This document shows, one piece after another, positions 1 to 64,000 of a stretch of DNA of 64,000 nucleotides. The notes under the pieces were generated by a model. The model made no database searches. It was not told the origin of the DNA and saw only the letters and a program-made list of their open reading frames with translations. The stretch is from an uncultured Victivallales bacterium. GTDB lineage: Bacteria; Verrucomicrobiota; Lentisphaeria; Victivallales; UBA1829. The stretch is from NCBI GenBank assembly GCA_944390795.1, contig CALXRI010000008.1, positions 1 to 64,000 of the forward strand, written 5' to 3'. Position 1 is the first letter of the stretch. Each line of letters opens with the position of its first letter. A program made the position numbers and the translations under genes.

Positions 1-70
1 CGCGGTCCAGCTGCGCAAGCTGGTCGCCGGAGGCGAAATCCCTAATACCGCGCATGCTTGCATCGCGGTA
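1..70 (+). repeat. Hairpin-string repeat, copy A (cut by window edge)
   Basis: Three inverted repeats follow one another: 6-bp arms at 7-12/18-23 (ccagct/agctgg), 5-bp arms at 24-28/32-36 with a 3-base loop, and 7-bp arms at 46-52/64-70 (taccgcg/cgcggta) around an inner atgc/gcat pair. Bases 1-26 are an exact reverse complement of 57663-57688, and the same module order recurs at 4464-4580 and, reversed, at 30661-30746. No coding potential is visible here. The copy probably begins before the window. Confidence 0.75.
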
Positions 71-127
71 ATTTATTGCAGCCGCATTCAGGCTTAATGC
101 AGGCATGATACCATTCTACGGTCTCAG

Positions 128-334
128 ATGAATTTGGAGTATGACTTTTTCATTCGTCCCCTTACCCTTGTGCTTTATTCGATACTTCTTTCACTGCTGG
201 GGCTGATGCTGTTCAAGACCAACGGCAACTGTGGATGTCATATAAAATCAAATTTTTCCAAAAATGCCGAGTTGCTCCTGTTTTCTGCCGGGTTGCTCTC
301 ATTTTTCTTCTCTCTTTTCCGGTTTTTCGTTTGA
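128..334 (+). CDS. Possible small membrane protein, 68 aa
   Basis: This is a short reading frame with two hydrophobic stretches, about residues 11-29 and 48-67, separated by a polar loop containing a C-G-C motif (residues 35-37). That layout faintly recalls the end of MauE/DoxX-type redox-linked membrane proteins, but it is too short for a family call. The ATG at 128 has no convincing Shine-Dalgarno sequence. It lies 66 bases upstream of the regulator gene on the same strand. It could be a real small membrane protein, a remnant of a larger gene, or a chance frame. Confidence 0.3.
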   Translation: MNLEYDFFIRPLTLVLYSILLSLLGLMLFKTNGNCGCHIKSNFSKNAELLLFSAGLLSFFFSLFRFFV

Positions 335-400
335 AAACCCTGTCCTTCAAGATAAAGTTAAAGGATATTCACAGGACAAGCTGCACTCAAAGCCGACGGA

Positions 401-1441
401 ATGAATAAATACAGAAAAATCGCCGATCTCCTTACAATGCGGATCCAGGAAGGAGTTTATTCCTCCCGGAAGGCACTTCCGACACACAGGGATCTGTGCG
501 TGGAGTTCCAGACATCGCGATCAAATCTGCACAAAGTCATGAACCTATTGGAAAAGAGAGGCCTGATCGAACGCGTCCAGGGACGAAGCGCAAAAATCAG
601 ATACGGGAAAAAACAAACGATTCTCTTCCTCTTTTTTTCCAGTATCAAAGGACACCTGATCGATCAGGGCGGAATCTCAGCCCGGATTTATCACGGCATC
701 CACAATTTCGCGCAAAAATACAATCTGACACTTCTGGTGCAGTCCGGAGAAAATTTTCTGAGCAGCGGATGCTCTTTCGGTGCGCGGATCGACGGCATCA
801 TCGCAGGAGGGGCTCAGGTGGACAAATATCTGCCGCTCCTGGAAAAAACCGGAGCGCAGATCGTCGCGCTGGGTTGTTACCACCAGCTTGACGCCGATGT
901 ATTCTGCGCGGATTATGACGAGGCTGGCCGCCGTGCGGCAGATTCCATTCTCCGGCGCGGTCTGAAACGTCCGCTTTTCCTGATGCTCCAGTTCGAAAAC
1001 GAGGATTTTCTGCTCTCCTCTTTTTCCAAGACAAGAAATGCGTTCCAGGAAAAACTGCAGCTCTGCTCCGATATCATCGTCTTCCATCATACAGTTCATT
1101 ACAGCGATCTTGCCGCCACGGGAAATACCGTTCTGGAGCTCTTCCGCAAAATCGAAGACCATCATGTGGACAGCATTGTCTATTGTGTCAACATTCCGTT
1201 CGTGCCGCTGCGCAGATTCGCAACCGTGCGGAATCTTCCGTCCGTGGTCATTGACCGGCAGATGGAAATGAATGAAAATGATCCAGACGTGGAATTGATC
1301 GATTTTGATTCGGAACGGATCGGATATCTGGCAGCGAAACGTCTTTACGAACGAATGCGGAATCCGGCGCTGGAACCGCAGCGCATCCTGATCCCGTGTA
1401 AGAAAATCCGGAAAAACCAGAACGGAGGGTTCAAGAAATGA
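401..1441 (+). CDS. GntR-type DNA-binding domain fused to LacI-type sensor: sugar-responsive regulator
   Basis: The 346-residue protein begins with a GntR-like winged helix (about residues 1-68; the run LPTHRDLCVEF and the EKRGLIERVQG wing are typical). It continues into a LacI/periplasmic-binding-protein-like effector domain (about 72-335). This AraR-like architecture usually gives transcription factors that release operators on binding a sugar. Its stop codon overlaps the start of the downstream PIG-L deacetylase gene (ATGA at 1438-1441), so the two are probably co-translated and the deacetylase is a likely target. No ligand can be read from the sequence. A second protein of the same build lies at 53838-54923. 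Confidence 0.85.
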   Translation: MNKYRKIADLLTMRIQEGVYSSRKALPTHRDLCVEFQTSRSNLHKVMNLLEKRGLIERVQGRSAKIRYGKKQTILFLFFSSIKGHLIDQGGISARIYHGIHNFAQKYNLTLLVQSGENFLSSGCSFGARIDGIIAGGAQVDKYLPLLEKTGAQIVALGCYHQLDADVFCADYDEAGRRAADSILRRGLKRPLFLMLQFENEDFLLSSFSKTRNAFQEKLQLCSDIIVFHHTVHYSDLAATGNTVLELFRKIEDHHVDSIVYCVNIPFVPLRRFATVRNLPSVVIDRQMEMNENDPDVELIDFDSERIGYLAAKRLYERMRNPALEPQRILIPCKKIRKNQNGGFKK

Positions 1442-2256
1442 ACAGAAAACGTTATCTTGTATTCGGCGCTCATCCCGATGACTGCGATCTGCTCTTCGGA
1501 GGGACGGCGGTAAAACTTGCCCGTGCGGGCCATCTCGTCAAATTCGTATCCGTCTGCAATGGCGACTGCGGCCATTATTCCATGGAGCGCAAAGCGCTTG
1601 CCGCCCGCCGTTATGCGGAAACACAGGCTTCGGCAAAAATAGCCGGACTTGCGGAATATCAGGTTCTGAATCTTCATGACTGCGAAATTGAAAATACTCT
1701 GGAAAACCGGAAAACGATTATCCGGATCATACGGCAATTCCGGCCGGATGTGGTTTTGTCGCACCGCGACTGCGATTATCATGCGGACCACCGAGCCACC
1801 GCCCGTCTTGTCATGGACGCTGCCTATCTCATCAAGGTCCCGCTCTATTGCGATGACACCCCGATTCCCGACAGAAATCCGGTTTTCGCCTATTGTTACG
1901 ACCGCTTCCGCGATCCGCGCCCGATCCGTGCTGACGCAGCAGTGGAAATAGATTCCGTTCTGGAAACAAAACTCCGGCTCGCAGACTGCCATGCCTCGCA
2001 ATTCTACGAGTGGCTCCCATGGGACAAGGGCTTCAAGAATTTTGATGCCTCCGCCATGACATGGGAGGAAAAACGCCAATGGCTCTATACGCAGTGGGGC
2101 TGCCGCTTTGAAGCTGCCGCCGAACTCGGACGCAAAACTCTCTGTGAAATCTACGGTGAGGCAGGACAACAGATCCGCTGTGCGGAAATTTTTGAATTTT
2201 CAGAATACGGCGAGCCGATTTCCAGGGAAGGATTCCGGAATCTGTTCCCCCTTTGA
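1438..2256 (+). CDS. PIG-L (LmbE) family zinc deacetylase
   Basis: The protein has 272 residues. The N-terminal A-H-P-D-D motif (residues 11-15) and the later H-A-D-H run (about 118-121) are the zinc-binding signature of the GlcNAc-PI de-N-acetylase/LmbE family. These enzymes remove N-acetyl groups from GlcNAc-linked substrates. There is no signal peptide, so a cytoplasmic role is expected. A GGAGGG ribosome site lies 8 bases upstream and the gene overlaps its regulator by four bases. The likely substrate is an imported N-acetylglucosamine derivative; that is inference from the family and from the other GlcNAc-active enzymes in the window. Confidence 0.88.
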   Translation: MNRKRYLVFGAHPDDCDLLFGGTAVKLARAGHLVKFVSVCNGDCGHYSMERKALAARRYAETQASAKIAGLAEYQVLNLHDCEIENTLENRKTIIRIIRQFRPDVVLSHRDCDYHADHRATARLVMDAAYLIKVPLYCDDTPIPDRNPVFAYCYDRFRDPRPIRADAAVEIDSVLETKLRLADCHASQFYEWLPWDKGFKNFDASAMTWEEKRQWLYTQWGCRFEAAAELGRKTLCEIYGEAGQQIRCAEIFEFSEYGEPISREGFRNLFPL

Positions 2257-2452
2257 ACAGCCTTCTGGATTCGAATTCGCAGGAGTTCATACGCCGTTCC
2301 CGCCGGAGTCATGCGGGAAGTCACGTTTTCACGCAAAGCGCCTTCCGCGCTCCCGCAGAAACGGAAGAGCAGTCTTTCTGAATCCACTCGGCTCCTCGGC
2401 AAAACAAACGCCGACTCGCGTCAGCCAATCCTCCTGTCTGGAAAATATGGAA

Positions 2453-2492
2453 AAACGGGATGCCCTCCCGGATCCGGGAGGGCATCCCGTTT
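2453..2492. terminator. 40-base perfect palindrome, bidirectional terminator
   Basis: The two arms (2453-2472 and 2473-2492) are exact reverse complements over 20 bp, centred on ggatcc. The stem lies between the convergent PIG-L and GGGtGRT genes. The a-rich left end and t-rich right end give a U-run in the transcript of either strand, so it can terminate both. The rest of 2257-2523 holds no gene that I recognise. Confidence 0.85.
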
Positions 2493-2523
2493 GTTTCATG
2501 ACCGGCGGAAAAGCCGGAAGGAT

Positions 2524-3522
2524 TTATTTCATCGCCTGTGCAACAGCAACCGCAACGTCGACGGAAGCGCCGACCATCGGGTTGTTGCCCATGCCGATGA
2601 GTCCCATCATTTCAACGTGCGCGGGAACCGAGGAGGAACCGGCGAACTGCGCGTCGGAATGCATTCTGCCCATCGTGTCGGTCATGCCGTAGGAGGCGGG
2701 ACCGGCGGCCATGTTGTCGGGATGAAGCGTTCTGCCCGTTCCGCCGCCGGAGGCGACGGAGAAGAAGGGCATTCCCTTTTCGATGCGTTCCTTCTTGTAG
2801 GTCGCCATGACGGGATGCTGGAAGCGGGTCGGATTCGTGGAGTTTCCGGTAATGGCGATGTCCACACCCTCCTGCCACATGATCGCGACACCCTCGCGGA
2901 CGTCATCCGCGCCGTAGCAGCGGACCGCCGCACGCTCGCCTTTGCTGTATGCGCGCTCGGAGACGATTTTGAGCTTGCCGGTCATGTAGTCGAACTCCGT
3001 CTCGACGCCGGTGAAGCCGTTGATGCGGGAGATGATCTGGGCGGCGTCTTTTCCGAGGCCGTTCAGGATGACGCGGAGCGGCTCCTTGCGCGCCTTGTTC
3101 GCGCTGCGGGCAAGCCCGATCGCGCCTTCGGCGGCGGCAAAGGACTCATGGCCCGCGCAGAATGCGAAGCATTTCGTCTCATCGCGCAGAAGCATCGAGG
3201 CGAGATTGCCGTGCCCGAGTCCGACTTTGCGGTCGTCGGCGACGGATCCGGGAATGCAGAAGGACTGAAGTCCCTCTCCGAGAGTTTTTGCAATTTCGCT
3301 TGCGACGGTCTGTCCGCGCTTGATGGCGACGGCGGCGCCCACGAGATAGGCCCAGCAGGCGTTCTCAAAGCAGATCGGCTGGATGTCCTTGACGCGCTTG
3401 TAGATGTCAAGGCCCTTTCCCTTCGTGATCTGTTCGGCTTCCTCAAGGGAGGCAATGCCGTTGTCGTTGAGGAATTTATTGATCTGCGCAATTCTGCGGT
3501 CGTAGCTTTCAAAAAGTGCCAT
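2524..3522 (-). CDS. GGGtGRT family protein (function unknown), partner of NifU-like scaffold
   Basis: The 332-residue protein carries the S-G-G-G-T-G-R-T-L-H-P run near the C-terminus that names the GGGtGRT family, followed by a strongly conserved-looking end rich in Gly, Met and Ala. Cysteines occur in several places (C-F-E-N-A-C, F-C-A-G-H, R-C-Y-G) and could hold a metal or cluster, which is inference. The gene follows a NifU-like gene by 15 bases with a GGGGGAG ribosome site, and the pair looks like one operon. In my knowledge these two families occur side by side in many anaerobes, but their joint task is not established. There is no signal peptide or membrane segment. Confidence 0.85.
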   Translation of the reverse strand: MALFESYDRRIAQINKFLNDNGIASLEEAEQITKGKGLDIYKRVKDIQPICFENACWAYLVGAAVAIKRGQTVASEIAKTLGEGLQSFCIPGSVADDRKVGLGHGNLASMLLRDETKCFAFCAGHESFAAAEGAIGLARSANKARKEPLRVILNGLGKDAAQIISRINGFTGVETEFDYMTGKLKIVSERAYSKGERAAVRCYGADDVREGVAIMWQEGVDIAITGNSTNPTRFQHPVMATYKKERIEKGMPFFSVASGGGTGRTLHPDNMAAGPASYGMTDTMGRMHSDAQFAGSSSVPAHVEMMGLIGMGNNPMVGASVDVAVAVAQAMK

Positions 3523-3537
3523 GGTGACGACTCCCCC

Positions 3538-4230
3538 TTACTGATGACGCGGGTTGATGGTTTTGGCGGCGTCGGCGAAGCGTCCGTAGGTTCCGGTGAA
3601 CTTCTTGAGCGCCTCGTTCGCGTCCATGCCCTTGCTGATCGCGTCGAGCATGGGTCCGAGCTTGATGAACTTGTAGCCGATGACCTTGTCCTCGTCATCC
3701 AGCGCGATTTCCGTGACATAGCCTTCGGCCATTTCAAGATAGCGGACGCCTTTGGCGCTCGTGCCGTACATCGTGCCCGTGATGGAGCGGAGTCCCTTGC
3801 CGAGGTCTTCGAGTCCGGCGCCGATCGGCAGACCGCCTTCGGAGAACGCGGTCTGCGTGCGTCCATAAACGATCTGGAGGAAGAGTTCGCGCATCGCGGT
3901 GTTGATCGCGTCGCAGACAAGGTCGGTGTTCAGGGCTTCCAGAATGGTTTTGCCGGGCAGGATTTCGGCGGCCATCGCGGCGGAGTGCGTCATTCCGGAA
4001 CAGCCGATGGTCTCGACGAGAGCCTCCTGGATGATGCCGTTCTTGACATTGAGCGTCAGCTTGCAGGCGCCCTGCTGGGGAGCGCACCAGCCGACACCGT
4101 GGGTGAGACCGGAAATATCCTTGATCTCGTAAGCCTTTGTCCAGGCGCCTTCCTGCGGAATCGGCGCGGGTCCGTGCTTCGGGCCCTTGGCGACGCAGCA
4201 CATCTGCTCGACTTCGTGTGTGAAGTTCAT
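3538..4230 (-). CDS. NifU-like iron-sulfur cluster assembly scaffold family protein
   Basis: The protein has 230 residues. The fold family is suggested by the I-G-C-S-G-M-T-H-S-A segment, which resembles the cluster-binding Cys loop of IscU/NifU. Further cysteines sit at C-C near residue 11, in G-W-C-A-P-Q and G-A-C-K. A classical IscU has three cysteines in a tighter arrangement, so this is a divergent scaffold. It is the first gene of a two-gene operon with the GGGtGRT protein. A ctcctg (AGGAG on the coding strand) ribosome site lies 9 bases before the ATG, and a promoter is visible at 4286-4313. Confidence 0.82.
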   Translation of the reverse strand: MNFTHEVEQMCCVAKGPKHGPAPIPQEGAWTKAYEIKDISGLTHGVGWCAPQQGACKLTLNVKNGIIQEALVETIGCSGMTHSAAMAAEILPGKTILEALNTDLVCDAINTAMRELFLQIVYGRTQTAFSEGGLPIGAGLEDLGKGLRSITGTMYGTSAKGVRYLEMAEGYVTEIALDDEDKVIGYKFIKLGPMLDAISKGMDANEALKKFTGTYGRFADAAKTINPRHQ

Positions 4231-4285
4231 CGCATGTTTCTCCTGTTATGTTGTAAGGTTGAAGGAAAAGCAAACCAAGAACGGT

Positions 4286-4313
4286 AATTTACCGCAACTT
4301 CCGTTTTTTTCAA
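4286..4313 (-). promoter_or_regulatory. Sigma-70 promoter for the NifU-like/GGGtGRT operon
   Basis: Read on the minus strand this is TTGAAA, a 16-base spacer, then TAAATT. It lies about 56 bases before the NifU-like start codon. Confidence 0.55.
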
Positions 4314-4463
4314 GATTTCCGCGGGGAGGGAAAAACAAAAAACTTCCGGAAAAACGCCACATCAGTTCCGTTCCGCATTGCATTGCTTTCCGCGGAAAAA
4401 GCATCCTTCTGAAAAAAAGACCGTCTGCTGAACATTTTGATTCAAAAAGATCAGTTTCATACA

Positions 4464-4580
4464 GCGATGCTCCGCATCGCAAAAATGTTTCGTGCAGGAC
4501 TTCCGGTCCTGCCGCAGTTCAGCTGCGCAAGCGGGGCGCCGCAGGCGAAATTCCCGATACCGCGTATGTTTGCGTCGCGC
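4464..4580 (+). repeat. Hairpin-string repeat, copy B
   Basis: In order: 7-bp arms gcgatgc/gcatcgc at 4464-4470/4474-4480 with loop tcc; 7-bp arms gcaggac/gtcctgc at 4494-4500/4506-4512; a decayed agct hairpin near 4520-4532; 4-bp arms cgcc/ggcg near 4537-4547 with loop gca; and a decayed accgcg/cgcg pair at 4558-4577. The order and linkers match copy A and the reversed copies C and D. Confidence 0.75.
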
Positions 4581-4738
4581 CAATTCACTTCCGAACTGCA
4601 ACAAGAGGGAATGCCATGAAGCAATGCATGAATCCGGGGAAACAGCATTCCGCCTGAAAAAAGTCATTGTCCAGTTGATCTCGCCGCGGACAAGATGATC
4701 GGGTGCGGCATCCTCCGCGAAAACGTATCTGATCCAGC

Positions 4739-4918
4739 TCAACGCGGCAGAAAAATCCCCTTCGCAAAATCGGGCGGCTCATCCAGCAAGGCCATCTCAA
4801 GCGCAATGCCCGCCACGGCATCAAATACGGAGACAAGGAAAAAACTCTCCGATTTTTCCCGACTCCCGAAACATTTTTCCAGAATGTCGTAAACTCCGTT
4901 AATCCGTGAAAAGTCCAT
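4739..4918 (-). CDS. Possible 59-aa peptide or gene remnant
   Basis: This frame from ATG (4918-4916) to TGA encodes 59 residues with a plausible amphipathic composition (about residues 27-45 are hydrophobic with acidic residues interspersed) and codon use like neighbouring genes. There is no Shine-Dalgarno sequence and no family I recognise. The neighbouring minus-strand frames after the stop also look weakly protein-like, so a decayed larger gene is as likely as an intact peptide. Confidence 0.22.
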   Translation of the reverse strand: MDFSRINGVYDILEKCFGSREKSESFFLVSVFDAVAGIALEMALLDEPPDFAKGIFLPR

Positions 4919-5100
4919 TGCGCCTGCCGGCAGACGCAGCTTTCACACATGTTCCGGCAGACGTCACAGATTCCGGATCTGGCCCGCAACGCGGCGGGAA
5001 GAAAGACCTCAGCGGATCCCGTCTTCCGGAAATCGGCAGCGAAAAGGAAGAGACGCCGCTGCATTTTCCGCAGAACAACTCGGAAAAACAATCCGGCAAG

Positions 5101-5128
5101 TTGAAAATAATCCGTTTCGTGCTATTGT
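5101..5128 (+). promoter_or_regulatory. Promoter of the cytidylate kinase-like gene
   Basis: TTGAAA, a 16-base spacer and TATTGT lie about 60 bases before the start codon at 5189. Confidence 0.5.
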
Positions 5129-5188
5129 ATGCGGAGAGAAAACCGGACATTCCACCGCTTGACGACAGTCCGGCACAGGAGTTGCGGC

Positions 5189-5797
5189 ATGAACAGAATT
5201 ATTACCATCGGACGGGAATTCGGAAGCGGAGGGCGGGACCTCGGCCTGCTGCTGGCGGAAAAACTCGGAATCGCCTATTACGACAAGGAAATCATCACGG
5301 GAATCGCAGAGAAGACCTCTTTGGCCGAACAGTATGTTCAGCAGGTGGTGGAACGCCGCCCCTCCCACTGGTTTCCATTTGCGACAGGACACAACTTCTA
5401 CCCGAATCTCAATCTGAATCCGCTTCAGGAACAGACGCTCTCCATCTATCACGAACAGTGCAGAATCATCAAGGAGATGGCGGCGAAATCGGACTGCATT
5501 CTGGTCGGACGCTGCGCGGATTACATCCTTCAGGAAAAGAAGCCGTTCCGCATCTTCGTCTACGCGCCCCTCGAGGAGCGCATGGCGCGATGCCGGAAAC
5601 GCCTCCCGGAACAGGAAAAGGTCTCCGACAGGGAACTGAAGCAGCATATTCTGAGCATCGATAAAAACCGTGCAGCCTATTACCGTTTCTACACGGGCCA
5701 GGTGTGGGGAGACAAGGTCAACTATGACTTCTGCGCCAACACCGCCAGCTGTCCGGTGGAGAAACTGGCCTCCGCCGTATTGGCGATGCTGCCCTGA
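5189..5797 (+). CDS. Cytidylate kinase-like family P-loop protein
   Basis: The protein has 202 residues if translation starts at 5189, where an AGGAG sits 7 bases upstream; a frame extends 20 codons further up but without a better signal. The P-loop is G-R-E-F-G-S-G-G-R (residues 8-16), typical of the cytidylate kinase-like family rather than of Cmk itself. The V-G-R-C-A-D-Y run and the R-M-A-R-C-R lid-like segment fit a nucleoside-monophosphate kinase fold. The phosphate acceptor is not known for this family. It ends 56 bases before the convergent ruvB gene. Confidence 0.82.
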   Translation: MNRIITIGREFGSGGRDLGLLLAEKLGIAYYDKEIITGIAEKTSLAEQYVQQVVERRPSHWFPFATGHNFYPNLNLNPLQEQTLSIYHEQCRIIKEMAAKSDCILVGRCADYILQEKKPFRIFVYAPLEERMARCRKRLPEQEKVSDRELKQHILSIDKNRAAYYRFYTGQVWGDKVNYDFCANTASCPVEKLASAVLAMLP

Positions 5798-5853
5798 CCT
5801 TCGGTCCGCCGGGCTCCCGCCCTCGCGTGCGCGACCTCCGTCACGGCGTCCGG

Positions 5854-6894
5854 CTAAAAGAGAAACGGCTGTTCATCCTTCGGATTGCGCGATTTGCGCA
5901 CCTGAGGCGTAAGTCCGAAAAGCTGCCATGCCTTGTCGGTGACGAGACGCCCCTGCGCGGTGCGCATCATGTAGCCCTCCTGAATCAGATAGGGTTCGTA
6001 AACGTCCTCGATCGTATCGGCCTCCTCGCCGATTGCCACGGAAAGCGAGTTCAGCCCGACGGGGCCGCCCTTGAAATTCGCAATGATCGTTTCCAGAATG
6101 CGCTTGTCCATCTCGTCCAGGCCGTGATCGTCGATGTCGAGCATGGTCAGAGCCTTGTGCGCAATCTCCTCGGAGATTTTCCCTCCCGCCTTGACCTGCG
6201 CATAGTCGCGCGTCCAGCGGAGCAGATTGTTCGCAATGCGGGGCGTCCCGCGGCTTCTCCTGGCAATCTCGAGCGCACCGGCTGAATCGATTTCAATGTT
6301 CAGGATTTTCGCGGAACGCAGGACGATGTCGCGCAGGTCCTCCGGCGCATAATAGTCAAGGCGCAGAGAAAGGAGGAAACGCGAGCGGAGCGGTGCGGAA
6401 AGCATCCCCTGGCGCGTGGTGGCGCCGATCAGGGTGAAGCGGGGAATGTTGAGACGGACCGAACGCGCGCCGGGCCCCTGATCGATCATGATGTCGATGA
6501 AGAAGTCCTCCATCGCGCTGTAGAGGTATTCCTCGACGGTGGTGTTCAGGCGGTGGATTTCATCAATGAAGAGCACGTCGCCCTCGTTGAGCGAAGTGAG
6601 AAGCCCGGCAAGATCTCCCGGCTTCTCAATGACCGGTCCGCTGGAGGTTTTGATCCCGCATCCCTTCTCGTTGGCGACAATGTAGGCAAGCGTCGTCTTG
6701 CCGAGTCCCGGCGGTCCGCTGAGCAGAAGATGCCCGAGCGGCTCGTTTCTCGAACGCGCGGCGTGCACATAGACTTCCATGCGCTCCTTGACCTTGTCCT
6801 GACCCGGAAACGAGGAAAAGGACTGCGGGCGCAGAGTGGTCTCGGCCTCCTCGTCCTTTCTGTTCAGCGTGGATGTAATGAATCTTTCCGCCAT
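5854..6894 (-). CDS. ruvB: Holliday junction branch migration ATPase RuvB
   Basis: The 346-residue protein has Walker A G-P-P-G-L-G-K-T at residues 60-67 and Walker B D-E-I-H at 111-114. The sensor/arginine run G-A-T-T-R-Q-G-M follows at 157-164 and a winged-helix DNA-binding end lies around 255-335. RuvB hexamers drive branch migration with RuvA at recombination intermediates. Length and motifs are fully canonical. The AAGGTGAG ribosome site lies just before the ATG. ruvA and ruvC are not adjacent: the neighbours are the convergent kinase-like gene and the divergent transketolase gene. Confidence 0.97.
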
Positions 6895-6955
6895 TGCTCA
6901 CCTTTTTTGCATGAAAAACATTTGCTTTTTCCGTTTGTTAAGGTATCGTATCACC

Positions 6956-6984
6956 TTGTGAAAAAATTTTTCTTCCTGTAATAT
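6956..6984 (+). promoter_or_regulatory. Promoter of the transketolase gene
   Basis: TTGTGA, a 17-base spacer and TAATAT lie 22 bases before the start codon, giving a very short leader. Confidence 0.65.
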
Positions 6985-7006
6985 AACACAAAAAAGGGAA
7001 AGTTAA

Positions 7007-9001
7007 ATGGCAAACGAAAAAATGATGCGACTTGCGGCGGACACCGTGAGACTCCTCTCGGCCGACGCGATCCAGAAAGCGAAATCCGGACACCCCGGCA
7101 TGCCCATGGGCTGTGCGGACTTCGCATTCGACCTCTGGTTCAACCACATGAAGCACAATCCGAAAAATCCGGCCTGGCTCGGACGCGACCGTTTCGTGCT
7201 CTCCGCCGGCCACGGCTCCATGCTGCTCTACAGTCTGCTCCATCTTTTCGGCTACGGACTTTCGATGGACGAGCTCAAACAGTTCCGTCAGTGGGGCAGC
7301 AGGACCCCCGGACACCCGGAATTCGGACATACGGCGGGCGTTGAAGTGACGACCGGACCGCTCGGAACGGGTTTCGCCTCCGGCGTCGGCATGGCGGTCG
7401 CGGCAAAATACACCGCGGCGGTCTGCGGGCTTGAGGGAACCGGACTGCTCGACAACAAGATCTACATCGTCTCCGGCGACGGCTGCATGATGGAAGGCAT
7501 CACGCACGAGGCGGCCTCCTTCGCCGGTCACCAGAAACTCGACAACATCGTCGTCTTCTACGACTCCAACATGATCAGCATCGAAGGGTCCACAGAAATC
7601 GCCTTCACCGAGGACGTCGGGAAACGCTTCGAAGCCTACAACTGGCGCGTCATCAAGTGCGCAAACGCCAACGATTATGCGCAGGTCGAGGCGGCTCTCG
7701 CTGCGGCGAAGAAAAGCGACGGGCGTCCGACCCTCATCATCGGCTCCACGACGATCGGTTTCGGTGCGCCGAACAAGGCGGGCAAGGCCAGCAGCCACGG
7801 AGAACCGCTTGGAGTCGAGGAACTTGCGGCGGCAAAGAAGGCGCTCGGCTTCCCGGAGCAGGACTTCTACGTCCCGCAGGAAGTCCGCGACATGATCGAT
7901 GCGCGTGTCGCCGAGCTCGAAAAAGAGGCGGCGGCCTGGGATGCGAAATTCCAGCAGTTCGTCGAGGCCAATCCCGACAAGGCGGCTCTGCTCTCGAAGA
8001 TGATGAACCGCGAAACCCCCGCAAATCTGCTGGAGGAACTCCTCGCGGCTGCGCCGGTTGAAAAGCCGGTTGCGACACGCGCATCCAGCGGCGCCATTCT
8101 GCAGAAGGCGGCGGAACTGGTTCCGGCGCTCTACGGCGGCGCGGCCGACCTGGCGCCCTCCACAAAGACCGATCTCAAGGGCGTTCCCTTCTTCTCGCCG
8201 GAAAACCGCGCGGGACGCAACTTCCACTTCGGCGTCCGCGAGCTCGGCATGGGCTTCATCGCCAACGGCATGGCGCTCTACGGCGCGGCAATTGCGTATT
8301 CCTCGACCTTCTTCGTCTTCTCCGACTTCATGAAACCGGCGATCCGTCTCGCCGCGCTCCAGAAACTGCCGGTCGTCTATGTCTTCACGCACGACTCCTT
8401 CTTCGTCGGCGAGGACGGACCGACCCACGAACCGGTCGAACAGCTTGCCATGCTCCGCTCCATTCCGGGCATGACCGTGATCCGTCCCGCGGAGGCGATC
8501 GAATGCGCCCACGCGTGGAATCACGCCGTCACGGCAAACGCGCCGGTCGCGCTGATCCTGACCCGTCAGGACCTGCGTCCGCTCTGCGAATGCGTCCGGA
8601 AGAAAGTGCAGCTGGAAAAAGGCGCGTATGTCGTCTCCTGCGAGGAAGGGTTTGAATACCTTCTCATCGGAACGGGTTCCGAACTCAATCTCGCACTCGA
8701 CACAGCGGAGGAGCTCCGCAAAATGGGCAAGAAGGTCCGCGTGGTCTCGATGCCGTCCTGGGAACTCTTCCTCAGGCAGGACAAGGCCTACCGCGACTCC
8801 GTTCTTCCGCCGGAATGCAGAAAGCGCGTCTCCATCGAGGCTGGCTCGACCTTCGGCTGGGAGAAATTCGTCGGCGACGAGGGGCTTGCCATCGGACTGG
8901 ATCACTTCGGAGCATCCGCGCCATACAAGGTCCTGACCGAGAAATTCGGCTTCACCGTGCCCGCCGTCATCGCGAAGATGAAGGAGCACTTCAAGTTCTG
9001 A
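7007..9001 (+). CDS. tkt: Transketolase
   Basis: The protein has 664 residues, the usual length of a bacterial transketolase. Visible signatures are G-H-P-G-M-P-M-G (28-35), the thiamine diphosphate motif beginning G-D-G at 157-159, and the E-D-G-P-T-H-E-P-V-E-Q segment in the pyrimidine-binding domain. It moves two-carbon ketol units between sugar phosphates in the non-oxidative pentose phosphate pathway. It is transcribed alone from a promoter at 6956-6984, with the ruvB gene diverging upstream. Confidence 0.97.
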   Translation: MANEKMMRLAADTVRLLSADAIQKAKSGHPGMPMGCADFAFDLWFNHMKHNPKNPAWLGRDRFVLSAGHGSMLLYSLLHLFGYGLSMDELKQFRQWGSRTPGHPEFGHTAGVEVTTGPLGTGFASGVGMAVAAKYTAAVCGLEGTGLLDNKIYIVSGDGCMMEGITHEAASFAGHQKLDNIVVFYDSNMISIEGSTEIAFTEDVGKRFEAYNWRVIKCANANDYAQVEAALAAAKKSDGRPTLIIGSTTIGFGAPNKAGKASSHGEPLGVEELAAAKKALGFPEQDFYVPQEVRDMIDARVAELEKEAAAWDAKFQQFVEANPDKAALLSKMMNRETPANLLEELLAAAPVEKPVATRASSGAILQKAAELVPALYGGAADLAPSTKTDLKGVPFFSPENRAGRNFHFGVRELGMGFIANGMALYGAAIAYSSTFFVFSDFMKPAIRLAALQKLPVVYVFTHDSFFVGEDGPTHEPVEQLAMLRSIPGMTVIRPAEAIECAHAWNHAVTANAPVALILTRQDLRPLCECVRKKVQLEKGAYVVSCEEGFEYLLIGTGSELNLALDTAEELRKMGKKVRVVSMPSWELFLRQDKAYRDSVLPPECRKRVSIEAGSTFGWEKFVGDEGLAIGLDHFGASAPYKVLTEKFGFTVPAVIAKMKEHFKF

Positions 9002-9015
9002 GAAACGGGAATTCC

Positions 9016-9051
9016 GGGGAGGCGCGTTTTTTTCAGATCCGCGCCCTCCCC
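9016..9051 (+). terminator. Stem-loop after transketolase
   Basis: Arms ggggaggcgcg (9016-9026) and cgcgccctcccc (9040-9051) pair over 11 bp with a one-base bulge. The loop holds a run of seven T. An outer 13-bp inverted repeat (9030-9042 with 9105-9117) overlaps it, so alternative folds are possible. The lack of a T-run after the stem makes it an atypical terminator. Confidence 0.45.
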
Positions 9052-9116
9052 TGCTCCGGATTCCGCATGCTTTTGTCCATGCCGGAATCGCACAACGACG
9101 CAAGGCGGATCTGAAA

Positions 9117-9627
9117 ATGAAGTCACCCCCTCTGCGGATCCGGCGGGCGGAGGCGCCCGACAGCGAGGCCATGGCGGAAATCCACCGCCGTCCGCGGCTT
9201 GCGGCTTATCCGGAACTTCTTCCGGCGGAAATGATCGCGAAGGTCAATGCGGGGCGTTCCTCTTCATGGGAACGCCTTCTTCATGAAAGTCCGCCTCGCG
9301 CTTCTTATTTTCCCGGGGAACTTGACGGCAAACCGGCAGGGATGATCGTATTCGGCAGTCCGCGGGAGGAAAATCAGGGAAATGCGGCGGAAATTCATTC
9401 CCTCTATCTTCTTCCGGAATGTCAGCACAGGGGAATCGGGAGCTGAAAAGCCGGGGATTTTCTTCCGTTTTCCTGTGGGTCCTTGCGGAAAACCGCCCAG
9501 CAATCGCCTGTTATGAGAAAAACGGATTCCGGACGGACGCAAAGAGACCGTCATCGGGGAAACGGTCACGGAACTGCGTTATTCCCGTTCCCAGTCAAAC
9601 AACATAACCAGGAGCGCCCATTCATGA
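9117..9627 (+). pseudogene. GNAT N-acetyltransferase, degenerate
   Basis: The first frame (9117-9446) encodes the N-terminal half of a GNAT protein up to the acetyl-CoA loop Q-H-R-G-I-G-S and then stops. The conserved second half (L-K-S-R-G-F-S-S, then E-N-R-P-A-I-A-C-Y-E-K-N-G-F) continues in another frame, with about eight residues of the helix after the R-G-I-G loop missing. A second frame change after N-G-F restores a typical ending (G-R-K-E-T-V-I-G-E-T, E-L-R-Y), which would end at 9627 in an ATGA overlap with the next gene. Two frameshifts plus a deletion make a sequencing error unlikely. Confidence 0.75.
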
Positions 9628-10220
9628 AAAACAGACCAGAGGTTCCCGTCAACTGCCTATTCCAGGGATGCTACAATCCGGAATACGAGGCGGAAATCCG
9701 GAAATGCAAGGACAAATGCCATGCCTACAACCAGCTGAATCCCAATGACCGGGAAACCCAGAGCAGGATCCTTGCGGAGCTTCTGGGGAAAATGGGGAGG
9801 GAAGTCATTTTCACGCCGCCCTTCTGGTGCGACTACGGCTACAACATTTCCGTAGGCGACTTCTTCTATTCGAATCACAACCTGATCATCACGGACGGTG
9901 CGAAAGTGACCTTCGGCGACCATGTGTTCATCGGTCCGAACTGCTGTTTCACGACCGCGGAGCATGCGATCGATCCGGAACAGCGCAAAGCGGGTCTGGA
10001 AATCGCCAAACCGATCAAAGTCGGAAACAATGTCTGGTTCGGAGCCGGGTCCACGGTGCTTGCCGGCGTGACGATCGGCGACAATTCGATCATCGGCGCG
10101 GGCAGTCTCGTTTCCCGTTCCATCCCCGCGAATGTGATTGCAGTGGGCGTCCCCTGCCGGGTGCTGCGCCCCATTGCCGAGGAAGACAAACGCCGCTATC
10201 CGTTTTATCAGGGAAAATGA
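9624..10220 (+). CDS. Sugar O-acetyltransferase (maltose/galactoside acetyltransferase family)
   Basis: The 198-residue protein starts at 9624, where AGGAG lies 9 bases upstream. The N-terminal Maac region (Y-N-Q-L-N-P-N-D) is followed by a left-handed beta-helix of hexapeptide repeats. These include the F-I-G-P-N-C-C-F-T-T-A-E-H-A-I-D segment with the catalytic His and the N-V-W-F-G-A-G-S-T-V run. Such enzymes (Maa, LacA, NodL) transfer acetyl from acetyl-CoA to a sugar hydroxyl. The start overlaps the predicted original stop of the degenerate GNAT gene, and its own stop overlaps the next gene (ATGA at 10217-10220). Confidence 0.88.
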   Translation: MKNRPEVPVNCLFQGCYNPEYEAEIRKCKDKCHAYNQLNPNDRETQSRILAELLGKMGREVIFTPPFWCDYGYNISVGDFFYSNHNLIITDGAKVTFGDHVFIGPNCCFTTAEHAIDPEQRKAGLEIAKPIKVGNNVWFGAGSTVLAGVTIGDNSIIGAGSLVSRSIPANVIAVGVPCRVLRPIAEEDKRRYPFYQGK

Positions 10221-11602
10221 AGAGCATTGAACAAAACGGCGCCATGGATGAATCGAAGAAAATCCGCATTGCACTGATTGCCGTGACGGCGGCGGCAGTC
10301 TTGATCCGTATCTGTTATGCGATTCCGGGTATTCTGAATCCCGAACTTGTCATGCGGACCGATACGGCGACCTATCTGGGTCCCGCCCTGTCCCTGCTCC
10401 ACGACGGGACCTATTCCACGGCTCCGGGAAGCGGAATTCCGGCGCTCGTCCGCACGCCGGGTTATCCCGTGTTTCTGGCGCTCCTGCTCGGAATCAGCGG
10501 GAACAGCCCCGGTTTCTGCGTGCTGGTTTCGGCGCTGCTCGGCGGCCTGACCGTCATTCCGCTCTTTCTTTCCGCCCGTCTTTACGCGCCCTGGAAAGCC
10601 GCGCTGGCGGCGACTGTTCTTTTTGCACTGAATCCGACGGCAATCGCACTTTCCCCGATGCTGATTTCCGACACTCTGTTTGTCTTTTTCCTCTCGTTTC
10701 AGATCTGCTTCTTTCTGAAATTCCTGAAGACAGAACAGGCCGGATTTCTGTATGGATCGGTGGCTGTCGCAGGCGCGGCAACCCTGATCCGGCCGTTGAA
10801 CCTGCTCTGGATTCTTCCGTGCATCTTCGTCGTCTGCTGCATCAAGGGAAACCCATGGAGGAAAAAAGCCGTTCATTCCCTTGGAAGCCTGCTGATTTTC
10901 CTTCTGATTCTGACCCCCTGGACGGTCCGGAATCATCTGCATGGCGCGGGCTGGCGGATCGACGCGGTGTCGGCGGATACCGCGCTTCACAACCGTTCCG
11001 CGCTGGAAAGCCGCCTGACAGGAGTTCCCGGAGAAGAACTTCGGCGACGCTATCGGGCGGAAGCCGAAACCGAATTCCGCACACATCCGGAAAAATACCG
11101 GACGGAAGCGGGCAAATTCTCTTATTTCGAAGGCAGGCTTCTGGACATTGTCCGGGAACATCCCTTCCGTTATTTTTCGTTGCATTTCCGCCCGGTGGTG
11201 CTGATTCCCGACGCGGCGAGCTTCCTCGAAAATCTGGGTCTCACGAAAACCGGACGCGGAACATGGGACGTCATCAACCGCCACGGTCTTTTCGCCGGGA
11301 TCCGCCATTACTTCAACGGCAGTTATCTGCTTCCCTGTCTTCTCGCGCCGCTTCTGCTCGCGGCGGCGATCACGTATCTGCTGGCGGCTTTCACCCTGGT
11401 CCGCGCCATCGTGAAACGGGACTGGTTCATGGTGCTCCTTTTTCTCCTTCTTGCGGAATATTATCTCTTCATGCCCGGCCCGGTCGCAATGCCGCGCTAC
11501 CATCTGGCGGCCCTGCCCTTTCTGACCGTCATGGCAGGATGCGCGATCGCCGCAATCCCCTTCTGCGGGAAGAAACTTCCGCCGGATCAAAATCCCGGAT
11601 AA
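10217..11602 (+). CDS. GT39/ArnT-like integral membrane glycosyltransferase
   Basis: The 461-residue protein has a transmembrane helix near residues 16-36 and roughly ten more hydrophobic segments. An early luminal loop carries acidic residues (M-R-T-D-T-A-T-Y) and the R-T-P-G-Y-P-V-F motif seen in GT-C enzymes of the PMT/ArnT type. These transfer sugars from polyprenyl-phosphate donors to proteins or lipid A on the outer face of the cytoplasmic membrane. The start at 10217 gives an ATGA overlap with the acetyltransferase gene; a later ATG at 10244 is also possible. Donor and acceptor cannot be inferred. Confidence 0.7.
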   Translation: MKSIEQNGAMDESKKIRIALIAVTAAAVLIRICYAIPGILNPELVMRTDTATYLGPALSLLHDGTYSTAPGSGIPALVRTPGYPVFLALLLGISGNSPGFCVLVSALLGGLTVIPLFLSARLYAPWKAALAATVLFALNPTAIALSPMLISDTLFVFFLSFQICFFLKFLKTEQAGFLYGSVAVAGAATLIRPLNLLWILPCIFVVCCIKGNPWRKKAVHSLGSLLIFLLILTPWTVRNHLHGAGWRIDAVSADTALHNRSALESRLTGVPGEELRRRYRAEAETEFRTHPEKYRTEAGKFSYFEGRLLDIVREHPFRYFSLHFRPVVLIPDAASFLENLGLTKTGRGTWDVINRHGLFAGIRHYFNGSYLLPCLLAPLLLAAAITYLLAAFTLVRAIVKRDWFMVLLFLLLAEYYLFMPGPVAMPRYHLAALPFLTVMAGCAIAAIPFCGKKLPPDQNPG

Positions 11603-11766
11603 ACGGACTTCCGCGTCACGCAGACGCAGGAGCCTTCAGGAAACCGCCAGGGGCGGAATCCGGCAGGGGGATTTCCGCATCATGTCCGCACCGACAGCGC
11701 CTCCGTTTTCCGCTGATTCCCGTCCATCCGGACGCTTCTTGATTCCGGGGAACCGCATCCGGAAAG

Positions 11767-11796
11767 TTGAAAAAAAGAAAAGATGCGTTATTATAT
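11767..11796 (+). promoter_or_regulatory. Promoter before the 412-aa membrane protein
   Basis: TTGAAA (11767-11772) is followed after 16 or 18 bases by TATTAT (11789) or TTATAT (11791). A transcript from here would begin after 11800, which argues against the possible start at 11783 and for the ATG at 11861. Confidence 0.45.
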
Positions 11797-11860
11797 CCGG
11801 AAATATGGAATATCCCCCGGTTTGCAGTTCCACGTCACAGAAGAGGAGGGTCACGAGCAA

Positions 11861-13099
11861 ATGCGCCTGCCGGATTGCTTTCGAAAATTCATAGAGGGAA
11901 AATATTTCATTCATCTGGGACTCCTCCTGCTTGTTTTCCAGATCCTGAACACGGTGGTTTCGGAGGGAAAGCCGTTCATCCATCAGGTTCTCCGCTACAC
12001 ATATGCGCATTATCTGCTCTCCTATGAACTGGGATTCATACCGCGCGGCCTGGTCGGAACATGTTTCAATTACATTGCGCCGTTCCTGTCCGCAATCACC
12101 TTTCAGATTGCAGTCTTTCTGCTGACGGCAGTCTGCTATGTTCTGCTTGCGCGTAAATTCCTTCAGCTGCTGCAGAAGTCGGAAAACCGCCTGGCGCTTC
12201 TTCTGATCGGTTTTTTCCTGTTCGCATTGCCGACCACCTTTCTGCCGTTTGCGGATCTCGGGCGCTACGACCTCTATCTGTTCATGCTGATGTTCCTCTG
12301 CATTTTCATCATCCGCCAGCCGCCGGACAAACAGCTTCGCTGGCTGCTTCCGGCGCTTCTGATCACAGGAAACCTGATCCATGAAGTCTTTCTGTTTCTG
12401 TACGCGCCTACAATTCTCGCATACCTGAGCTGGAAACTCAACTGGAAGTCTCTTCAGGAAAAAAGCATTTTCGCGTTATGTCTGGCCGGTCTTCTGCTCT
12501 CCGCGGCGGCCCTGTGCCATGCACAGACGAAAATGCCGTCCGGCGCGGAACTCGACCGCCTCATCCAGGAGAACGATGTCCTGTGCATCTATCCTGCGCG
12601 GGAACTGACTCTGGCGGTGTACAGCAGCCAGAATTTCTTCTCCCATCTGCGCCATGTTCAGGGGTTTTATCTGGACACGGGGAAACCCTTCGGCATCATG
12701 CTGATCATTTCGCTGTTCTCCATGGCGCCGGCCTGGCTGTATCTCGGCATCTTCTGGAAGATCCTGATCCGGAAAATCCGCAAATGCGGAAAAATGCACC
12801 CCATCCAGCTGCTGTTTTTCCTGCTTGCAGCACAGTCCGCGTTCAGCATGTTCGTCATTGGAACGGATCTCTGCCGCTGGGCGGCGGCCGTATTCTGGTG
12901 CAACATCCTCACAATCATTCTGCTGCTCTGCGATTCCAGACTGTCCCTGCGCCTGACCCGTCTGCCGCGGCGTTTTGTCTCCTTTTCCGTGGTCCTTTCC
13001 TTCCTGTATCTGCTGATGGGGCCGGCCAATATCTTCGGATTCTCCAAAGCGGGAAACTGGATCGCCATCCTGATCTTCGACATTCTGAACAATCTGTGA
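11861..13099 (+). CDS. Polytopic membrane protein of unknown function, 412 aa
   Basis: I do not recognise the family. The start at 11861 is preceded by GGAGGG (11845-11850). About ten hydrophobic segments alternate with short polar loops. Near the N-terminus a Y-E-L-G-F-I-P-R-G-L-V-G segment lies between two helices, and D-L-G-R-Y-D-L-Y occurs after the third. The overall look resembles GT-C-type or polysaccharide-related membrane proteins, and it follows the GT39-like gene on the same strand, but no catalytic motif is evident. It may act in cell-surface glycan assembly; this is context only. Confidence 0.7.
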   Translation: MRLPDCFRKFIEGKYFIHLGLLLLVFQILNTVVSEGKPFIHQVLRYTYAHYLLSYELGFIPRGLVGTCFNYIAPFLSAITFQIAVFLLTAVCYVLLARKFLQLLQKSENRLALLLIGFFLFALPTTFLPFADLGRYDLYLFMLMFLCIFIIRQPPDKQLRWLLPALLITGNLIHEVFLFLYAPTILAYLSWKLNWKSLQEKSIFALCLAGLLLSAAALCHAQTKMPSGAELDRLIQENDVLCIYPARELTLAVYSSQNFFSHLRHVQGFYLDTGKPFGIMLIISLFSMAPAWLYLGIFWKILIRKIRKCGKMHPIQLLFFLLAAQSAFSMFVIGTDLCRWAAAVFWCNILTIILLLCDSRLSLRLTRLPRRFVSFSVVLSFLYLLMGPANIFGFSKAGNWIAILIFDILNNL

Positions 13100-13157
13100 C
13101 GGATTCCGGCCCCGTCCTCCGTTCAGGTCGGAGGGCCGGGACGTGTTCCGGCGCCAG

Positions 13158-13203
13158 AAAATGCGCGATGCGCCACCCTCGAGGATGCTGCATCGCGCAT
13201 TTT
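13158..13203. terminator. Bidirectional terminator between convergent genes
   Basis: A 14-bp perfect stem (13158-13171 with 13190-13203) has an 18-base loop and a-rich/t-rich ends, so either strand gives a hairpin ending in U. Two more perfect hairpins follow toward argG: 8-bp arms at 13210-13217/13224-13231 and 7-bp arms at 13246-13252/13256-13262 with loop gtc. Confidence 0.75.
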
Positions 13204-13272
13204 TCATAAGCTCCGGCAGAAACGCCGGAGCGTCCGCACATCCGGCGGAACGGTCCGTTCCGGAAGCTGTTG

Positions 13273-14475
13273 TCAATACCGTTTCTGCTTGCTCTTCGCC
13301 AGCGTGCGGAGACGCAGGGCGTTGAGACGGATGAACCCGGTGGCGTCCTGCTGATTGTAGACGTCGTCCTTCTCGAATGTGGAGAGGGCCTCGTCATACA
13401 GACTGTAGGGCGAGCGTCTGCCGTTGACATGGCACGCGCCCTTGAAGAGCATCACGCGGACTTCGCCCGTGACGAATTTCTGGCTTTCGGTGATCGCGGC
13501 CTGCAGCATCTCGCGCTCGGGCGCATACCAGAAGCCGTTGTAAACCATCTTCGCATAGGCGGGAATCAGCGAATCGCGCAGGTGCATGACTTCGCGGTCC
13601 ATCGTGATGGACTCCATCGCGCGGTGGGCGTTGTGCAGGATCGTCCCGCCGGGGGTTTCATAAACGCCGCGGGACTTCATGCCGACATAGCGGTTTTCGA
13701 CGATGTCGATCTTGCCGACGCCGTGACGGCCGCCGAGCACGTTGAGTTTCTTCATCAGCGCAGCCGGAGAGAGCGTCTCGCCGTTGACCTTGATCGGAAT
13801 GCCCTTGTCAAATTCAATGACCACCTCTTCGGGCGTATCAGGCGTCTGGGAGAGCGGCGTCGTCAGAACGGAAACGGATTCGGGGCACGCATTCCACGGA
13901 TCCTCGAGAATTCCGCCCTCGAAGGAGATGTGAAGCAGATTGCGGTCCATGCTGTAAGGCTTCGCGGCGGTGGAGGTCACGGGAATGCCGTTCTTGTGCG
14001 CGTATTCGATCATTTCCGTGCGGGCATGGAATTTCCAGTTCGGATCGCGCCACGCGGCGATGATCTTGATGTTGGGCTCCATCGCATAGGCGGTGAGTTC
14101 GAAGCGGACCTGATCGTTTCCTTTTCCCGTCGCCCCGTGGCAGATCGCGTCCGCGCCTTCCTTGCGCGCGACCTCGATCAGTTTCTTCCCGATCAGCGGC
14201 CGGGCGATGGAGGTGCCGAGCAGATAGGTGCCCTCGTAAATGGCGTTCGCCTGCATCATCGGGAAGATGAAATCGCGCGCGAATTCCTCCCGGATGTCGT
14301 CGATGTAGCATTTGGACGCGCCGGTGGCAATGGCCTTTTTGTCCAGGCCGCTCAGCTCCTCCTCCTGCCCGACGTCCGCGCAATAGGCGATCACCTCGGC
14401 GTTGTAGGTTTCCTTGACCCATTTTACAATGACCGACGTATCCAGTCCGCCGGAATAAGCGACTACAACTTTCAT
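13273..14475 (-). CDS. argG: Argininosuccinate synthase
   Basis: The protein has 400 residues. The PP-loop A-Y-S-G-G-L-D-T-S occupies residues 6-14, and [15 protein letters not shown] is the classic ArgG signature. It joins citrulline and aspartate with ATP to give argininosuccinate in arginine biosynthesis. It stands alone, without argH beside it. A promoter (TTGAAA-17-TATTTT) is visible at 14515-14543 and a AAGGAG-type ribosome site precedes the start. Confidence 0.97.
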
Positions 14476-14514
14476 TTTCCGAATCTCCTTTCGCTTTTTG
14501 AGATTGCACCGTAC

Positions 14515-14543
14515 AAAATACCGTCATATCCCCGCTTTTTCAA
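14515..14543 (-). promoter_or_regulatory. Promoter of argG
   Basis: On the minus strand TTGAAA is followed by a 17-base spacer and TATTTT, about 40 bases before the argG start codon. I see no obvious ARG-box palindrome. Confidence 0.6.
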
Positions 14544-14647
14544 TGAACAACTTGAAAATTTTCCGTGTTTCGGGAAAAAAGGGAATGATTTTTTCTTCAA
14601 GGCGCTGTATATTACCGCCATGGAACGGAAGCCGGAGGCGGAAAGTC

Positions 14648-15070
14648 ATGGACGAAAAATTCACACAGGCGGTATGCAGGATCGTCGAAAACGACAAACG
14701 CTACCATGCAGCCGCATATGAATTCATCAGCGGCGCGGTGACCTACACGATCAAGCGGATGAACCGCGAAAAAAATCCGCGCGGCTCCCGGCACATTTCC
14801 GGTCAGGAGCTGGTTGACGGCGCACTCGCCTATGCCCTGGAGCAGTTCGGACCGCTCGCCCCTGATGTTCTGGAAAGCTGGGGCGTCACGGAAGGACCGG
14901 ACATCGGCAACATCGTCTACAACATGATCCGCGTGGAACTGCTTTCCGCCAGTGCCGAGGATTCGCAGTCCGACTTCAACTGTCATCCCGACATCCCCGG
15001 ATTTCTCCGCAGAAAGCTTGAGGAGGAGATCCGAAGCATCCCGATCGTAAAACCGCCAGTCATCGCATGA
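14648..15070 (+). CDS. Minf_1886 family protein (PVC-type conserved protein, function unknown)
   Basis: The 140-residue protein starts at 14648 behind GGAGGCGG. Conserved-looking features are the N-terminal I-V-E-N-D-K-R-Y-H-A-A-A-Y-E-F, the R-H-I-S-G-Q-E-L segment, A-L-E-Q-F-G-P-L-A and the F-N-C-H-P-like end. This matches my memory of the Minf_1886 family, found in Verrucomicrobia, Planctomycetes and relatives. No function is known. It is followed after 16 bases by an M16 peptidase gene on the same strand, so the two may be co-transcribed. It is useful mainly as a taxonomic marker. Confidence 0.75.
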   Translation: MDEKFTQAVCRIVENDKRYHAAAYEFISGAVTYTIKRMNREKNPRGSRHISGQELVDGALAYALEQFGPLAPDVLESWGVTEGPDIGNIVYNMIRVELLSASAEDSQSDFNCHPDIPGFLRRKLEEEIRSIPIVKPPVIA

Positions 15071-15086
15071 AGAAGGATTCTCCGCC

Positions 15087-17633
15087 TTGAAAAAAATTCA
15101 GATTCCCCGCATTGCCGGAAAAGTCCGTCCGGCACAGTTTGAAAACGGACTGCGCGTGTTCGTCATTCCGAAATATGAAGCCCCGACCGTTACCGTGCAG
15201 GCCTGGGTCGCCACAGGCAGCGTCCATGAGGGCGCGCATCTCGGATGCGGCCTCTCCCATTTCCTTGAGCACATGCTGTTCCAGGGGACAAGGCGTTTTC
15301 CGGGGAACGCCGTATCCGACACGGTGACGCGTCTCGGCGGATCCCTGAACGCCTACACGACCAGAACCCATACGGTCTATTACATCAACCTGCCCGCGTC
15401 CCGCTGCGGAAAGGGAATCGCGATGCTCGACGACATGCTGCGGAATCCGTGTTTCCCGGAGGAGAAATTCCGTTCCGAAAAGGATGTGATTCTCCGCGAA
15501 TGCGCAATGTATCAGGATTCCCCGGAAAGCATGCTTTATGAAAAACTGGTTCTGGAAGCGTATCTCGTGCACCCCTTCCGCCATCCGGTCATCGGCTACG
15601 GGGAAAAGATCGGAACGGTGACGAGGGACATGATGAGCGCATATCATGCCGCGCGCTACACGCCGGGAAGAACCTTTTACGTGATCGCGGGAGCGGTCGA
15701 TCCGGACCGGGTCATGGAGCAGCTGCACAAGCGGACGACATCCTGGAAAACCGGTGATCTTTCCGAGCCGGCATTTCCGACGGAACCGGACATCATGACG
15801 AAACGGGAACTGACGATCCGTTTCAACGATCCCATGACCCGTACGGTCTGCGGCTGGAGGATTCCCCCGTCTCCCCATCCGGATCTGCCCGCGATTGAAG
15901 CCTTCGGCGACATCCTCGGCGGAAGCGCCAGTTCGCGTCTGCCCCGGACACTCCAGAACGAAAAGGAACTGGCCCTTGACATCGACAGCTGTCTGCTTTC
16001 CGGTCCCGCCGGAGGGATTTCCGGCATCTTTGCGAACTGCCTGGAGGGAAAACGCGAAAGGCTGACGGAGGAAACCTTCCGCATTCTCGCCGAGCTGTCC
16101 GAACACGGACCGACCCGGCAGGAGCTCGAACGGACAATCGCCCAGCAGACGGCAGACTGTCTGCGCGCAATGCGCACGGAAACGGGACTGGCGCAGATTG
16201 TCGGGAACGCCGTCCTGAATGGCGGCTCCGTCGATGCCGCGGATGAATATCTCAACACAATGCGGAATCTTACAAGGGAGGACATCGTCCGGGTCGGAGA
16301 ACTGTATTTTCATCCAGGCAGGGCAGCCCTGGTTCACATGCTTCCGCGGAAGAACAGCGCGGAAGGGGAAAAAACAAAATACCGCAAGCCCTCTCTGGCA
16401 CGGCCGACAATGAAATCCCTGAAGGGGGGACAGCGACTGATCCATCTGCATGATGCCGCACTCCCGCTGATCGATCTGTTTCTGATGCTCCCCGGCGGAG
16501 CCTGTTATGAAACGCAGGGAATCCGCGGCGCGACGAAACTCATTGCGGCGACACTGTGCGCCGGCTGCGCAGAATATTCGGAACAGGAACTGGATGAAAT
16601 CCTCGACAGTCATGCCATCGACCTGTCGGTCTCGGCGGGCACGGCTTCTCTCCGCATTGCGGTCAACTGTCCGAAGGAAAGCCTCGCCCTGACGGTGAAA
16701 CTGCTCCGGGCCGTCCTGTCCGCGCCGCTTTTCCCGGAAAAAGCACTGGAGCGGGAACGCACCGCGATTCTGGAGGAACTCAAGGTGAAACAATGTTCTC
16801 CGGATGGACTTGCCGAAGATCTGCTGACAAGCACGCTTTTTGCCGGACATCCCTACGGCATCCCGCTTGCGGAAACCATCCGGAACATCACAGCCGTGAA
16901 AGCCTCCGATCTGAACGGGGTCTACCGGACGCTGTGCCTGAATGCGGGGCATGCGGTCCTGGGAATCGCGGGCGATCTCACGGAAAAGGAAGCGGAGAAC
17001 GCAGCCCTGGAAATCATCGGATCGTGTGAATGGAACAGACGCAGCCTCGCACTGCCGCCGCCGCCGGAATATCCGGAAAAAGCGGTCCGGACGGAACGGA
17101 AACTGGACAAGGCGCAGGCGGTGCTTTTCCTCGGAATGCCGGGGCCTTGCGCACTCTCCGACGAAGTGCATGCGCTTGACATTCTGGCAAGCGCCAGTTC
17201 GTCCATGTCGTCGCAGCTGTTCCAGACCGTCCGCAACCGGAACGGACTGGCCTATTACACGGGATGCCTCAACATGCCCGGCATCAACGCCGGCTGCATT
17301 GCCTATTATGCCGGAACCAATGCGGAATCCGTTTCCAGCCTGGAGGAACTTTTTCTCGCGGAAATCCGGCGGGTCGCGACGGAGGGGCTGACGAAGCAGG
17401 AGTTTGCCGACGCGAAAGCGCAGATCCTCTTCCGTCTGGACAGCGCCATGCAGTCTCCCGCCCGGCGTCTGAACGCCGCGGTCACGGGGGAATTCATCGG
17501 AAAGGGATATCTGGCGGAGCTGCTCAAACGCAGGGTGATCGAACGCCTTGCGCAGGATCAGGTCAATGAGACAATCCGGAAATATCTTTCCGCGCCCGGC
17601 CGTGTCACGGCGCTTGCCATCCCGGGGAAATGA
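15087..17633 (+). CDS. M16 family zinc metallopeptidase (two-half, insulinase-like)
   Basis: The protein has 848 residues. The inverted zinc motif H-F-L-E-H lies at residues 58-62 and the third ligand Glu at 138, exactly 76 residues later. The C-terminal half (from about 440) repeats the fold without a metal motif, and R-N-R-N-G-L-A-Y-Y near residue 720 is the usual substrate-clamping R/Y region. M16 proteases of this size digest peptides inside a closed chamber. No signal peptide is evident. The start appears to be a TTG at 15087 with GAAGGA nine bases upstream; no ATG is available nearby in frame. Confidence 0.93.
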   Translation: MKKIQIPRIAGKVRPAQFENGLRVFVIPKYEAPTVTVQAWVATGSVHEGAHLGCGLSHFLEHMLFQGTRRFPGNAVSDTVTRLGGSLNAYTTRTHTVYYINLPASRCGKGIAMLDDMLRNPCFPEEKFRSEKDVILRECAMYQDSPESMLYEKLVLEAYLVHPFRHPVIGYGEKIGTVTRDMMSAYHAARYTPGRTFYVIAGAVDPDRVMEQLHKRTTSWKTGDLSEPAFPTEPDIMTKRELTIRFNDPMTRTVCGWRIPPSPHPDLPAIEAFGDILGGSASSRLPRTLQNEKELALDIDSCLLSGPAGGISGIFANCLEGKRERLTEETFRILAELSEHGPTRQELERTIAQQTADCLRAMRTETGLAQIVGNAVLNGGSVDAADEYLNTMRNLTREDIVRVGELYFHPGRAALVHMLPRKNSAEGEKTKYRKPSLARPTMKSLKGGQRLIHLHDAALPLIDLFLMLPGGACYETQGIRGATKLIAATLCAGCAEYSEQELDEILDSHAIDLSVSAGTASLRIAVNCPKESLALTVKLLRAVLSAPLFPEKALERERTAILEELKVKQCSPDGLAEDLLTSTLFAGHPYGIPLAETIRNITAVKASDLNGVYRTLCLNAGHAVLGIAGDLTEKEAENAALEIIGSCEWNRRSLALPPPPEYPEKAVRTERKLDKAQAVLFLGMPGPCALSDEVHALDILASASSSMSSQLFQTVRNRNGLAYYTGCLNMPGINAGCIAYYAGTNAESVSSLEELFLAEIRRVATEGLTKQEFADAKAQILFRLDSAMQSPARRLNAAVTGEFIGKGYLAELLKRRVIERLAQDQVNETIRKYLSAPGRVTALAIPGK

Positions 17634-17686
17634 AGCTCCGGACCAGGGGCGCGGACGCTATTTTTCCGATAAAAAAAAGAGAAAGC

Positions 17687-17715
17687 TTGCAATCCGGCTG
17701 ATCCGGTGGTAACTT
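17687..17715 (+). promoter_or_regulatory. Promoter of tyrS
   Basis: TTGCAA, a 17-base spacer and TAACTT lie 57 bases before the ATG. The short leader leaves no room for a T-box. Confidence 0.55.
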
Positions 17716-17772
17716 ACCGGATTTCAGCATCGCTCCGACCAATGAAACAACAACAGAGAAAAGGTGAAAGCA

Positions 17773-19041
17773 ATGTCGTCGTGCCCGTTTGAGGATCTGA
17801 AGGCCCGGGGGTTCATTTACCAGAACACTTCCGAAGATGCAATCAAAAAACTGCTGTCTGAGGAAAAGGTCTATTATTACGTGGGATTCGATCCCACGGG
17901 CGACAGCCTCCACGTCGGACACCTTCTTCCCGTCATGGCGATGCGCCGCCTCCAGCAGGCGGGGCATGTGCCCATCGTCATGGTCGGCGGGGCGACCGGA
18001 CAGATCGGCGATCCGTCCGGGAAAAGCGAGGCGCGGGTCATTCTGTCCAAGGAAGTCGTCGCGCACAATGCCGAGCGCATCCGCAGACAGCTCTCCCGCT
18101 TCATCTCCGAGGACAGCGCGATTTTCGTGAACAACGCCGAATGGTTCAACGGCATGCTCTATCTGGATTTCCTGCGCGACATCGGCTCCAAGTTCAGCGT
18201 CAACAGGATGCTGACCGCCGAATCCGTCCGGATGCGCCTCGAAACGGGGCTATCCTTCCTGGAATTCAATTACATGATCCTTCAGGCATACGACTTCTAC
18301 ATGCTCAACAGGAAGTTCGGATGCAAGCTCGAAATGGGCGGACAGGATCAGTGGGGCAACATCACGGCGGGCACGGAACTGGTGCGCCGCCTCTCCCAGC
18401 AGGAAGTGCACGGCATCACGATGCCGCTTCTCATCAACAGCAGCACGGGGCAGAAGTTCGGCAAATCCGTCGGCGGCGCGGTCTGGCTCGACAAGGAGAA
18501 AACCAGTGTCTTCGACTACTACCAGTTCTGGCGCAACACCGATGACGCGGACGTCCGGAAACTGATGCTCTACTTCACTGGACTTCCGATCGACGAAGTC
18601 GATCATATCTGCGCGGCATCCATCAACCGCGCCAAGGAAATCCTCGCCTTCGAGGCAACCGCGCTTGCGCACGGCGAGGAGGAAGCCGCCGACGCCTATC
18701 TCGCAGCCGGCGCGAAATTCGGGTTCGCCGACAGGGAAAACAAAATCCCGACCACCAGCGCCATTGCAAAGGTCAACACCGGCGAGGCGGGACTCGGCAG
18801 TCTGCCGACCGTCGAACTGACCATTCCGGAAGAGGGGCTCTGGTTCCCCAGACTGATGGTGGAAGCGGGACTCTGCAAATCCAACGGCGAAGCCAGAAGG
18901 CTGATTCAGGGAGGCGGCGCCTATCTGAACGACCAGCGCGTCACAGATCCGGATTTCACGGTGAAAGCCGCGGATTTCTCCAACGGTCCCGTCATCGTCA
19001 AAGCCGGTAAAAAGAACGTCAAACGCGTCGTGCGGCGCTGA
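17773..19041 (+). CDS. tyrS: Tyrosyl-tRNA synthetase
   Basis: The protein has 422 residues from the ATG at 17773; a GTG three codons earlier is possible, but the AGG at 17762-17764 fits the ATG better. The class I motifs are H-V-G-H (47-50) and K-F-G-K-S (about 228-232), and an S4 RNA-binding domain forms the C-terminus (about 355-415). It charges tRNA-Tyr; its cognate tRNA gene lies at 38340-38424. Length and domains are standard for the TyrS form. Confidence 0.97.
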   Translation: MSSCPFEDLKARGFIYQNTSEDAIKKLLSEEKVYYYVGFDPTGDSLHVGHLLPVMAMRRLQQAGHVPIVMVGGATGQIGDPSGKSEARVILSKEVVAHNAERIRRQLSRFISEDSAIFVNNAEWFNGMLYLDFLRDIGSKFSVNRMLTAESVRMRLETGLSFLEFNYMILQAYDFYMLNRKFGCKLEMGGQDQWGNITAGTELVRRLSQQEVHGITMPLLINSSTGQKFGKSVGGAVWLDKEKTSVFDYYQFWRNTDDADVRKLMLYFTGLPIDEVDHICAASINRAKEILAFEATALAHGEEEAADAYLAAGAKFGFADRENKIPTTSAIAKVNTGEAGLGSLPTVELTIPEEGLWFPRLMVEAGLCKSNGEARRLIQGGGAYLNDQRVTDPDFTVKAADFSNGPVIVKAGKKNVKRVVRR

Positions 19042-19207
19042 GGAAACATCATCCGGCCGCGGCGGATCCCGACCGTGCTGGGCTCTGTGCGCGCCGTACG
19101 GCAGAGCCTGCATATTCCGTCATGCAATGCCGTCTCCCCGCGGGACTGATTCCGTGCGGAAGCGACGGGCTTTCCAGCCGGGAAGCTTTTCGGGGCGCAA
19201 TGCTCCC

Positions 19208-19948
19208 TCAGAGGTTCTTGCGGAAAACCGCGACATATTCAAGATTCCCCTTCGGCCCTTTCAAAGGCGAATCGGACACATCCAGCAGCGTCCAGTCCAG
19301 ATGTCCTGCGACAAATGCCAGAACCGTGTCCAGCGCGGCTTTCCGGACCGCGGGATCGGTCACGACCCCGCCGGGAGGCACATCCCGCTTCGGCGCCTCG
19401 AACTGCGGTTTCACCAGAAGAAAAGCCAGAGCCCCTTTCTTCATGACACCGTCCGCCGCACAGAGAATCCTTGTCGCCGAAATGAACGAGACATCCATGC
19501 TGAGGACATCCACGGGTTCCGGGATTTCAGCGGCGGAGAGAGAGCGCGCATTGACGCCCTCCAGACAGACCACGCGCGGATCGGAGCGAAGTTTCCAGTG
19601 CAGCAGCCCCTTCCCGACATCCACGGCGTAAACCTTCCCCGCCCCGTGCGCGAGCATCAGATCGGTGAAACCGCCCGTGGACGCCCCGATGTCGGCCGCA
19701 ATCCGGCCCGTGAGATCGGGAGCGAATTTTTCCAGCGCCTCCTTCAGCTTTCCCGCGCCGCGGCTGACAAATTGCCCGCCGGAATCAACCAGCAGCACGG
19801 TATCGGGTGGAAACTCCTGCGACGGCTTTGCAACCACGGAATCCGCGGAACTTCTGACCTTCCCCGCCATAATCAGGAGCGCGGCCTCCTGACGGCTTTC
19901 ACAATGTCCGTGTTCATATAAAAGTTCATCCGCGCGCTTTTTTTTCAT
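19208..19948 (-). CDS. tlyA: TlyA family rRNA methyltransferase (S4 plus FtsJ-like domain)
   Basis: The 246-residue protein has an N-terminal S4 RNA-binding domain (about 4-60) and a Rossmann methyltransferase domain. The SAM loop is A-A-D-I-G-A-S-T-G-G-F at 84-94. R-G-A-G-K-L (63-68), S-M-D-V-S-F-I-S and L-V-K-P-Q-F-E are the expected TlyA catalytic segments. Known members 2'-O-methylate cytidines in 16S and 23S rRNA; older annotations call them haemolysins. It converges on tyrS. A GGGAG ribosome site lies a few bases before the ATG. Confidence 0.92.
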   Translation of the reverse strand: MKKKRADELLYEHGHCESRQEAALLIMAGKVRSSADSVVAKPSQEFPPDTVLLVDSGGQFVSRGAGKLKEALEKFAPDLTGRIAADIGASTGGFTDLMLAHGAGKVYAVDVGKGLLHWKLRSDPRVVCLEGVNARSLSAAEIPEPVDVLSMDVSFISATRILCAADGVMKKGALAFLLVKPQFEAPKRDVPPGGVVTDPAVRKAALDTVLAFVAGHLDWTLLDVSDSPLKGPKGNLEYVAVFRKNL

Positions 19949-19988
19949 AAAAACTCCCGTATTTCCCGATTATCCTGATGAAAACAGA

Positions 19989-20016
19989 TTGAAAAATTCA
20001 CGAAATGCAATAAAGT
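19989..20016 (+). promoter_or_regulatory. Promoter of the phosphatase-lipoprotein-hldD unit
   Basis: TTGAAA, a 16-base spacer and TAAAGT lie about 43 bases before the start at 20060. Confidence 0.45.
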
Positions 20017-20059
20017 TAAGCTGAATTGCGGCAAATGCAAACAAAACGGAACGTGTTTC

Positions 20060-21490
20060 ATGAAAATTCCTTTGCTTCTCCTGGCGCTTCTGGTAGTGGG
20101 CGCTCTGATTCTGGCTCTGATCAGCATCTATCAGAGAGGGCTGATCATCCTGCTGCGCAGACGCCTGCGGGACTCGATGCACAACAGCGTGGAGATCAGC
20201 AACTTCCTCGCGCTCTTCTCCCGCAATCTGAAAACGCGCGCCGATTTTGACAACTGGATGAACGTCACCGCGCGCTATGTGGCGGAACTGGTCAATGCGC
20301 AGAGCGTCGGAATCTTCGTGCGCGACGGGGATCTGCTGCGCGCAGCCGGCGTATCCGGCCCCTTTCCCCTGCTGCATAAAGCCTCGAACTATGTCATGAC
20401 CAAACCCAAATACATTCTGGAACTGCTCCGGCGCGAACGCATCCGGATCGGCGAAGGCATCCTGGGAACGGTGGCGGAAAAGAACCAGACTGTCGTCATA
20501 GAGGATGCGATGAACGACGAACGGATGAATCTGACGGATCCCCTCGTCCCGATCAACTGCCTGATGGCCGTGCCGCTCGTGAGCGAAGGCATCGTAAGCG
20601 GCGTCATGTGCGCCGTCAACAGCGGGGAACGCGACTCCGTGGCCTTCACCTCCGACCAGCTGGCCCGCTTCAAGTTCATTTCCAACCAGGTGGTTCTGGC
20701 GCAGAACATTCTTGCGGCCTATGCCCATCTGAGCGAACAGCAGCGGATCAACCAGGAGCTGGAATTCGCCCGCAATCTGCAGCGCTCGCTCCTGCCGAAA
20801 AGTTTTCCCGTATGGGGCAGCTTCTCGGTGCAGGCTTTCACACGCGCCTCGAAAGAGGTCAGCGGCGACTTCTACGATTTCGTCCAGATTGACGACGACC
20901 GCCTTCTGGTCGTGATCGGAGACGCCTGCGGGAAAGGGGTTCCCGCCTGCATGATCATGTTCATGACGCGCAGTTTCATCCGCTCCAACATCGACCGCTT
21001 CACCTCGCTCAAGGACCTGCTTCTGGAACTGAACGACAATCTCTACCGTGACACAGGCGACGAACGTTACATCACACTGGGATGCTGCCTGCTGAACAGG
21101 CGGGACATGACGCTTGAGTATGCCCGGGGCGGCCACACGGAACTTCTTGTTTATATCCGCGAACACATCCGCGTCATCTATCCGGACGGCTCCGCGCTGG
21201 GCATCCTCCCGAGCGAACTCTCCGATTTCGACTGTTTCAGCATGGAATTCACGCCATCCATGTCCGTCCTGATGTTCACGGACGGCATCAACGAGGCGAC
21301 ATCTCCGAAAACAGGCGAGTATTTCGGCGTGAAACGCCTGACGGAACTCTACAAGGATTCCTGTCTCCGGGGCGATTCTCCCGAGGATTTGATTTACAAC
21401 GTAATCAATACGGTGGACACGTTCGCCGAAACGCCGAACGGAGAGGGCCAGGAAGACGACCAGACCATGGTGATCATCCGCCATATCTGA
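20060..21490 (+). CDS. Membrane-anchored GAF-SpoIIE/PP2C serine phosphatase (RsbU-like)
   Basis: The 476-residue protein has one transmembrane helix (about 4-26), a GAF sensor domain (about 60-220), a short coiled linker with the Q-E-L-E-F-A-R-N-L-Q-R-S-L-L-P signature, and a PP2C domain (about 255-475). The PP2C metal-binding motifs are visible: S-G-D-F-Y-D-F, G-D-A-C-G-K-G-V-P-A, F-T-D-G-I-N-E-A and the closing E-D-D-Q-T-M. Such proteins usually dephosphorylate anti-sigma antagonists in partner-switching stress signalling. No sigma or anti-sigma gene is adjacent. It is followed closely by a lipoprotein gene and hldD, so an envelope signal is plausible. Confidence 0.9.
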   Translation: MKIPLLLLALLVVGALILALISIYQRGLIILLRRRLRDSMHNSVEISNFLALFSRNLKTRADFDNWMNVTARYVAELVNAQSVGIFVRDGDLLRAAGVSGPFPLLHKASNYVMTKPKYILELLRRERIRIGEGILGTVAEKNQTVVIEDAMNDERMNLTDPLVPINCLMAVPLVSEGIVSGVMCAVNSGERDSVAFTSDQLARFKFISNQVVLAQNILAAYAHLSEQQRINQELEFARNLQRSLLPKSFPVWGSFSVQAFTRASKEVSGDFYDFVQIDDDRLLVVIGDACGKGVPACMIMFMTRSFIRSNIDRFTSLKDLLLELNDNLYRDTGDERYITLGCCLLNRRDMTLEYARGGHTELLVYIREHIRVIYPDGSALGILPSELSDFDCFSMEFTPSMSVLMFTDGINEATSPKTGEYFGVKRLTELYKDSCLRGDSPEDLIYNVINTVDTFAETPNGEGQEDDQTMVIIRHI

Positions 21491-21504
21491 GAGAGGAGGA
21501 AACA

Positions 21505-21855
21505 ATGAAAAAAAGGCTTTGCGTCGCTGTCTTCTGCGGCATGCTTCCGCTTCTGTTCGCATCATGCAGATCCGGCGACGAGGACCCGTTTGCAGATCTT
21601 GCAGATCCCAAGACTTTCCCGCAGGAAAAGGAGGAGAAGAAAAAATCCCCTTCTCTTCTGGATCAGCTGGATTTCAGCGGCAGCGAGCGGGCGAAGCGCA
21701 AGGCGAGGCTCCGTGATGTTTCGCGCCCGTTGAACGACACCGGCAAAGAAGCCCGCACTTTCCCCTGGAAAGACGGAGACACGCGCCGCAGTGAGACACT
21801 GCACGAAAGCATACGGGAAGGCGGCAGCGGCAGTTCCGTCTATTACGACTGGTAA
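21505..21855 (+). CDS. Small lipoprotein, 116 aa, function unknown
   Basis: The N-terminus is a lipoprotein signal peptide ending in the lipobox L-F-A-S-C with Cys at residue 21. The mature part is short, highly charged and probably disordered (acidic then lysine-rich), with no recognised domain. GAGGAGG precedes the ATG. The gene lies 14 bases after the phosphatase gene and 33 before hldD, so all three may be one transcript. Confidence 0.8.
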   Translation: MKKRLCVAVFCGMLPLLFASCRSGDEDPFADLADPKTFPQEKEEKKKSPSLLDQLDFSGSERAKRKARLRDVSRPLNDTGKEARTFPWKDGDTRRSETLHESIREGGSGSSVYYDW

Positions 21856-21888
21856 CCCGGCAAACGGAAAACAAGGAGAAACGGCACC

Positions 21889-22866
21889 ATGAAATATATT
21901 GTAACCGGGGCGGCAGGCCTGATCGGAAGCGCTCTGATCTGGAAACTGAATCAAATGGGAATCAGCGACATTCTGGCGGTGGATCATCTCGGGACCTCCG
22001 AGAAATGGAAAAACCTGCGCGCACTCACCTATGCGGACTATATGGAAAAGGACGTGTTCCTGGAGCGTCTCCTGGCCGGCGCACTCCCGCGTGACACGGA
22101 ATGCATTCTCCATATGGGGGCGTGTTCCTCGACAACCGAGAAGGACGCCACGTATCTGATAGGAAACAATTTCGAATACACAAAAACACTCGCGCTCTAT
22201 TCCGTCTCCCGCAACGTGCGTTTCCTCTACGCTTCCAGCGCGGCGACCTACGGGAACGGGGAACACGGATACCGCGACGACGAGGAACATATCGAACAGC
22301 TGCGTCCGATGAACATGTACGGTTATTCCAAGCAGATGTTCGACCTCTGGGCCAGACGCCAGGGACTTCTCTCGAAAATCACCGGCGTGAAATACACGAA
22401 CGTCTTCGGCCCGAATGAACTTCACAAGGCGGAAATGCGAAGCGTGGTCTGCCGGGCCTACGAACAGATCCGGGACACGGGAAAGGTCGGACTCTTCAAA
22501 TCCTACTGCGAGGAATACGCCGACGGCGAACAGAAACGGGATTTCATCTATGTGAAAGATGCCGTCAAAATGGTCATGTTCCTGCTGGAGAACCGCTGCC
22601 GCGGAATCTACAACATCGGAAGCGGACGGGCGGAAACCTGGAACTCTCTTGCGTCGGCGGTCTTCAAGGCCATGGACAGGCCTGTGAATATCGAATACAT
22701 CGAAATGCCGCTTCATCTGCGCGGGAAATATCAGTATTACACCTGCGCGGACATCACGAAAATCCGTGACGCGGGTTATACGGATCAGGTCACGCCGCTG
22801 GAGGATACGGTCGCGGACTACATCCGAAATTACATCTCGCAGGGAAAATTCCTCGGGGACGAATGA
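21889..22866 (+). CDS. hldD: ADP-L-glycero-D-manno-heptose 6-epimerase
   Basis: The 325-residue SDR protein has the NAD(P) loop V-T-G-A-A-G-L-I-G-S (5-14), the H-M-G-A-C-S-S-T-T-E segment characteristic of HldD/RfaD, S-S-A-A-T-Y-G, and the catalytic Y-G-Y-S-K. It makes the heptose of the lipopolysaccharide inner core, so the organism has a Gram-negative outer membrane. AAGGAG lies before the ATG. The other heptose genes are not in the window. Confidence 0.94.
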   Translation: MKYIVTGAAGLIGSALIWKLNQMGISDILAVDHLGTSEKWKNLRALTYADYMEKDVFLERLLAGALPRDTECILHMGACSSTTEKDATYLIGNNFEYTKTLALYSVSRNVRFLYASSAATYGNGEHGYRDDEEHIEQLRPMNMYGYSKQMFDLWARRQGLLSKITGVKYTNVFGPNELHKAEMRSVVCRAYEQIRDTGKVGLFKSYCEEYADGEQKRDFIYVKDAVKMVMFLLENRCRGIYNIGSGRAETWNSLASAVFKAMDRPVNIEYIEMPLHLRGKYQYYTCADITKIRDAGYTDQVTPLEDTVADYIRNYISQGKFLGDE

Positions 22867-22911
22867 CTCCGGAACAGATTCCGCTCCGCGTGCCGCGGGG
22901 GCGGCGGTCGA

Positions 22912-22936
22912 GGATTTCGCGCAATGCGCGAAGTCC
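22912..22936. repeat. Perfect 3-loop hairpin between hldD and the GH109-like gene
   Basis: ggatttcgcgc and gcgcgaagtcc pair over 11 bp (one G-T) around the loop aat. It lies between convergent genes and may serve as a terminator stem, though no T-run follows. The rest of 22867-23132 shows no gene. The style matches the hairpins of the dispersed repeat family, but the flanking modules are not clearly present. Confidence 0.55.
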
Positions 22937-23132
22937 GCTCTTCCGCAGAATGGCGCGTTTTCTGATTCGCACGGGAGTTCCCACCTTTCCGGCAGCTGCG
23001 GCATGAACCGCCTGGAGGATAAACCGGCGGACAAATCCATCGTTCAGCGATGCGCCCCCCCCTGCGCGCAAACAGAGTCCCGCACGGAGAAGGGACCTGC
23101 CGCAGGGGAAGGCATTTTCCGGGCCGAGCCGT

Positions 23133-24413
23133 TCAGGCCGGGAAGCACTCCCCGTAAATTTCATTCAAGGACCAGCGGCTCGGAATTTCCGGACGGCGGC
23201 TGATCCATTTCCCGTTCGTGAAGTCGGGAAAGGCAACCGGCATGCTTCCGGTCGCAATCGACTGCTCCGAAAGACACGTCACACTCATCCATGCTGCGCA
23301 GTCGTACACATCGATCGGCGTCACGGAACGCCTGCGGACAGCGTCGAAAAACGCCCGGAGCGCCAGAGAATCCATGCCTCCGTGCCCGCCGACAGGATTG
23401 TTGCGGCACTCCTTCCAGATCGGGTGATCGTATTCTTCGTAAAAATCCGAGGTTTTGTTCCATTCATGCACCAGATAAGGATTGCCGGCGACATCGAGCT
23501 TTTCATAGCAGGGGCTGATCCCATGGACGTAAATTCCGCCGGTGTCCTCCATCCAGATCCCCTTCGTGCCCTGGACCCTTCCGTCGCGGGAATACGGACG
23601 CGGCAGGGAAACACTGTGCGTCATAGTGATTGTTTCTCCGTTCGCGCAGCGGATGACCGTCGTAATCACATCACCTTCATTGAACACACGGTTCCCCTGC
23701 GTTCCCTTCCAGCCTTTCTCCTCGGCAAAAGAGGCGAAGCCGCGCGCCTTGGATGCTGTCGATGTAAGGCTGAGAAAGCGGTTTCCGCGGTTGATCCGGA
23801 GGATTTTCGCGATCGGACCGAGTCCGTGCGTCGGATACAGATCGGCATTGCGCCGCAGATTGTGAATCGCACGTTCATGGCCGGATTCGATGGTGCATGC
23901 CATTTCGCTCAGATCGTGTTCATATCCGCAGGCACAGTGGATCAGCTCCCCGAACATGCCGCGGCGAACCATGTTCAGGACAAGCAGTTCGTTCCGTCCG
24001 TAACAGCAGTTCTCCAGCATCATGCAGGACACTCCGGTCGACTCGGAGGCGTGCACCAGCTGCCAGAGTTCCTCGACGGAAGCCGCTCCGCCGACTTCAA
24101 TTCCGACATATTTTCCCATCCGCATCGCATCGCAGGCAATCGGGAGATGCGAATTCCAGGACGTGGGGACAAGCACCGCGTCCACGTCGGGGGACGCAAT
24201 CAGTTCCCGGTAGTTTTTGTAGACTGCGGGCTTTTCCGCGCCGTGGCTTTCCAGAATTCCGAGAATTTTCGCAATCCGTTCATCCTGCAAATCGCATATG
24301 GCTGTCACTTTCACTTCGCCGTTCCCCGCCAGCGCGAAAACTGATGCCAGAAGTGTCTCCGTACGGGGCCCCAATCCGATCATCCCGATCCGGACCGTTT
24401 CACATTGTTCCAT
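23133..24413 (-). CDS. GH109-type (Gfo/Idh/MocA fold) glycosidase, probable alpha-N-acetylgalactosaminidase
   Basis: The protein has 426 residues. The Rossmann NAD region (M-I-G-L-G-P) is followed by segments typical of GH109: Y-P-T-H-G-L-G-P-I-A, I-N-R-G-N-R-F, G-G-H-G-G-M-D, and D-V-Y-D-C-A-A-W with L-S-E near the end. GH109 enzymes cleave terminal alpha-GalNAc by a bound-NAD redox mechanism. No signal peptide is evident, so it would act inside the cell, unlike some exported members. It follows the CBS-domain gene by 43 bases. A generic Gfo/Idh oxidoreductase is the alternative. Mucin or blood-group A glycan would be a fitting substrate; that is inference. Confidence 0.78.
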   Translation of the reverse strand: MEQCETVRIGMIGLGPRTETLLASVFALAGNGEVKVTAICDLQDERIAKILGILESHGAEKPAVYKNYRELIASPDVDAVLVPTSWNSHLPIACDAMRMGKYVGIEVGGAASVEELWQLVHASESTGVSCMMLENCCYGRNELLVLNMVRRGMFGELIHCACGYEHDLSEMACTIESGHERAIHNLRRNADLYPTHGLGPIAKILRINRGNRFLSLTSTASKARGFASFAEEKGWKGTQGNRVFNEGDVITTVIRCANGETITMTHSVSLPRPYSRDGRVQGTKGIWMEDTGGIYVHGISPCYEKLDVAGNPYLVHEWNKTSDFYEEYDHPIWKECRNNPVGGHGGMDSLALRAFFDAVRRRSVTPIDVYDCAAWMSVTCLSEQSIATGSMPVAFPDFTNGKWISRRPEIPSRWSLNEIYGECFPA

Positions 24414-24456
24414 AACTATCCGACTTCACTCCTTTCAGTTCGTCCGGACTCTGCCG

Positions 24457-24918
24457 TCAGTAAACTTGATTCTTGCAGCTGACGCCGGAATAATCCGACA
24501 GCCAGTGCAGTTCGATATCCCGCTCCACGTTCAGGGACTCGAGAATATCCGCCCGGGAAATCACGCCGCCGATCGTCTTGCCCTCAATCACAGGCAGGAA
24601 ACTGATGTCATGGCGGACCATCACGTTCATGACGTATTCCACATCGTCCTCGCAGGCTGCGACAATCATCTGCCGGGTCATGAAATCGTCGACCTTGTCG
24701 ACATCGGGATTTGCCGTGTTCGCGCTGATGGAGCGGATGATATCACTTTTCGTAATGATTCCGATGAATTTCAGCGGGGAGATGTTTTTTTCCACGACCA
24801 TCAGATAACCGGTATTCATCCCGGTCAATTTTTTCGCCGCGTCACGGATCGTCGCGCCGGATTCGATCACATAAAGTTTCTTGTCCAGTTTATCGGCAAG
24901 CGTTTTTTTCAATTTCAT
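24457..24918 (-). CDS. Two-CBS-domain protein
   Basis: From the ATG at 24918 (AGAGGGG upstream) the protein has 153 residues and consists of two CBS motifs: one around T-I-R-D-A-A-K-K-L and I-G-I-I-T-K-S-D-I-I, the other around V-M-V-R-H-D-I-S-F-L-P-V and G-G-V-I-S-R-A-D-I-L. CBS pairs bind adenine nucleotides and usually regulate a partner. No fused effector is present. It is the first gene before the GH109-like gene on the minus strand. Confidence 0.85.
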   Translation of the reverse strand: MKLKKTLADKLDKKLYVIESGATIRDAAKKLTGMNTGYLMVVEKNISPLKFIGIITKSDIIRSISANTANPDVDKVDDFMTRQMIVAACEDDVEYVMNVMVRHDISFLPVIEGKTIGGVISRADILESLNVERDIELHWLSDYSGVSCKNQVY

Positions 24919-25150
24919 GACAGCACCCCTCTCGTTTGATCCGGGAGACAAACTACTCTCATTCCGCCGGTTTGTCAAGCAGGATCCGGAGAGTTTTTCA
25001 GCAAATGATTCCGTTGTGCCAATCCGGTGGATCGGTAATCCCTGAGGAAACTCCCGTTCCTCGGGAAATCAATGAATGCCGGATCAGCGGAACAATCATT
25101 CCTTTTCAATCACATATAAACATTCTTCCTTGATTTTTTTTGAAAAAAAC

Positions 25151-25179
25151 TTGTAATCCATAAAAACGCGTCCTATATT
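25151..25179 (+). promoter_or_regulatory. Promoter of the TPR protein gene
   Basis: TTGTAA, a 17-base spacer and TATATT lie 29 bases before the ATG at 25209, behind A/T-rich upstream sequence (25130-25150) that could act as an UP element. Confidence 0.65.
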
Positions 25180-25208
25180 CGCAAATACCAAAAACACAAG
25201 GAGCATGC

Positions 25209-26744
25209 ATGAAACGACAATCACTTTTCATCGGTACGGCGCTTGCACTTGCCGTATTCACTCTCGGCGCGTTTGACAATTACAATCAAGCCTTCCAGGC
25301 TGCCAGGAAGGCGGCCGGCGCGAAACAATACGAAGAGGCGTTCAAAGCGTATGAAGAGGCTGAAAAACTGGCGCAGACGCCTGCCCAGCAGTATCAGGCA
25401 GCATTCAACTGGGCGGAAACCCTCCGCAGGACAAAGCGCTGGGCGGAAGCGGAAAAGAAAATGGCTGAAATTGTTGCCGGCGAAAAGATGACGCCCACAT
25501 AAAAGGCCGCTGCGCAGACCTACCTCGGGCATTACAAGAACTGGCAGGGCAAAAAGGCGGAAGCCATAGCGGAATACGAGAAAACGCTCGCAATCGGAAG
25601 CAAATCCAACTATGAGCAGGACGCGGCAAATTCATGTGCCGGAATTCTCGTATCCATGAAGAAATATGACGAAGCGCTGGAATACTACCGGAAAACTCTT
25701 GCCGCTGAAAAACCGTCGCCGACAACCAGGGCAATTGCAACTCTCGGCATCGGCAGGATATATCAGTTCCAGGAAAAATATGACGAGGCCAGAAAACAGT
25801 TCGAAGCCATCTGCAAGGATGAAACATTGCACCCGAATTACCGGGCGGAAGCCAATGCCTGCCTTGGCAGACTGTTCTTTGCACAGGACAAGGTCAATGA
25901 GGCTCTGGCCGCGTATCGGAACATTCTGAACATTCCCAAAGTGTCTCCTCATTACTACGCGGTGGTTTTCCGTGAGCCGGCCAACAGCCTGGGAGGCCGT
26001 CTGCAGAGATACGACGACGCGCTGAAGCAGCTTGACGAGGCGGAAGCGTCCGCCGTCCTTCCGCAGGCGCAGAAGGCATGGATCAAGGATGTCCGCTGCA
26101 ACATTTACATCAGCAAGGCAAGAAAGGAAATGCGGGAAAAGAAAAATGCCGAAGCCGAGAAAACTCTGACGGCTCTGCTGGCAGTTCCGGATCCGTCATC
26201 CCGTGTGCGTCCGTCGATTGCGGCTCTCCAGATTGATCTGGAACTCAACCGCGGCCGTCAGCTGAGAAAGGAAAGAAAATACGCGGAAGCGGAAGCCTCC
26301 TTCAGAAAAGCGGTGGAAACCAAGGGAGCCTATGCCGGCGCCAAGATGACGGCGCTTCATGAGCTGGCAAGAATTCTGATCACCCAGAAAAAATATGACG
26401 AGGCGAAAAAATATCTTGACGCGGCAGTGGCTCTGCCGAAGCTGCACGTGAACCAGCAGGCGGCTAACAACGGAGCCCTGGCGGATTTTTACATGGCACA
26501 GAAACAATATGACGATGCCATAAAGGCCCTGGAAGCGACACTCGCTCTCTCCGGACCACTCAATCCAAGCTGGAAGGCAAGCGCCTATTCCAGAATCGCG
26601 TCGATCTATTTCTACCTGAAAAAGGATGCTGTGAAAGCGAACGAGGCCATCAGGAAATCGCACTCGGTTCCCGGTGCGACATGGGGCAAGAACCCCCCTC
26701 TTGAAAAAGCGATTCAGAAAGCACTGGATGCACAGAAACAGTAA
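25209..26744 (+). pseudogene. Secreted TPR-repeat protein interrupted by an in-frame TAA at 25500-25502
   Basis: The reading frame starts at ATG 25209 (AAGGAG upstream) with a signal peptide (about residues 1-21). It runs 97 codons, meets TAA, then continues in the same frame without further stops to 26744. The part after the stop begins K-A-A-A-Q-T-Y-L-G and completes the TPR helix pair broken by the stop. The whole 511-codon frame is tetratricopeptide repeats with Y-D-E-A-L/A-K signatures. A good promoter and a strong terminator (26765) frame it. The stop could be a recent nonsense mutation, a base-call error or a readthrough site; TAA is not a selenocysteine or pyrrolysine codon. Confidence 0.8.
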
Positions 26745-26764
26745 TCTGCGTTCCAAACTTGCAG

Positions 26765-26798
26765 AAACTCCGGCGGCATTGCCTCCGGAGTTTTTTTT
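26765..26798 (+). terminator. Rho-independent terminator after the TPR gene
   Basis: A 9-bp stem (26765-26773 with 26785-26793) with an 11-base loop is followed by a run of T to 26798. Confidence 0.9.
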
Positions 26799-26920
26799 GC
26801 CGGAATCCCCTGATTCAATTTTTTTCCGATGCGGAATCCGCCCTCCGGCACAGGCCGAAAGAGGCCCGGAGGAGACCGCAATTTTCCGCAGGGAAGAGGA
26901 AAATATTTCCGAATGAGATG

Positions 26921-26949
26921 TTGACAATCAGGCAATGAGGGTGTATCTT
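26921..26949 (+). promoter_or_regulatory. Strong sigma-70 promoter of nifJ
   Basis: A consensus TTGACA is followed by a 17-base spacer and TATCTT. The leader of about 85 bases to the ATG shows no riboswitch that I recognise. Confidence 0.75.
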
Positions 26950-27041
26950 AAGGATCAAGTTTGTGAAGAAAAATTTATCAATCATTCAGTATTTTCAATG
27001 ACCCTAAACCATAATAACTGCAATGTCAAGGAGATAAACTG

Positions 27042-30000
27042 ATGGCAGGGAAAAAAATCACTGTTGACGGCAATTATGCCGCCGCGCATGTGGCTTACGC
27101 GCTGAGCGAAGTGGCCGCAATTTACCCCATCACCCCGTCTTCGACCATGGGTGAATACGTGGACGAATGGGCGAGCCAGGGAAAGAAGAACATCTGGGGC
27201 AAGGAAGTTTCCGTGATGGAAATGCAGTCCGAGGCCGGCGCCGCGGGTGCGGTGCACGGCGCGCTTGCCGCGGGTTCTCTGACCAGCACCTATACCGCCT
27301 CCCAGGGATTGCTCCTGATGATCCCGAACATGTACAAGATCGCCGGTGAAATGCTTCCCTGCGTCTTTCATGTGACGGCACGTTCCCTCGCCTGTCAGTC
27401 GCTGGCGATCTTCGGCGACCACTCCGACGTGATGGCCTGCCGCAACACCGGTTTCGCCCTGACCTCCGCGGCCTCCGTGCAGGAGGAGATGGACATGGCG
27501 CTTGTCGCCCATCTTTCCACACTCAAAAGCAAAGTTCCCTTCCTCTCCTTCTTCGACGGATTCCGGACCTCCCATGAACTTCACAAGATCGAGGAAATCT
27601 CCTACGAGGACATTGCCAAACTTGTCGAACCCAAATACATTCAGGAATTCCGCGACCGGGCGCTGCGTCCCGAGAAGCCGATCTGCAAAGTCGGCGCGCA
27701 GAATCCCGACGTCTATTTCCAGGGACGTGAAACGGTCAACAGATTCTACAACGAGCTGCCCGCCATCGTGCAGGAATATATGGACAAGGTTGCCGCCGTC
27801 ACGGGCCGTCCGATGCACCTTTTCGACTATGTCGGCGCACCGGACGCCACCGACATCATTGTCTCCATGGGCTCCAGCTGCGAAACGATCGAAGAGACCA
27901 TCGAGTATCTCAATGCGAAACGCGGCACGAAATACGGTCTGATCAAAGTCCGCCTGTTCCGTCCGTTCTCCGTCGAGGCGATCCGGGCGCTTGTCCCCTC
28001 CACTGCGAAACGGATCGCGGTTCTCGACCGCACCAAAGAGCCGGGCGCAATCGGCGAGCCGCTCTATCTGGACGTCAAAGTCGCTCTCGAGGGCATGGGC
28101 CTCACGATCATCGGCGGCCGCTACGGACTTTCCTCCAAGGAGTTCACGCCCTCGATGGTTCTCGCAGTCTACAAACACCTTGAGAAAGGCGGCTTCCACG
28201 GCTTCACGGTCGGCATCGACGACGACGTCACGAACCTCTCGCTCAAGATCGACGAGGAGATCACGACCGAGCCGGAAGGCACCACGAACTGCATGTTCTG
28301 GGGTCTCGGCGGCGACGGAACCGTCGGCGCGAACAAGAGCTCCATCAAGATCATCGGCGACAATACGGACAAGTATGCGCAGGCCTACTTCTCCTACGAC
28401 TCCAAGAAATCCTACGGTGTGACGGTCTCCCATCTCCGTTTCGGCGACAAGCCGATCAAGAGCACCTACCTCATCACCTCTCCGGATTTCGTCTCCTGCT
28501 CCAGCGCCTCCTACATCGGACGCTACGATCTGCTCAAAGGCATCAAGGAGGGCGGAACCTTCCTGCTGAACAGCCATTACAGCAACGACGAAGTCTTCTC
28601 GAAGCTGACGCGCGACATGCAGGAAACGATCATCTCCAAGAAGATCAAGTTCTACAACATCAATGCGGAAGCGATCATCAGAAGCCAGCCCGGGCTCCGC
28701 GGCAAGGGTGCGAACACGGTCATGATGGTTGCCTACTTCAAGGTCTCCGGCATCGTTCCGTTCGACAAGGCCTACGTCGGCATGCAGGAAATGACGAAGA
28801 AGACCTTCAAGAAGAAAGGCGACGAAGTCGTCAACATGAACCTGAAGCTGATCGATCTGGCCGTCGATGCGTGCCAGGAGGTCAAGATTCCCGCGACGCT
28901 GGACGGCGTCTCCTGCTACGTTCCGCCGCAGCTTATCAGCGACGAAGCGATTCCGTTCGCGAAGTCGATCATCAAGCCGCTGATGCACCTCAAGGGAGAC
29001 ACGGTTCCGGTGTCCGCGATGTCCGTGGACGGCACGCTGCCGACCGGCACGAGCTGTCTGGAAAAACGCGGCATCGCGCCGCGCGTTCCGGTCTGGAACT
29101 CCGACAACTGCATCCAGTGCAACATGTGCACGATGTCCTGCCCGCACGCGGCGATCCGCGCCAAGCTCATTGATCCCAAGGATCTCGCCGGCGCTCCCGC
29201 GACGTTCAAGACGATCGAATCCAAGCCGAAGAAAGAGCCGGCCTACAACTTCAAGATCCAGGTCTACATCGAAGACTGCACCGGATGCGGCGTCTGCCTG
29301 GAAACCTGCCCGACCAAGCCCGAGAAGAGAGCTCTCACATGGTCCACGCTCGAGAAGGAACGCGCGGCCGGCGAAAACGCCAACGAGAAGTTCTTCGATT
29401 CCCTGCCCGACGACGTCCTCGGCTCGTTCTCCCCGTCGACGGTCAAGGGCGCGATGCTCAAGAAGCCGCTCTTCGAGTTCTCCGGCGCCTGCGCGGGCTG
29501 CGGCGAAACGCCGTATGTCAAGCTCATGAGCCAGCTTTTCGGCAGCAACATGATCATCGCGAATGCGACGGGCTGTTCCTCCATCTACGGCGGAACGTTC
29601 CCGACCATCCCCTACACCACGACCAAGGACGGCAGAGGCCCGAGCTGGGCGAACTCCCTCTTTGAGGACAACGCCGAATTCGGTCTCGGCATGCGTCTTT
29701 CCGTGGATCAGAACCGCGCAATGCTCAAGCTCAATGTCGAAAAGGTCCTTGCATGTGCAAACGCCTGCGACACGCTCAAAAACGTTCTCGGGAAAGCAAT
29801 GGAGCTCTGGGATTCCAGAAGCCCGGAAGCGGTCGCCGCGCAGAATGCCGTGAAGGCGGTTCTGCCCGAAGCGATCAGGAACGCCTGCCCCGAAGGCAAG
29901 GCGATTCTCGAGAAGATTCAGGAACTCCAGGATTACTTCGTGGACAAGTCCGTCTGGATCCTCGGCGGCGACGGATGGGCCTATGACATCGGATACGGCG

Positions 30001-30584
30001 GACTCGACCACGTCGTCGCCTCCGGCCGTGACGTGAACATCCTCGTCCTCGACACCGAGGTCTACTCCAACACCGGCGGACAGGCCTCCAAGTCCACGCC
30101 GATCGCGGCGGTCGCGAAATTCGCGACGGGCGGCAAGCATCTCGCCAAGAAGAACCTCGGGTTCATGTGCATGAGCTACGGCTACGTCTATGTCGCCTCG
30201 ATCTCCATGGGCGCGGACAGACTCCAGACCCTCAAGGCGTTCCAGGAAGCCGAAGCCCACAGAGGCCCCTCCATCATCTTGGCGTATGCGCCCTGCATCG
30301 CGCACGGCATCGACATGAGCAAGACCCAGGTCGAGCAGAAGCGCGCCGTGGACTGCGGCTACTGGCCGCTCTACCGCTTCAACCCGAATGCGGAAAAACC
30401 CTTCAGCTGGGATGCTAAGGCGCCCACCGGCAACTTCCAGGAGTTCATCCGCAGCGAAGGCCGCTACAAATCACTGCTCAAGACGGCGCCCGCCGATGCG
30501 GAAACGCTGTATCAGAAGGCGGAAGCTGATGCGGCACGCCGCATGGAGTTCTACAAGCAGGTTGGAGAACTCATGAAGAAGTAA
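27042..30584 (+). CDS. nifJ: Pyruvate:ferredoxin (flavodoxin) oxidoreductase, single-chain
   Basis: The protein has 1180 residues, the length of fused PFORs. The N-terminal pyrimidine domain (Y-P-I-T-P-S-S) and the central domain are followed by two ferredoxin motifs, C-I-Q-C-N-M-C-T-M-S-C near residue 689 and C-T-G-C-G-V-C-L-E-T-C near 747. The third-cluster C-A-G-C lies near 817 and the TPP-binding G-D-G-W-A-Y-D near 976. It oxidises pyruvate to acetyl-CoA and CO2, passing electrons to ferredoxin, and is the mark of anaerobic energy metabolism. AAGGAGATAAACTG precedes the ATG; it has its own promoter and terminator and codon use suggesting high expression. Confidence 0.97.
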   Translation: MAGKKITVDGNYAAAHVAYALSEVAAIYPITPSSTMGEYVDEWASQGKKNIWGKEVSVMEMQSEAGAAGAVHGALAAGSLTSTYTASQGLLLMIPNMYKIAGEMLPCVFHVTARSLACQSLAIFGDHSDVMACRNTGFALTSAASVQEEMDMALVAHLSTLKSKVPFLSFFDGFRTSHELHKIEEISYEDIAKLVEPKYIQEFRDRALRPEKPICKVGAQNPDVYFQGRETVNRFYNELPAIVQEYMDKVAAVTGRPMHLFDYVGAPDATDIIVSMGSSCETIEETIEYLNAKRGTKYGLIKVRLFRPFSVEAIRALVPSTAKRIAVLDRTKEPGAIGEPLYLDVKVALEGMGLTIIGGRYGLSSKEFTPSMVLAVYKHLEKGGFHGFTVGIDDDVTNLSLKIDEEITTEPEGTTNCMFWGLGGDGTVGANKSSIKIIGDNTDKYAQAYFSYDSKKSYGVTVSHLRFGDKPIKSTYLITSPDFVSCSSASYIGRYDLLKGIKEGGTFLLNSHYSNDEVFSKLTRDMQETIISKKIKFYNINAEAIIRSQPGLRGKGANTVMMVAYFKVSGIVPFDKAYVGMQEMTKKTFKKKGDEVVNMNLKLIDLAVDACQEVKIPATLDGVSCYVPPQLISDEAIPFAKSIIKPLMHLKGDTVPVSAMSVDGTLPTGTSCLEKRGIAPRVPVWNSDNCIQCNMCTMSCPHAAIRAKLIDPKDLAGAPATFKTIESKPKKEPAYNFKIQVYIEDCTGCGVCLETCPTKPEKRALTWSTLEKERAAGENANEKFFDSLPDDVLGSFSPSTVKGAMLKKPLFEFSGACAGCGETPYVKLMSQLFGSNMIIANATGCSSIYGGTFPTIPYTTTKDGRGPSWANSLFEDNAEFGLGMRLSVDQNRAMLKLNVEKVLACANACDTLKNVLGKAMELWDSRSPEAVAAQNAVKAVLPEAIRNACPEGKAILEKIQELQDYFVDKSVWILGGDGWAYDIGYGGLDHVVASGRDVNILVLDTEVYSNTGGQASKSTPIAAVAKFATGGKHLAKKNLGFMCMSYGYVYVASISMGADRLQTLKAFQEAEAHRGPSIILAYAPCIAHGIDMSKTQVEQKRAVDCGYWPLYRFNPNAEKPFSWDAKAPTGNFQEFIRSEGRYKSLLKTAPADAETLYQKAEADAARRMEFYKQVGELMKK

Positions 30585-30605
30585 TCGCGGAATCGATTCT
30601 TCCAG

Positions 30606-30638
30606 AAGCGCACCGGACAACCTCCGGTGCGCTTTTTT
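30606..30638 (+). terminator. Rho-independent terminator of nifJ
   Basis: A 12-bp perfect stem (30606-30617 with 30623-30634) with loop caacc is followed by further T residues. Confidence 0.95.
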
Positions 30639-30660
30639 ATGACGGGGAGATCAGGTGATT

Positions 30661-30746
30661 CCGCCTGCGGCGTCCAGCTTCCGCAGCCGGACCGCGCAAG
30701 GGCCTCCCGGCCCTTGTCCCCGGGAAAAATGCGCTGCATTTTTCCG
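30661..30746 (-). repeat. Hairpin-string repeat, copy D (reverse orientation)
   Basis: On the minus strand the order is: 10-bp arms ggaaaaatgc/gcatttttcc (30723-30732/30736-30745, 3-base loop); 8-bp arms caagggcc/ggcccttg (30697-30704/30709-30716); then a core at 30674-30696 matching copies A and C at 21 of 23 positions; then 4-bp cgcc/ggcg arms at 30662-30672 around a 3-base loop. The same module order is found in copies A, B and C. Confidence 0.75.
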
Positions 30747-30772
30747 TTTCAATAAATAGAAGAGGAGCATCC

Positions 30773-31414
30773 ATGCCGGAAACAGAATTTACAATGATCC
30801 GCCACGGCCAGACCGCCGAAAACATCGCGGGCCGCCTCCAGGGACATTTCGACACGGAACTGGACGAGACCGGTCTTCTTCAGGCCCGGGCGGCGGCGCG
30901 CCGTCTGGCGGGAGAACGTTTCGACGCGTTTTATTCGAGCGACCTGAAACGGGCCATGATGACGGCGGAGGCAATCGCCGAAACGGTCGGAATGACTCCG
31001 GAACCGCTGAAGGAGCTCCGGGAGTGGCATCTGGGAATTCTGGAAGGCAGACCGTGCAGGGAGCTATGGGAAGAATACCCTGAGATCATGAACTGTTTCA
31101 AATATGAAAGCGGAGAGGTTTCCGTTCCCGGCGGCGAATCTCACAATGAGTTCGATGCACGTGTCGCCGGATGCCTGGAGCGTCTGGCGGAGAAACATGA
31201 CGGAGGGCGGGTGCTTCTCGTCACGCACGGCGGCGTCATGCGTTCCGTCTTCAGACACATTGTCGGCCCGGTGGCGGCGACTTCGCTCCTGCCACTGATC
31301 AGCAATGTCTCCTACAGCCGTTTCTGCAAGCGCGGCGACCGCTGGCAGCTCTGCTGCTGGAACGATGTCTCCCACCTGAAAGACATCGGAGTCCGGGAAA
31401 GCGCGACGTTTTGA
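30773..31414 (+). CDS. Histidine phosphatase superfamily protein (phosphoglycerate mutase-like)
   Basis: The 213-residue protein has the R-H-G-Q-T phosphohistidine motif at residues 8-12, the Y-S-S-D-L-K-R-A segment, the acid-base Glu in L-R-E-W-H-L-G, and a second His in V-T-H-G-G-V. That set covers cofactor-dependent mutase-like phosphatases, including alpha-ribazole phosphatase (CobC) and GpmB. Substrate is open; no cobalamin genes are adjacent. GAGGAG lies just before the ATG. Confidence 0.88.
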   Translation: MPETEFTMIRHGQTAENIAGRLQGHFDTELDETGLLQARAAARRLAGERFDAFYSSDLKRAMMTAEAIAETVGMTPEPLKELREWHLGILEGRPCRELWEEYPEIMNCFKYESGEVSVPGGESHNEFDARVAGCLERLAEKHDGGRVLLVTHGGVMRSVFRHIVGPVAATSLLPLISNVSYSRFCKRGDRWQLCCWNDVSHLKDIGVRESATF

Positions 31415-31499
31415 CTTTCCCCTGCTCCGTCCCCTTGCCGCCCGTTTTTCTTTTTCGTGCTTTCATGTGCGATCCTCGTCTTTTTTTGTCCGGATTTTC

Positions 31500-31527
31500 T
31501 TGACTTCCCCGAAAAACGCGTTACCTT
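31500..31527 (+). promoter_or_regulatory. Promoter of the iron-alcohol dehydrogenase gene
   Basis: TTGACT, a 16-base spacer and TACCTT lie 38 bases before the start codon. Confidence 0.5.
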
Positions 31528-31565
31528 AGCGGAAAAAGGAAACCATTCAACACAAGGGGGCATCC

Positions 31566-32780
31566 ATGTTTCAAAACAGCCTGGACATTCATGAAGTCAG
31601 GGAACTGCGCCTGAAAACGCTCGTCTATTTCGGCTGCGGCGCAATCCGGAAAATCGAAGACGTCGCCGCGCAACTGGAAGCGCGCGGCATTCGAAACATG
31701 CTCGTCATCACCGGACGCGGCGCGTACAAATCGACGGGAGCATGGAATCATGTCGTGCCCGCGCTGGAACGGCACGGAATCCGTCATGTCCTGTATGACA
31801 AGGTGACGCCGAACCCGACCACCGCTCAGATCGACGAAGCCGCCGCTCTCGCCCGCACAATCGATGCAAAGGCGGTTCTCTGCATCGGCGGCGGAAGCCC
31901 GACGGATGCGGGAAAGAGCGTTGCCGTTCTGCTGGAAAACCCGACGTATACGGCTGCTGACCTGTATGAATACAAGTTCACGCCGGACAAGGCGGTTCCG
32001 GTCATCGCAATCAATCTGACCCACGGGACGGGAACGGAAGTCGACCGTGTCGCGGTCGCGACCATTCTGGAAAAGGAATACAAACCGGCTATCGCCTACG
32101 ACTGCATCTATCCGACCTGGGCGATCGACGATCCGGCGCTGATGACCGGACTCTCCGAAAAACAGACCCGTTTCGTCAGCATTGACGCGGTGAATCACAG
32201 CGTCGAAGCCGTGACAAGCGTCATAGCAAGCCCGCTCTCGGTAACGCTCGGGCGCGAAGCCATTGCCCTGGTCGCGCAGTTTCTCCCGTCAGCCCTGAAA
32301 AATCCCGGGGACCTTACCGCGCGCTATTATCTGCTGTATGCCTCCATGCTGGCCGGTTCGGCCTTCGACAACGGCATGCTTCATTACACGCATGCGCTGG
32401 AGCACCCGCTGAGCGCGGTGAAACCGGATCTGACGCACGGACTGGGTCTGTCCATGCTCCTTCCCGCAGTCGTCAAGCACATTTATCCGGTCCGCGCCAC
32501 CGTGCTTGCCGATGTGCTTTCCCCTCTCGTCCCCGGCCTCAAAGGCGATCCGGCGGAAGCGGAAACGGCGGCAAAAGGCGTGGAGAAATGGCTGGCAGGC
32601 GTCGGCGCGCCGGAAAAACTCTCCGATGAAGGATTTTCCAGCGCGGACATTGACAAACTCACGAAACTGGCGTTCACAACCCCTTCCCTCGGCTTCCTGC
32701 TCTCGCTCGCGCCGAACAAGGCGGATACCGAAGCGGTCAGGCGGATTTACAGCGATTCCATGACTCCGCTCAACGCCTGA
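31566..32780 (+). CDS. Iron-containing alcohol dehydrogenase
   Basis: The protein has 404 residues. The NAD-binding G-G-G-S-P-T-D-A-G-K lies at 108-117. Metal-binding residues are expected in S-I-D-A-V-N-H-S-V-E, H-A-L-E-H-P-L-S and T-H-G-L-G-L. The family reduces aldehydes to alcohols or the reverse, such as butanol, lactaldehyde or 1,3-propanediol dehydrogenases, usually in fermentation. The short N-terminus is a normal group III arrangement and no aldehyde dehydrogenase domain is fused. AGGGGG before the ATG is the ribosome site. Confidence 0.93.
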   Translation: MFQNSLDIHEVRELRLKTLVYFGCGAIRKIEDVAAQLEARGIRNMLVITGRGAYKSTGAWNHVVPALERHGIRHVLYDKVTPNPTTAQIDEAAALARTIDAKAVLCIGGGSPTDAGKSVAVLLENPTYTAADLYEYKFTPDKAVPVIAINLTHGTGTEVDRVAVATILEKEYKPAIAYDCIYPTWAIDDPALMTGLSEKQTRFVSIDAVNHSVEAVTSVIASPLSVTLGREAIALVAQFLPSALKNPGDLTARYYLLYASMLAGSAFDNGMLHYTHALEHPLSAVKPDLTHGLGLSMLLPAVVKHIYPVRATVLADVLSPLVPGLKGDPAEAETAAKGVEKWLAGVGAPEKLSDEGFSSADIDKLTKLAFTTPSLGFLLSLAPNKADTEAVRRIYSDSMTPLNA

Positions 32781-32834
32781 GTCCTGCAACCTGTTCCGGC
32801 GGAAACCGTGAAAAGCCCCGCCGGAAAGACACAA

Positions 32835-32875
32835 CGGAAAAAGCGCCCGGCCCCGCGCCGGGTTTTCTTTTTCCG
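32835..32875 (+). terminator. Terminator after the alcohol dehydrogenase
   Basis: cccggc/gccggg arms with a short loop are flanked by complementary cggaaaaa and tttttccg runs, followed by a T-rich tail. Between here and 33058 I see only A/T-rich sequence with a possible TATGAT -10 near 32982 before dnaE. Confidence 0.75.
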
Positions 32876-33058
32876 CCGTCCGACGGAAAAGAGAGATGCC
32901 GTTTCCCCGAAACCCTCCGAAATCCGGAGATTTTTCCGCATTTGCCGCCGTTTTCTCTGGAAAAAACGCGATTCGGGATATATGATACCTTCTCATGAAA
33001 CAGGACTTTCACCGCCAACGTTTTCAGGACGCTTTTTTGCGCCGACATAAGGAGTGCC

Positions 33059-36000
33059 ATGCCCAAGGATTTTGTTCATCTTCATCTGCATACCGATTAC
33101 AGCCTGCTGGACGGCGCCTGCCCGATCTCCTGGGCGAAACTCAAGGACGCCGAAGGAAAGCTTGACCTCGTCACCGCGGTCAAAAACGCCGGCATGAAGG
33201 CGTGCGCGATCACCGATCACGGCGTCATGGGAGGATGCCTCGAATTTCACAACGCGATGAAAAAAGCCGAGCTCAAGCCGATTATCGGATGCGAAACCTA
33301 TGTGGCTCCCGGCAGCAGCGAACAGCGCGACAGCACGGTCGCCCACATCAAGGGATACCATCTGATCCTGCTCGCGAAAAACAATGTCGGCTATCACAAT
33401 CTCTGCCACATCATCTCCGACGCCCACACGCGCGGATTCTACTACAAGCCGCGGACCGACAAGGCCTTCCTCGCCGCGCACGCCGAAGGCCTCATCGCCT
33501 CGAGCGCGTGTCTGGCCGGGGAGATCGACTGCGCAATCCGCGATTCCGGCATGGAGGCGGCGAAAAAGGTTCTCTACGAATATCTCGACATCTTCGGGAA
33601 GGAAAACTTCTATATCGAGCTGATGTATCACAATCTTCCCGAGCAGAAGGAGGTCAACCGGGGCCTGATCGCGCTGGCAAAGGAGACGGGAGTCCCTGTC
33701 ATCGCCACGAACGACGTGCACTACCTCCGGCGCGAAGACGCGAAGGCGCATGAAGTCATGCTCTGCATCCAGACCCGCACCACGATGGCGGACGAGCGGC
33801 GGATGCGCATGGAGTCCGACGAGTTCTATTTCAAAAATGGCGACGAGATGTTCGCCATTTTCGGAAACGAGATTCCCGAAGCGCTGACCAACACCGTCGA
33901 AATCGCCGAACGCTGCGATGTCACAATCGGCTATGAGAATCATTATCCGGAGTATGAGCCGCCCGCCGAGTTCGTCGCGACCCTCGACATGGACGCGATC
34001 CGGAAGGAGGCGGCGGCAGCGGCCGTCGCGGATCTCAAAAAGGAAAAGGAGAAAGACGGCGATGCCGCAGAGCCGACAAAGGCGGAAGTGGAATACCGGA
34101 CCGAGCGTGAAGTCATTCTTCGCAAGACGGGGGCGTATCTGCGGAAGATCTGCCTCTACGGGACCGGTGAGAACTCCGTCTGCGGCTACCTGAAGAAATA
34201 CGGCTACGATCCCTTCAATCCTCCCGAGGACAAAAAGGCGGACGCGGAACTCAAGCTCAAGCGTCTGGATTACGAGCTGAGCGTCATCATGCGCACGAAA
34301 TACCCGAGCTACTTCCTCTGCGTCTGGGACTTCATCAACTGGGCGAAGGAGCACGGCATTCCCGTCGGAGCGGGACGCGGTTCCGGCGCAGGTTCGCTGG
34401 TCGCCTATCTCTCCGGCATCACCGACATCGACCCGATCAAGTATGACCTGCTTTTCGAACGGTTCCTGAACCCGGACCGCGTTTCGCCGCCCGACTTCGA
34501 CACGGACTTCTGCGAACGCCGCCGCCAGGAAGTGATCGATTACGTGATCGGGAAATACGGGGCGGACTCCGTCTCCCAGATCGGCACCTACGGGCAGCTG
34601 AAGGCGAAAGCGGTTCTCAAGGACGTCGCACGCGCGCTGAGCCGCTCTCCGGCGGACGGGAACATGATTACCAAAACCGTCCCGGACGATCCGAAGATGA
34701 CCCTCTCCAAAGCCGTGAAGGAGTCGCCCGAACTCAAACAGCTGCTGGATCAGGAGGAGTGGGTGCGCGAAGTCTTCCGCTATGCACGCCCCCTGGAAAT
34801 GCTGAACCGCCAGATGGGAATTCATGCCTGCGGCGTCATCATCTCCAACCAGCCGCTGGCGAATCTGCTTCCGCTGGGGCGCGGCGCACATGACGAGGTC
34901 ATCACGCAGTATACCGCGCCGCTCTGCGAATCCGTCGGACTGCTGAAAATGGACTTTCTCGGTCTCCGGACGCTGACGCTCATTCAGGACGCCCTGGACA
35001 ATATCCGCAAGTCGCGCGGCATTGAAATTGATCTCGACAAAATCTCGCTTGAGGATCAGGCGACCTTCGATCTCCTGAACCGGGGCGACACGGTCGCCGT
35101 GTTCCAGCTCGAGTCCGGCGGGATGCAGAATCTCTGCCGCCAGTTCCGCGTGGAGAGCATCAAGCACATCATCGCGCTTCTGGCGATCTACCGGCCCGGC
35201 CCGATGCAGTTCATCCCGCTCTTCGTCGGGCGCAAGCTCGGGACCATGCCCGTCGAATACGACCATCCGCTGATGGAGCAGTATCTCAAGGAGACCTACG
35301 GGATCATGCTTTATCAGGAGCAGATCATGCAGGTCGTGCAGGTGCTCGCCGGATTCTCACTCGGGCAGGCGGACATTCTCCGCCGCGCGATCGGCAAGAA
35401 AAAAATCAAGGACATGGAGGCTCAGCACGATAAATTCATCGAAGGATGCCTCAAGACCAACAATATTCCGAAGGATCTGGCGGAAACCATCTGGGAGAAC
35501 ATCAAGAAATTCGCCGACTACGGTTTCAACAAATCCCACTCCGCCGCCTACGGGCTGCTCTCCTACCGCACAGCCTACCTCAAGGCGAACTACAGACCCG
35601 AATTCATGGCGGCTGTGCTGACAAGCGAACTGTCCAACAGCGAAAAACTCCGTTTCCTCATCAACGAGTGCCGGAGCTCGGGCATTCCGGTGCTTCCGCC
35701 GGACGTCAACCGGAGCGACGTCAACTTCACAGTGGACAACGGCTCGATCCGCTTCGGACTCGGCGCGATCAAAGGATTCGGCGAAGGCGTTTCGCTTGAA
35801 ATCATCAAGGCGCGCGAAGAAGGCGGCGAATTCAAATCGCTTTCCGATCTTCTGGAGCGCACCGGAGGCATGCTGAACACCAAGAGCTGCGAAAATCTGA
35901 TCCGTGCGGGAGCGATGGACTCCTTCGGGCTGAAGCGCTCCCAGCTTGTCGCGATCATCGAACCGTCGATCTCCTCGGCGGCCTCGCGCCGCAGGGACAA

Positions 36001-36865
36001 GGAGATGGGACAGGGAAGCCTCTTCGACATGCTGGAGGGATTCGAGGACTCGGGCTTCGGAAACGTGCCGCCGCCGGACATCCCCGAATTCGACGAATCG
36101 GAAATTCTGAATTCGGAAAAGGAGCTGCTCGGCTTTTACGTCTCCGGACACCCCGTGGCAAAGCATGAAAATTACTTCAGGATATTCTCCACGGCAACCG
36201 TCGGAAAGATCGCCGAAGGGGAAGGCGATGTCGGCGTGCGTGTCGGCGGCATGATAAAGAGTGTCGCCAGGAAAATCAGCAAGCGTGACGGAAAACTCTT
36301 TGCCGTCATTCAATTCGAGGATCTGACAGGTTCCATCGAATGCATGGCATACCCGCGCGTCTACGAGGAAAGCAGATTCCTGATTCACAGGGACGAGAAT
36401 GCCAGAGAGGAAAAAAATGAGGACGGCCATGTTCCCGAAGTCACGCCGATTTTCATCGAGGCCGTCACCAAAAAACAGGAGGAGTCCTCTCCCGTAAGCC
36501 TGGTCGCGGAAAAAATCCTCACATTGGAGGAGGCGATGCGGAAATACAGCCTCGAACTTCACGTCCATGCGTTCGAAGGGGAGGACGATGCGAAAATGCC
36601 GGAACTGCTGAAGCTGATCCGGAAACATCCCGGCAAAACCTCGCTGGTGATCTGCATTCGGGCTCTGAACGGATACAATGTCTTTATCGAAGCGGCACAA
36701 CGCTGCCATGTCTCCGTCTCCCGCGAGCTTCTCGACGGCATCACGCATCTTCTCGGACCGGAACGTTTCCGGATCAAGGCCGACGACAGCGTTCCGCATC
36801 CGCGCCCGAAATTCCAGAAGCCGGCCTGGAAGGAACAGGAGCTGGGAGAATTGCAGAAAACATGA
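33059..36865 (+). CDS. dnaE: DNA polymerase III alpha subunit
   Basis: The 1268-residue protein starts with a PHP domain (H-L-H-L-H-T-D-Y-S at 7-15). The polymerase palm carries G-R-G-S-G-A-G-S and the catalytic D-F-D-T-D-F (near 478-483; the usual form is D-F-D-I-D-F). A helix-hairpin-helix region follows, and an OB-fold domain lies near 1045-1120. It is the replicative DNA polymerase core. AAGGAG is 5 bases before the ATG. The last bases overlap the start of the next gene (ATGA at 36862-36865). A charged insert of about 30 residues (near 320-350, K/E-rich) precedes the palm motif. Confidence 0.97.
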   Translation: MPKDFVHLHLHTDYSLLDGACPISWAKLKDAEGKLDLVTAVKNAGMKACAITDHGVMGGCLEFHNAMKKAELKPIIGCETYVAPGSSEQRDSTVAHIKGYHLILLAKNNVGYHNLCHIISDAHTRGFYYKPRTDKAFLAAHAEGLIASSACLAGEIDCAIRDSGMEAAKKVLYEYLDIFGKENFYIELMYHNLPEQKEVNRGLIALAKETGVPVIATNDVHYLRREDAKAHEVMLCIQTRTTMADERRMRMESDEFYFKNGDEMFAIFGNEIPEALTNTVEIAERCDVTIGYENHYPEYEPPAEFVATLDMDAIRKEAAAAAVADLKKEKEKDGDAAEPTKAEVEYRTEREVILRKTGAYLRKICLYGTGENSVCGYLKKYGYDPFNPPEDKKADAELKLKRLDYELSVIMRTKYPSYFLCVWDFINWAKEHGIPVGAGRGSGAGSLVAYLSGITDIDPIKYDLLFERFLNPDRVSPPDFDTDFCERRRQEVIDYVIGKYGADSVSQIGTYGQLKAKAVLKDVARALSRSPADGNMITKTVPDDPKMTLSKAVKESPELKQLLDQEEWVREVFRYARPLEMLNRQMGIHACGVIISNQPLANLLPLGRGAHDEVITQYTAPLCESVGLLKMDFLGLRTLTLIQDALDNIRKSRGIEIDLDKISLEDQATFDLLNRGDTVAVFQLESGGMQNLCRQFRVESIKHIIALLAIYRPGPMQFIPLFVGRKLGTMPVEYDHPLMEQYLKETYGIMLYQEQIMQVVQVLAGFSLGQADILRRAIGKKKIKDMEAQHDKFIEGCLKTNNIPKDLAETIWENIKKFADYGFNKSHSAAYGLLSYRTAYLKANYRPEFMAAVLTSELSNSEKLRFLINECRSSGIPVLPPDVNRSDVNFTVDNGSIRFGLGAIKGFGEGVSLEIIKAREEGGEFKSLSDLLERTGGMLNTKSCENLIRAGAMDSFGLKRSQLVAIIEPSISSAASRRRDKEMGQGSLFDMLEGFEDSGFGNVPPPDIPEFDESEILNSEKELLGFYVSGHPVAKHENYFRIFSTATVGKIAEGEGDVGVRVGGMIKSVARKISKRDGKLFAVIQFEDLTGSIECMAYPRVYEESRFLIHRDENAREEKNEDGHVPEVTPIFIEAVTKKQEESSPVSLVAEKILTLEEAMRKYSLELHVHAFEGEDDAKMPELLKLIRKHPGKTSLVICIRALNGYNVFIEAAQRCHVSVSRELLDGITHLLGPERFRIKADDSVPHPRPKFQKPAWKEQELGELQKT

Positions 36866-38226
36866 AACGCCTGTTCCACATTCTGATTCTGATTCTGTGC
36901 CTCCCAGCCGCGGCGCAAAACGCGTTCCGCCCGGATTCGGACACTTTGAAGAAACTGGAACTTTCCCTTCCCGGCTGGACACGCGCGGAGTCGCGGTCCG
37001 TCCGCCTGAAAAAACACCCCGCCGCGACAGCATGGCGCATGGTGTTCACCCGCGAAATCGCCGTGCGGAAAGACGCGAAAACCAACCGGCGCGCAAAAGG
37101 AATGCTTCTTGTCTACCTGCTGCGGCAGGATGATCCGGGTCTGCGGGGAAGTCTTCCGGCCACCCTGCTGGAGGACTTCGACTGGGAAAGCAATCCGAAC
37201 GATCTGGAACAGTATGAGATGTATCTCGGTACCGGACGCGGCTGCCACTGGTATGCGAAAACCGATATCGGGCGCCTGAATTTCCTGAAGGAAACCCTGA
37301 AGCTAACTGGCGGCGAGGATATGATGCGGAAAATGGCGGACGCATTGAACGAAGAGGATTTCCAGCTGTATTCCTCCCGCGTGGCCGTCGAATACTTCCG
37401 CGGCAAGGGAGATGCCGCGGTTCCCTACATCCTGCACGCAGCGGCAGAATGGGAGGAGGAATACGGGAAGAATCCGTCCGCCGCCCCGCTGCCGCATCTC
37501 TTCGCGCTGAAACTGGCTGGAGGCCGGAAGGCGCTGGCGGCTCTGATGAAATTCGCCTATTCCACAAAACGGAAAGTCGCCGAAGCCGCCATCGGACGTC
37601 TTCTCACGGAACCCTGCGACGCTCCGGACAGATTTTATCTCACCGTGATGCGAATTCCCATGTTCACGGAAAAAGCGTTGCATGTGTTCCGCCTGAAAAA
37701 GAAGGGGAAGGAGATTCTTCCCGAACTTCGGAAGCTCGCGTCGCGTCCCCGTTCCTTCCAGCAGTATTCCCTTGTGGCGGCGGCCCTGCGGGAGTTCGGA
37801 GAAGGCAAAACCAGCATTCCGGAATATGATTCGGCAAATCACATCATGTTCCGCGTCATGCGCAAGGGAGATACGCCGGACACGCCGATCTTTGTCACGT
37901 TTGAGGACACGACGCTGATTTCCGAAAGCTCCATGGAAGCGGCGGAACGCAGACGGATCGCGGAATTCACCCGGCAGCTCCTCACCTCGCGGGACCGCGA
38001 GGCCGCCATCATCGCGGCGCTGTCGCTGGCCACCTATACGCCGCCGTCCAGGAAAATCTCGGAAGCCTATATGAAGCGCGTTCGCAGAATCGGATGCGAA
38101 CTGCTCCAGAAGATGCCGGTTGACGTGCGTCAGCATGTATTCCAGATGCTGGACAAGAGTCTGACAGACACGCGCGACCGTGCGGCACTGCGCCGGGTGG
38201 CATCCGAAATCGGCGTGCGCCTCTGA
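36862..38226 (+). CDS. Secreted protein of unknown function, translationally coupled to dnaE
   Basis: The 454-residue protein has a signal peptide (about 1-18, ending A-A-A-Q). The mature part is mostly alpha-helical by composition and includes segments reminiscent of HEAT-like repeats (A-V-P-Y-I-L-H-A-A-A-E, E-A-A-I-G-R-L-L, E-A-A-I-I-A-A-L-S). I recognise no catalytic motif. Its start codon overlaps the dnaE stop, with no separate promoter visible, so it must be expressed with the polymerase gene, which is an odd pairing for an exported protein. Confidence 0.72.
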   Translation: MKRLFHILILILCLPAAAQNAFRPDSDTLKKLELSLPGWTRAESRSVRLKKHPAATAWRMVFTREIAVRKDAKTNRRAKGMLLVYLLRQDDPGLRGSLPATLLEDFDWESNPNDLEQYEMYLGTGRGCHWYAKTDIGRLNFLKETLKLTGGEDMMRKMADALNEEDFQLYSSRVAVEYFRGKGDAAVPYILHAAAEWEEEYGKNPSAAPLPHLFALKLAGGRKALAALMKFAYSTKRKVAEAAIGRLLTEPCDAPDRFYLTVMRIPMFTEKALHVFRLKKKGKEILPELRKLASRPRSFQQYSLVAAALREFGEGKTSIPEYDSANHIMFRVMRKGDTPDTPIFVTFEDTTLISESSMEAAERRRIAEFTRQLLTSRDREAAIIAALSLATYTPPSRKISEAYMKRVRRIGCELLQKMPVDVRQHVFQMLDKSLTDTRDRAALRRVASEIGVRL

Positions 38227-38285
38227 ACACACACCTCCGCTCTGTCCCTCGGCAGCACTGTTCCGCAAAGCCACTTCAAGCGGGA

Positions 38286-38327
38286 CAAAAAAATCCTCAA
38301 ACCTGCTTTTTAATGTCAGATTTGAGG
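38286..38327 (-). terminator. Terminator of the tRNA operon
   Basis: On the minus strand CCTCAAA and TTTGAGG (38321-38327 and 38295-38301) form a 7-bp stem followed by ATTTTTTTG. Confidence 0.8.
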
Positions 38328-38339
38328 CTAAATTCTAAA

Positions 38340-38424
38340 TGGTGGTGGGGGATGGATTCGAACCATCGAAGTCAGCGACAGCAGATTTACAGTCTGCCCC
38401 CTTTGGCCGCTCGGGAACCCCACC
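38340..38424 (-). tRNA. tRNA-Tyr (anticodon GTA)
   Basis: An 85-base class II tRNA with encoded CCA. The acceptor stem pairs GGTGGGG with CCCCACC, the anticodon loop reads CTGTAAA, the long variable arm follows, and the T loop has GGTTCGAATCC. It is the second tRNA of a two-tRNA transcript. Confidence 0.97.
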
Positions 38425-38441
38425 GGACCGTCATGTCAAAA

Positions 38442-38515
<74 letters not shown>

Positions 38516-38540
38516 AACTCCGACTGAGTCATGGGGGATT

Positions 38541-38568
38541 ACTTTACTCTCATTATCATGAAATTCAA
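38541..38568 (-). promoter_or_regulatory. Promoter of the tRNA-Gly/tRNA-Tyr operon
   Basis: On the minus strand TTGAAT, a 16-base spacer and TAAAGT lie 26 bases before the tRNA-Gly 5' end. Confidence 0.6.
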
Positions 38569-38835
38569 GCGTGATTTCTAAAAAAAACAAGATTTCTTCG
38601 CCCCGCTTCCTCCGCGGAATCGGAATTCTCCGCAATCCATTCGTCCGCCGGGCGCTCCGCACGCAGGAGCGGAAATGTATGCAGACGGGAAAGTCCTCTG
38701 CTTTCTCAAACGCAGGCAATTTTCTTCCTCACGACGGCAATCCATCCGGCAAAAATCAGAAAAATACAGAATGCGCCGGCAAACGGAACGGCATCAGGCA
38801 TGCAGAACAACGGATGAACTTCTTTTTTTTCATCG

Positions 38836-38877
38836 CATGCTGGAAAAGCAGCGGATTCCGGTGTATTTTCCAGCATG
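38836..38877 (+). promoter_or_regulatory. 12-bp inverted repeat enclosing the comEC start codon
   Basis: catgctggaaaa (38836-38847) and ttttccagcatg (38866-38877) are exact reverse complements with an 18-base loop. The right arm ends with the ATG (38875-38877) of comEC. No Shine-Dalgarno sequence is visible. Folding in the mRNA would hide the start codon. Confidence 0.55.
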
Positions 38878-41148
38878 AAATCCGTCGGTTCAGTCAAGAC
38901 AACAGTTTCTCCTCGTAGCGGGATTTCCGCGCTTTCCAAGGAATTTGCGGAAAAACTCCCGTGCGGTGTCGCGCTTGCGGGAATTCTCTGCGCTCTGCTC
39001 CCGGAATACCTGTTCCCCGAACTGAAAACCGCAGCAGTCCTGCTTCCTCCTCTGGCAACTCTGGCCGTTCTGCCGCTTCTCGGAGCGGAACAGACTCTTT
39101 TCAAATTCGCCCTGCCTTCTCTGCTGGCAATGGGTTCCCTCACATGGCATGCGGAATGTCTGAAACGGGATCCGGTCACGGCATTCGCACAGGACCGCCC
39201 GGCTGTCGGCGCAGTTGCGGAACTGACGATAGCCGATCCGTCCGTCTGCGGAGTGCGCCTGCGCTGGATGCCAGCTCCGAAAAACATCTTCTGCCGGATT
39301 GAGCGAGCCAGCTACAGCATTGCGGGGAAATGGCAACAGATCGGCGGGTATGTCATGGTCCGGCTCCCCCGGGAATATCCGATTCTGCGCTACGGAGACA
39401 GGCTGCTTGCCGAAGGCGTGCTGGAAGAGCCGGCTCCGCCTGTCTTTCCCGGCGGGTTCGACTATGGAAGCTATCTGAAAACACGCGGCGTCCGCCGGAT
39501 CTTCCGATTGACCGGGCCGCCGGAAATCATCGGATACAAGCAGACATGCACGGGTAGGCTCCTGGATGTGCGCGACATCCTTCTTGAGCGCCTTCTCTCG
39601 CCGATCGACTCCCTGCCGAACAAAACCCTTGCCGCAGCAATGCTGTTCGGCTGCCGCCAGGGAATTGAATACGAAACCCGCAGGGATTTCATCCGCAGCG
39701 GCACAATTCATATTCTTACGGTGAGCGGACTGCACATCGGCATGTTCGCCGGAGTCATGTTTCTGCTGCTTTCCTTTCTGCCCCTCCGGACGCGCTGCCT
39801 TCTGGTTCCGCTTCTGACTGCACTGTATGCATGGAGCACCGGACTGCAGATGCCGGCATTCCGGGCGCTTGCAATGCTCTGTTCATGGTGTTTTCTGCGG
39901 GCTTTCCTGCTGCGCGGAGCAGCGTTGAACTCCGTCTTTCTGGCCTGTGCGCTGCTGCTTGTCTGGAACCCGTTTCAGCTTGCGGACCCCGGGTTCCAGT
40001 ATTCCTTCACGGCGGTGATTTTTCTTGTCGCATCGCTGCCTGCGACGCGCGAATGGGCCGATGCGCTCTTGGAAAAGACCCGCTGGATTCCGGCGGATCA
40101 CACCACACGTGCGGCCTACTGGAGAATCCGCCTCGTCCGATCCGTTTTCGCCGCGCTTGCCGGATGCGTGATCGCATGGGTGGCAAGTTTCGGGCTCACG
40201 CTTCTCTATCAGGGAATCACGGTTCCCTTTTCCGTGCTGGCGAATTTTCTGGTGCTGCCGCTTTCCTGGCTCTGTTTTTTCGTCTTCTGCCTCGGTTCGA
40301 TCCTCGGCGCTCTTTTTCCTCCGCTTCTGCCGCTCGGGACATGGTTCCTGAATCTGCTGGCAGGAATGATCAACGGAGTCTGCGCTTATTTTGCCGGACT
40401 TGGAGAATTCATCCGCCCGGAACCCGCGCCATGGAGTGTGGCGGTCTCCCTGCTCCTTTTCATGACGCTGATTTGTTCCCGGTCGCGCAGAACGGCATTT
40501 TCCGCCCTGGCGCTGCTCGGCATCATTCTTTTTGTCTGGTGCGCGGACCTGTTCCGCATTCCGAAGCCGGAGGCGGCCGTCGTTTCCGGCGGCGGGATGG
40601 AACGCCCCTCCGTTCTGGTCAGTCTCCCGGCATATGATTTCTCGATTCTGGTGAATGCGCCCGACTTCACCCTTGTCCGGGAAGCCGTTGCGCATCTGAA
40701 ACGAAGGGGACACGCTTCCCTCACTTATCTCATTCTCACTTCAGGGCGCGCAACTGAAACCCGGGGTGCGAAATATCTCTTTCCCGTCTTCCGGGTGGAA
40801 AACCTGGTCATGATGAAACCCGCATTCAACGCGGCCGCGGCAAAAGAGGCATATGCGACGGCCTATGAAAACGGCGTCAGGACCTTCTTCCCGGAACGTT
40901 CGGACAAGGGAGAATACCGTTTCCGCTCGCAGGAGGTGCAAACATTCATGAAAAATGGGGATTTTCTGATTGCAATTTCCCGTTTTGCCTTTAAACTAAC
41001 AGTGAAAATCAGGCAGGAGGACCATCGTTTCCGGGTATCTGTCTATGACGGAACGGGAAAATGCACGGATGCGCTGGTGCTGCCGCGGATGCGGGAACGG
41101 AGTCTTTCCATCCTGACGGTTCAAAAAGAGAGTGTAAATCGCTTATGA
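38875..41148 (+). CDS. comEC: ComEC/Rec2 family DNA-uptake channel with degenerate C-terminal domain
   Basis: The protein has 757 residues: N-terminal helices, a DUF4131-like OB region (about 100-220), and the competence domain with S-G-T-I-H-I-L-T-V-S-G-L-H-I-G near 280-294 and many transmembrane helices (to about 555). ComEC conducts single-stranded DNA across the inner membrane in transformation. The C-terminal part (about 570-757) sits where a metallo-beta-lactamase domain is expected, but the H-x-H-x-D-H motif is absent; the matching place reads L-I-L-T-S-G-R-A-T-E. Its stop overlaps the glycosyltransferase start (ATGA at 41145-41148). Confidence 0.9.
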   Translation: MKSVGSVKTTVSPRSGISALSKEFAEKLPCGVALAGILCALLPEYLFPELKTAAVLLPPLATLAVLPLLGAEQTLFKFALPSLLAMGSLTWHAECLKRDPVTAFAQDRPAVGAVAELTIADPSVCGVRLRWMPAPKNIFCRIERASYSIAGKWQQIGGYVMVRLPREYPILRYGDRLLAEGVLEEPAPPVFPGGFDYGSYLKTRGVRRIFRLTGPPEIIGYKQTCTGRLLDVRDILLERLLSPIDSLPNKTLAAAMLFGCRQGIEYETRRDFIRSGTIHILTVSGLHIGMFAGVMFLLLSFLPLRTRCLLVPLLTALYAWSTGLQMPAFRALAMLCSWCFLRAFLLRGAALNSVFLACALLLVWNPFQLADPGFQYSFTAVIFLVASLPATREWADALLEKTRWIPADHTTRAAYWRIRLVRSVFAALAGCVIAWVASFGLTLLYQGITVPFSVLANFLVLPLSWLCFFVFCLGSILGALFPPLLPLGTWFLNLLAGMINGVCAYFAGLGEFIRPEPAPWSVAVSLLLFMTLICSRSRRTAFSALALLGIILFVWCADLFRIPKPEAAVVSGGGMERPSVLVSLPAYDFSILVNAPDFTLVREAVAHLKRRGHASLTYLILTSGRATETRGAKYLFPVFRVENLVMMKPAFNAAAAKEAYATAYENGVRTFFPERSDKGEYRFRSQEVQTFMKNGDFLIAISRFAFKLTVKIRQEDHRFRVSVYDGTGKCTDALVLPRMRERSLSILTVQKESVNRL

Positions 41149-42308
41149 AAGTATGCCATTTCATCACACGCCTGATTGTCGGAGGCGCACAGGAAAACAC
41201 GTTTCTGTCCGCACGCGGACTTGTGGAGGCCGGGCATGAATGCGTTCTGCTGACCGGCCCTTCGGAAGGACGCGAAGGGCAGCTGCTCGGCAAAATGAAA
41301 AATCCCGGAATTGAAATCGTGGAGTCTCCGCTTTTCGTCCGCGAGATCTCTCCGCTCACCGATCTGCGCGCATTGTTTTATCTGCGGGATTTTCTGCGGG
41401 AGCGGAAGTTCGACGTTCTGCACACGCACAGTTCCAAGGCGGGGATTCTCGGACGCGTCGCGGGGCGCATGGCGGGCGTCCCGATGGTGGTGCATACCAT
41501 CCACGGACTCGCCTTCGGCCCCTACGAAAGCCCGCTGAAAAATCTGATTTACATCAATGCCGAACGCTTCGCGGCAAGGAGATGCGACCGGATCTATGCG
41601 GTGGCACAGGCGATGATCGACCAGTGCCTTGCACGCGGAATCGGCCGTCCGGAACAGTACAAGGTCGTCTACAGCGGGATGGAGCTCGACCGCTTTCTGG
41701 AGGCGGAAAGGGACGATGCGCTGCGCCGTTCGCTCGGCATTCCGGACCATTGCAGAGTCGTCGGCGTGATCGCCAGGCTCTTTCCGAGAAAAGGATATGA
41801 GGACTTCTTTCCGGTTGCGGCGAACATCGCGCGGGAACTGCCGGACACGCATTTCCTGATCCTCGGCGACGGTCCGAAACGCTACGAATATGAGGCATGG
41901 ACGGAATCGCTGGGGATCCGCAGCCGTGTCACGTTCGCCGGGCTGGTGCCGCCGGACGAGGTTCCGCGCTATATTGCGCAGATGGATGTCGCCGCGCACT
42001 TCTCGCTCAAGGAGGGACTCCCGCGCGTTGCCGTGCAGGCTCTTGCGGAAGGAAAACCCGTGGTCGCCTATCACCTCGACGGAACACCGGAGGTTGTCAT
42101 CAGCGGAAAGACCGGCTTCACGGTTCCCGCGCGGGATCTGCAGGCGGCGACGGACATGCTGCTCCGGCTCCTGAAATCCCCGGAGGAGGCTTCGGAAATG
42201 GGAGCGCGCGGACGGGAGCTTGTCCGGGAGAAATTCCCCTGGCGGAAAATGTCCGACACTCTGATCCGGGAGTATGAGTCGTTCCTGGGGGAAAAATGTT
42301 CCGCATGA
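41145..42308 (+). CDS. Family 4 glycosyltransferase (GT-B fold)
   Basis: The 387-residue protein begins with the I-T-R-L-I-V-G-G-A-Q-E-N-T loop common to GT4 enzymes. The middle has V-H-T-H-S-S-K-A-G-I-L-G-R, and the C-terminal nucleotide-sugar region has G-V-I-A-R-L-F-P-R-K-G, F-L-I-L-G-D-G-P and the E-G-L-P-R-V-A-V-Q-A-L-A-E-G-K-P-V-V segment. It transfers a sugar from a nucleotide donor onto a surface glycan or lipid. It overlaps comEC upstream by four bases and larE downstream by 13. Confidence 0.9.
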   Translation: MKVCHFITRLIVGGAQENTFLSARGLVEAGHECVLLTGPSEGREGQLLGKMKNPGIEIVESPLFVREISPLTDLRALFYLRDFLRERKFDVLHTHSSKAGILGRVAGRMAGVPMVVHTIHGLAFGPYESPLKNLIYINAERFAARRCDRIYAVAQAMIDQCLARGIGRPEQYKVVYSGMELDRFLEAERDDALRRSLGIPDHCRVVGVIARLFPRKGYEDFFPVAANIARELPDTHFLILGDGPKRYEYEAWTESLGIRSRVTFAGLVPPDEVPRYIAQMDVAAHFSLKEGLPRVAVQALAEGKPVVAYHLDGTPEVVISGKTGFTVPARDLQAATDMLLRLLKSPEEASEMGARGRELVREKFPWRKMSDTLIREYESFLGEKCSA

Positions 42309-43156
42309 CCCCCCTGCCCGAGGAGATCCGCCTGGCGGAGATTCTGCGTTCCCATGCGCCGCTCGGAATCGCATTTTCAGGCGGAGCGGACAGCACGGCG
42401 CTTGCCGTTTTCGCAGCGGAACATCTGAAACCTGGCGAAGTGCTCCTGATCCACGCATCCACGCCGCTTGTCCCCGGACGGGAAGGCATGCTCGTGCGGG
42501 AAATTGCGGATGCCTGGTCCATTCCGCTCAGAATCGTGCATGTCGACGTTCTGGCCGATCCCGCGGTCCGGGCAAATGATTCCATGCGCTGCTATCACTG
42601 CAAAAAGCGCCTGATGACCGAATCGCTCCGCGCATTGCACGAGGCGGGCTTCGCCACTCTCTGCGACGGAGCCAACACCGATGACAATTCCGACTGGCGT
42701 CCCGGCATGAAAGCCGCGGCGGAACTCGGAGTCAGGCATCCCTTTCTGGAAGCCGGACTCGGAAAACGCCGGATCCGCCTGATCGCACGCCGTCTTGGAA
42801 TCGACGGCTGGATGATGCCGCCGTCCGCGTGCGCGGCATCCCGCTTCCCCTGCGGCACGCCGCTCAGCGAGAAGGAAATCAAGCGGGTCGTGAAGGCGGA
42901 ACGCCTTCTTGCGGAACGCTTCCATGTGCCGGATGTCCGGGTGCGGAGCCTTGCCGGAAGGACGGCATCCATTGAGGTCAGGGAAATTCAGCTGCGACGC
43001 ATTCTCCGTCTGGAGCCGGAAATCCGGAAACACCTGTCAGCCCTCGGGTTTCATGCAGTGACAATCGACCGCGCGGGCTACCGCCGGGGTGCGATGAACC
43101 GTGTCCCGCCCCCCGCATCAGGCAGAGAGACGAACGGTATGGAGCCTGGCTCCTGA
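42296..43156 (+). CDS. larE: ATP-dependent sulfur transferase LarE (nickel-pincer cofactor synthesis)
   Basis: The 286-residue PP-loop protein has S-G-G-A-D-S at 28-33 and R-C-Y-H-C-K-K (Cys 99 and 102). The LarE signature A-C-A-A-S-R-F-P-C-G-T carries Cys179 at the place of the sacrificial sulfur-donor cysteine of the Lactobacillus enzyme. The C-x-x-C plus Cys179 set resembles LarE forms proposed to hold a [4Fe-4S] cluster instead of sacrificing the cysteine; which applies here is inference. It converts pyridinium biscarboxylate adenylate to the thiocarboxylate precursor. A GGGGGA ribosome site fits the start at 42296; the ATG at 42305 would give an ATGA overlap. Confidence 0.88.
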   Translation: MFRMTPLPEEIRLAEILRSHAPLGIAFSGGADSTALAVFAAEHLKPGEVLLIHASTPLVPGREGMLVREIADAWSIPLRIVHVDVLADPAVRANDSMRCYHCKKRLMTESLRALHEAGFATLCDGANTDDNSDWRPGMKAAAELGVRHPFLEAGLGKRRIRLIARRLGIDGWMMPPSACAASRFPCGTPLSEKEIKRVVKAERLLAERFHVPDVRVRSLAGRTASIEVREIQLRRILRLEPEIRKHLSALGFHAVTIDRAGYRRGAMNRVPPPASGRETNGMEPGS

Positions 43157-43265
43157 ACAAAGTTTTTCCGCACCGGAGGGCAACTCTGCCGGGGATTGCT
43201 GCAACTCCGTCTCCTTTTCCGGCGGGACAGGCGGAAGCGTGCACTGCCCGTTTTTCTCCACGGCG

Positions 43266-44339
43266 TCAGTGTGAATGACGATGGTGGATGTCCGGCGTAT
43301 GTCCATGCACATGGACACAGGGTTCATGCACATGCTCGTGAGTATGCCAGCCGCGGACGGGAGGATCATGGACATGGTTATGATGCAGGTCGTCATGCAG
43401 ATGCGCATGATTGTGCTTCAGGAACTCATGCTGATGCACATGCCGGTGCTTCTCCCGGACGGCAAGCCAGACGCCGCACGCCATGAGCGCCGCGCTGAAC
43501 AGAAAAATCCGTCCCGGCAGCTCATGCAGAATGACAACAGAGAGCAGCACCCCCATGAACGGCGCGGCGGCATAACAGGCGCTGGTCCTGGACGCGCCGA
43601 GATGCCGCTGCGCCTTGACGTAGCAGAAAATGCTCAATCCGTAGGCGACAAATCCCAGCAGAAGACTCAGAACAACAGGAACAAACGATTCCGGGAAAGG
43701 ATCGCCGAACAGCAGGGCCAGCAGAAACGCCGTGCCTCCGGAGCCGAATCCCTTCACGATGACAATCTGCGCGGGCGACTTTTCCGACATGTTCCGGGTG
43801 CAGTTGTTCTCCATTCCCCAGCATCCGCATGCGGCGAGAACCAGCAGGGATCCGCCGGAAAAACTCCATGCGCCGGAAGAGGAGGCGTCAAGACTCAGAA
43901 GAATGCTCGCCGCGGTAATGACGACGATGGAACACCACATGCGCCGTCCGACGGCTTCATGGAAACACAGCCATGCAATCAGCGAGGTCGCCGCCATTTC
44001 AAAGTTGAACAGCAGAGACGCATTCGCCGCGCTTGTCAGCCGGAGCCCCCACATCAGGAGAAAAGGCGCAAGCACATCCAGAAGAATCATGGAAAGCGTC
44101 CACGGCAGTTCCCCGCGGGACAGCGGAGCCTCGGTTGTCCCCTCGCCCGTCAGAAAATGAAGCGCAAGCATTCCCAGACCCGCGCCGAGATAGAGAAAGG
44201 CGACCATGAACATCGGGGAAATCCCGGAAAGCAGCAGTTTGGAAAGCGGGGCGTTCAAGCCGAACAGAAGCGCGGCAAGAAGCGCCAGCAGCACGGGAGC
44301 ATGCCTCCCCGTTCTGGATTTTCGTTCTCCCAAAAACAT
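43266..44339 (-). CDS. EamA/DMT-family transporter with histidine-rich C-terminal tail
   Basis: From the ATG at 44339 the protein has 357 residues: ten transmembrane helices in two EamA repeats (about 12-150 and 160-290), then a cytosolic tail of 61 residues with 23 histidines arranged as H-x-H runs, ending H-H-R-H-S-H. Such tails bind Ni, Co or Zn and usually mark a metal transporter or metal sensor. It converges on larE, whose pathway consumes nickel. A metal role is inference; EamA proteins more often move amino acids or other metabolites. Its own promoter is visible at 44371-44398. Confidence 0.85.
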   Translation of the reverse strand: MFLGERKSRTGRHAPVLLALLAALLFGLNAPLSKLLLSGISPMFMVAFLYLGAGLGMLALHFLTGEGTTEAPLSRGELPWTLSMILLDVLAPFLLMWGLRLTSAANASLLFNFEMAATSLIAWLCFHEAVGRRMWCSIVVITAASILLSLDASSSGAWSFSGGSLLVLAACGCWGMENNCTRNMSEKSPAQIVIVKGFGSGGTAFLLALLFGDPFPESFVPVVLSLLLGFVAYGLSIFCYVKAQRHLGASRTSACYAAAPFMGVLLSVVILHELPGRIFLFSAALMACGVWLAVREKHRHVHQHEFLKHNHAHLHDDLHHNHVHDPPVRGWHTHEHVHEPCVHVHGHTPDIHHRHSH

Positions 44340-44370
44340 GATCCCGCCCTCTCCGGCTCTCTCAGCGGAG

Positions 44371-44398
44371 AATATAGCAGTGTTTCGGAAAAAGGCAA
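44371..44398 (-). promoter_or_regulatory. Promoter of the His-tailed transporter gene
   Basis: On the minus strand TTGCCT, a 16-base spacer and TATATT lie 31 bases before the ATG. A 7-bp stem (44425-44431 with 44443-44449) right after the GH20 gene may separate it from the glycan operon. Confidence 0.55.
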
Positions 44399-44449
44399 GC
44401 GCCGGACGGGAAACGCCGGTCCGCAGCCCGGCGCATCCCGCACCGGGCT

Positions 44450-45940
44450 TCAGTACAGGTAATGCGGATGGGTTCCGGCATCCACCTGGAGCTGGCTCCA
44501 CCCGGTTCTTTCATATTCGACAGTCCCCATGTCCCAGCCGATCTGCCGGACATGCATGCTGCAGGAAAGGCGCGTGGAGTTCGTCACGCATCCGGCCTTT
44601 GCGGGATTCCATGCGGCATTGGCGCCGGTGACGCCGATCGCAAGGAAATGGAAATCATGGAACATGTGCCAGGTCGTCACCAGCATTCCGTGAAGTCCCT
44701 CCTTCTCCGCCATCCTGCCGAGACTGCACATGCCGTCTTCATTGAACCACGGACAGACCAGGACGTCGAATTTCTCCTTCTTGAAGAATTTCGCCGTGGG
44801 CCAGTCCGGTTCGGGGTCTTCCGGCTTCTTTTTGTAATCATACTGCCAGTCGGCGATGATGATATCCTTCGGCAGCTCCCGGTACAGTTCGCCGAGCTTC
44901 AGCTCCGGCTGTCCGCAGACGATGTATCCCTTCCAGCGTTCGTCGCCGCGCTCCAGCAGCATGTCGTGCCACATGATGACTTTCGCGCCGCGCTCTCTGA
45001 ACAGATCGCGGTAATAGACGATGTGATCGCGGACAAGGTCCTTGAGGACGGCTTTCCGGCAGTCGCGGCAGGTGGCGATGTTGTCCGCCTCGTCGCATCC
45101 GATGTGGAAGAACGGCGGAGAGTCGAATAGTTCGTACAGCTCCAGAACGAGATCGGTCTGGATGCGCCGCACATGCGGATTGCTGAGACACCAGGTCCAG
45201 CCGTCCGGTTCAAACAGCGCCTGAAGAGCCGGATTGCAGTCCAAAATCGCGTGTTTGCCCGTCATCGCGCGCGCTCCGGAAGCGTGCCCGAGCAAATTGA
45301 ACTGCGGAATCAGCGTGATTCCGAGCTCCTTCCCGAGCTCCACCAGACGTCTGATTTCGTTCCTGCTGATCTTTTTATCCGCCCAGCAGAACTCCGGATG
45401 GGAGGCGAACGGAAAGACCCCCCAGGATTCAATCACCGCATAATTGTATTTGTGATACGCCGCGATCCGGAGCATCTTCTCAATGTCCCAGAGCGGAGTC
45501 TCCGGAAAAATGCAGAGATGAATCCCGCGGAACTCCAGCGCAGGCTCGTCATTGATTTCGCAGGGGACCAGGAAATAACCCTCCGTTTTTTCCGTTCCGC
45601 GCCGGACCTCCGCGAGCTGACGGAGCGTCTTGAACGCGTTCATGACGCCCGCAAGATCCCCGGCCGCGATCCGGAGCTGTTTTTCCGAAACCCGGATCCG
45701 GTAGGCGCCGTCTCTCCATTTTCCGGCGGCGGCATTCCGTTTCCATGTGATCGCGGGGCGGACGTTCCAGTAGGAACGGCACAAAGCCTCCGCCTTTTCC
45801 TCCACGCCGGCGGAATCCGCCACCTGAAGGGTGATTCCGCAGCGATCCTGAAGCAGATATTCCGCTCCGTCCCGGAATCTGCACTCCTTCGGGACGGGGA
45901 TCAGGCGGTCGGTAAGAATTTTGACTTCACGGGCATCCAT
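44450..45940 (-). CDS. GH20 beta-N-acetylhexosaminidase
   Basis: The protein has 496 residues: an N-terminal GH20b-type domain (about 8-130) and a TIM barrel (about 135-450). The catalytic pair sits in F-F-H-I-G-C-D-E-A-D-N (Asp283, Glu284); the Asp orients the substrate acetamido group that acts as nucleophile. F-R-G-I-H-L near 137 and I-P-Q-F-N-L-L-G-H at 211-219 are usual barrel strands. It removes terminal beta-GlcNAc or beta-GalNAc. No signal peptide is seen, suggesting action on imported oligosaccharides. It is the last gene of the minus-strand cluster; AAGGAG lies before its ATG. Confidence 0.9.
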   Translation of the reverse strand: MDAREVKILTDRLIPVPKECRFRDGAEYLLQDRCGITLQVADSAGVEEKAEALCRSYWNVRPAITWKRNAAAGKWRDGAYRIRVSEKQLRIAAGDLAGVMNAFKTLRQLAEVRRGTEKTEGYFLVPCEINDEPALEFRGIHLCIFPETPLWDIEKMLRIAAYHKYNYAVIESWGVFPFASHPEFCWADKKISRNEIRRLVELGKELGITLIPQFNLLGHASGARAMTGKHAILDCNPALQALFEPDGWTWCLSNPHVRRIQTDLVLELYELFDSPPFFHIGCDEADNIATCRDCRKAVLKDLVRDHIVYYRDLFRERGAKVIMWHDMLLERGDERWKGYIVCGQPELKLGELYRELPKDIIIADWQYDYKKKPEDPEPDWPTAKFFKKEKFDVLVCPWFNEDGMCSLGRMAEKEGLHGMLVTTWHMFHDFHFLAIGVTGANAAWNPAKAGCVTNSTRLSCSMHVRQIGWDMGTVEYERTGWSQLQVDAGTHPHYLY

Positions 45941-45983
45941 GAATCGCTCCTTGTTTTTTCAGTTTTTCCGCGGCATCCGTCTC

Positions 45984-47066
45984 TCAGACCCGCGCGGGCA
46001 TGCCGGATGCGATGCTGCTGTAACAGGCGTTCATGCAGTCGATGGTCCGGCGGTGCCAGCGGAGATTGATCTTCGGCTCCTTGTGATTGCGGATGCAGTC
46101 GACGAACTCGTCGATCAGCCCCACCCACTCGTCAAAATAGGTGTACTGAACCGTGTAGCGGTCGTTCGGCGCGCCGTTGTGGTAAACGTTCGGACCGAAG
46201 CAGTCGCAGACGATCGAACCCTTTTCGCCGGTCACGGTGACATTGACCTCCATGCGTTTCGGGAAGACCTCCCAGCCGGGCGCGGGAACCTTGAGGCGCT
46301 CCTCCATGCGCGACCAGGACGGATCGAACAGAAACGCCGTGCCGTCCTTCATTTTTCCGTTGACAAGCAGCATGTCCTCAACCGGAATGTCGGGGCGGAG
46401 ATTCGGCGCCACAGCCGAATAGACGAAATCGAAATCCGAACCAGTCAGCCAGCGGATCAGGTCGAAGATGTGCGGATGGTCGCAGAGCGCGCCGCCGCGG
46501 AAGCGCGGATCGCCCTCTTTCAGCGGAACACGCTTTCCGTAGCTCGCCTCCGGAACCCCCTGCCAGGGAAACGCCCAGACGGGAGAAAGCGTGATGTTGG
46601 TCGCCTGCACGGAGAGAATTTTCCCGATTTCGCCGTCGGCGATCAGCTTCTGCAGACGCTTCACGACGGGATTGTAGTGCATCTCCAGTTCAATCTGGCA
46701 GACGATCCCCGCCTTGTCAACGGCCTCGATCATCTCGTCATACTCCTTCGGATCGAAGGTCGGGATCTTCATGGAAAGGATGTGAACCCCGCGTTTCGCG
46801 CAGTCCAGAACCTGCGCCAGATGTTTTTCATTGGCGGAGGCGAGCACGACGGCTTCGATGTCGGGATGCTTCTCGAACATCTCCTCCGCACTGAGATAGC
46901 AGGGAACTCCGTTGTCGTAAAGGTCGTACACGTCTTTGGCGGCCTGATCCTCGGCGCAGGAGGCGACCCAGTCGAGCTTGGAGTTCTCGCGCAGCGTCTG
47001 ATAGTATTTGCGCGTATGACCGTGGGTAAGGGACATCATTGCGATTTTGACCGGCTTCATTTTCAT
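45984..47066 (-). CDS. Gfo/Idh/MocA family oxidoreductase
   Basis: The protein has 360 residues. An N-terminal Rossmann domain (K-I-A-M-M-S-L-T-H-G-H-T; the usual glycine-rich loop is altered to S-L-T-H-G-H) is followed by the V-L-A-S-A-N-E-K-H segment and an alpha/beta C-terminal domain with G-G-A-L-C-D-H-P-H-I-F-D-L-I. These enzymes oxidise or reduce sugars with NAD(P). The start overlaps the end of the 246-residue protein gene (ATGA), so the two proteins are probably made in step. The substrate is unknown but lies in an N-acetylhexosamine setting. Confidence 0.87.
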   Translation of the reverse strand: MKMKPVKIAMMSLTHGHTRKYYQTLRENSKLDWVASCAEDQAAKDVYDLYDNGVPCYLSAEEMFEKHPDIEAVVLASANEKHLAQVLDCAKRGVHILSMKIPTFDPKEYDEMIEAVDKAGIVCQIELEMHYNPVVKRLQKLIADGEIGKILSVQATNITLSPVWAFPWQGVPEASYGKRVPLKEGDPRFRGGALCDHPHIFDLIRWLTGSDFDFVYSAVAPNLRPDIPVEDMLLVNGKMKDGTAFLFDPSWSRMEERLKVPAPGWEVFPKRMEVNVTVTGEKGSIVCDCFGPNVYHNGAPNDRYTVQYTYFDEWVGLIDEFVDCIRNHKEPKINLRWHRRTIDCMNACYSSIASGMPARV

Positions 47067-47803
47067 TTCTCCTCCGCAAAGCGTGCGGGTGTTCCGTTTT
47101 TCTCACTGGCAAGGGTCTCTTCCGTCAGGCGGACCAGTCTTGCGCCGGCCTTGTTCCAGGCTTCGGCGAGTTCCGGCTGCCGGAGCACTTCAAACGCCGC
47201 GCGGATCAGAAGAATCTCCGCGTTGGAGAAGCCGAAGAGTTCCGTGTCGATGTCGGTGTAGCGTTTTTCCCCGCCCGCGGTGAACTGGTAGATCGACGAC
47301 TGCGGCACCTGGGTGTCCACCACGCGGTCGCAGGCGATGCCGCGCCGGGCGATGATTTCATGACGGTCCATCTCCGCCGTTCCGGGAGGCAGCGCAGCGG
47401 AACACTCAACGCTGCAGCTCTTGCCGTCGGCGAGCTTGACGATGACATTGGCGGTTTTCCCGCCGGTCACGGCAAACGCGGAAACAATCGGGGATTCTCC
47501 GAGGTATTCGCAGAGATCCAGTTCGCGATAGAGCAGTTTTTCCAGAGACTGCTCCGCGCTCATCGATGCGAAGCGGAGAGTCGAAACATCTTCCAGGGTT
47601 TTGCCGTCAATGAGTTTTTTCAATTCGACGAAACGGCGTTCCGGACGCCATGGAAGAAGCGTCGCAGTCGTACCGTTTTCCAGTTTGAGCGCGGCATCCG
47701 CGCCGATGCTGTCCGGAGCGGTTGCAACGAGCGTGCCGTCGGACTTGACGGCGTACTTGTCGCGCAGCCATTGCAGGGCCTTGTTCATTTCCACAAGATT
47801 CAT
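47063..47803 (-). CDS. Unknown protein, 246 aa, coupled to the Gfo/Idh oxidoreductase
   Basis: I do not recognise a family. It has no signal peptide or membrane segment. The middle (about 115-195) is beta-rich with V-I-V-K-L-A-D-G-K and a polar run D-R-H-E-I-I-A-R-R-G; the end (200-240) is helical. That second half is somewhat like the C-terminal, Rossmann-less domain of Gfo/Idh proteins, so it might be an accessory or second subunit of the enzyme encoded next. The gene has AAGGAG before its ATG and a 4-base overlap with the oxidoreductase gene. Confidence 0.75.
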   Translation of the reverse strand: MNLVEMNKALQWLRDKYAVKSDGTLVATAPDSIGADAALKLENGTTATLLPWRPERRFVELKKLIDGKTLEDVSTLRFASMSAEQSLEKLLYRELDLCEYLGESPIVSAFAVTGGKTANVIVKLADGKSCSVECSAALPPGTAEMDRHEIIARRGIACDRVVDTQVPQSSIYQFTAGGEKRYTDIDTELFGFSNAEILLIRAAFEVLRQPELAEAWNKAGARLVRLTEETLASEKNGTPARFAEEK

Positions 47804-47829
47804 TCTGAGCTCCTTGTTGTTTTGTGCTC

Positions 47830-48687
47830 TTAAAAGGTATCGGCAATCGGGAAACAGAGCTGTTTGCGCTCCAGAAGTTCCGCGATCCGTTTCATGATTT
47901 TTGTTCCGTCCGCCTGAAGATTCACCATGATTTTATTGGCGTCGTGCCCGCCCTGAACGGGAAGAAACGCATTCACCGGATGCGCCGGATCCGTCGAATA
48001 GGCCTCCAGCAGACGATCCTTCCGGTAGAGGAAATAAGTCCGGTCCTCCAGAACCCATTCATGCTCCGGATCGGCAAAAAGCTCCAGCCAGGTTTTCGGG
48101 GAACGGACGCATTTGCCGTTGAACGAAACGCCCCGGGAATAGATCCTCTGAATCCGGCGCAGAGTCTTTTCCGTGTCATTGCGCGCCGGACGTTTTCCCC
48201 GCAGGACGTCAAGCGCGGATTCTCCGGCATCCGGCCGGAAGGCGTTCCGTTTCGGGAAATCCTCCGTGCGGATTTCCCGCGTCCGGTCCGGTTCGCAAGG
48301 ACGCCATGCGCGGGAAAGATAGACGCCGGGCTTGTCCGTGTAAAGCGGCATCATCGGACAGGACGGGTAATGTTCCCGGCAGTCGGCGAGCGCGAACTCC
48401 TGAAGTTTCCCCGCATATCCGCGTCCCCGGAAAGCGGGATCGACTCCGACATCGCAAAGTCCCCCGCAGGCTGTGACGCTCCCGTCCAGCAGAAAGCGGT
48501 ATTCATGAATCCCGACAGTCCCGATCCTCCTGCCGTCCAGCACGGCGCAGAAGAGCCTGAGATCATAGGGAAACGAGCGCATGCCGCGCGCCAGACGCAC
48601 TTCCCAGAAATCGGGAAAGCAGCGCAGGAGCAGCGGGACGAGTTCGTCGAAACGCGAAAGCGGAAACCTTTGGATGAAGTTCGCCAT
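47830..48687 (-). CDS. GNAT N-acetyltransferase, two-domain
   Basis: The protein has 285 residues. The N-terminal GNAT domain shows the acetyl-CoA loop G-R-G-Y-A-G-K-L after the strand L-C-D-V-G-V-D-P-A-F-R. A C-terminal part of about 150 residues follows, as in Eis-like proteins. In this cluster it might acetylate an amino sugar, but the acceptor is not evident. It lies 6 bases after the SIS-domain gene and lacks a clear ribosome site of its own, so translational coupling is likely. Confidence 0.82.
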   Translation of the reverse strand: MANFIQRFPLSRFDELVPLLLRCFPDFWEVRLARGMRSFPYDLRLFCAVLDGRRIGTVGIHEYRFLLDGSVTACGGLCDVGVDPAFRGRGYAGKLQEFALADCREHYPSCPMMPLYTDKPGVYLSRAWRPCEPDRTREIRTEDFPKRNAFRPDAGESALDVLRGKRPARNDTEKTLRRIQRIYSRGVSFNGKCVRSPKTWLELFADPEHEWVLEDRTYFLYRKDRLLEAYSTDPAHPVNAFLPVQGGHDANKIMVNLQADGTKIMKRIAELLERKQLCFPIADTF

Positions 48688-48693
48688 GAAGTG

Positions 48694-49452
48694 TTACAGA
48701 CTCTTGACCAGCGGTTTGTATTTTTTGAGATAGGCGGCGTTCTTCTCGTCCCCGCCGGGCGTGTTGGCGCTGTTCCAGACAGGCGGAACGACGCCGCGTT
48801 CCACACAGATCCGGACCGTTTCGATTTCCAGCAGGTGCGCGATCGTGAAATCGACCAGGTTGGAAACCGGCGCAATGGGCGTATCCAGCCCGGGAACGTT
48901 CACGATCGCGTCGCCGACGGGATTGTAGTCGTCGATGCACACGTCCGCGAAGTCGAAGAGATTTTTTCCGGACGGATGACGGATGAAGTGATCCGCAGGC
49001 ATTTCGTTCTGCCAGCAGGAACTTGCCACGGCGATGATCTTCACGCCGCGCCTTTTCGCCTCCATCGCCGCATCGATCGTCGCGGGATTGATCCCGATGT
49101 TGTGGAAAATAATCAGGAGATCGTCCTTTTGGAGATCATAGTATTTCACGATCGACGCGCCGAAGTTCACGGTCCGCTCCAGTTCCAGATACTTCAGCGC
49201 CTGATTGAAGACGGAGAGCGCGGTTTCCATGATCGGATTGATGTTGGCAAGTCCGCCCGCGCGGAAGAACATCTCGCCCATTGCCAGCGTGGTATGCCCG
49301 CCGCCGGCGTAAACGTTGATGAGTTTGTCCTCGCAGATCGCATCCGCCATCATAGAGGCCGCCTTGTGAATATTGCCGCCCTGTTTTTCGACGACCTCGC
49401 GGATGTTGGCGAACGCCTTTTCGACGTAACCGAAGTCATTGATTTCAGACAT
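48694..49452 (-). CDS. SIS-domain (UPF0309-like) sugar-phosphate binding protein
   Basis: The 252-residue protein has the sugar isomerase phosphate loop I-N-V-Y-A-G-G-G-H-T-T-L-A, then E-M-F-F-R-A-G-G-L and a second half with I-I-F-H-N-I-G-I-N-P and I-I-A-V-A-S-S. Proteins of this group bind or isomerise phosphorylated amino sugars, and some act next to N-acetylmuramic or N-acetylglucosamine pathways. No etherase signature is seen. It is positioned between the GH89-like gene and the GNAT gene. A role on GlcNAc-phosphate is inference. Confidence 0.85.
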   Translation of the reverse strand: MSEINDFGYVEKAFANIREVVEKQGGNIHKAASMMADAICEDKLINVYAGGGHTTLAMGEMFFRAGGLANINPIMETALSVFNQALKYLELERTVNFGASIVKYYDLQKDDLLIIFHNIGINPATIDAAMEAKRRGVKIIAVASSCWQNEMPADHFIRHPSGKNLFDFADVCIDDYNPVGDAIVNVPGLDTPIAPVSNLVDFTIAHLLEIETVRICVERGVVPPVWNSANTPGGDEKNAAYLKKYKPLVKSL

Positions 49453-49471
49453 TCTGGATTTCCTTTCCTTT

Positions 49472-51772
49472 TCAGGATAAAATTTGCTCCGCCGCGGCGG
49501 AGAGCTGTTTCAATGTGGAAGAAAGCGCGCGCGCGGCTTTCTCGTGATCCGGTGCAAGCTCCGAAAGCGGAGTTGCATAGAACTTGTCCTGAATGGCTTT
49601 TTCCCGCGCGTCGAAATCCGCCGGGAACCTCCATTCGGAACGGTCGCCGGAACGGATTTTCCCCGCGATCCATTCCGAAAGGGCCCGCATCTCAGGCAGA
49701 TACACACCCCGGAACAGTTCGCTGATGTAGGAACGGCAGTAGCTGTTTTCCGCATTTCCCTTGAGCGTCCGCTCGAAATCCGGATTGGTTCTGTGCTTCT
49801 GCTCCAGAAGTCTGAGCGAATCATGGAGACTGTAATCCTCGTGCGCGTCAAGAAGCGCGCTTTCCAGCTCGACCGTCGTCAGAAGAGCCTGGAGCAGATT
49901 CAGCACTTTCCCGGAAGCGCATTTTTTCCCGCGCCACGCCTCCATGGAGAGTCCCAGTTTTGCAAACGCGTAACTCTGCACGCGCGAAACGATCGTCCGC
50001 GCCAGATCGATGCGGTCCCGGCGGAGAAAGACACTGTCCTCCGGAACTTTCAGCGCGGCGAGGAGACGGAAAATCTCCGGTGCGCCCCCGATTTCCGGGT
50101 CCAGAAGCCTGTACTGGCGGCGCAGTTTGTCAAGCATGTCATCAGACAGATTGAACGACGGTCCGTCCAGGCGGATGCGGAACAGCATGTCCGAGAACGA
50201 ACAGGGCAGATCCGTGTGATCCTGCGGCCCGAACCATCCGATCAGCTTCGCAAGCGTCATGGCTTTTTCCCAGACGGGAAGCATGACGGAAGCGCATTTC
50301 CCGTAACGCCGTTCGCAGAAGCCCGGCAGAAAATCCTTCAGCTTTCCGTTTGCGGGGTTCCACGCATTGGCGGACATGTAGTCCAGCATGAGGGTGTCCG
50401 TATGCGAACATTCCGGCCAGTAGACCAGACCGCGGCACATCGGATCCGCCGCCGCGAGAGGCAGCCGCCGTTCGATGATGTCATAGTTCCCGCGGATCTC
50501 GTTCGCCGGTTCATAGGCGTGGAAAATGCCGAAAATCCACGGGAATTTCCCCATGATTCCCCAGTTGGTGAAATTGTGAATCTCGTCGGTCGTGTCGGAT
50601 GTATAATCGAAAATCAGCGTGTGCTCCGGATCGAGCTCCTCCACGAGCGAGCGCACTTCCTCATTCGACCAGTACATGCAGAAGTCCCAGGTTCCGATCA
50701 GGAGCGGCGCCAGCGGATATTTTTCGCGCAGCTTCGCGATGATGCGCCGGTAGGTGTAGAGTTTCATCTGGTGATTGGACGCGTGATCGGTGTAGCACTG
50801 ACGTTCGGCGAGCCCGATCGTGTGGAAGATCTCCGGCGCGCCGTATTCGCGGATATGCGTTTCGGTCAGCTTGAAATAGTTGTCGAGATTCGCGTCCTTG
50901 CGGATGTCCCAGACCAGTCCCGTTTTTTCACTGTAGCCGGCAGTCGCCTGCGGAAGAAAACCCGGTTTGACCTTGTTCAGGAAATCATACGGCGTCCGGC
51001 TGTACCAGTGCGTCATGGTTCCTACGTCCTCGGGATGCAGCAGATCGCGCTCCCGGGCGTAGGCGAGAATTTTCTTCCGGAGCTCGCCGCGGTATTTCAG
51101 GCTCCAGAAGAGATTCCGGTCGTCGTAGGAGCGGGCCTTCGACTCCGGGACCTCGTATCCCGGATATCGGACAATTTCCGGAAACGCCTTCTGGAACAGG
51201 TCGTCCAGCCCGATGCGGAGCATGAAGAAATTCAGGCGGCGCTTGAGAAGCCAGTCGATCTCGCGCTTCCACTCCGGAAAATCCCAGTGTTCCGCCTGAA
51301 AGCGGTTCAGGCTCCGGTGGGCGAAATAGCGCAGTCCGCGATACTCAAAACGGGGACGTTCCAGAATGTCAATTCCGGAAATCCTGATTTTCCTGTGCGC
51401 GGGAATCACATCGCCGTCCCAGAAATAGTGACAGTCCGCCTGCGATTCGAAAAAGTGATAGACGCCGTAAAGCAACGCGCGCGGCCTCCCGCCGGCGATG
51501 AAGAGCAGATTGCGCTTTCCGTCCTTTGCGGAGATCAGCTGATAGTCGTCCATATTGGTCCGGATCCGGAACTGCGGGATGACTTTTTCAATGATCTTCG
51601 CGTGCGCAAATGCGTTGACGGCATCGGATCCGAGAACGACCAGGTCGCTTTTCCCGTCATCCCTGGTAACGACGGGAAGCGTCTCCCCCGTGGATTTCTT
51701 CCAGATCGCGGCGAATTCCTCTCCGGCGATCCGGAAGACGCCCTGTTTTTTCGGAACAAGAATCTTAAGCAT
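49472..51772 (-). CDS. GH89-like alpha-N-acetylglucosaminidase family protein
   Basis: The protein has 766 residues. The N-terminal domain (about 1-95) resembles the GH67N/GH20b type (E-F-A-A-I-W-K-K-S-T-G). The V-Y-H-F-F-E-S-Q-A-D-C-H-Y-F-W-D-G region leads into a TIM barrel (about 130-470) with W-K-R-E-I-D-W-L-L and F-P-W-I-F-G-I-F-H. The tail has C-E-R-R-Y-G and a helical C-terminal domain. That order fits NAGLU (GH89), which removes terminal alpha-GlcNAc; GH67/GH115 alpha-glucuronidases are the alternative. I could not assign the catalytic Glu pair. No signal peptide; GGGGAGG lies before the ATG. Confidence 0.65.
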   Translation of the reverse strand: MLKILVPKKQGVFRIAGEEFAAIWKKSTGETLPVVTRDDGKSDLVVLGSDAVNAFAHAKIIEKVIPQFRIRTNMDDYQLISAKDGKRNLLFIAGGRPRALLYGVYHFFESQADCHYFWDGDVIPAHRKIRISGIDILERPRFEYRGLRYFAHRSLNRFQAEHWDFPEWKREIDWLLKRRLNFFMLRIGLDDLFQKAFPEIVRYPGYEVPESKARSYDDRNLFWSLKYRGELRKKILAYARERDLLHPEDVGTMTHWYSRTPYDFLNKVKPGFLPQATAGYSEKTGLVWDIRKDANLDNYFKLTETHIREYGAPEIFHTIGLAERQCYTDHASNHQMKLYTYRRIIAKLREKYPLAPLLIGTWDFCMYWSNEEVRSLVEELDPEHTLIFDYTSDTTDEIHNFTNWGIMGKFPWIFGIFHAYEPANEIRGNYDIIERRLPLAAADPMCRGLVYWPECSHTDTLMLDYMSANAWNPANGKLKDFLPGFCERRYGKCASVMLPVWEKAMTLAKLIGWFGPQDHTDLPCSFSDMLFRIRLDGPSFNLSDDMLDKLRRQYRLLDPEIGGAPEIFRLLAALKVPEDSVFLRRDRIDLARTIVSRVQSYAFAKLGLSMEAWRGKKCASGKVLNLLQALLTTVELESALLDAHEDYSLHDSLRLLEQKHRTNPDFERTLKGNAENSYCRSYISELFRGVYLPEMRALSEWIAGKIRSGDRSEWRFPADFDAREKAIQDKFYATPLSELAPDHEKAARALSSTLKQLSAAAEQILS

Positions 51773-51793
51773 TCCGGGACCTCCCCTTTTCCG

Positions 51794-52825
51794 TTATTTT
51801 TTGAGCAGACGTCTGTAAGTTTCACCGATGGTGTCCCAGAGCTTGAGCGCATCGGGCGCGCCGACAACCGTGCCGTAACCGCCGCGGTAAGTCCATGCCG
51901 CGATGCGGTCCACGCCCGCCGCCTCGGCAATGTCGGCCCACTTCGCGACCTGCGCCCAGTCCTTCGGCTGTTTGTAGTAGCCCATGAGCCAGCGTTCGGA
52001 TTTCTTGCCGTATTTTCTGGCGACCGCAACGGTCCGTTCGGTGATGTCGCGGTAGAAATCCTCCGGGAGCGCCCAGTTGATGATCGTCGTCGAGAAGACG
52101 TCGAAATACGGGCACGCGGCGACCATGTCCCAGTTGTCGTATCCGCGGTATTCGGAAACATAGTAGCCGTTCTGCGTCGCATGAACGCAGCAGGTGATCT
52201 CCAGCGCCGGGTTGATCTCCTTGAGCGCCTTCGACGTTTCGGAAAGCACGACCAGCGCCTCGCGCCAGCGGAAGAGCTTGACGTCATTGGTCATATAGCG
52301 CGGCATCTCGTAGCCGTAATAGTCGGAGAAGCGTTTCCGGCAGACAGGGCAGAAGCATGTCCAGTCGTCGGCGACGCCGCCGGTGATGGAGGCGATCCCC
52401 TTCGGGAACGCGTAGTGCGGCTCGTCCCAGAAGAAACCGTCCGGACTGGTTTCCCGCGCCAGCGTCACGCAGAAATTGCGGAAGTAGTCGCGGTAGCTGT
52501 TCGTGTTGAAGCAGGCATACGGAAGCTTTTCCCCCGTAAGCGCGGAAACCTGCCGGTTTTCGACATTGTCCTGGAGAAACTTGCTGACCTGCTCGCCTCC
52601 GAAATATTTCCCGTTGCCCCACGGGTCGATCAGGACGCGCAGCCCCATTTCATGCGCTTTCGCCACGATTTTCGGAATGTTCGGTCGCCAGAAGTCGAAA
52701 TCGAATTCCGTGACCGCGAGAATCACGGTCGTGCACCCGTGTTCCAGCATCTCCTGAAAATCCTTCTCCGCATGCTCCACGTAGTTGAGCCCGTAATAGC
52801 TGACCGCCGTCTGTGTGATTGCCAT
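51794..52825 (-). CDS. TIM-barrel glycoside hydrolase-like protein, family unassigned
   Basis: The protein has 343 residues. The barrel pattern starts with T-T-V-I-L-A-V-T-E-F-D-F-D-F-W. The strand D-G-F-F-W-D-E-P-H offers an Asp/Glu typical of clan GH-A and GHL families. It is followed by a cysteine cluster C-F-C-P-V-C-R-K-R-F with Y-Y-G-Y, as seen in GH42-like and uncharacterised barrel hydrolases. No signal peptide is present. The start at 52825 is preceded by a weak purine-rich ribosome site. Substrate is not known; its place before the GH89-like gene suggests a glycan step. Confidence 0.7.
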   Translation of the reverse strand: MAITQTAVSYYGLNYVEHAEKDFQEMLEHGCTTVILAVTEFDFDFWRPNIPKIVAKAHEMGLRVLIDPWGNGKYFGGEQVSKFLQDNVENRQVSALTGEKLPYACFNTNSYRDYFRNFCVTLARETSPDGFFWDEPHYAFPKGIASITGGVADDWTCFCPVCRKRFSDYYGYEMPRYMTNDVKLFRWREALVVLSETSKALKEINPALEITCCVHATQNGYYVSEYRGYDNWDMVAACPYFDVFSTTIINWALPEDFYRDITERTVAVARKYGKKSERWLMGYYKQPKDWAQVAKWADIAEAAGVDRIAAWTYRGGYGTVVGAPDALKLWDTIGETYRRLLKK

Positions 52826-52851
52826 GTTTCTCTTTCTTTCCCTGTTTGATT

Positions 52852-53841
52852 TTATGAAATGGTATCGAGCGCTTCCGAGGCGATTGCCAGACGTCCCTTG
52901 CAGGATTCGGGCGACGACTCGCCGAAGCGGTTGGTGAGCACCAGAAGAAAACGTCCCGTTTCCGGGTCGATCCACATCGACTGGCCGGTCCAGCCCGTGT
53001 GGAAGATCGTCGCGGACGAGAAGCCGCGCGGGATGCCGGTTTTGTCGAGGTTCCAGCCGAGCGAACGCGCCGTCATGCCCTGCGGCGCCTGATTGCGGAA
53101 AAAGAGCTCCATGGTTTCGCTCCGGAACAGCCCCTTCCCTTCCCCGAGCATCATCCGGCAGAATTTCGCCAGATCGTCCGCCGTGGAGAAAATGCCGGCG
53201 TTTCCGGTCCGGCGGGGAGCCATGGCGCGCGCTCCGTGATCGGAAATTACGCCGGGATCCGCGTTGATCGTCCGGATCGTCCGGGGAAGCGCCCCCTCCG
53301 GCGGCGCGCCCCAGCGCGTATCGGTCATTCCCAGCGGCGCGAAAATGCGTTCCGCGGCAAGCTCTTCCAGACTGCGTCCGGTCACGGCTTCGATCAGGAA
53401 CCCGAGCAGGATGTAGCCGGTGCAGGTATATTCGTAGAGAACTCCCGGCGGACGGACAAAATCCTCCGCAAGAATGGAACGCGCCATTTTCTCGTGCTCT
53501 CCGGGAAAGCAGGGGTAATTGATCTGCACGCCCGAGCAATGCGTCGCAAGATGACGCACGGTGACGGGAGCGGGAATTTTTCCGCGGTATGGCAGGTATT
53601 CGGTGAAGGGCGCGTCAAAATCCACCAGTCCCTCCTCCGTGCAGAGCGCAAGAAGAGGAGCCGTTCCGACGACCTTTGTAAGGCTGGCGATGTCAAAGAC
53701 ACAGTCCGTGCGCATGGGCGTTTTCCTTTGCCGGTCTGCAATGCCCCAAGCCTCCCGCAGAAAATCCGTTCCGCGCGTTCCGCCGAGCACGACGGCGCCG
53801 TCAATCCATCCCGCCTGAATCTGTTCCTGCGGCGTCTTCAT
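52852..53841 (-). CDS. Beta-lactamase-fold serine hydrolase (class C/EstB type)
   Basis: The start is taken as the ATG at 53841, which overlaps the regulator stop (ATGA), giving 329 residues. The nucleophile motif is S-L-T-K (53-56) and the third motif appears as H-T-G-W-T-G. The second motif, normally Y-x-N, reads Y-T-C at 138-140. Such enzymes act as esterases, D-aminopeptidases or transpeptidase relatives and often sit in amino-sugar recycling clusters. No signal peptide is visible, so a cytoplasmic esterase or deacylase of an imported sugar is plausible. Confidence 0.85.
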   Translation of the reverse strand: MKTPQEQIQAGWIDGAVVLGGTRGTDFLREAWGIADRQRKTPMRTDCVFDIASLTKVVGTAPLLALCTEEGLVDFDAPFTEYLPYRGKIPAPVTVRHLATHCSGVQINYPCFPGEHEKMARSILAEDFVRPPGVLYEYTCTGYILLGFLIEAVTGRSLEELAAERIFAPLGMTDTRWGAPPEGALPRTIRTINADPGVISDHGARAMAPRRTGNAGIFSTADDLAKFCRMMLGEGKGLFRSETMELFFRNQAPQGMTARSLGWNLDKTGIPRGFSSATIFHTGWTGQSMWIDPETGRFLLVLTNRFGESSPESCKGRLAIASEALDTIS

Positions 53842-54923
53842 GCGCGACAATCCTTTCCCCGGATCACCGTGCTTTTCCGGATCACAAGCCGGGAGTCGAG
53901 ATAACGGCAGACCCCCCTGCCGAGCGTATGGAATTTGATTCTCGCATACAGTGTTTCAAACGCGATGCGCGCGATGTCGCGCACGGGATAGGAGACAGTC
54001 GTAAGCGGCGGGTATATTTCCGATGCGACCGGGAGATCGTCGAAGCCCGCGACGGCCGCCTCCTCCGGCACGGAAATCCCCAGTTCATGGCAGAGATTGA
54101 CGGTGCGCGTGGCGAAAAGATCATGATAGCAGAAAATCCCGAGCCGTCCGGCGCGTCTGCCGCGCAGAAGGCGCGTTATGCCGGCCCGGCACGCCTCCGC
54201 AGAATTGTAATCCAGACGCAGAATATTTTTTCCGTCGAGCAGAATGCCGTGTTCCAGCAGGCCCGCCCGGAAACCGAGCAGACGTTCGTCGCTGTGCTTT
54301 CCGGACTGCCCGATATAGGCGAATTCGCGAATTCCCTGCGCGACCAGGTGTGCGGCCATCTCCTGTGCAGCCTTCTGGTTGTTGACCAGAACCGCATCGC
54401 ACTCCTGCGATGCGAGGCGGCGTCCGAGCAGAACATACGGCACATCAAGGGTGCCGTAGAAACACTCCTCCTCCGGCGTCGAGGCCCATGGGCAGATCAT
54501 GATCCCCGATACGCCCTGCCGCGTGAACATTCGCAGGCGCTCGCATTCCGTTTTGAAATCGTAATTGCTGGAAGCGATAATCAGGCTGGCGCCGATCGAA
54601 TGCGCGAACTCCTCCGCATGGCAGGCGAGTTTTGCAAAATAGGGACTTTCCAGACAGGTCGCCAGGAAACCGAGCAGCATTCTGCCGTTTTCACGGCTCT
54701 GCGGAGGCGTCAGCGCGGCAATCCGGTAATCACGGCCCTCCTTCCGGATCACACCGGCATCGCGGAGGTCCTCGATGATGTGAAAACCCGTTTTCAGGGA
54801 AACGCCTTTCCCGGAAGCAAGTTCCCGGGTCGTCAGGAAGCGTTCTCCCGGCGCGCCGAATTTCCCGGCGGCCAGCTCTCCGAGAATCTCTCCGAGAATT
54901 TTATCCCTTTTGGTCGCGCTCAT
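53838..54923 (-). CDS. GntR-headed LacI-type regulator of the glycan cluster
   Basis: From the ATG at 54923 the protein has 361 residues: a GntR winged helix (about 5-72, with L-T-T-R-E-L-A and I-I-E-D-L-R-D-A-G-V-I-R) and a LacI-like sugar-binding domain (about 80-345, with D-A-V-L-V-N-N-Q-K-A-A and V-A-G-F-D-D-L-P). A TTG nine codons earlier is in frame but lies inside the operator-like repeats. It is the first gene of the cluster and overlaps the serine hydrolase gene, so it probably controls the cluster and itself. Confidence 0.85.
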   Translation of the reverse strand: MSATKRDKILGEILGELAAGKFGAPGERFLTTRELASGKGVSLKTGFHIIEDLRDAGVIRKEGRDYRIAALTPPQSRENGRMLLGFLATCLESPYFAKLACHAEEFAHSIGASLIIASSNYDFKTECERLRMFTRQGVSGIMICPWASTPEEECFYGTLDVPYVLLGRRLASQECDAVLVNNQKAAQEMAAHLVAQGIREFAYIGQSGKHSDERLLGFRAGLLEHGILLDGKNILRLDYNSAEACRAGITRLLRGRRAGRLGIFCYHDLFATRTVNLCHELGISVPEEAAVAGFDDLPVASEIYPPLTTVSYPVRDIARIAFETLYARIKFHTLGRGVCRYLDSRLVIRKSTVIRGKDCRA

Positions 54924-54926
54924 TTG

Positions 54927-54949
54927 TTTGTTATACTTTTTGTTATACA
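54927..54949 (-). promoter_or_regulatory. Operator-like direct repeat in the regulator leader
   Basis: On the minus strand GTATAACAAA occurs twice with a 12-base period between the promoter and the regulator start codon. A bound regulator here would block its own operon, so an autoregulatory operator is likely. Confidence 0.55.
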
Positions 54950-54970
54950 AAAAATATCATATTAAGTATA

Positions 54971-54998
54971 ATTATAATCGGATAAAACGATTTGTCAA
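54971..54998 (-). promoter_or_regulatory. Consensus sigma-70 promoter of the glycan cluster
   Basis: On the minus strand a perfect TTGACA is followed by 16 bases and a perfect TATAAT, leading to the regulator gene. Such a strong promoter suggests control by repression. Confidence 0.8.
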
Positions 54999-55115
54999 GA
55001 GCATGTCAGGAAAAAAGCATGAATTCGGCCGCCACCGGAAAAAACCTGGAAGACGCGTTTCCTTTCCAGTCCCCTCTTTTTGACGGGAAAAAAGCGGAAA
55101 AACGTATTTTCCCCT

Positions 55116-55144
55116 TTGCCGTTTCGCCGAAGAAGTGCTATAAT
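55116..55144 (+). promoter_or_regulatory. Promoter of glgB
   Basis: TTGCCG, a 17-base spacer and a perfect TATAAT lie 25 bases before the ATG. Confidence 0.7.
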
Positions 55145-55169
55145 TCATCTGACACAGAGGAGGAGGATC

Positions 55170-57398
55170 ATGATAAAAGCCGCTGCGAAACACGACGCCT
55201 TTGATTCCGAAGCTTACCGGACGCTTTTTGAGGGACGGATCGCCGATCCGCACGCCATACTCGGAATGCATACCGAAAAAGACGGGATTGCCGTTCGGGT
55301 ATACGACCCTGTTGCGGAGCAGATCATCCTGATCGCGGACGGGAAAAGATTCCCGATGGAAAAAGTCGCGGACGCGGGACTCTTCGTCAAAACCTTCCCC
55401 GGGAAGAGGAAGCATTTCGATTATGTCGTGGAAAAACATTTCGCCGACGGCGGAACTTTCACCTCCGAGGATCCCTATCACTTCCTTCCCGGCGTCGGAG
55501 AAATGGACATGTATCTCTTCAACTCCGGCGAACACCACCGGATTTACGAGGTCATGGGCGCACATCCGCACCGCATGGGAGAGGTCGAGGGCGTTCTCTT
55601 CGCGGTGTGGGCGCCGAATGCCGAACGGGTCTCCGTGATCGGCGACTTCAACTGCTGGGACGGACGGCGAAACATGATGCGCCTCATGGGATCCTCCGGC
55701 ATCTGGGAACTCTTCATTCCGTCGCTTCAACCAGGCGACCTCTACAAGTATGAAATCCGCACGAAGAACGGCGACATACTCGTCAAGCTCGATCCCTACG
55801 CGCAGCGCACCGAACTGCGCCCGCACAATGCGGGAAGAGTCCCCGCCGCGTCACCGTACGCATGGACCGACGGAGACTGGATGGCGCGCCGCCCGAAATG
55901 CGATATTTTGAATTCGCCCGTCAATATTTATGAAGTGCATCTGGCCTCCTGGCGCGGACCGGGACTGCGTCAGCTGGATCCGGAAAAGAAGGACGATTTC
56001 CACAACTACCGAGAACTGGCGCATGCGCTTGCCGACTACATTCTGGAGATGGGCTACACCCATATCGAGCTTCTGCCGGTCTGCGAACATCCGCTCGATC
56101 AGTCATGGGGATATCAGGTAACGGGATTCTATGCGCCGACCGCGCGCTACGGCTCGCCGGAGGATTTCGCCTATTTCGTCGATTACATGCATGAAAAGGG
56201 CATCGGAGTGATTCTCGACTGGGTTCCCGCGCATTTTCCGAAGGACTCCTTCGGACTCGGGCGCTTCGACGGAACCGCGCTTTACGAGCATGCCGATCCG
56301 CGGCAGGGCGAACATCGCGACTGGGGAACCTACATCTTCAACTTCGGACGCAACGAGGTGAAAAACTTCCTGATCGGGAGCGCCCTCTACTGGTTCGACA
56401 AATTCCATGTGGACGGTCTGCGGGTGGACGCCGTGGCCTCCATGCTTTATCTGAACTACTCGCGAAACGAGGGAGAGTGGATCCCCAACAAATACGGCGG
56501 CAACGAGAATCTGGATGCGATTGCGTTTCTCCGGCGTCTCAACGAGCTGGCGCACGAGCTCTTTCCGGGGATCATGATGGTGGCGGAGGAGTCCACCGCC
56601 TGGCCGGGGGTCTCGCGTCCCGCCTATCTCGGCGGACTCGGATTCACCTTCAAGTGGAACATGGGCTGGATGCACGACACGCTGGAATATTTTGCGCTGG
56701 ATCCGATCTACCGCAGCTACAGTCACGGCAAGATCACCTTTTCGATGCTTTACGCCTTCACGGAAAACTTCATTCTGCCGCTGAGTCATGACGAAGTGGT
56801 TCACGGGAAGAAATCGCTGCTCGACAAGATGCCGGGAGACTATCAGCAGAAGTTTGCGAATCTGCGCGCTCTCTTTTCCTACATGATCACGCATCCGGGC
56901 AAAAAACTTCTTTTCATGGGCGGCGAGTTCGGACAGTGGATTGAATGGAACAGCAATGCGGGGCTTGACTGGATGCTGCTGGATTATCCGCAGCATGCGG
57001 CGATGAAGCGTCTTTCCGCCGATCTGAACCGTTTTTACCGGGAGAATCCGGCGCTCTGGGAGGTGGACTTCACCGATGCCGGCTTCCAGTGGCTGGACGG
57101 CGGAGATTTCCGGCAGTCGATTCTTTCCTATATCCGCTGGAACAGGAAACATACGGAGGCTGTTGTCGTGATTCTGAATCTCACGCCGGTGGTTCGGAAC
57201 GATTACGTGACCGGAGTGCCGTTTGCCGGGGAGTGGGTTGAGGTGTTCAACTCGGATGCAGCGGAATACGGCGGAACGGGATTGACCAATCCCGGAGTGA
57301 TGAAAACCGAGGATGGGCTTTATCACGGACAGAAACAGCATATCCGTCTGCGGCTGCCGTGGCTGGGCGCGGTATTCCTCAAGAAAATAAAAAAATAA
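55170..57398 (+). CDS. glgB: 1,4-alpha-glucan branching enzyme
   Basis: From the ATG at 55170 (AGGAGG just upstream) the protein has 742 residues. An N-terminal CBM48-type domain pair (about 15-220, with F-A-V-W-A-P-N-A) is followed by the GH13 barrel. The latter has the nucleophile in G-L-R-V-D-A-V (Asp near 419), the acid Glu in M-V-A-E-E-S-T (near 473) and the transition-state H-D-E in L-S-H-D-E-V-V. It makes alpha-1,6 branches in glycogen. No other glg gene is adjacent, so glycogen genes are scattered. Confidence 0.96.
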
Positions 57399-57497
57399 AA
57401 ATTAATCAGAAATATAAAAAAGACGGCAGGCCTGCCTGCCGGGTGCAGGTGTCTCACACCTGCCGCGGAGGGTGAGGGCGCGGAGCCCTCACGTTCT
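57399..57497 (+). repeat. Triple-hairpin unit, first copy
   Basis: The unit has an A/T-rich head (attaatca...atataaa) and three perfect hairpins: cggcagg/cctgccg (57424-57430/57435-57441), gcaggtgt/acacctgc (57445-57452/57456-57463, loop ctc) and gtgagggc/gccctcac (57472-57479/57485-57492). It differs from the second copy at only two positions. Confidence 0.9.
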
Positions 57498-57517
57498 AAA
57501 AAAAAATAAAAAACAGG

Positions 57518-57616
57518 AAATTAATCAAAAATATAAAAAAGACGGCAGGCTTGCCTGCCGGGTGCAGGTGTCTCACACCTGCCGCGGAGGGTGAGGGCGC
57601 GGAGCCCTCACGTTCT
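57518..57616 (+). repeat. Triple-hairpin unit, second copy
   Basis: This is the same 99-base unit 119 bases downstream, with substitutions at 57528 and 57550 only. All paired arms except one position of the first hairpin are unchanged. Confidence 0.9.
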
Positions 57617-57649
57617 TGAAAGTTTTTCAGTTGCTTCGCAATTTTTTGT

Positions 57650-57735
57650 TTCGTGCTGCGCACGACCAGCTTGCGCAGCTGGACCGCGGCAGGACTGAGA
57701 GTCCTGCACGAATCATAATTTGCGTTGCAAATTAT
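57650..57735 (-). repeat. Hairpin-string repeat, copy C (reverse orientation)
   Basis: On the minus strand the order is ataatttgc/gcaaattat (9 bp, 3-base loop), gcaggact/agtcctgc (8 bp, 3-base loop), ccagct/agctgg (6 bp) and tcgtgc/gcacga (6 bp, 3-base loop), followed by aaac. The core 57663-57688 is the exact reverse complement of bases 1-26. Confidence 0.8.
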
Positions 57736-57786
57736 TTTTTCAGTTGCGCAGCTTCGCGCGCAGGAAATAACTTTTCAGGAGGTAAA

Positions 57787-58965
57787 ATGAGATACATTCG
57801 TTTTGACAGTATCGGCGGCGCCGCCGGAGACATGATTCTCGCCGCCCTCGGCAGTCTCGGCGCCGATCTGAAACAGATTGAACAGGGACTGAACACCGCC
57901 ATTCCCGGCGACGCATTCGCCATCGAAAAAATCCCCTTTTCCGATTATGGAATGAACGGCGCAAAACTGGAAGTGAAAATCACGGAAAATTCCGGAACGG
58001 AACGCGCCCTTCCCGAAATTGCAGAGATCATCGACAACGCCCCGATGCCGGACGCGGCGAAAAAGCTGGCACATGAAGTCTTCCACCGCCTGGCACACGC
58101 CGAAGGCGAAGTCCACGGCTGCCACGCTCACCACGTGCATTTTCATGAAGTCGGCGCGGTCGACTCCATTGTGGACATTCTCGGCTCCTGCTGGGCGTTC
58201 GTCATGCTCGGAATTGATTCCATTTCCTTCGGCGCCCTGCCCGAGGGAACCGGCACCTTCCGCTGCCGCCATGGCATCTATCCGATCCCGGCGCCCGCCA
58301 CGCTCCGCCTCCTCAAAGGCATTGAGATCACGCAGACGGATGAACCTTTTGAAATGATTACCCCGACCGGAGCGGCGCTTCTGACGACGTTCCCGGGCGG
58401 ACAGAACCGCCGGATCACAGGCAAAGTCGTCGCGGAGGCCGTCTCCTTCGGAAGCCGGAAACTCAACGGACGCCCAAACGCACTGCGCGCAACTCTGATC
58501 GAGTCCGCCGAACGCGCCGCATGGAGCTGCGAGACATGCGTCGAACTGGAAACGAATCTGGACGACGTGCCCCCGGAAACGGCCGGCGCGATTGCAGCCG
58601 GACTGCTGGCGAACGGTGCGCGCGATGTCTGGATGACACCTGCCGTCATGAAGAAACAGAGACCCGGTTTTGTCCTGCACGTCCTCTGCATGGAGTCCGA
58701 TCTCGACCGCTTCTCGGAAACCCTCTTCCGGGAAAGCGGCACGCTCGGCGTCCGGGTGCGCCGCACGGAACGGCGTATTCTGGAACGGGACACGGTTGCG
58801 GTGAAACTTCCCTGCGGCACGGAAATCCATGTCAAGCGCGCGTTTCTCGGCGGCAAAGTCATTTCCGCAAAACCCGAATACGAGGAATGTCTGCGTGCCG
58901 CCCGCGAACAGGGGATTCCTTACAGGGAAGTTTTTCTTTCCGCCCTGAACGCGCTGAAATCATGA
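57787..58965 (+). CDS. larC: Nickel insertion protein LarC (nickel-pincer cofactor cyclometallase)
   Basis: The protein has 392 residues. The opening R-F-D-S-I-G-G-A-A-G-D-M and the His-rich H-G-C-H-A-H-H-V-H-F-H-E-V-G-A-V-D-S-I segment are diagnostic of LarC. The C-terminal half includes L-E-T-N-L-D-D-V-P-P-E. It inserts nickel into the thio-pyridinium cofactor in a CTP-dependent step. Unlike the frameshifted larC1/larC2 of Lactobacillus plantarum, this is a single frame. AGGAGG lies 4 bases upstream, and the stop overlaps the hemW start (ATGA at 58962-58965). larE is at 42.3 kb. Confidence 0.93.
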   Translation: MRYIRFDSIGGAAGDMILAALGSLGADLKQIEQGLNTAIPGDAFAIEKIPFSDYGMNGAKLEVKITENSGTERALPEIAEIIDNAPMPDAAKKLAHEVFHRLAHAEGEVHGCHAHHVHFHEVGAVDSIVDILGSCWAFVMLGIDSISFGALPEGTGTFRCRHGIYPIPAPATLRLLKGIEITQTDEPFEMITPTGAALLTTFPGGQNRRITGKVVAEAVSFGSRKLNGRPNALRATLIESAERAAWSCETCVELETNLDDVPPETAGAIAAGLLANGARDVWMTPAVMKKQRPGFVLHVLCMESDLDRFSETLFRESGTLGVRVRRTERRILERDTVAVKLPCGTEIHVKRAFLGGKVISAKPEYEECLRAAREQGIPYREVFLSALNALKS

Positions 58966-60071
58966 ACACGCGCCCCTGCCGGAACGTCTATGTGCATGTC
59001 CCGTTCTGCAACGGGAAATGCGCCTACTGCGCCTTTTACTCCGAGCCTGAAGTCAATCCCGCTTCCGTGACGCAATGGCTGGATCGCCTGGAGAACGATG
59101 CGGCGCGGAAATCGGCGCAAACGCTTACGCTTGACACGCTTTACATCGGAGGAGGAACCCCGACCGCCCTCCCCCCGGAGACGCTGAAGCGTCTGTTCCG
59201 GATTCTGGAACGGCACTTTTCATTCCTGCCCGGCGAGGAAATTTCCATCGAGTGCAATCCGGAAAGCCTGACGGAGGAAAAGGCGGAAATCCTCGCGCGG
59301 CATGTAAACCGTGTCAGCATGGGCGTCCAGTCCTTCCGCCCCGATTTCCGGGAGAAGATCGGACGGCGCCCGTCCGATGCGCACGCCGTGGAAACGGCAT
59401 TGCGGCTTCTGCGCGCAAACGGAATCGATAACATCGGATTCGACCTCATTTACGCACTGCCGGGGGAAACGCTCGCGAACTGGAGGGAAGAACTGGATAC
59501 GGCGCTCTCCCACGGAGTGCGGCACATCTCCGCCTACTCGCTGAGCATTGAGGAGGGAACGGAACTTGCCGCGCGCAGACTCCCGCCGGAAGACAATGAA
59601 CTCTCCTTTGCCATGTGGGAGGCGGCGCAGGAAATTCTCGCCGCGCACGGCATGCCGCGCTATGAGATTTCCAACTATGCCTCGAAACCGTATGAATGCC
59701 GCCACAACCAGAATGTCTGGCACGCGGAGCCTTATCTCGGGCTCGGCCCGGCGGCGTGCTCTTTCGACGGAGCGGTGCGCTTTACGGAGGTTTCCCCGCT
59801 TGCACGCTGGCTCGCCGGGATTCCTCCCGAAGCGGATGTAATCCGCTACGAAAAGCGTCTGGGAGAAATGTTCATCATGGGGCTTCGCACCGTGCGCGGA
59901 TGGAAAAAGAGTGAATTTTCCCGCGTTTCCCGTTTGCCGTGGCGCGAAATGTGGAGTACAATAATCGGAAAACAACTGCAGGACGGGATGCTTCAGGAGA
60001 CGCCGGACCGGATTTTCCCGACGGAAAAGGGCCTTGCCTTCTGGAACGATCTCGCCGAAGCGTATTTGTAA
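58962..60071 (+). CDS. hemW: Radical SAM haem chaperone HemW
   Basis: The 369-residue protein has the cluster motif C-N-G-K-C-A-Y-C-A-F with Cys16, 20 and 23 and no fourth Cys, which favours HemW over coproporphyrinogen dehydrogenase HemN. Y-I-G-G-G-T-P-T, E-C-N-P-E-S-L, R-V-S-M-G-V-Q-S-F and H-N-Q-N-V-W are family segments. HemW delivers haem to respiratory proteins. It overlaps larC and is followed by a GNAT gene. Confidence 0.92.
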   Translation: MNTRPCRNVYVHVPFCNGKCAYCAFYSEPEVNPASVTQWLDRLENDAARKSAQTLTLDTLYIGGGTPTALPPETLKRLFRILERHFSFLPGEEISIECNPESLTEEKAEILARHVNRVSMGVQSFRPDFREKIGRRPSDAHAVETALRLLRANGIDNIGFDLIYALPGETLANWREELDTALSHGVRHISAYSLSIEEGTELAARRLPPEDNELSFAMWEAAQEILAAHGMPRYEISNYASKPYECRHNQNVWHAEPYLGLGPAACSFDGAVRFTEVSPLARWLAGIPPEADVIRYEKRLGEMFIMGLRTVRGWKKSEFSRVSRLPWREMWSTIIGKQLQDGMLQETPDRIFPTEKGLAFWNDLAEAYL

Positions 60072-60085
60072 GGAGAACTGCTGCA

Positions 60086-60583
60086 ATGACCATGACCTTT
60101 CGGAATGCAGAAACGGAACAGGATCTGAAAACCGTGGAAAAACTCGCGGAAAAAATCTGGGCGCGCACCTACCGGGACATTCTCTCCCCGGAACAGAGAG
60201 CCTATATGCTCAAGATGATGTACGATCTTTCCGTGACGAAGCGCGAACTGACGGAAGGAATCCGCTTTGAACTGATCTGCGACGGGGAAACGCCGGTGGG
60301 ATTCCTCTCCTGGGGGCCCTATGCCGACGGCGTCGCCAAACTGCACAAGCTCTATCTCGACTATGTGTATCACGGCAGGGGAATCGGTTCGCAGATGCTT
60401 CGGCACGCGATTGCCGAGACCCGCGCCGCCGGTTACAAGTTCCTGCGCCTGAACGTCAACAAGCAGAACAAGGACGCGATCCGCGCCTACGAGAGAAACG
60501 GCTTCAAACTTCTGGAAAAAGTCAGGAACGACATCGGAAGCGGCTACTATATGGACGATTACGTCTATCAGACCGCGCTGTAA
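60086..60583 (+). CDS. GNAT family N-acetyltransferase
   Basis: The 165-residue protein starts at 60086 with AAGGAG upstream. The acetyl-CoA loop is Y-H-G-R-G-I-G-S-Q-M-L after the strand L-H-K-L-Y-L-D, followed by L-N-V-N-K-Q-N-K-D-A-I-R-A-Y-E-R-N-G-F. It resembles RimI/spermidine acetyltransferase-like proteins. The substrate is not evident. It lies 14 bases after hemW and converges on hrpA. Confidence 0.88.
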   Translation: MTMTFRNAETEQDLKTVEKLAEKIWARTYRDILSPEQRAYMLKMMYDLSVTKRELTEGIRFELICDGETPVGFLSWGPYADGVAKLHKLYLDYVYHGRGIGSQMLRHAIAETRAAGYKFLRLNVNKQNKDAIRAYERNGFKLLEKVRNDIGSGYYMDDYVYQTAL

Positions 60584-60604
60584 GCATTCTGCCGTGTTCG
60601 GGAA

Positions 60605-63600
60605 TCAGTCCGCGGAAAAGCGGAGCGCCTCCCAGCGTTCCTTCAGGACAGCTTCGCCGCATTTGACCAGAGGACGCATCTCCGGCGCATACGCCGCAAT
60701 CCGCGCCTCTTCCAGAAGCAGACAGTAGGCGCGCAGATCGTCCGAACGTTCCAGAGATTCCACCATCTCCAGGCCCATCCGGAACTTCCGGATGTACGGA
60801 GCGATGCTTTCGCCTTTCGTCCGGTCTTTCTGCGGAGAGGCGATCGCGCGCTGAATGCGGATGTTCAACGCCTTCAGATAGCGTGCGGAACGGTCGAAAA
60901 TCTCCGGCGTCTTCAGAAAACCGGGGCGGAAAAGGAAGTGCAGTTCCTCTTCGATGTCCTCATACGTTTCCGATTCCTCATCCAGTTTCCGCAGGAACGT
61001 CATGGCCTCGCCGTATATATGGAATACGCCCTTGAGCTCCTCCATGAAATCTGTGATTATGGCGGCAACCTGATCGCGCGACTCCTCCAGCCGGAGATCG
61101 AAGGCCTCCTCCGAACGGATTTCCCACAGGTCGTTCCCGAGCGCTCGCGTGACGGCATTGTCCAGCGCATCTTCCTTCCAGTCGCGGTATTTCAGAAAGA
61201 AACTCAGTTCCATCGGATGCGGAATGTTCATCATCGCGCGGAGCGGTTTCAGGATCTGCGGGAGCCGCATGCGCCAGAGTTTGAGAACCGCACGGGCATG
61301 TTCCTGCTCCGCCTCGCTTTTCCGCAGGAAGAGCGCACGCCCCAGCGTTTCGCCCTCGTCCACCAGCGCCGGATATGCGGCAAGTTCCGCATCTTTCGAG
61401 AGACGCACCGATTGGGGCATGAGGACCTCCGCTCCGGGCCAGCCGTGAAAGCCAGAGAGATTCCATTGCGCGGCAGCGGGCACGTTCCGTCCGACCCGGG
61501 AATCCTTCGCCAGATCTCCGGGCATCTCGCGGTAAACATGCCGAACCTTTCCCTTCGCGTCCAGAACCGCCAGCTTCATCCGCAGATACTCGGGCAGCTC
61601 GATCGCGTCGAAGATGTCCGGCGTGATCGTCTCTCCGCAATGGTCGTTGAGCCAGGAAGCAAAGGCCTCGGAAAACGGCCGTCCTGTGAAGATTTTTCCG
61701 GCGCGGCAATCCTTCATGAATTCCCCGATTGTGTCGTCCAGCGGCAGATAGTTCCGCCGGAGACTCTTCGGGAGCGAACGCAGCAGAAAACCCGCCTTCC
61801 AGACGAGGTAACCGGGGACGAGATACTCCGTCAGATACGGATCAAGCAGATTCAGATCCTCTTCCGGCGCCTCCAGAAAGATGCCGTCCTCCTCCTCGCC
61901 GGGATCGAACTTGTACCGCAGCGGGAAACGCCGCAGCGCGCATTCGATGAAATCGGGAAAATCCGCCTCGCGCAGCTCCTCATAAGGGATCAGCATGATC
62001 TCTTCTGCTTCCGGCGCGTAATTCCGGCGGTTTTTCCTCCAGTCGGCTTCCAGCGCCTTGACCGAATGAACCTCCGGCGGCAGAACTTCATCGAAGTGGC
62101 GGAAAATCGCCTCGGCGTTGACGATGGAATCGGGTCTGCGCATCTTGATTTCAAGCGTCTTGAGTTCCCCCAGGAGGTATGCGAACTCCTCCAGCCATGT
62201 CCCGCGTGCGGAAGCAAGACCCGACACCAGCCCTTCGCGGATGAAAACCGCGCGCGCCTCGGCGGGCCGCACCTTCGCATAGTGGCAGCGGCGGCCCGGA
62301 TGAATCAGAAGCTGCCCCGCCGTGACCCGTTCACGGGCGTATACGAATCCGCTGGTTTCGTCCCAGTGGATTCTGTCGTAGCTCAGCGAGCAGATGTGCG
62401 GAGCGACCTCTTCGAGCCACTCCGGACGGATCAGGGCGTTTCCGCGCGCAAAGACGCGGCTCGTTTCGACCAGGGCGAAAAAGAGCACCCACTGCGGCGG
62501 ATTCTTCCGCTTCGCCAGCGCGGATCCCGGGAACAAGGTGAATTTTTTCCCTTTCATGTCCGAAAAGAGCTTCGACTCCCGGTCGAACATGCCGATCTGG
62601 CGCGGCAGCGCGCTCATCAGCGCCTTGTGAAGCGCATCCGCCGGGAGACGTTCAAGATCAATCCCCCGCGCAGAGTTCCATCTGTTTTCCCGGCAGATCT
62701 CCTTCAGGTCCTCGATCAGATTCCGCCATTCGCGCAGACGGCGGTAGCTGAGAAAGTTTTTCTGCGCGAAACGCCGCAACGCCTGATTCGAGGCGCGCTC
62801 CGCAAGCGTTTTTTCCACGGCGTCATGCAATTGCAGGATCCCGATGAAATCGGAATCTTCGTTTGCGAATTTCCGGTGCGCGTCATCGGCCGCCTTCGCC
62901 TGTTCAAACGGACGTTCGCGCGGATCGGCAATGCTCAGGAACGCCGCGATCACCAGCATCTCCGGCAGAACGCGGAAACGTTCCGCGCTCATCAGCATTT
63001 TCGCAAGATGCGGGTCGAGCGGAATTTCCGCAAGGCGCCATCCGCATTCGGTCAGGCGTCCGCTCCTGTCAAGCGCAAGAATGTCCTCCAGCGCCTGCAT
63101 GCCTTCGCGGATCAGCGGCGCGGCGGGAGGATCGACCAGCGGGAAACGGTCAAGCGGCGGCAGACGCAGTGCGGCCATCTGGAGGATGACACCGGCAAGG
63201 GACGAACGCTGAATTTCCGGCGGCGTGAATTCGGAATACCCGTTCAACGCCTCTTCACTGTAAAGATGCACGCAGATTCCGTCGCGCAGACGTCCGCACC
63301 GTCCGCGGCGCTGCCTTGCGCTCGCCTGTGAAACGGGTTCCACGCGCAGTTCCTGAATTCTCGTGCGGGGATTGTAACGGCTCAGACGGACGAGTCCGGA
63401 ATCGATGACGAACCGGATGCCGGGAATCGTCAGGGAGGTTTCGGCGACATTGGTTGCCAGAACGATCCGGCGCCGCCTTCCCGGAGAAAAAACTTTCTGC
63501 TGGTCCCCGGCGCTGAGACGCCCGAAGAGAGGCAGGATTTCACTGTGCGCGCCGAAGCGGCCGGAAAGGAGTTCCGCCGAGTCGCGGATTTCCCGCTCGC

Positions 63601-64000
63601 CGGGAAGAAAAACCAGAATGTCGCCGCGCGCATCCAGTTCGGAGAGGAAGGTCACGCCGCGCGCGACGCTTTCGGGAAGCTCCTCGTCCTCCTCGGGTTC
63701 CAGAAAGCAGTCTTCGACCGGAAAGAGACGGCCTTCGACCTCGATCACGGGCGCACCCCCGAAAAATTCCGAAATGCGCTGCGCGTCCAGCGTAGCCGAG
63801 GACAGGATGACGCGCAGATCCTTCCGCCGCGCAAGAAGAAGTTTCATATAACCGAGCAGGAAATCGATGTTCAGCGACCGTTCGTGGATCTCGTCGAGAA
63901 TGATGCAGTCATACTGGAGAAGATCGGGATCGTCGCGCGTTTCGGCAAGAAGAATGCCGTCGGTCATGAACTTGACAACGGTGTTCCGCGCGGTGTGATC
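60605..64000 (-). CDS. hrpA: ATP-dependent RNA helicase HrpA (5' end outside the window)
   Basis: The visible part is 1131 residues and continues past the right edge. It begins with the motif Ib region (F-M-T-D-G-I-L-L-A-E), then D-E-I-H-E-R-S (motif II, DEIH), S-S-A-T-L-D (motif III), V-A-E-T-S-L-T-I-P-G (motif V) and Q-R-R-G-R-C-G-R (motif VI). HA2, OB-fold and the long DUF3418-type C-terminal domain of HrpA follow. Motif I (Walker A) must lie beyond the edge. HrpA remodels RNA and rescues stalled ribosomes in other bacteria. Confidence 0.94.
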   Translation of the reverse strand, partial: DHTARNTVVKFMTDGILLAETRDDPDLLQYDCIILDEIHERSLNIDFLLGYMKLLLARRKDLRVILSSATLDAQRISEFFGGAPVIEVEGRLFPVEDCFLEPEEDEELPESVARGVTFLSELDARGDILVFLPGEREIRDSAELLSGRFGAHSEILPLFGRLSAGDQQKVFSPGRRRRIVLATNVAETSLTIPGIRFVIDSGLVRLSRYNPRTRIQELRVEPVSQASARQRRGRCGRLRDGICVHLYSEEALNGYSEFTPPEIQRSSLAGVILQMAALRLPPLDRFPLVDPPAAPLIREGMQALEDILALDRSGRLTECGWRLAEIPLDPHLAKMLMSAERFRVLPEMLVIAAFLSIADPRERPFEQAKAADDAHRKFANEDSDFIGILQLHDAVEKTLAERASNQALRRFAQKNFLSYRRLREWRNLIEDLKEICRENRWNSARGIDLERLPADALHKALMSALPRQIGMFDRESKLFSDMKGKKFTLFPGSALAKRKNPPQWVLFFALVETSRVFARGNALIRPEWLEEVAPHICSLSYDRIHWDETSGFVYARERVTAGQLLIHPGRRCHYAKVRPAEARAVFIREGLVSGLASARGTWLEEFAYLLGELKTLEIKMRRPDSIVNAEAIFRHFDEVLPPEVHSVKALEADWRKNRRNYAPEAEEIMLIPYEELREADFPDFIECALRRFPLRYKFDPGEEEDGIFLEAPEEDLNLLDPYLTEYLVPGYLVWKAGFLLRSLPKSLRRNYLPLDDTIGEFMKDCRAGKIFTGRPFSEAFASWLNDHCGETITPDIFDAIELPEYLRMKLAVLDAKGKVRHVYREMPGDLAKDSRVGRNVPAAAQWNLSGFHGWPGAEVLMPQSVRLSKDAELAAYPALVDEGETLGRALFLRKSEAEQEHARAVLKLWRMRLPQILKPLRAMMNIPHPMELSFFLKYRDWKEDALDNAVTRALGNDLWEIRSEEAFDLRLEESRDQVAAIITDFMEELKGVFHIYGEAMTFLRKLDEESETYEDIEEELHFLFRPGFLKTPEIFDRSARYLKALNIRIQRAIASPQKDRTKGESIAPYIRKFRMGLEMVESLERSDDLRAYCLLLEEARIAAYAPEMRPLVKCGEAVLKERWEALRFSAD

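Follow-up and report, generated by a model that had tools for sequence, protein, structure and literature searches.

Order-wide hairpin strings in the Victivallales and a gene-free, IS200/IS605-type element with naturally varied targeting

The repeats described here, first seen in a stretch of 64,000 nucleotides from an uncultured Victivallales bacterium (the window), are very probably built in two layers: a hairpin-string unit spread through gut bacteria of the order and, within one genus, a non-autonomous single-strand-DNA element of the IS200/IS605 kind, termed type I. The order-wide unit, H2 - CGCGGTCC - H3 - H4 - AAAT, keeps its fold while its arms change, and in one lineage of the genus, type I, the unit is carried between left and right ends of the IS200/IS605 kind. 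Both type I ends bear a subterminal hairpin, immediately preceded on its 5' side by a four-base guide, N'ATA. On the left this guide pairs with a target TTNAT, insertion takes place 3' of this target, which remains unduplicated as the left flank, and on the right it pairs with the element's own right cleavage site. A Y1 (HUH) transposase may act in trans, the intermediate may be a circular single strand, and the strings may have some role at the 3' ends of genes.

A preliminary description had placed four copies of one dispersed family at 1-70, 4464-4580, 30661-30746 and 57650-57735 of the window, and a 21-base core pattern matches at exactly these four places, where 0.03 matches were expected from shuffles. 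The dispersed family stands, though its four members are of two types: those at 1-77 and 4464-4580 are one element type with a right-end hairpin (type I), and those at 30661 and 57650 are older strings without type I ends. The core, which had been set apart from the hairpins, is shared by the copies but is itself a hairpin (CCAGCT-GCGCA-AGCTGG), so that the string consists of hairpins throughout. The letters C and D had also been swapped relative to their own coordinates, TCGTGC/GCACGA lying at 57650-57735 and CAAGGGCC/GGCCCTTG at 30661-30746. The window starts at base 1 of contig C8 and its first copy is thus incomplete: at 1-77 (forward strand) lies a young type I element whose 5' part is missing, with predicted H3 at 7-23, H4 at 24-36 and right-end hairpin at 47-69, a right guide AATA at 44-47, and the right cleavage site TTTAT at 72-76, followed by T at 77; its right end is identical at 17 places in the genome. 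The second copy is an old, decayed type I element at 4442-4588 (forward strand) with three core mismatches and a broken H3. Its target TTGAT (4437-4441) lies in the flank, followed by the guide CATA (4458-4461), H1 (4464-4480), H2 (4494-4512), H3 (about 4519-4535), H4 (4537-4547), the right guide GATA (4556-4559), a hairpin from 4560 and the end TTCAC (4584-4588). Both guides pair with their sites, the left guide C with the target G and, on the right, the guide G with C; in the genus-mate G002, no copy aligned at the same place. The two older strings, both on the reverse strand, are common to G002 and G003. The string at 30662-30745 has hairpins GGAAAAATGC/GCATTTTTCC (30723-30745), CAAGGGCC/GGCCCTTG (30697-30716), H3 (30674-30690) and H4 (30662-30672), with one extra unit in G002. 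The other, at 57651-57735, has ATAATTTGC/GCAAATTAT (57715-57735), GCAGGACT/AGTCCTGC (57689-57707), H3 (57666-57682) and H4 TCGTGC/GCACGA (57651-57665), and differs among the species in its number of tandem units. It adjoins two tandem 119-bp units with three further hairpins each (57381-57618, forward strand), and the number of these units is higher in G002 and lower in G003, so that the array expands and shrinks. Compared with shuffles, the window copies have fold z-scores of -2.0 to -4.8 (RNA) and -2.8 to -5.8 (DNA), and a full young copy (L030) has -5.2 and -6.2.

Further copies exist well beyond the window: the window's 3.44-Mb genome (G000) contains 87 core matches at up to 3 mismatches, against 0 for the reversed control, and its genus-mates contain about 98 (G002), 161 (G003) and two weak ones (G001). 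Three layouts occur in G000. Type I, about 150 bp, runs from TTNAT through T(TC)CAAAAAAA..., H1, H2, H3, H4, AAATCCC and the right-end hairpin to TTNATT; type II comprises long strings with the second half inverted and two branched modules; and type III has AAAAATGC and CAAGGGYC hairpins, then the same H3-H4. The branched modules of type II (L021, L024, L115 and L126 in G000), which lie in opposite orientation and read GGCGGCGGTTCC...GACGAGAAGC-GAA-GCTTCGAGAGCCGCC and CGCCCGGAGCTCTCGAACTTTTC...GCTCCGGGCG, resemble three-way junctions with tandem G-A and have no Rfam match at the cut-off. Across the order, the layout is an H2 hairpin, CGCGGTCC, an H3 hairpin, an H4 hairpin and AAAT, and a covariance model of H2-H3 finds matches in 34 of 137 genomes from five families. 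In a 289-genome sample of the phylum, 12 genomes had a match, all of them inside the order and none outside. The matches in other families retain CGCGGTCC-AGCGGCGGAACGCTGG-TCG...CGAAAT, and their H2 and H4 arms are very different yet paired. The strings are an order-wide, REP/BIME-like hairpin family without a match at the Rfam cut-off, and a literature search found no description of Victivallales repeats. The exact repeat (L063, L064, L076, L082 and L087) is also present in a public MAG from roe deer rectum under the title Ruminococcus sp., which is probably a mislabelled Victivallales genome.

The matched differences between arms had been taken as compensatory substitutions, such that the fold and not the sequence is kept. 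Across modules and families the arms do covary strongly, with the fold kept: in an alignment of 53 distinct H2-H3 sequences drawn from more than one family, fitted to the model with relatedness left in and hence leaning towards structure, 92.7% of pair cells are paired versus 71.1% when shuffled, and 124 cells have changed on both sides versus 30 when shuffled and 9-25 with partners slid. A change on one side only, mostly to G-U, is found in just 7 cells. Module counts within the genus are 60 TA and 64 CG against 2 mixed for CAAGGGYC/GRCCCTTG, 82 and 40 against 4 mixed for TCGYGC/GCRCGA, 90 and 86 against 26 mixed for AARAATGC/GCATTYTT, and 50 and 64 against 0 mixed for AATTTGC versus AAATTGC, while the states of neighbouring hairpins mix freely. 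Arm covariation is thus a feature of the order-wide comparison, but does not extend to the 122 distinct homologous type I copies, in which no pair in H1-H4 covaries beyond a tree-simulated null (G-test; best p = 0.03, uncorrected) and H2 is unpaired in about half. Nor are all differences between sites compensatory, some being swaps of whole units. At 57650, H4 is TCGTGC/GCACGA in G000 and TCGCGC/GCGCGA in the G002 and G003 orthologues; since G002 has the other H4 form in a neighbouring unit, this T-A versus C-G difference is explained most simply by deletion between tandem units.

It is a serious possibility, falling somewhat short of an even chance, that the matched arms result from a mutation process, by template switching between arms or unequal exchange of whole units, rather than from selection on the fold. 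Such a process would fit the near absence of one-arm-changed intermediates in several modules (for example, 124 matched versus 2 mixed), the gains and losses of units at both old window sites, and the decay of type I stems without compensation. However, the H2 and H4 arms differ across families where the linkers and H3 are kept, and the free mixing of neighbouring hairpin states also argues against it. The rarity of G-U steps suggests pairing at the DNA level, or mutation of both arms, rather than selection on RNA.

The strings sit outside genes, mostly at gene 3' ends. With genes predicted by codon scoring, 0 of 57 copies fell inside a predicted gene, and the 48 copies with both neighbours called were distributed as 19 convergent, 28 in same-direction gaps and 1 divergent, compared with 12, 41 and 17 for 70 other gaps. 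In the window, the element at 1-77 is followed by genes for a GntR-type regulator and a PIG-L deacetylase, and that ending at 4588 by a cytidylate-kinase-like gene; the 30661 string is flanked by genes for pyruvate:ferredoxin oxidoreductase and for a protein of the histidine phosphatase family; and the whole 57381-57735 array fills the gap between a glgB-like (glycogen branching enzyme) gene ending at 57398 and a nickel-insertion-protein gene starting at 57775. Because a terminator's T-tail supplies TTTAT, some young type I copies (L012, L013 and L030) lie directly behind the T-tails of such hairpins, in one case following a tRNA gene. These surroundings raise the alternative that the strings are structured RNA elements of 3' untranslated regions, acting as terminators or mRNA stabilisers, whose fold is under RNA selection and whose mobility is incidental. 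The bias to gene 3' ends with avoidance of divergent promoters, folds stabler than shuffles, the covariation of arms and the placement of young copies behind terminator hairpins all agree with this alternative, which we nevertheless consider unlikely. The 7 one-side against 124 both-side changes would be unusual for RNA under selection, and the guide/target rule set out below is explained by DNA and not by RNA. Further, a search of Rfam 15 returned at the gathering score two tRNAs alone in the window and nothing for five type I/II loci, where MIR5638 scored 55 bits against a cut-off of 500 and the rest were weak.

Type I is a non-autonomous, gene-free mobile element of about 150 bp, a mobility that the preliminary description had missed, along with the guide pairing at its site of insertion. 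Near-identical copies point to a separate burst in each copy-rich species, with exact right ends at 17 places in G000 and 24 in G002. Empty sites place its insertion 3' of TTNAT; the target is not duplicated, and the element has no terminal inverted repeats. These sites were found in genus-mates for five insertions, with TTNATT retained on the left: L030 and L013 of G000 have empty sites in G002 (TTTATT), and L263, L231 and L238 of G002 have them in G000. For L263, the sequence is GTTCATTTTCC when empty; when filled, it runs TTCATT, element TCAAAAAAA...GGTAATTTATT, TTCATC, such that the target remains in place to the left, the element supplies the right end itself and there is no duplication. 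The ends, CAAAAAAATTTAGG... and ...GCGGTAATTTATT, do not form inverted repeats, an 11-bp pairing lying inside the ends; H1 is about 20 bp in from the left, and on the right a few bases separate the hairpin from the cleavage site. In the young families the right end is constant and the left varies, with TTTATT on the right and TTTATT, TTCATT or TTGATT on the left in G002, and with TTGATT on the left and TTCATT on the right in G003; young copies of G000 have TTTATT on both sides. From G000 alone, a TTTATT target duplication was the first reading, and it was rejected on the ends in G002 and G003 and three more empty sites. One young copy (L147, contig C3 of G000), with left guide AATA, lies next to an old copy and departs from the constant right end in being flanked by TTCATT both left and right, perhaps through exchange with this neighbour; such tandem young and old neighbours arise because old 3' ends offer TTNAT. 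That type I is instead a conventional DDE-transposase MITE, or a bcr1-like site-specific-recombination element, duplicating TTTATT at insertion is highly improbable, for the TTTATT on both sides in G000, the TTCATT on both sides of one copy and the association of bcr1 with TTTAT repeats (PMC6542083) are outweighed by flanks that differ systematically between left and right in G002 and G003, by empty sites in which the left TTCATT is kept and the right is TTTATT, and by the lack of terminal inverted repeats.

At both type I ends, the subterminal hairpin is preceded by an N'ATA guide directly 5' of CC-GCG, and the N' base of this guide pairs with the N of TTNAT. In G000, AATA goes with TTTAT at both ends. 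In G002, two left subfamilies coexist in one genome, GATA with TTCAT (10 copies) and AATA with TTTAT (7), and the right end has AATA with TTTAT. In G003, the left end has CATA with TTGAT and the right GATA with TTCAT. Among 69 distinct left flanks, 51 pair by Watson-Crick and 5 by G-T, where 23.4 were expected and 0 of 20,000 permutations reached 51; the other 13 do neither. The left target pre-exists wherever the empty site can be read, and so each left flank tests the choice of target separately. The 73 right flanks comprise 58 Watson-Crick and 13 G-T pairs (71 of 73 pair), counts that are not independent since right ends are inherited with the element. Cross-end controls, which set the left guide against the right end and the right guide against the left target, were at chance (26 versus 23.5 and 27 versus 25.0). 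Guide and target thus covary at each end, in company with the copies, defined ends, empty sites and absence of target duplication. This pattern is the IS608/ISDra2 rule; the full IS608 pairing scheme is applied to type I here, and its outline agrees with the published account. Type I has been retargeted naturally between species, the target changing with the guide base.

The assemblies of G000, G002 and G003 yielded no intact Y1 transposase, the Y1 remnants being a truncated IS200-like transposase in G000, its only one (L031, C3:76606-76746), one decayed IS200-like gene in G002 and none in G003. Across the order, Y1 genes occur in 20 of the 34 string-bearing genomes and in 47 of the 103 others, so that their presence does not track that of the strings, and the IS200-like elements of G001 and G005 have ends unlike those of type I. 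A linked RAYT or IS200 gene was rejected on the truncated gene in G000, the different ends in relatives and the lack of an order-wide association, and the linked transposase or binding protein for which the preliminary description suggested a search was not seen around the window copies. No longer, autonomous version with the same right end was found in the genome, where every right-end match but one falls together with a core. However, an autonomous element in several copies could have been lost from the assemblies, given that young copies are places where MAG contigs break, and a transposon with related palindromes may be missing owing to the incompleteness of the assemblies. A bolder proposal, which we advance tentatively and regard as rather doubtful, is that undescribed order-wide DNA hairpin strings, their arms rewritten pairwise with hardly any intermediates, became in one genus the cargo of a gene-free single-strand-DNA element that would retarget itself through a change of one guide base and whose transposase would be non-resident or of a new kind.

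Type I is a PATE-like, gene-free element of the IS200/IS605 type with naturally varied targeting. The PATEs of Haloquadratum carry palindromes near their ends, lack both terminal inverted repeats and a gene, and do not duplicate their target (PMC3119063). Type I shares these features, together with a short target, a length too small for a gene and palindromes that lie farther in at the 5' end, and it too has moved although intact IS200 transposases are scarce, the same puzzle as in Haloquadratum. Unlike PATEs, type I is bacterial, its interior is a conserved hairpin string that occurs elsewhere without type I ends, its ends match no IS seen in the analysis, and its targets vary with the guide base from one sister species to another; the relation of PATE palindromes to an IS605-type transposon has no counterpart found here, as the IS200-like ends of G001 and G005 differ. 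Among IS200/IS605 elements, IS608 inserts 3' of TTAC, which is kept in the left flank, and has guides 5' of its subterminal hairpins, and the ISDra2 target is TTGAT (PMC5934647), that of the G003 type I copies. Type I likewise inserts 3' of a short target that pairs with a guide and stays as the left flank, and it has guides 5' of subterminal hairpins at both ends, but it has neither tnpA nor tnpB, and thus encodes no Y1 transposase TnpA, and its copy-rich genomes lack an intact Y1 gene. The strings resemble GTAG- and CGTC-tagged REPs and BIMEs in being many-copy extragenic palindromes, downstream of genes and in clusters, and CGTC REPs are likewise without a transposase (PMC3733652). However, the strings carry neither tag, GTAG and CGTC being absent from both strands of the young type I sequence, and consist of several different hairpins in fixed order. 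Finally, bcr1 and its like in the Bacillus cereus group, compared here by description, are also about 150 bp, intergenic and furnished with stem-loops and terminal TTTAT, but in type I the guide determines the N of TTNAT, and TTTAT is one of the resulting forms.

What is known of guide pairing in the IS200/IS605 family comes from a small number of laboratory elements, and the pairing has been re-engineered. Type I provides natural retargeting, in three sister species and in two subfamilies within one genome, with insertions traced to empty sites, and the guide rule thereby becomes testable on natural data, with short elements of this kind flagged as programmable inserters. The order-wide strings provide a clean system in which to separate selection on the fold from a mutation process as the origin of paired arm changes, and they are also suited to the question of which transposase moves gene-free elements in genomes that have none of their own.

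Follow-up and report, generated by a model that had tools for sequence, protein, structure and literature searches.

Hairpin-chain repeats of the Victivallales: a probable family of mobile DNA cassettes with a local cluster between glgB and larC

Background

The GTAG- and CGTC-tagged REP, BIME and REPIN sequences are high-copy intergenic palindromes that form mosaics in both orientations and include subfamilies with alternative complementary residues in their stems. Dispersed hairpin DNA devoid of genes is also found among the ERIC-like and other miniature palindromic elements and the hairpin elements of mitochondrial genomes. The PATE elements of Haloquadratum, which are of the IS605 type, are described in the accessible part of PMC3119063 as non-coding, homogeneous elements with near-terminal palindromes, a longer palindrome distance at the 5' end and a short fixed target on the left.

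Here we analyze a 64,000-nucleotide stretch of DNA from an uncultured Victivallales bacterium (assembly GCA_944390795.1, contig CALXRI010000008.1, positions 1 to 64,000 of the forward strand; henceforth the window), in which the region between glgB and larC is packed with hairpins. This array probably represents a local accumulation of repeats from a non-coding hairpin-chain family that propagates as DNA in the Victivallales. The family is not known to be related to the ERIC-like, miniature palindromic and mitochondrial hairpin elements, and we know of no order-wide modular hairpin family of comparable build. It shares the above features with the REP group, but its unit consists of three or four hairpins with fixed linkers, where a REP unit is a single palindrome of 20-40 bp; the four stems in the consensus of alignments A2 and A3 have, by eye, neither a GTAG nor a CGTC tag beside them; and no full-length RAYT was found in the genomes richest in the family. 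Furthermore, G.T pairs, which are frequent in GTAG REP repeats according to the accessible part of PMC3733652, are rare in its stems. A 150-bp carrier of the module resembles PATE in its near-terminal palindromes with the longer distance at the 5' end, its short fixed target on the left, its lack of coding capacity and its homogeneous copies but, going by the same part of PMC3119063, differs from it in that its passenger module also lives alone and its autonomous partner is only a candidate; the window array further differs from PATE in lacking carrier-type end hairpins. A search of the open-access literature, one part of which gave few relevant hits, returned no prior description of such a Victivallales repeat: the available portion of PMC6006769 mentions neither Lentisphaerae nor Victivallis, and that of PMC12985086 deals with genome-wide reverse-complement triplets and does not describe the present family.

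The hairpin array between glgB and larC

The gap (57399-57786) is bounded by the stop codon of glgB (57398), whose product contains GlgB_N, CBM_48 and Alpha-amylase domains, and the ATG of larC (57787), which encodes a Ni_insertion domain. The original prediction described about eleven perfect hairpins, a 119-base tandem period and a 99-base unit present twice with two substitutions, and each of these points was borne out by counting. The 388 bp contain 11 perfect hairpins that do not overlap, counted with arms of 5 bp or more and loops of 2-8 and together taking up 206 bp, against a mean of 1.96 and a maximum of 6 in 300 dinucleotide shuffles of the gap; at arms of at least 7 bp there are 8 hairpins, against a shuffle mean of 0.16 and maximum of 2. 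The tandem copies 57381-57499 and 57500-57618 are identical at 110 of 119 positions, and within them 57399-57497 and 57518-57616 are exactly 99 bases each with two substitutions (57409 and 57432), one in the A/T head and one in the first hairpin's loop. The RNA fold of the gap has z-scores of -9.4 (plus strand) and -9.8 (minus strand), and the DNA fold -8.1 (plus strand). The features of the array are:

57381-57499, no strand: tandem unit 1 (unit O), an A/T head and three hairpins (repeat comparison)
57424-57441, no strand: hairpin CGGCAGGC/GCCTGCCG, terminator-like on the minus strand, where TCTTTTTTAT follows (hairpin and terminator scan)
57445-57463, no strand: hairpin GCAGGTGT/ACACCTGC, h3 of unit O (hairpin scan)
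57472-57492, no strand: hairpin GTGAGGGC/GCCCTCAC (hairpin scan)
57500-57618, no strand: tandem unit 2 (unit O), 110/119 identical to unit 1 (repeat comparison)
57543-57560, no strand: second copy of hairpin 57424, terminator-like on the minus strand (hairpin and terminator scan)
57564-57582, no strand: second copy of hairpin 57445 (hairpin scan)
57591-57611, no strand: second copy of hairpin 57472 (hairpin scan)
57646-57736, plus strand: M module (h1-h2-accgcg-h3-acgaatc-h4), member of the dispersed family (covariance model R1, 62.7 bits, E = 1.6e-11)
57651-57665, plus strand: h1 of the M module, TCGTGC/GCACGA (hairpin scan)
57666-57682, plus strand: h2 of the M module, CCAGCT/AGCTGG, the conserved stem (hairpin scan and core pattern)
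57689-57707, plus strand: h3 of the M module, GCAGGACT/AGTCCTGC (hairpin scan)
57715-57735, plus strand: h4 of the M module, ATAATTTGC/GCAAATTAT (hairpin scan)
57745-57762, plus strand: eleventh hairpin, TGCGC/GCGCA (hairpin scan)

Architecture of the modules

Copies of the family follow a fixed plan, (gatt)h1-h2-linker-h3-linker-h4, in which h2 is nearly constant (CCAGC..GCTGG) and the linker between h2 and h3 reads accgcg. Type M, the version in the window array, has GCAGGACT in h3 and AATTTGC or AAAATTGC in h4, and type N has CAAGG(G/A).. in h3 and GAAAAATGC or GAAGAATGC in h4; hybrids join an M-type h1-h2 to an N-type h3-h4 at the linker. The order of the hairpins in the chain varies between the loci that were read individually. 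Unit O gives no match to model R1 at E 0.05, and its h3 plus linker (57443-57468) is an inverted match to the h3 plus linker of the M module (26 nt, 85%), with the differences between the two h3 hairpins falling, by eye, at paired stem positions. From this match and the common plan, unit O looks like an inverted relative of the M module.

In large arrays a center with further nested stems is enclosed by an M module on one side and an N module in inverted orientation on the other (e.g. the 407-bp tandem in L081), and in genome G134 a hairpin-rich center lies between inverted terminal modules. One locus of that genome (L203; G134:C11:132000-134200) has a module whose h1 shows 21-bp perfect arms and a 2-base loop; this module belongs to an inverted pair about 0.5 kb apart. 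In the g10 genomes a second repeated hairpin segment, AACCGCTTT..AAAGCGGTT, lies beside N modules (L216, L217, L158, L255); several of its copies also contain GCCTTTGC..GCAAAGGC, and in L217 it is in tandem with the N module. At L155 (G019:C62) several near-identical CCGCTGCGCGG segments stand in series upstream of an N module.

Phyletic distribution

As a DNA query, the gap finds 70 matches in the 3.44-Mb draft genome that it comes from (G000), mostly to the second half of the gap (about 57649-57762), 34, 28 and 1 in the genus relatives G002, G003 and G001, and 16-24 in three genomes of another genus. A strict core pattern recovers 67 copies in G000, 99 in G002, 166 in G003 and 38, 22, 14 and 18 in four g10 genomes, with no control matches in any of these seven and 0-2 per genome overall; as many copies lie at contig ends, the counts from draft genomes are low. 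Within one genus the number of strict-pattern copies ranges from 0 to 166. A covariance model built from 32 N-type copies has matches at E 0.001 in 40 of 137 Victivallales genomes, a figure that counts matching rather than verified genomes, as some weak matches (e.g. L163, L166, L167, L171, L173 and L178) showed no chain in the stretch viewed, which was not always the match itself. Matches to this model were counted up to a ceiling of 31 per genome. The arrangement h3-(a/g)cg(c/t)ggt-h2-h1-aa recurs across several Victivallales families, with unrelated h1 and h3 stems at the loci examined. Across the phylum the core pattern is positive in 18 of 288 genomes. Two of these (G174 and G250) lie outside the order and were considered as a sign of wider spread, but the stretches read there hold lone h2 stems without a chain, and we take them as chance. 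Among the genomes sampled, similar triple hairpins occur in several Victivallales families, with no convincing case outside the order.

Presence, absence and tandem growth at orthologous sites

The window gap holds two copies of unit O and one M module. At the orthologous position, L057 (LarC 92% identical) has one of each and L056 (94%) has three copies of unit O and two M modules, whereas in L058 (76%) and L059 (64%) the gap is about a dozen bases or less with no hairpins; the sequences without the array are too distant to give its exact ends. The hairpins, whose absence from close relatives and from the rest of the genome would have counted against the original prediction, are found in this gap in two close relatives as well as at other places in the genome. 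A further family member is present in the window:

30656-30745, plus strand: second family copy, with N-type h3 and h4 (R1, 69.4 bits)

This module lies about 20 bp behind a terminator-like hairpin (30606-30634). The site (30606-30745) has this hairpin followed by one module in G000 and two in G002, and its orthologs have one decayed module in G003 and none in G001. No clean empty site for a lone module was obtained, the g10 flanks being too diverged. The family remodels the DNA between genes from one close species to the next.

A 150-bp carrier element

The M core is also found in a homogeneous element that reads CAAAAAAATTTAGG, a GCGATGC..GCATCGC hairpin, the M core, a TACCGCG..CGCGGTA hairpin and ATTTATT. 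Its right end occurs, with at most 3 mismatches, 32 times in G000, 39 in G002, 34 in G003 and once in G001, in species-specific versions that differ at fixed positions. One copy opens the window:

1-77, plus strand: right-hand part of a carrier, cut by the contig start (R1 match and right-end pattern)

In the same draft, contigs C8, C38 and C47 begin with the same carrier core and C13 ends in one, which means that this draft is interrupted at such repeats; many contig ends of draft assemblies are due to the family.

Almost all carrier copies that were read (25/28) stand behind TT(T/C)ATT, are 149-151 bp long and also end in TT(T/C)ATT, with one end hairpin placed some 22 nt in from the left end and the other 8 nt in from the right. 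Carriers outside tandems are found behind a terminator-like hairpin at 7 of 23 sites, compared to 23 of 298 control sites (p = 0.0026). Empty sites were sought for six carriers out of a set of nine. L091 has a clean empty counterpart in L240 (G002:C38), which is uninterrupted with a single TTTATT; L079 has a probable one in L244, the right flank being only partly alike; L084 is filled; and L078, L086 and L088 gave no clear call. The letters fit a fixed left target TT(T/C)ATT, and a 6-bp duplication around a 144-bp element would give the same ones. Neither the GCGATGC hairpin nor the CGCGGTAATTTATT end of the carrier is present in the window array (57399-57786).

Candidate enzymes and a model for mobility

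A search with PF01797 of the drafts, which are 94-95% complete, found one partial match in G000 (an IS200 relic with a different end hairpin), only pieces with stops in G002 and none in the G003 draft. G001 has an intact Y1/IS200 element, again with a different end hairpin, and almost no copies of the family. The distribution of RAYT/Y1 proteins does not track copy number, and we rejected them as a clear driver. The right-end pattern led to no intact Y1 transposase that shares the ends of the carrier; the matches in G008, G025, G033, G038 and G001 have no adjoining transposase recognizable as Y1, and in a single case, at the start of G024:C293, a Y1 transposase fragment is followed after about 30 bp by a carrier right end. 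This fragment is the only enzyme link for the carrier, and a thin one.

On balance we favor the view that the family consists of mobile DNA-level hairpin cassettes of the REP/PATE type with a new architecture, for which the moving enzyme is only a candidate. This agrees with the mobile-element option of the original prediction, which gains from the dispersed copies, their presence or absence at orthologous sites, the tandem growth and the exact carrier insertions. Modules built from three or four perfect hairpins joined by fixed linkers would be copied into the spaces between genes, frequently downstream of terminators and rarely where the genes diverge, and would afterwards multiply in tandem, possibly by replication slippage at the hairpins. 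The position of the end hairpins, the fixed target on the left and the recurrence of its letters on the right suggest that carriers might move like IS200/IS605-derived elements, as single-stranded DNA whose hairpins are recognized in trans by an HUH/Y1 transposase. Repetition of the target letters at the right end would also explain the head-to-tail tandems. Lone modules without end hairpins, such as that between glgB and larC, may have arrived with carriers or recombined out of them, and the hairpin might act as its own repair template, so that both arms change together. A bolder and rather doubtful version is that this is self-spreading DNA with the hairpin chain as the heritable unit: both arms would be rewritten by hairpin-templated repair, h2 and the linkers would stay fixed, perhaps read by an HUH-type nuclease of the host or a mobile element, and cassettes would recombine at the linkers into new arrays.

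Gene context

Gene context was scored with a simple gene caller trained on G000, leaving out 22 of 82 arrays at locus edges. The 60 arrays with both neighbors lie between 35 tandem, 18 convergent and 7 divergent gene pairs, whereas 46 background gaps of at least 80 bp comprise 21, 10 and 15, respectively. Divergent placement is thus rarer among the arrays (7/60 versus 15/46, Fisher p = 0.014), but because several genomes contribute and some arrays are orthologs of one another, this avoidance is only a trend. In tandem gene pairs, modules are on the same strand as the genes in 32 cases and on the opposite strand in 29. Comparison of 140 flanking ORFs from 72 loci yielded no recurrent neighbor (99 singletons, 16 pairs, one group of 4 and one of 5), which speaks against a dedicated partner gene. 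The largest group of similar array-adjacent proteins (L033, L034, L145, L174 and L177), whose genes may be simply common here, has an N-terminus that we take to be prepilin-like.

The architecture conserved across the order could instead mean a host function. By analogy with proposals for BIMEs, and in line with the protein-binding option of the original prediction, the modules might be binding sites under selection for a nucleoid protein, gyrase or hairpin-binding protein, a reading consistent with the order-wide conservation of h2 and its linker and with intergenic locations away from divergent promoters. We regard this as unlikely, given that strict-pattern copies vary from 0 to 166 within one genus and no neighboring gene recurs.

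Stem pairing and covariation

In alignment A4, which fits the best 150 of 163 matches (147 of them distinct) to the covariance model, 96.9% of 3746 stem cells are paired, 651 cells are changed on both sides, and 27 of the 28 stem pairs show paired changes. Covariation is 0.413; shuffles give 0.128, with the observed value reached in 0 of 500, and sliding the alignment gives no more than 0.069. Of 35 N-type copies, alignment A2 retains 32; as the patterns used for their selection prescribe parts of h2, h3 and h4, only h1 is unbiased in it. One-sided states are rare in the A4 stems, with 61 G.T and 29 A.C cells in the orientation of the model. The G.T share (61/3746, 1.6%) is well below that of 13 tRNAs from the same loci (17/275 pairs, 6.2%; p = 1.3e-5, the cells not being independent). 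The many two-sided changes together with the rarity of one-sided states argue for, but do not prove, either a hairpin that matters as DNA or joint rewriting of both arms. The paired stem changes form a natural series, poor in intermediates, on which hairpin-templated repair or selection for DNA hairpins could be tested directly.

Strong covariation, conserved linkers and a very stable RNA fold would also be expected if each copy produced a structured non-coding or cis-regulatory RNA, as the original prediction had considered, and the excess of G.T over A.C (61 to 29) points the same way, although it may stem from the model, which favors such pairs. Such an RNA is nevertheless quite improbable: strand is random with respect to the flanking genes (32:29), G.T pairs are far scarcer than in tRNAs, ten array loci give no Rfam match at the gathering score except a tRNA, the best Rfam hit of the gap (E 0.088) is far below gathering, and no sigma-70-like promoter was found in the gap.

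Terminators and local effects at larC

The original claim that the array is far beyond a terminator holds for the whole, but hairpins 57424-57441 and 57543-57560 themselves score as terminators on the minus strand, with none on the plus strand. Despite these two sites and the position of family copies behind terminators, duplicated terminators or insulators are a very improbable explanation, as both predicted sites are oriented against glgB and larC, shuffles already yield a mean of 0.8 such sites, most module hairpins lack a T-run, and four hairpins with fixed linkers are unnecessary for a terminator.

If the array is a cluster of mobile hairpin cassettes, its only effect at glgB-larC is likely to be the lengthening of a near-zero gap and the addition of weak terminators on the opposite strand. 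A ribosome-binding-like GGAGG is located upstream of the larC ATG at 57787. An open frame with a TTG start (57616-58965) continues from the array in phase into larC, and automatic annotation may therefore extend larC into the hairpins.
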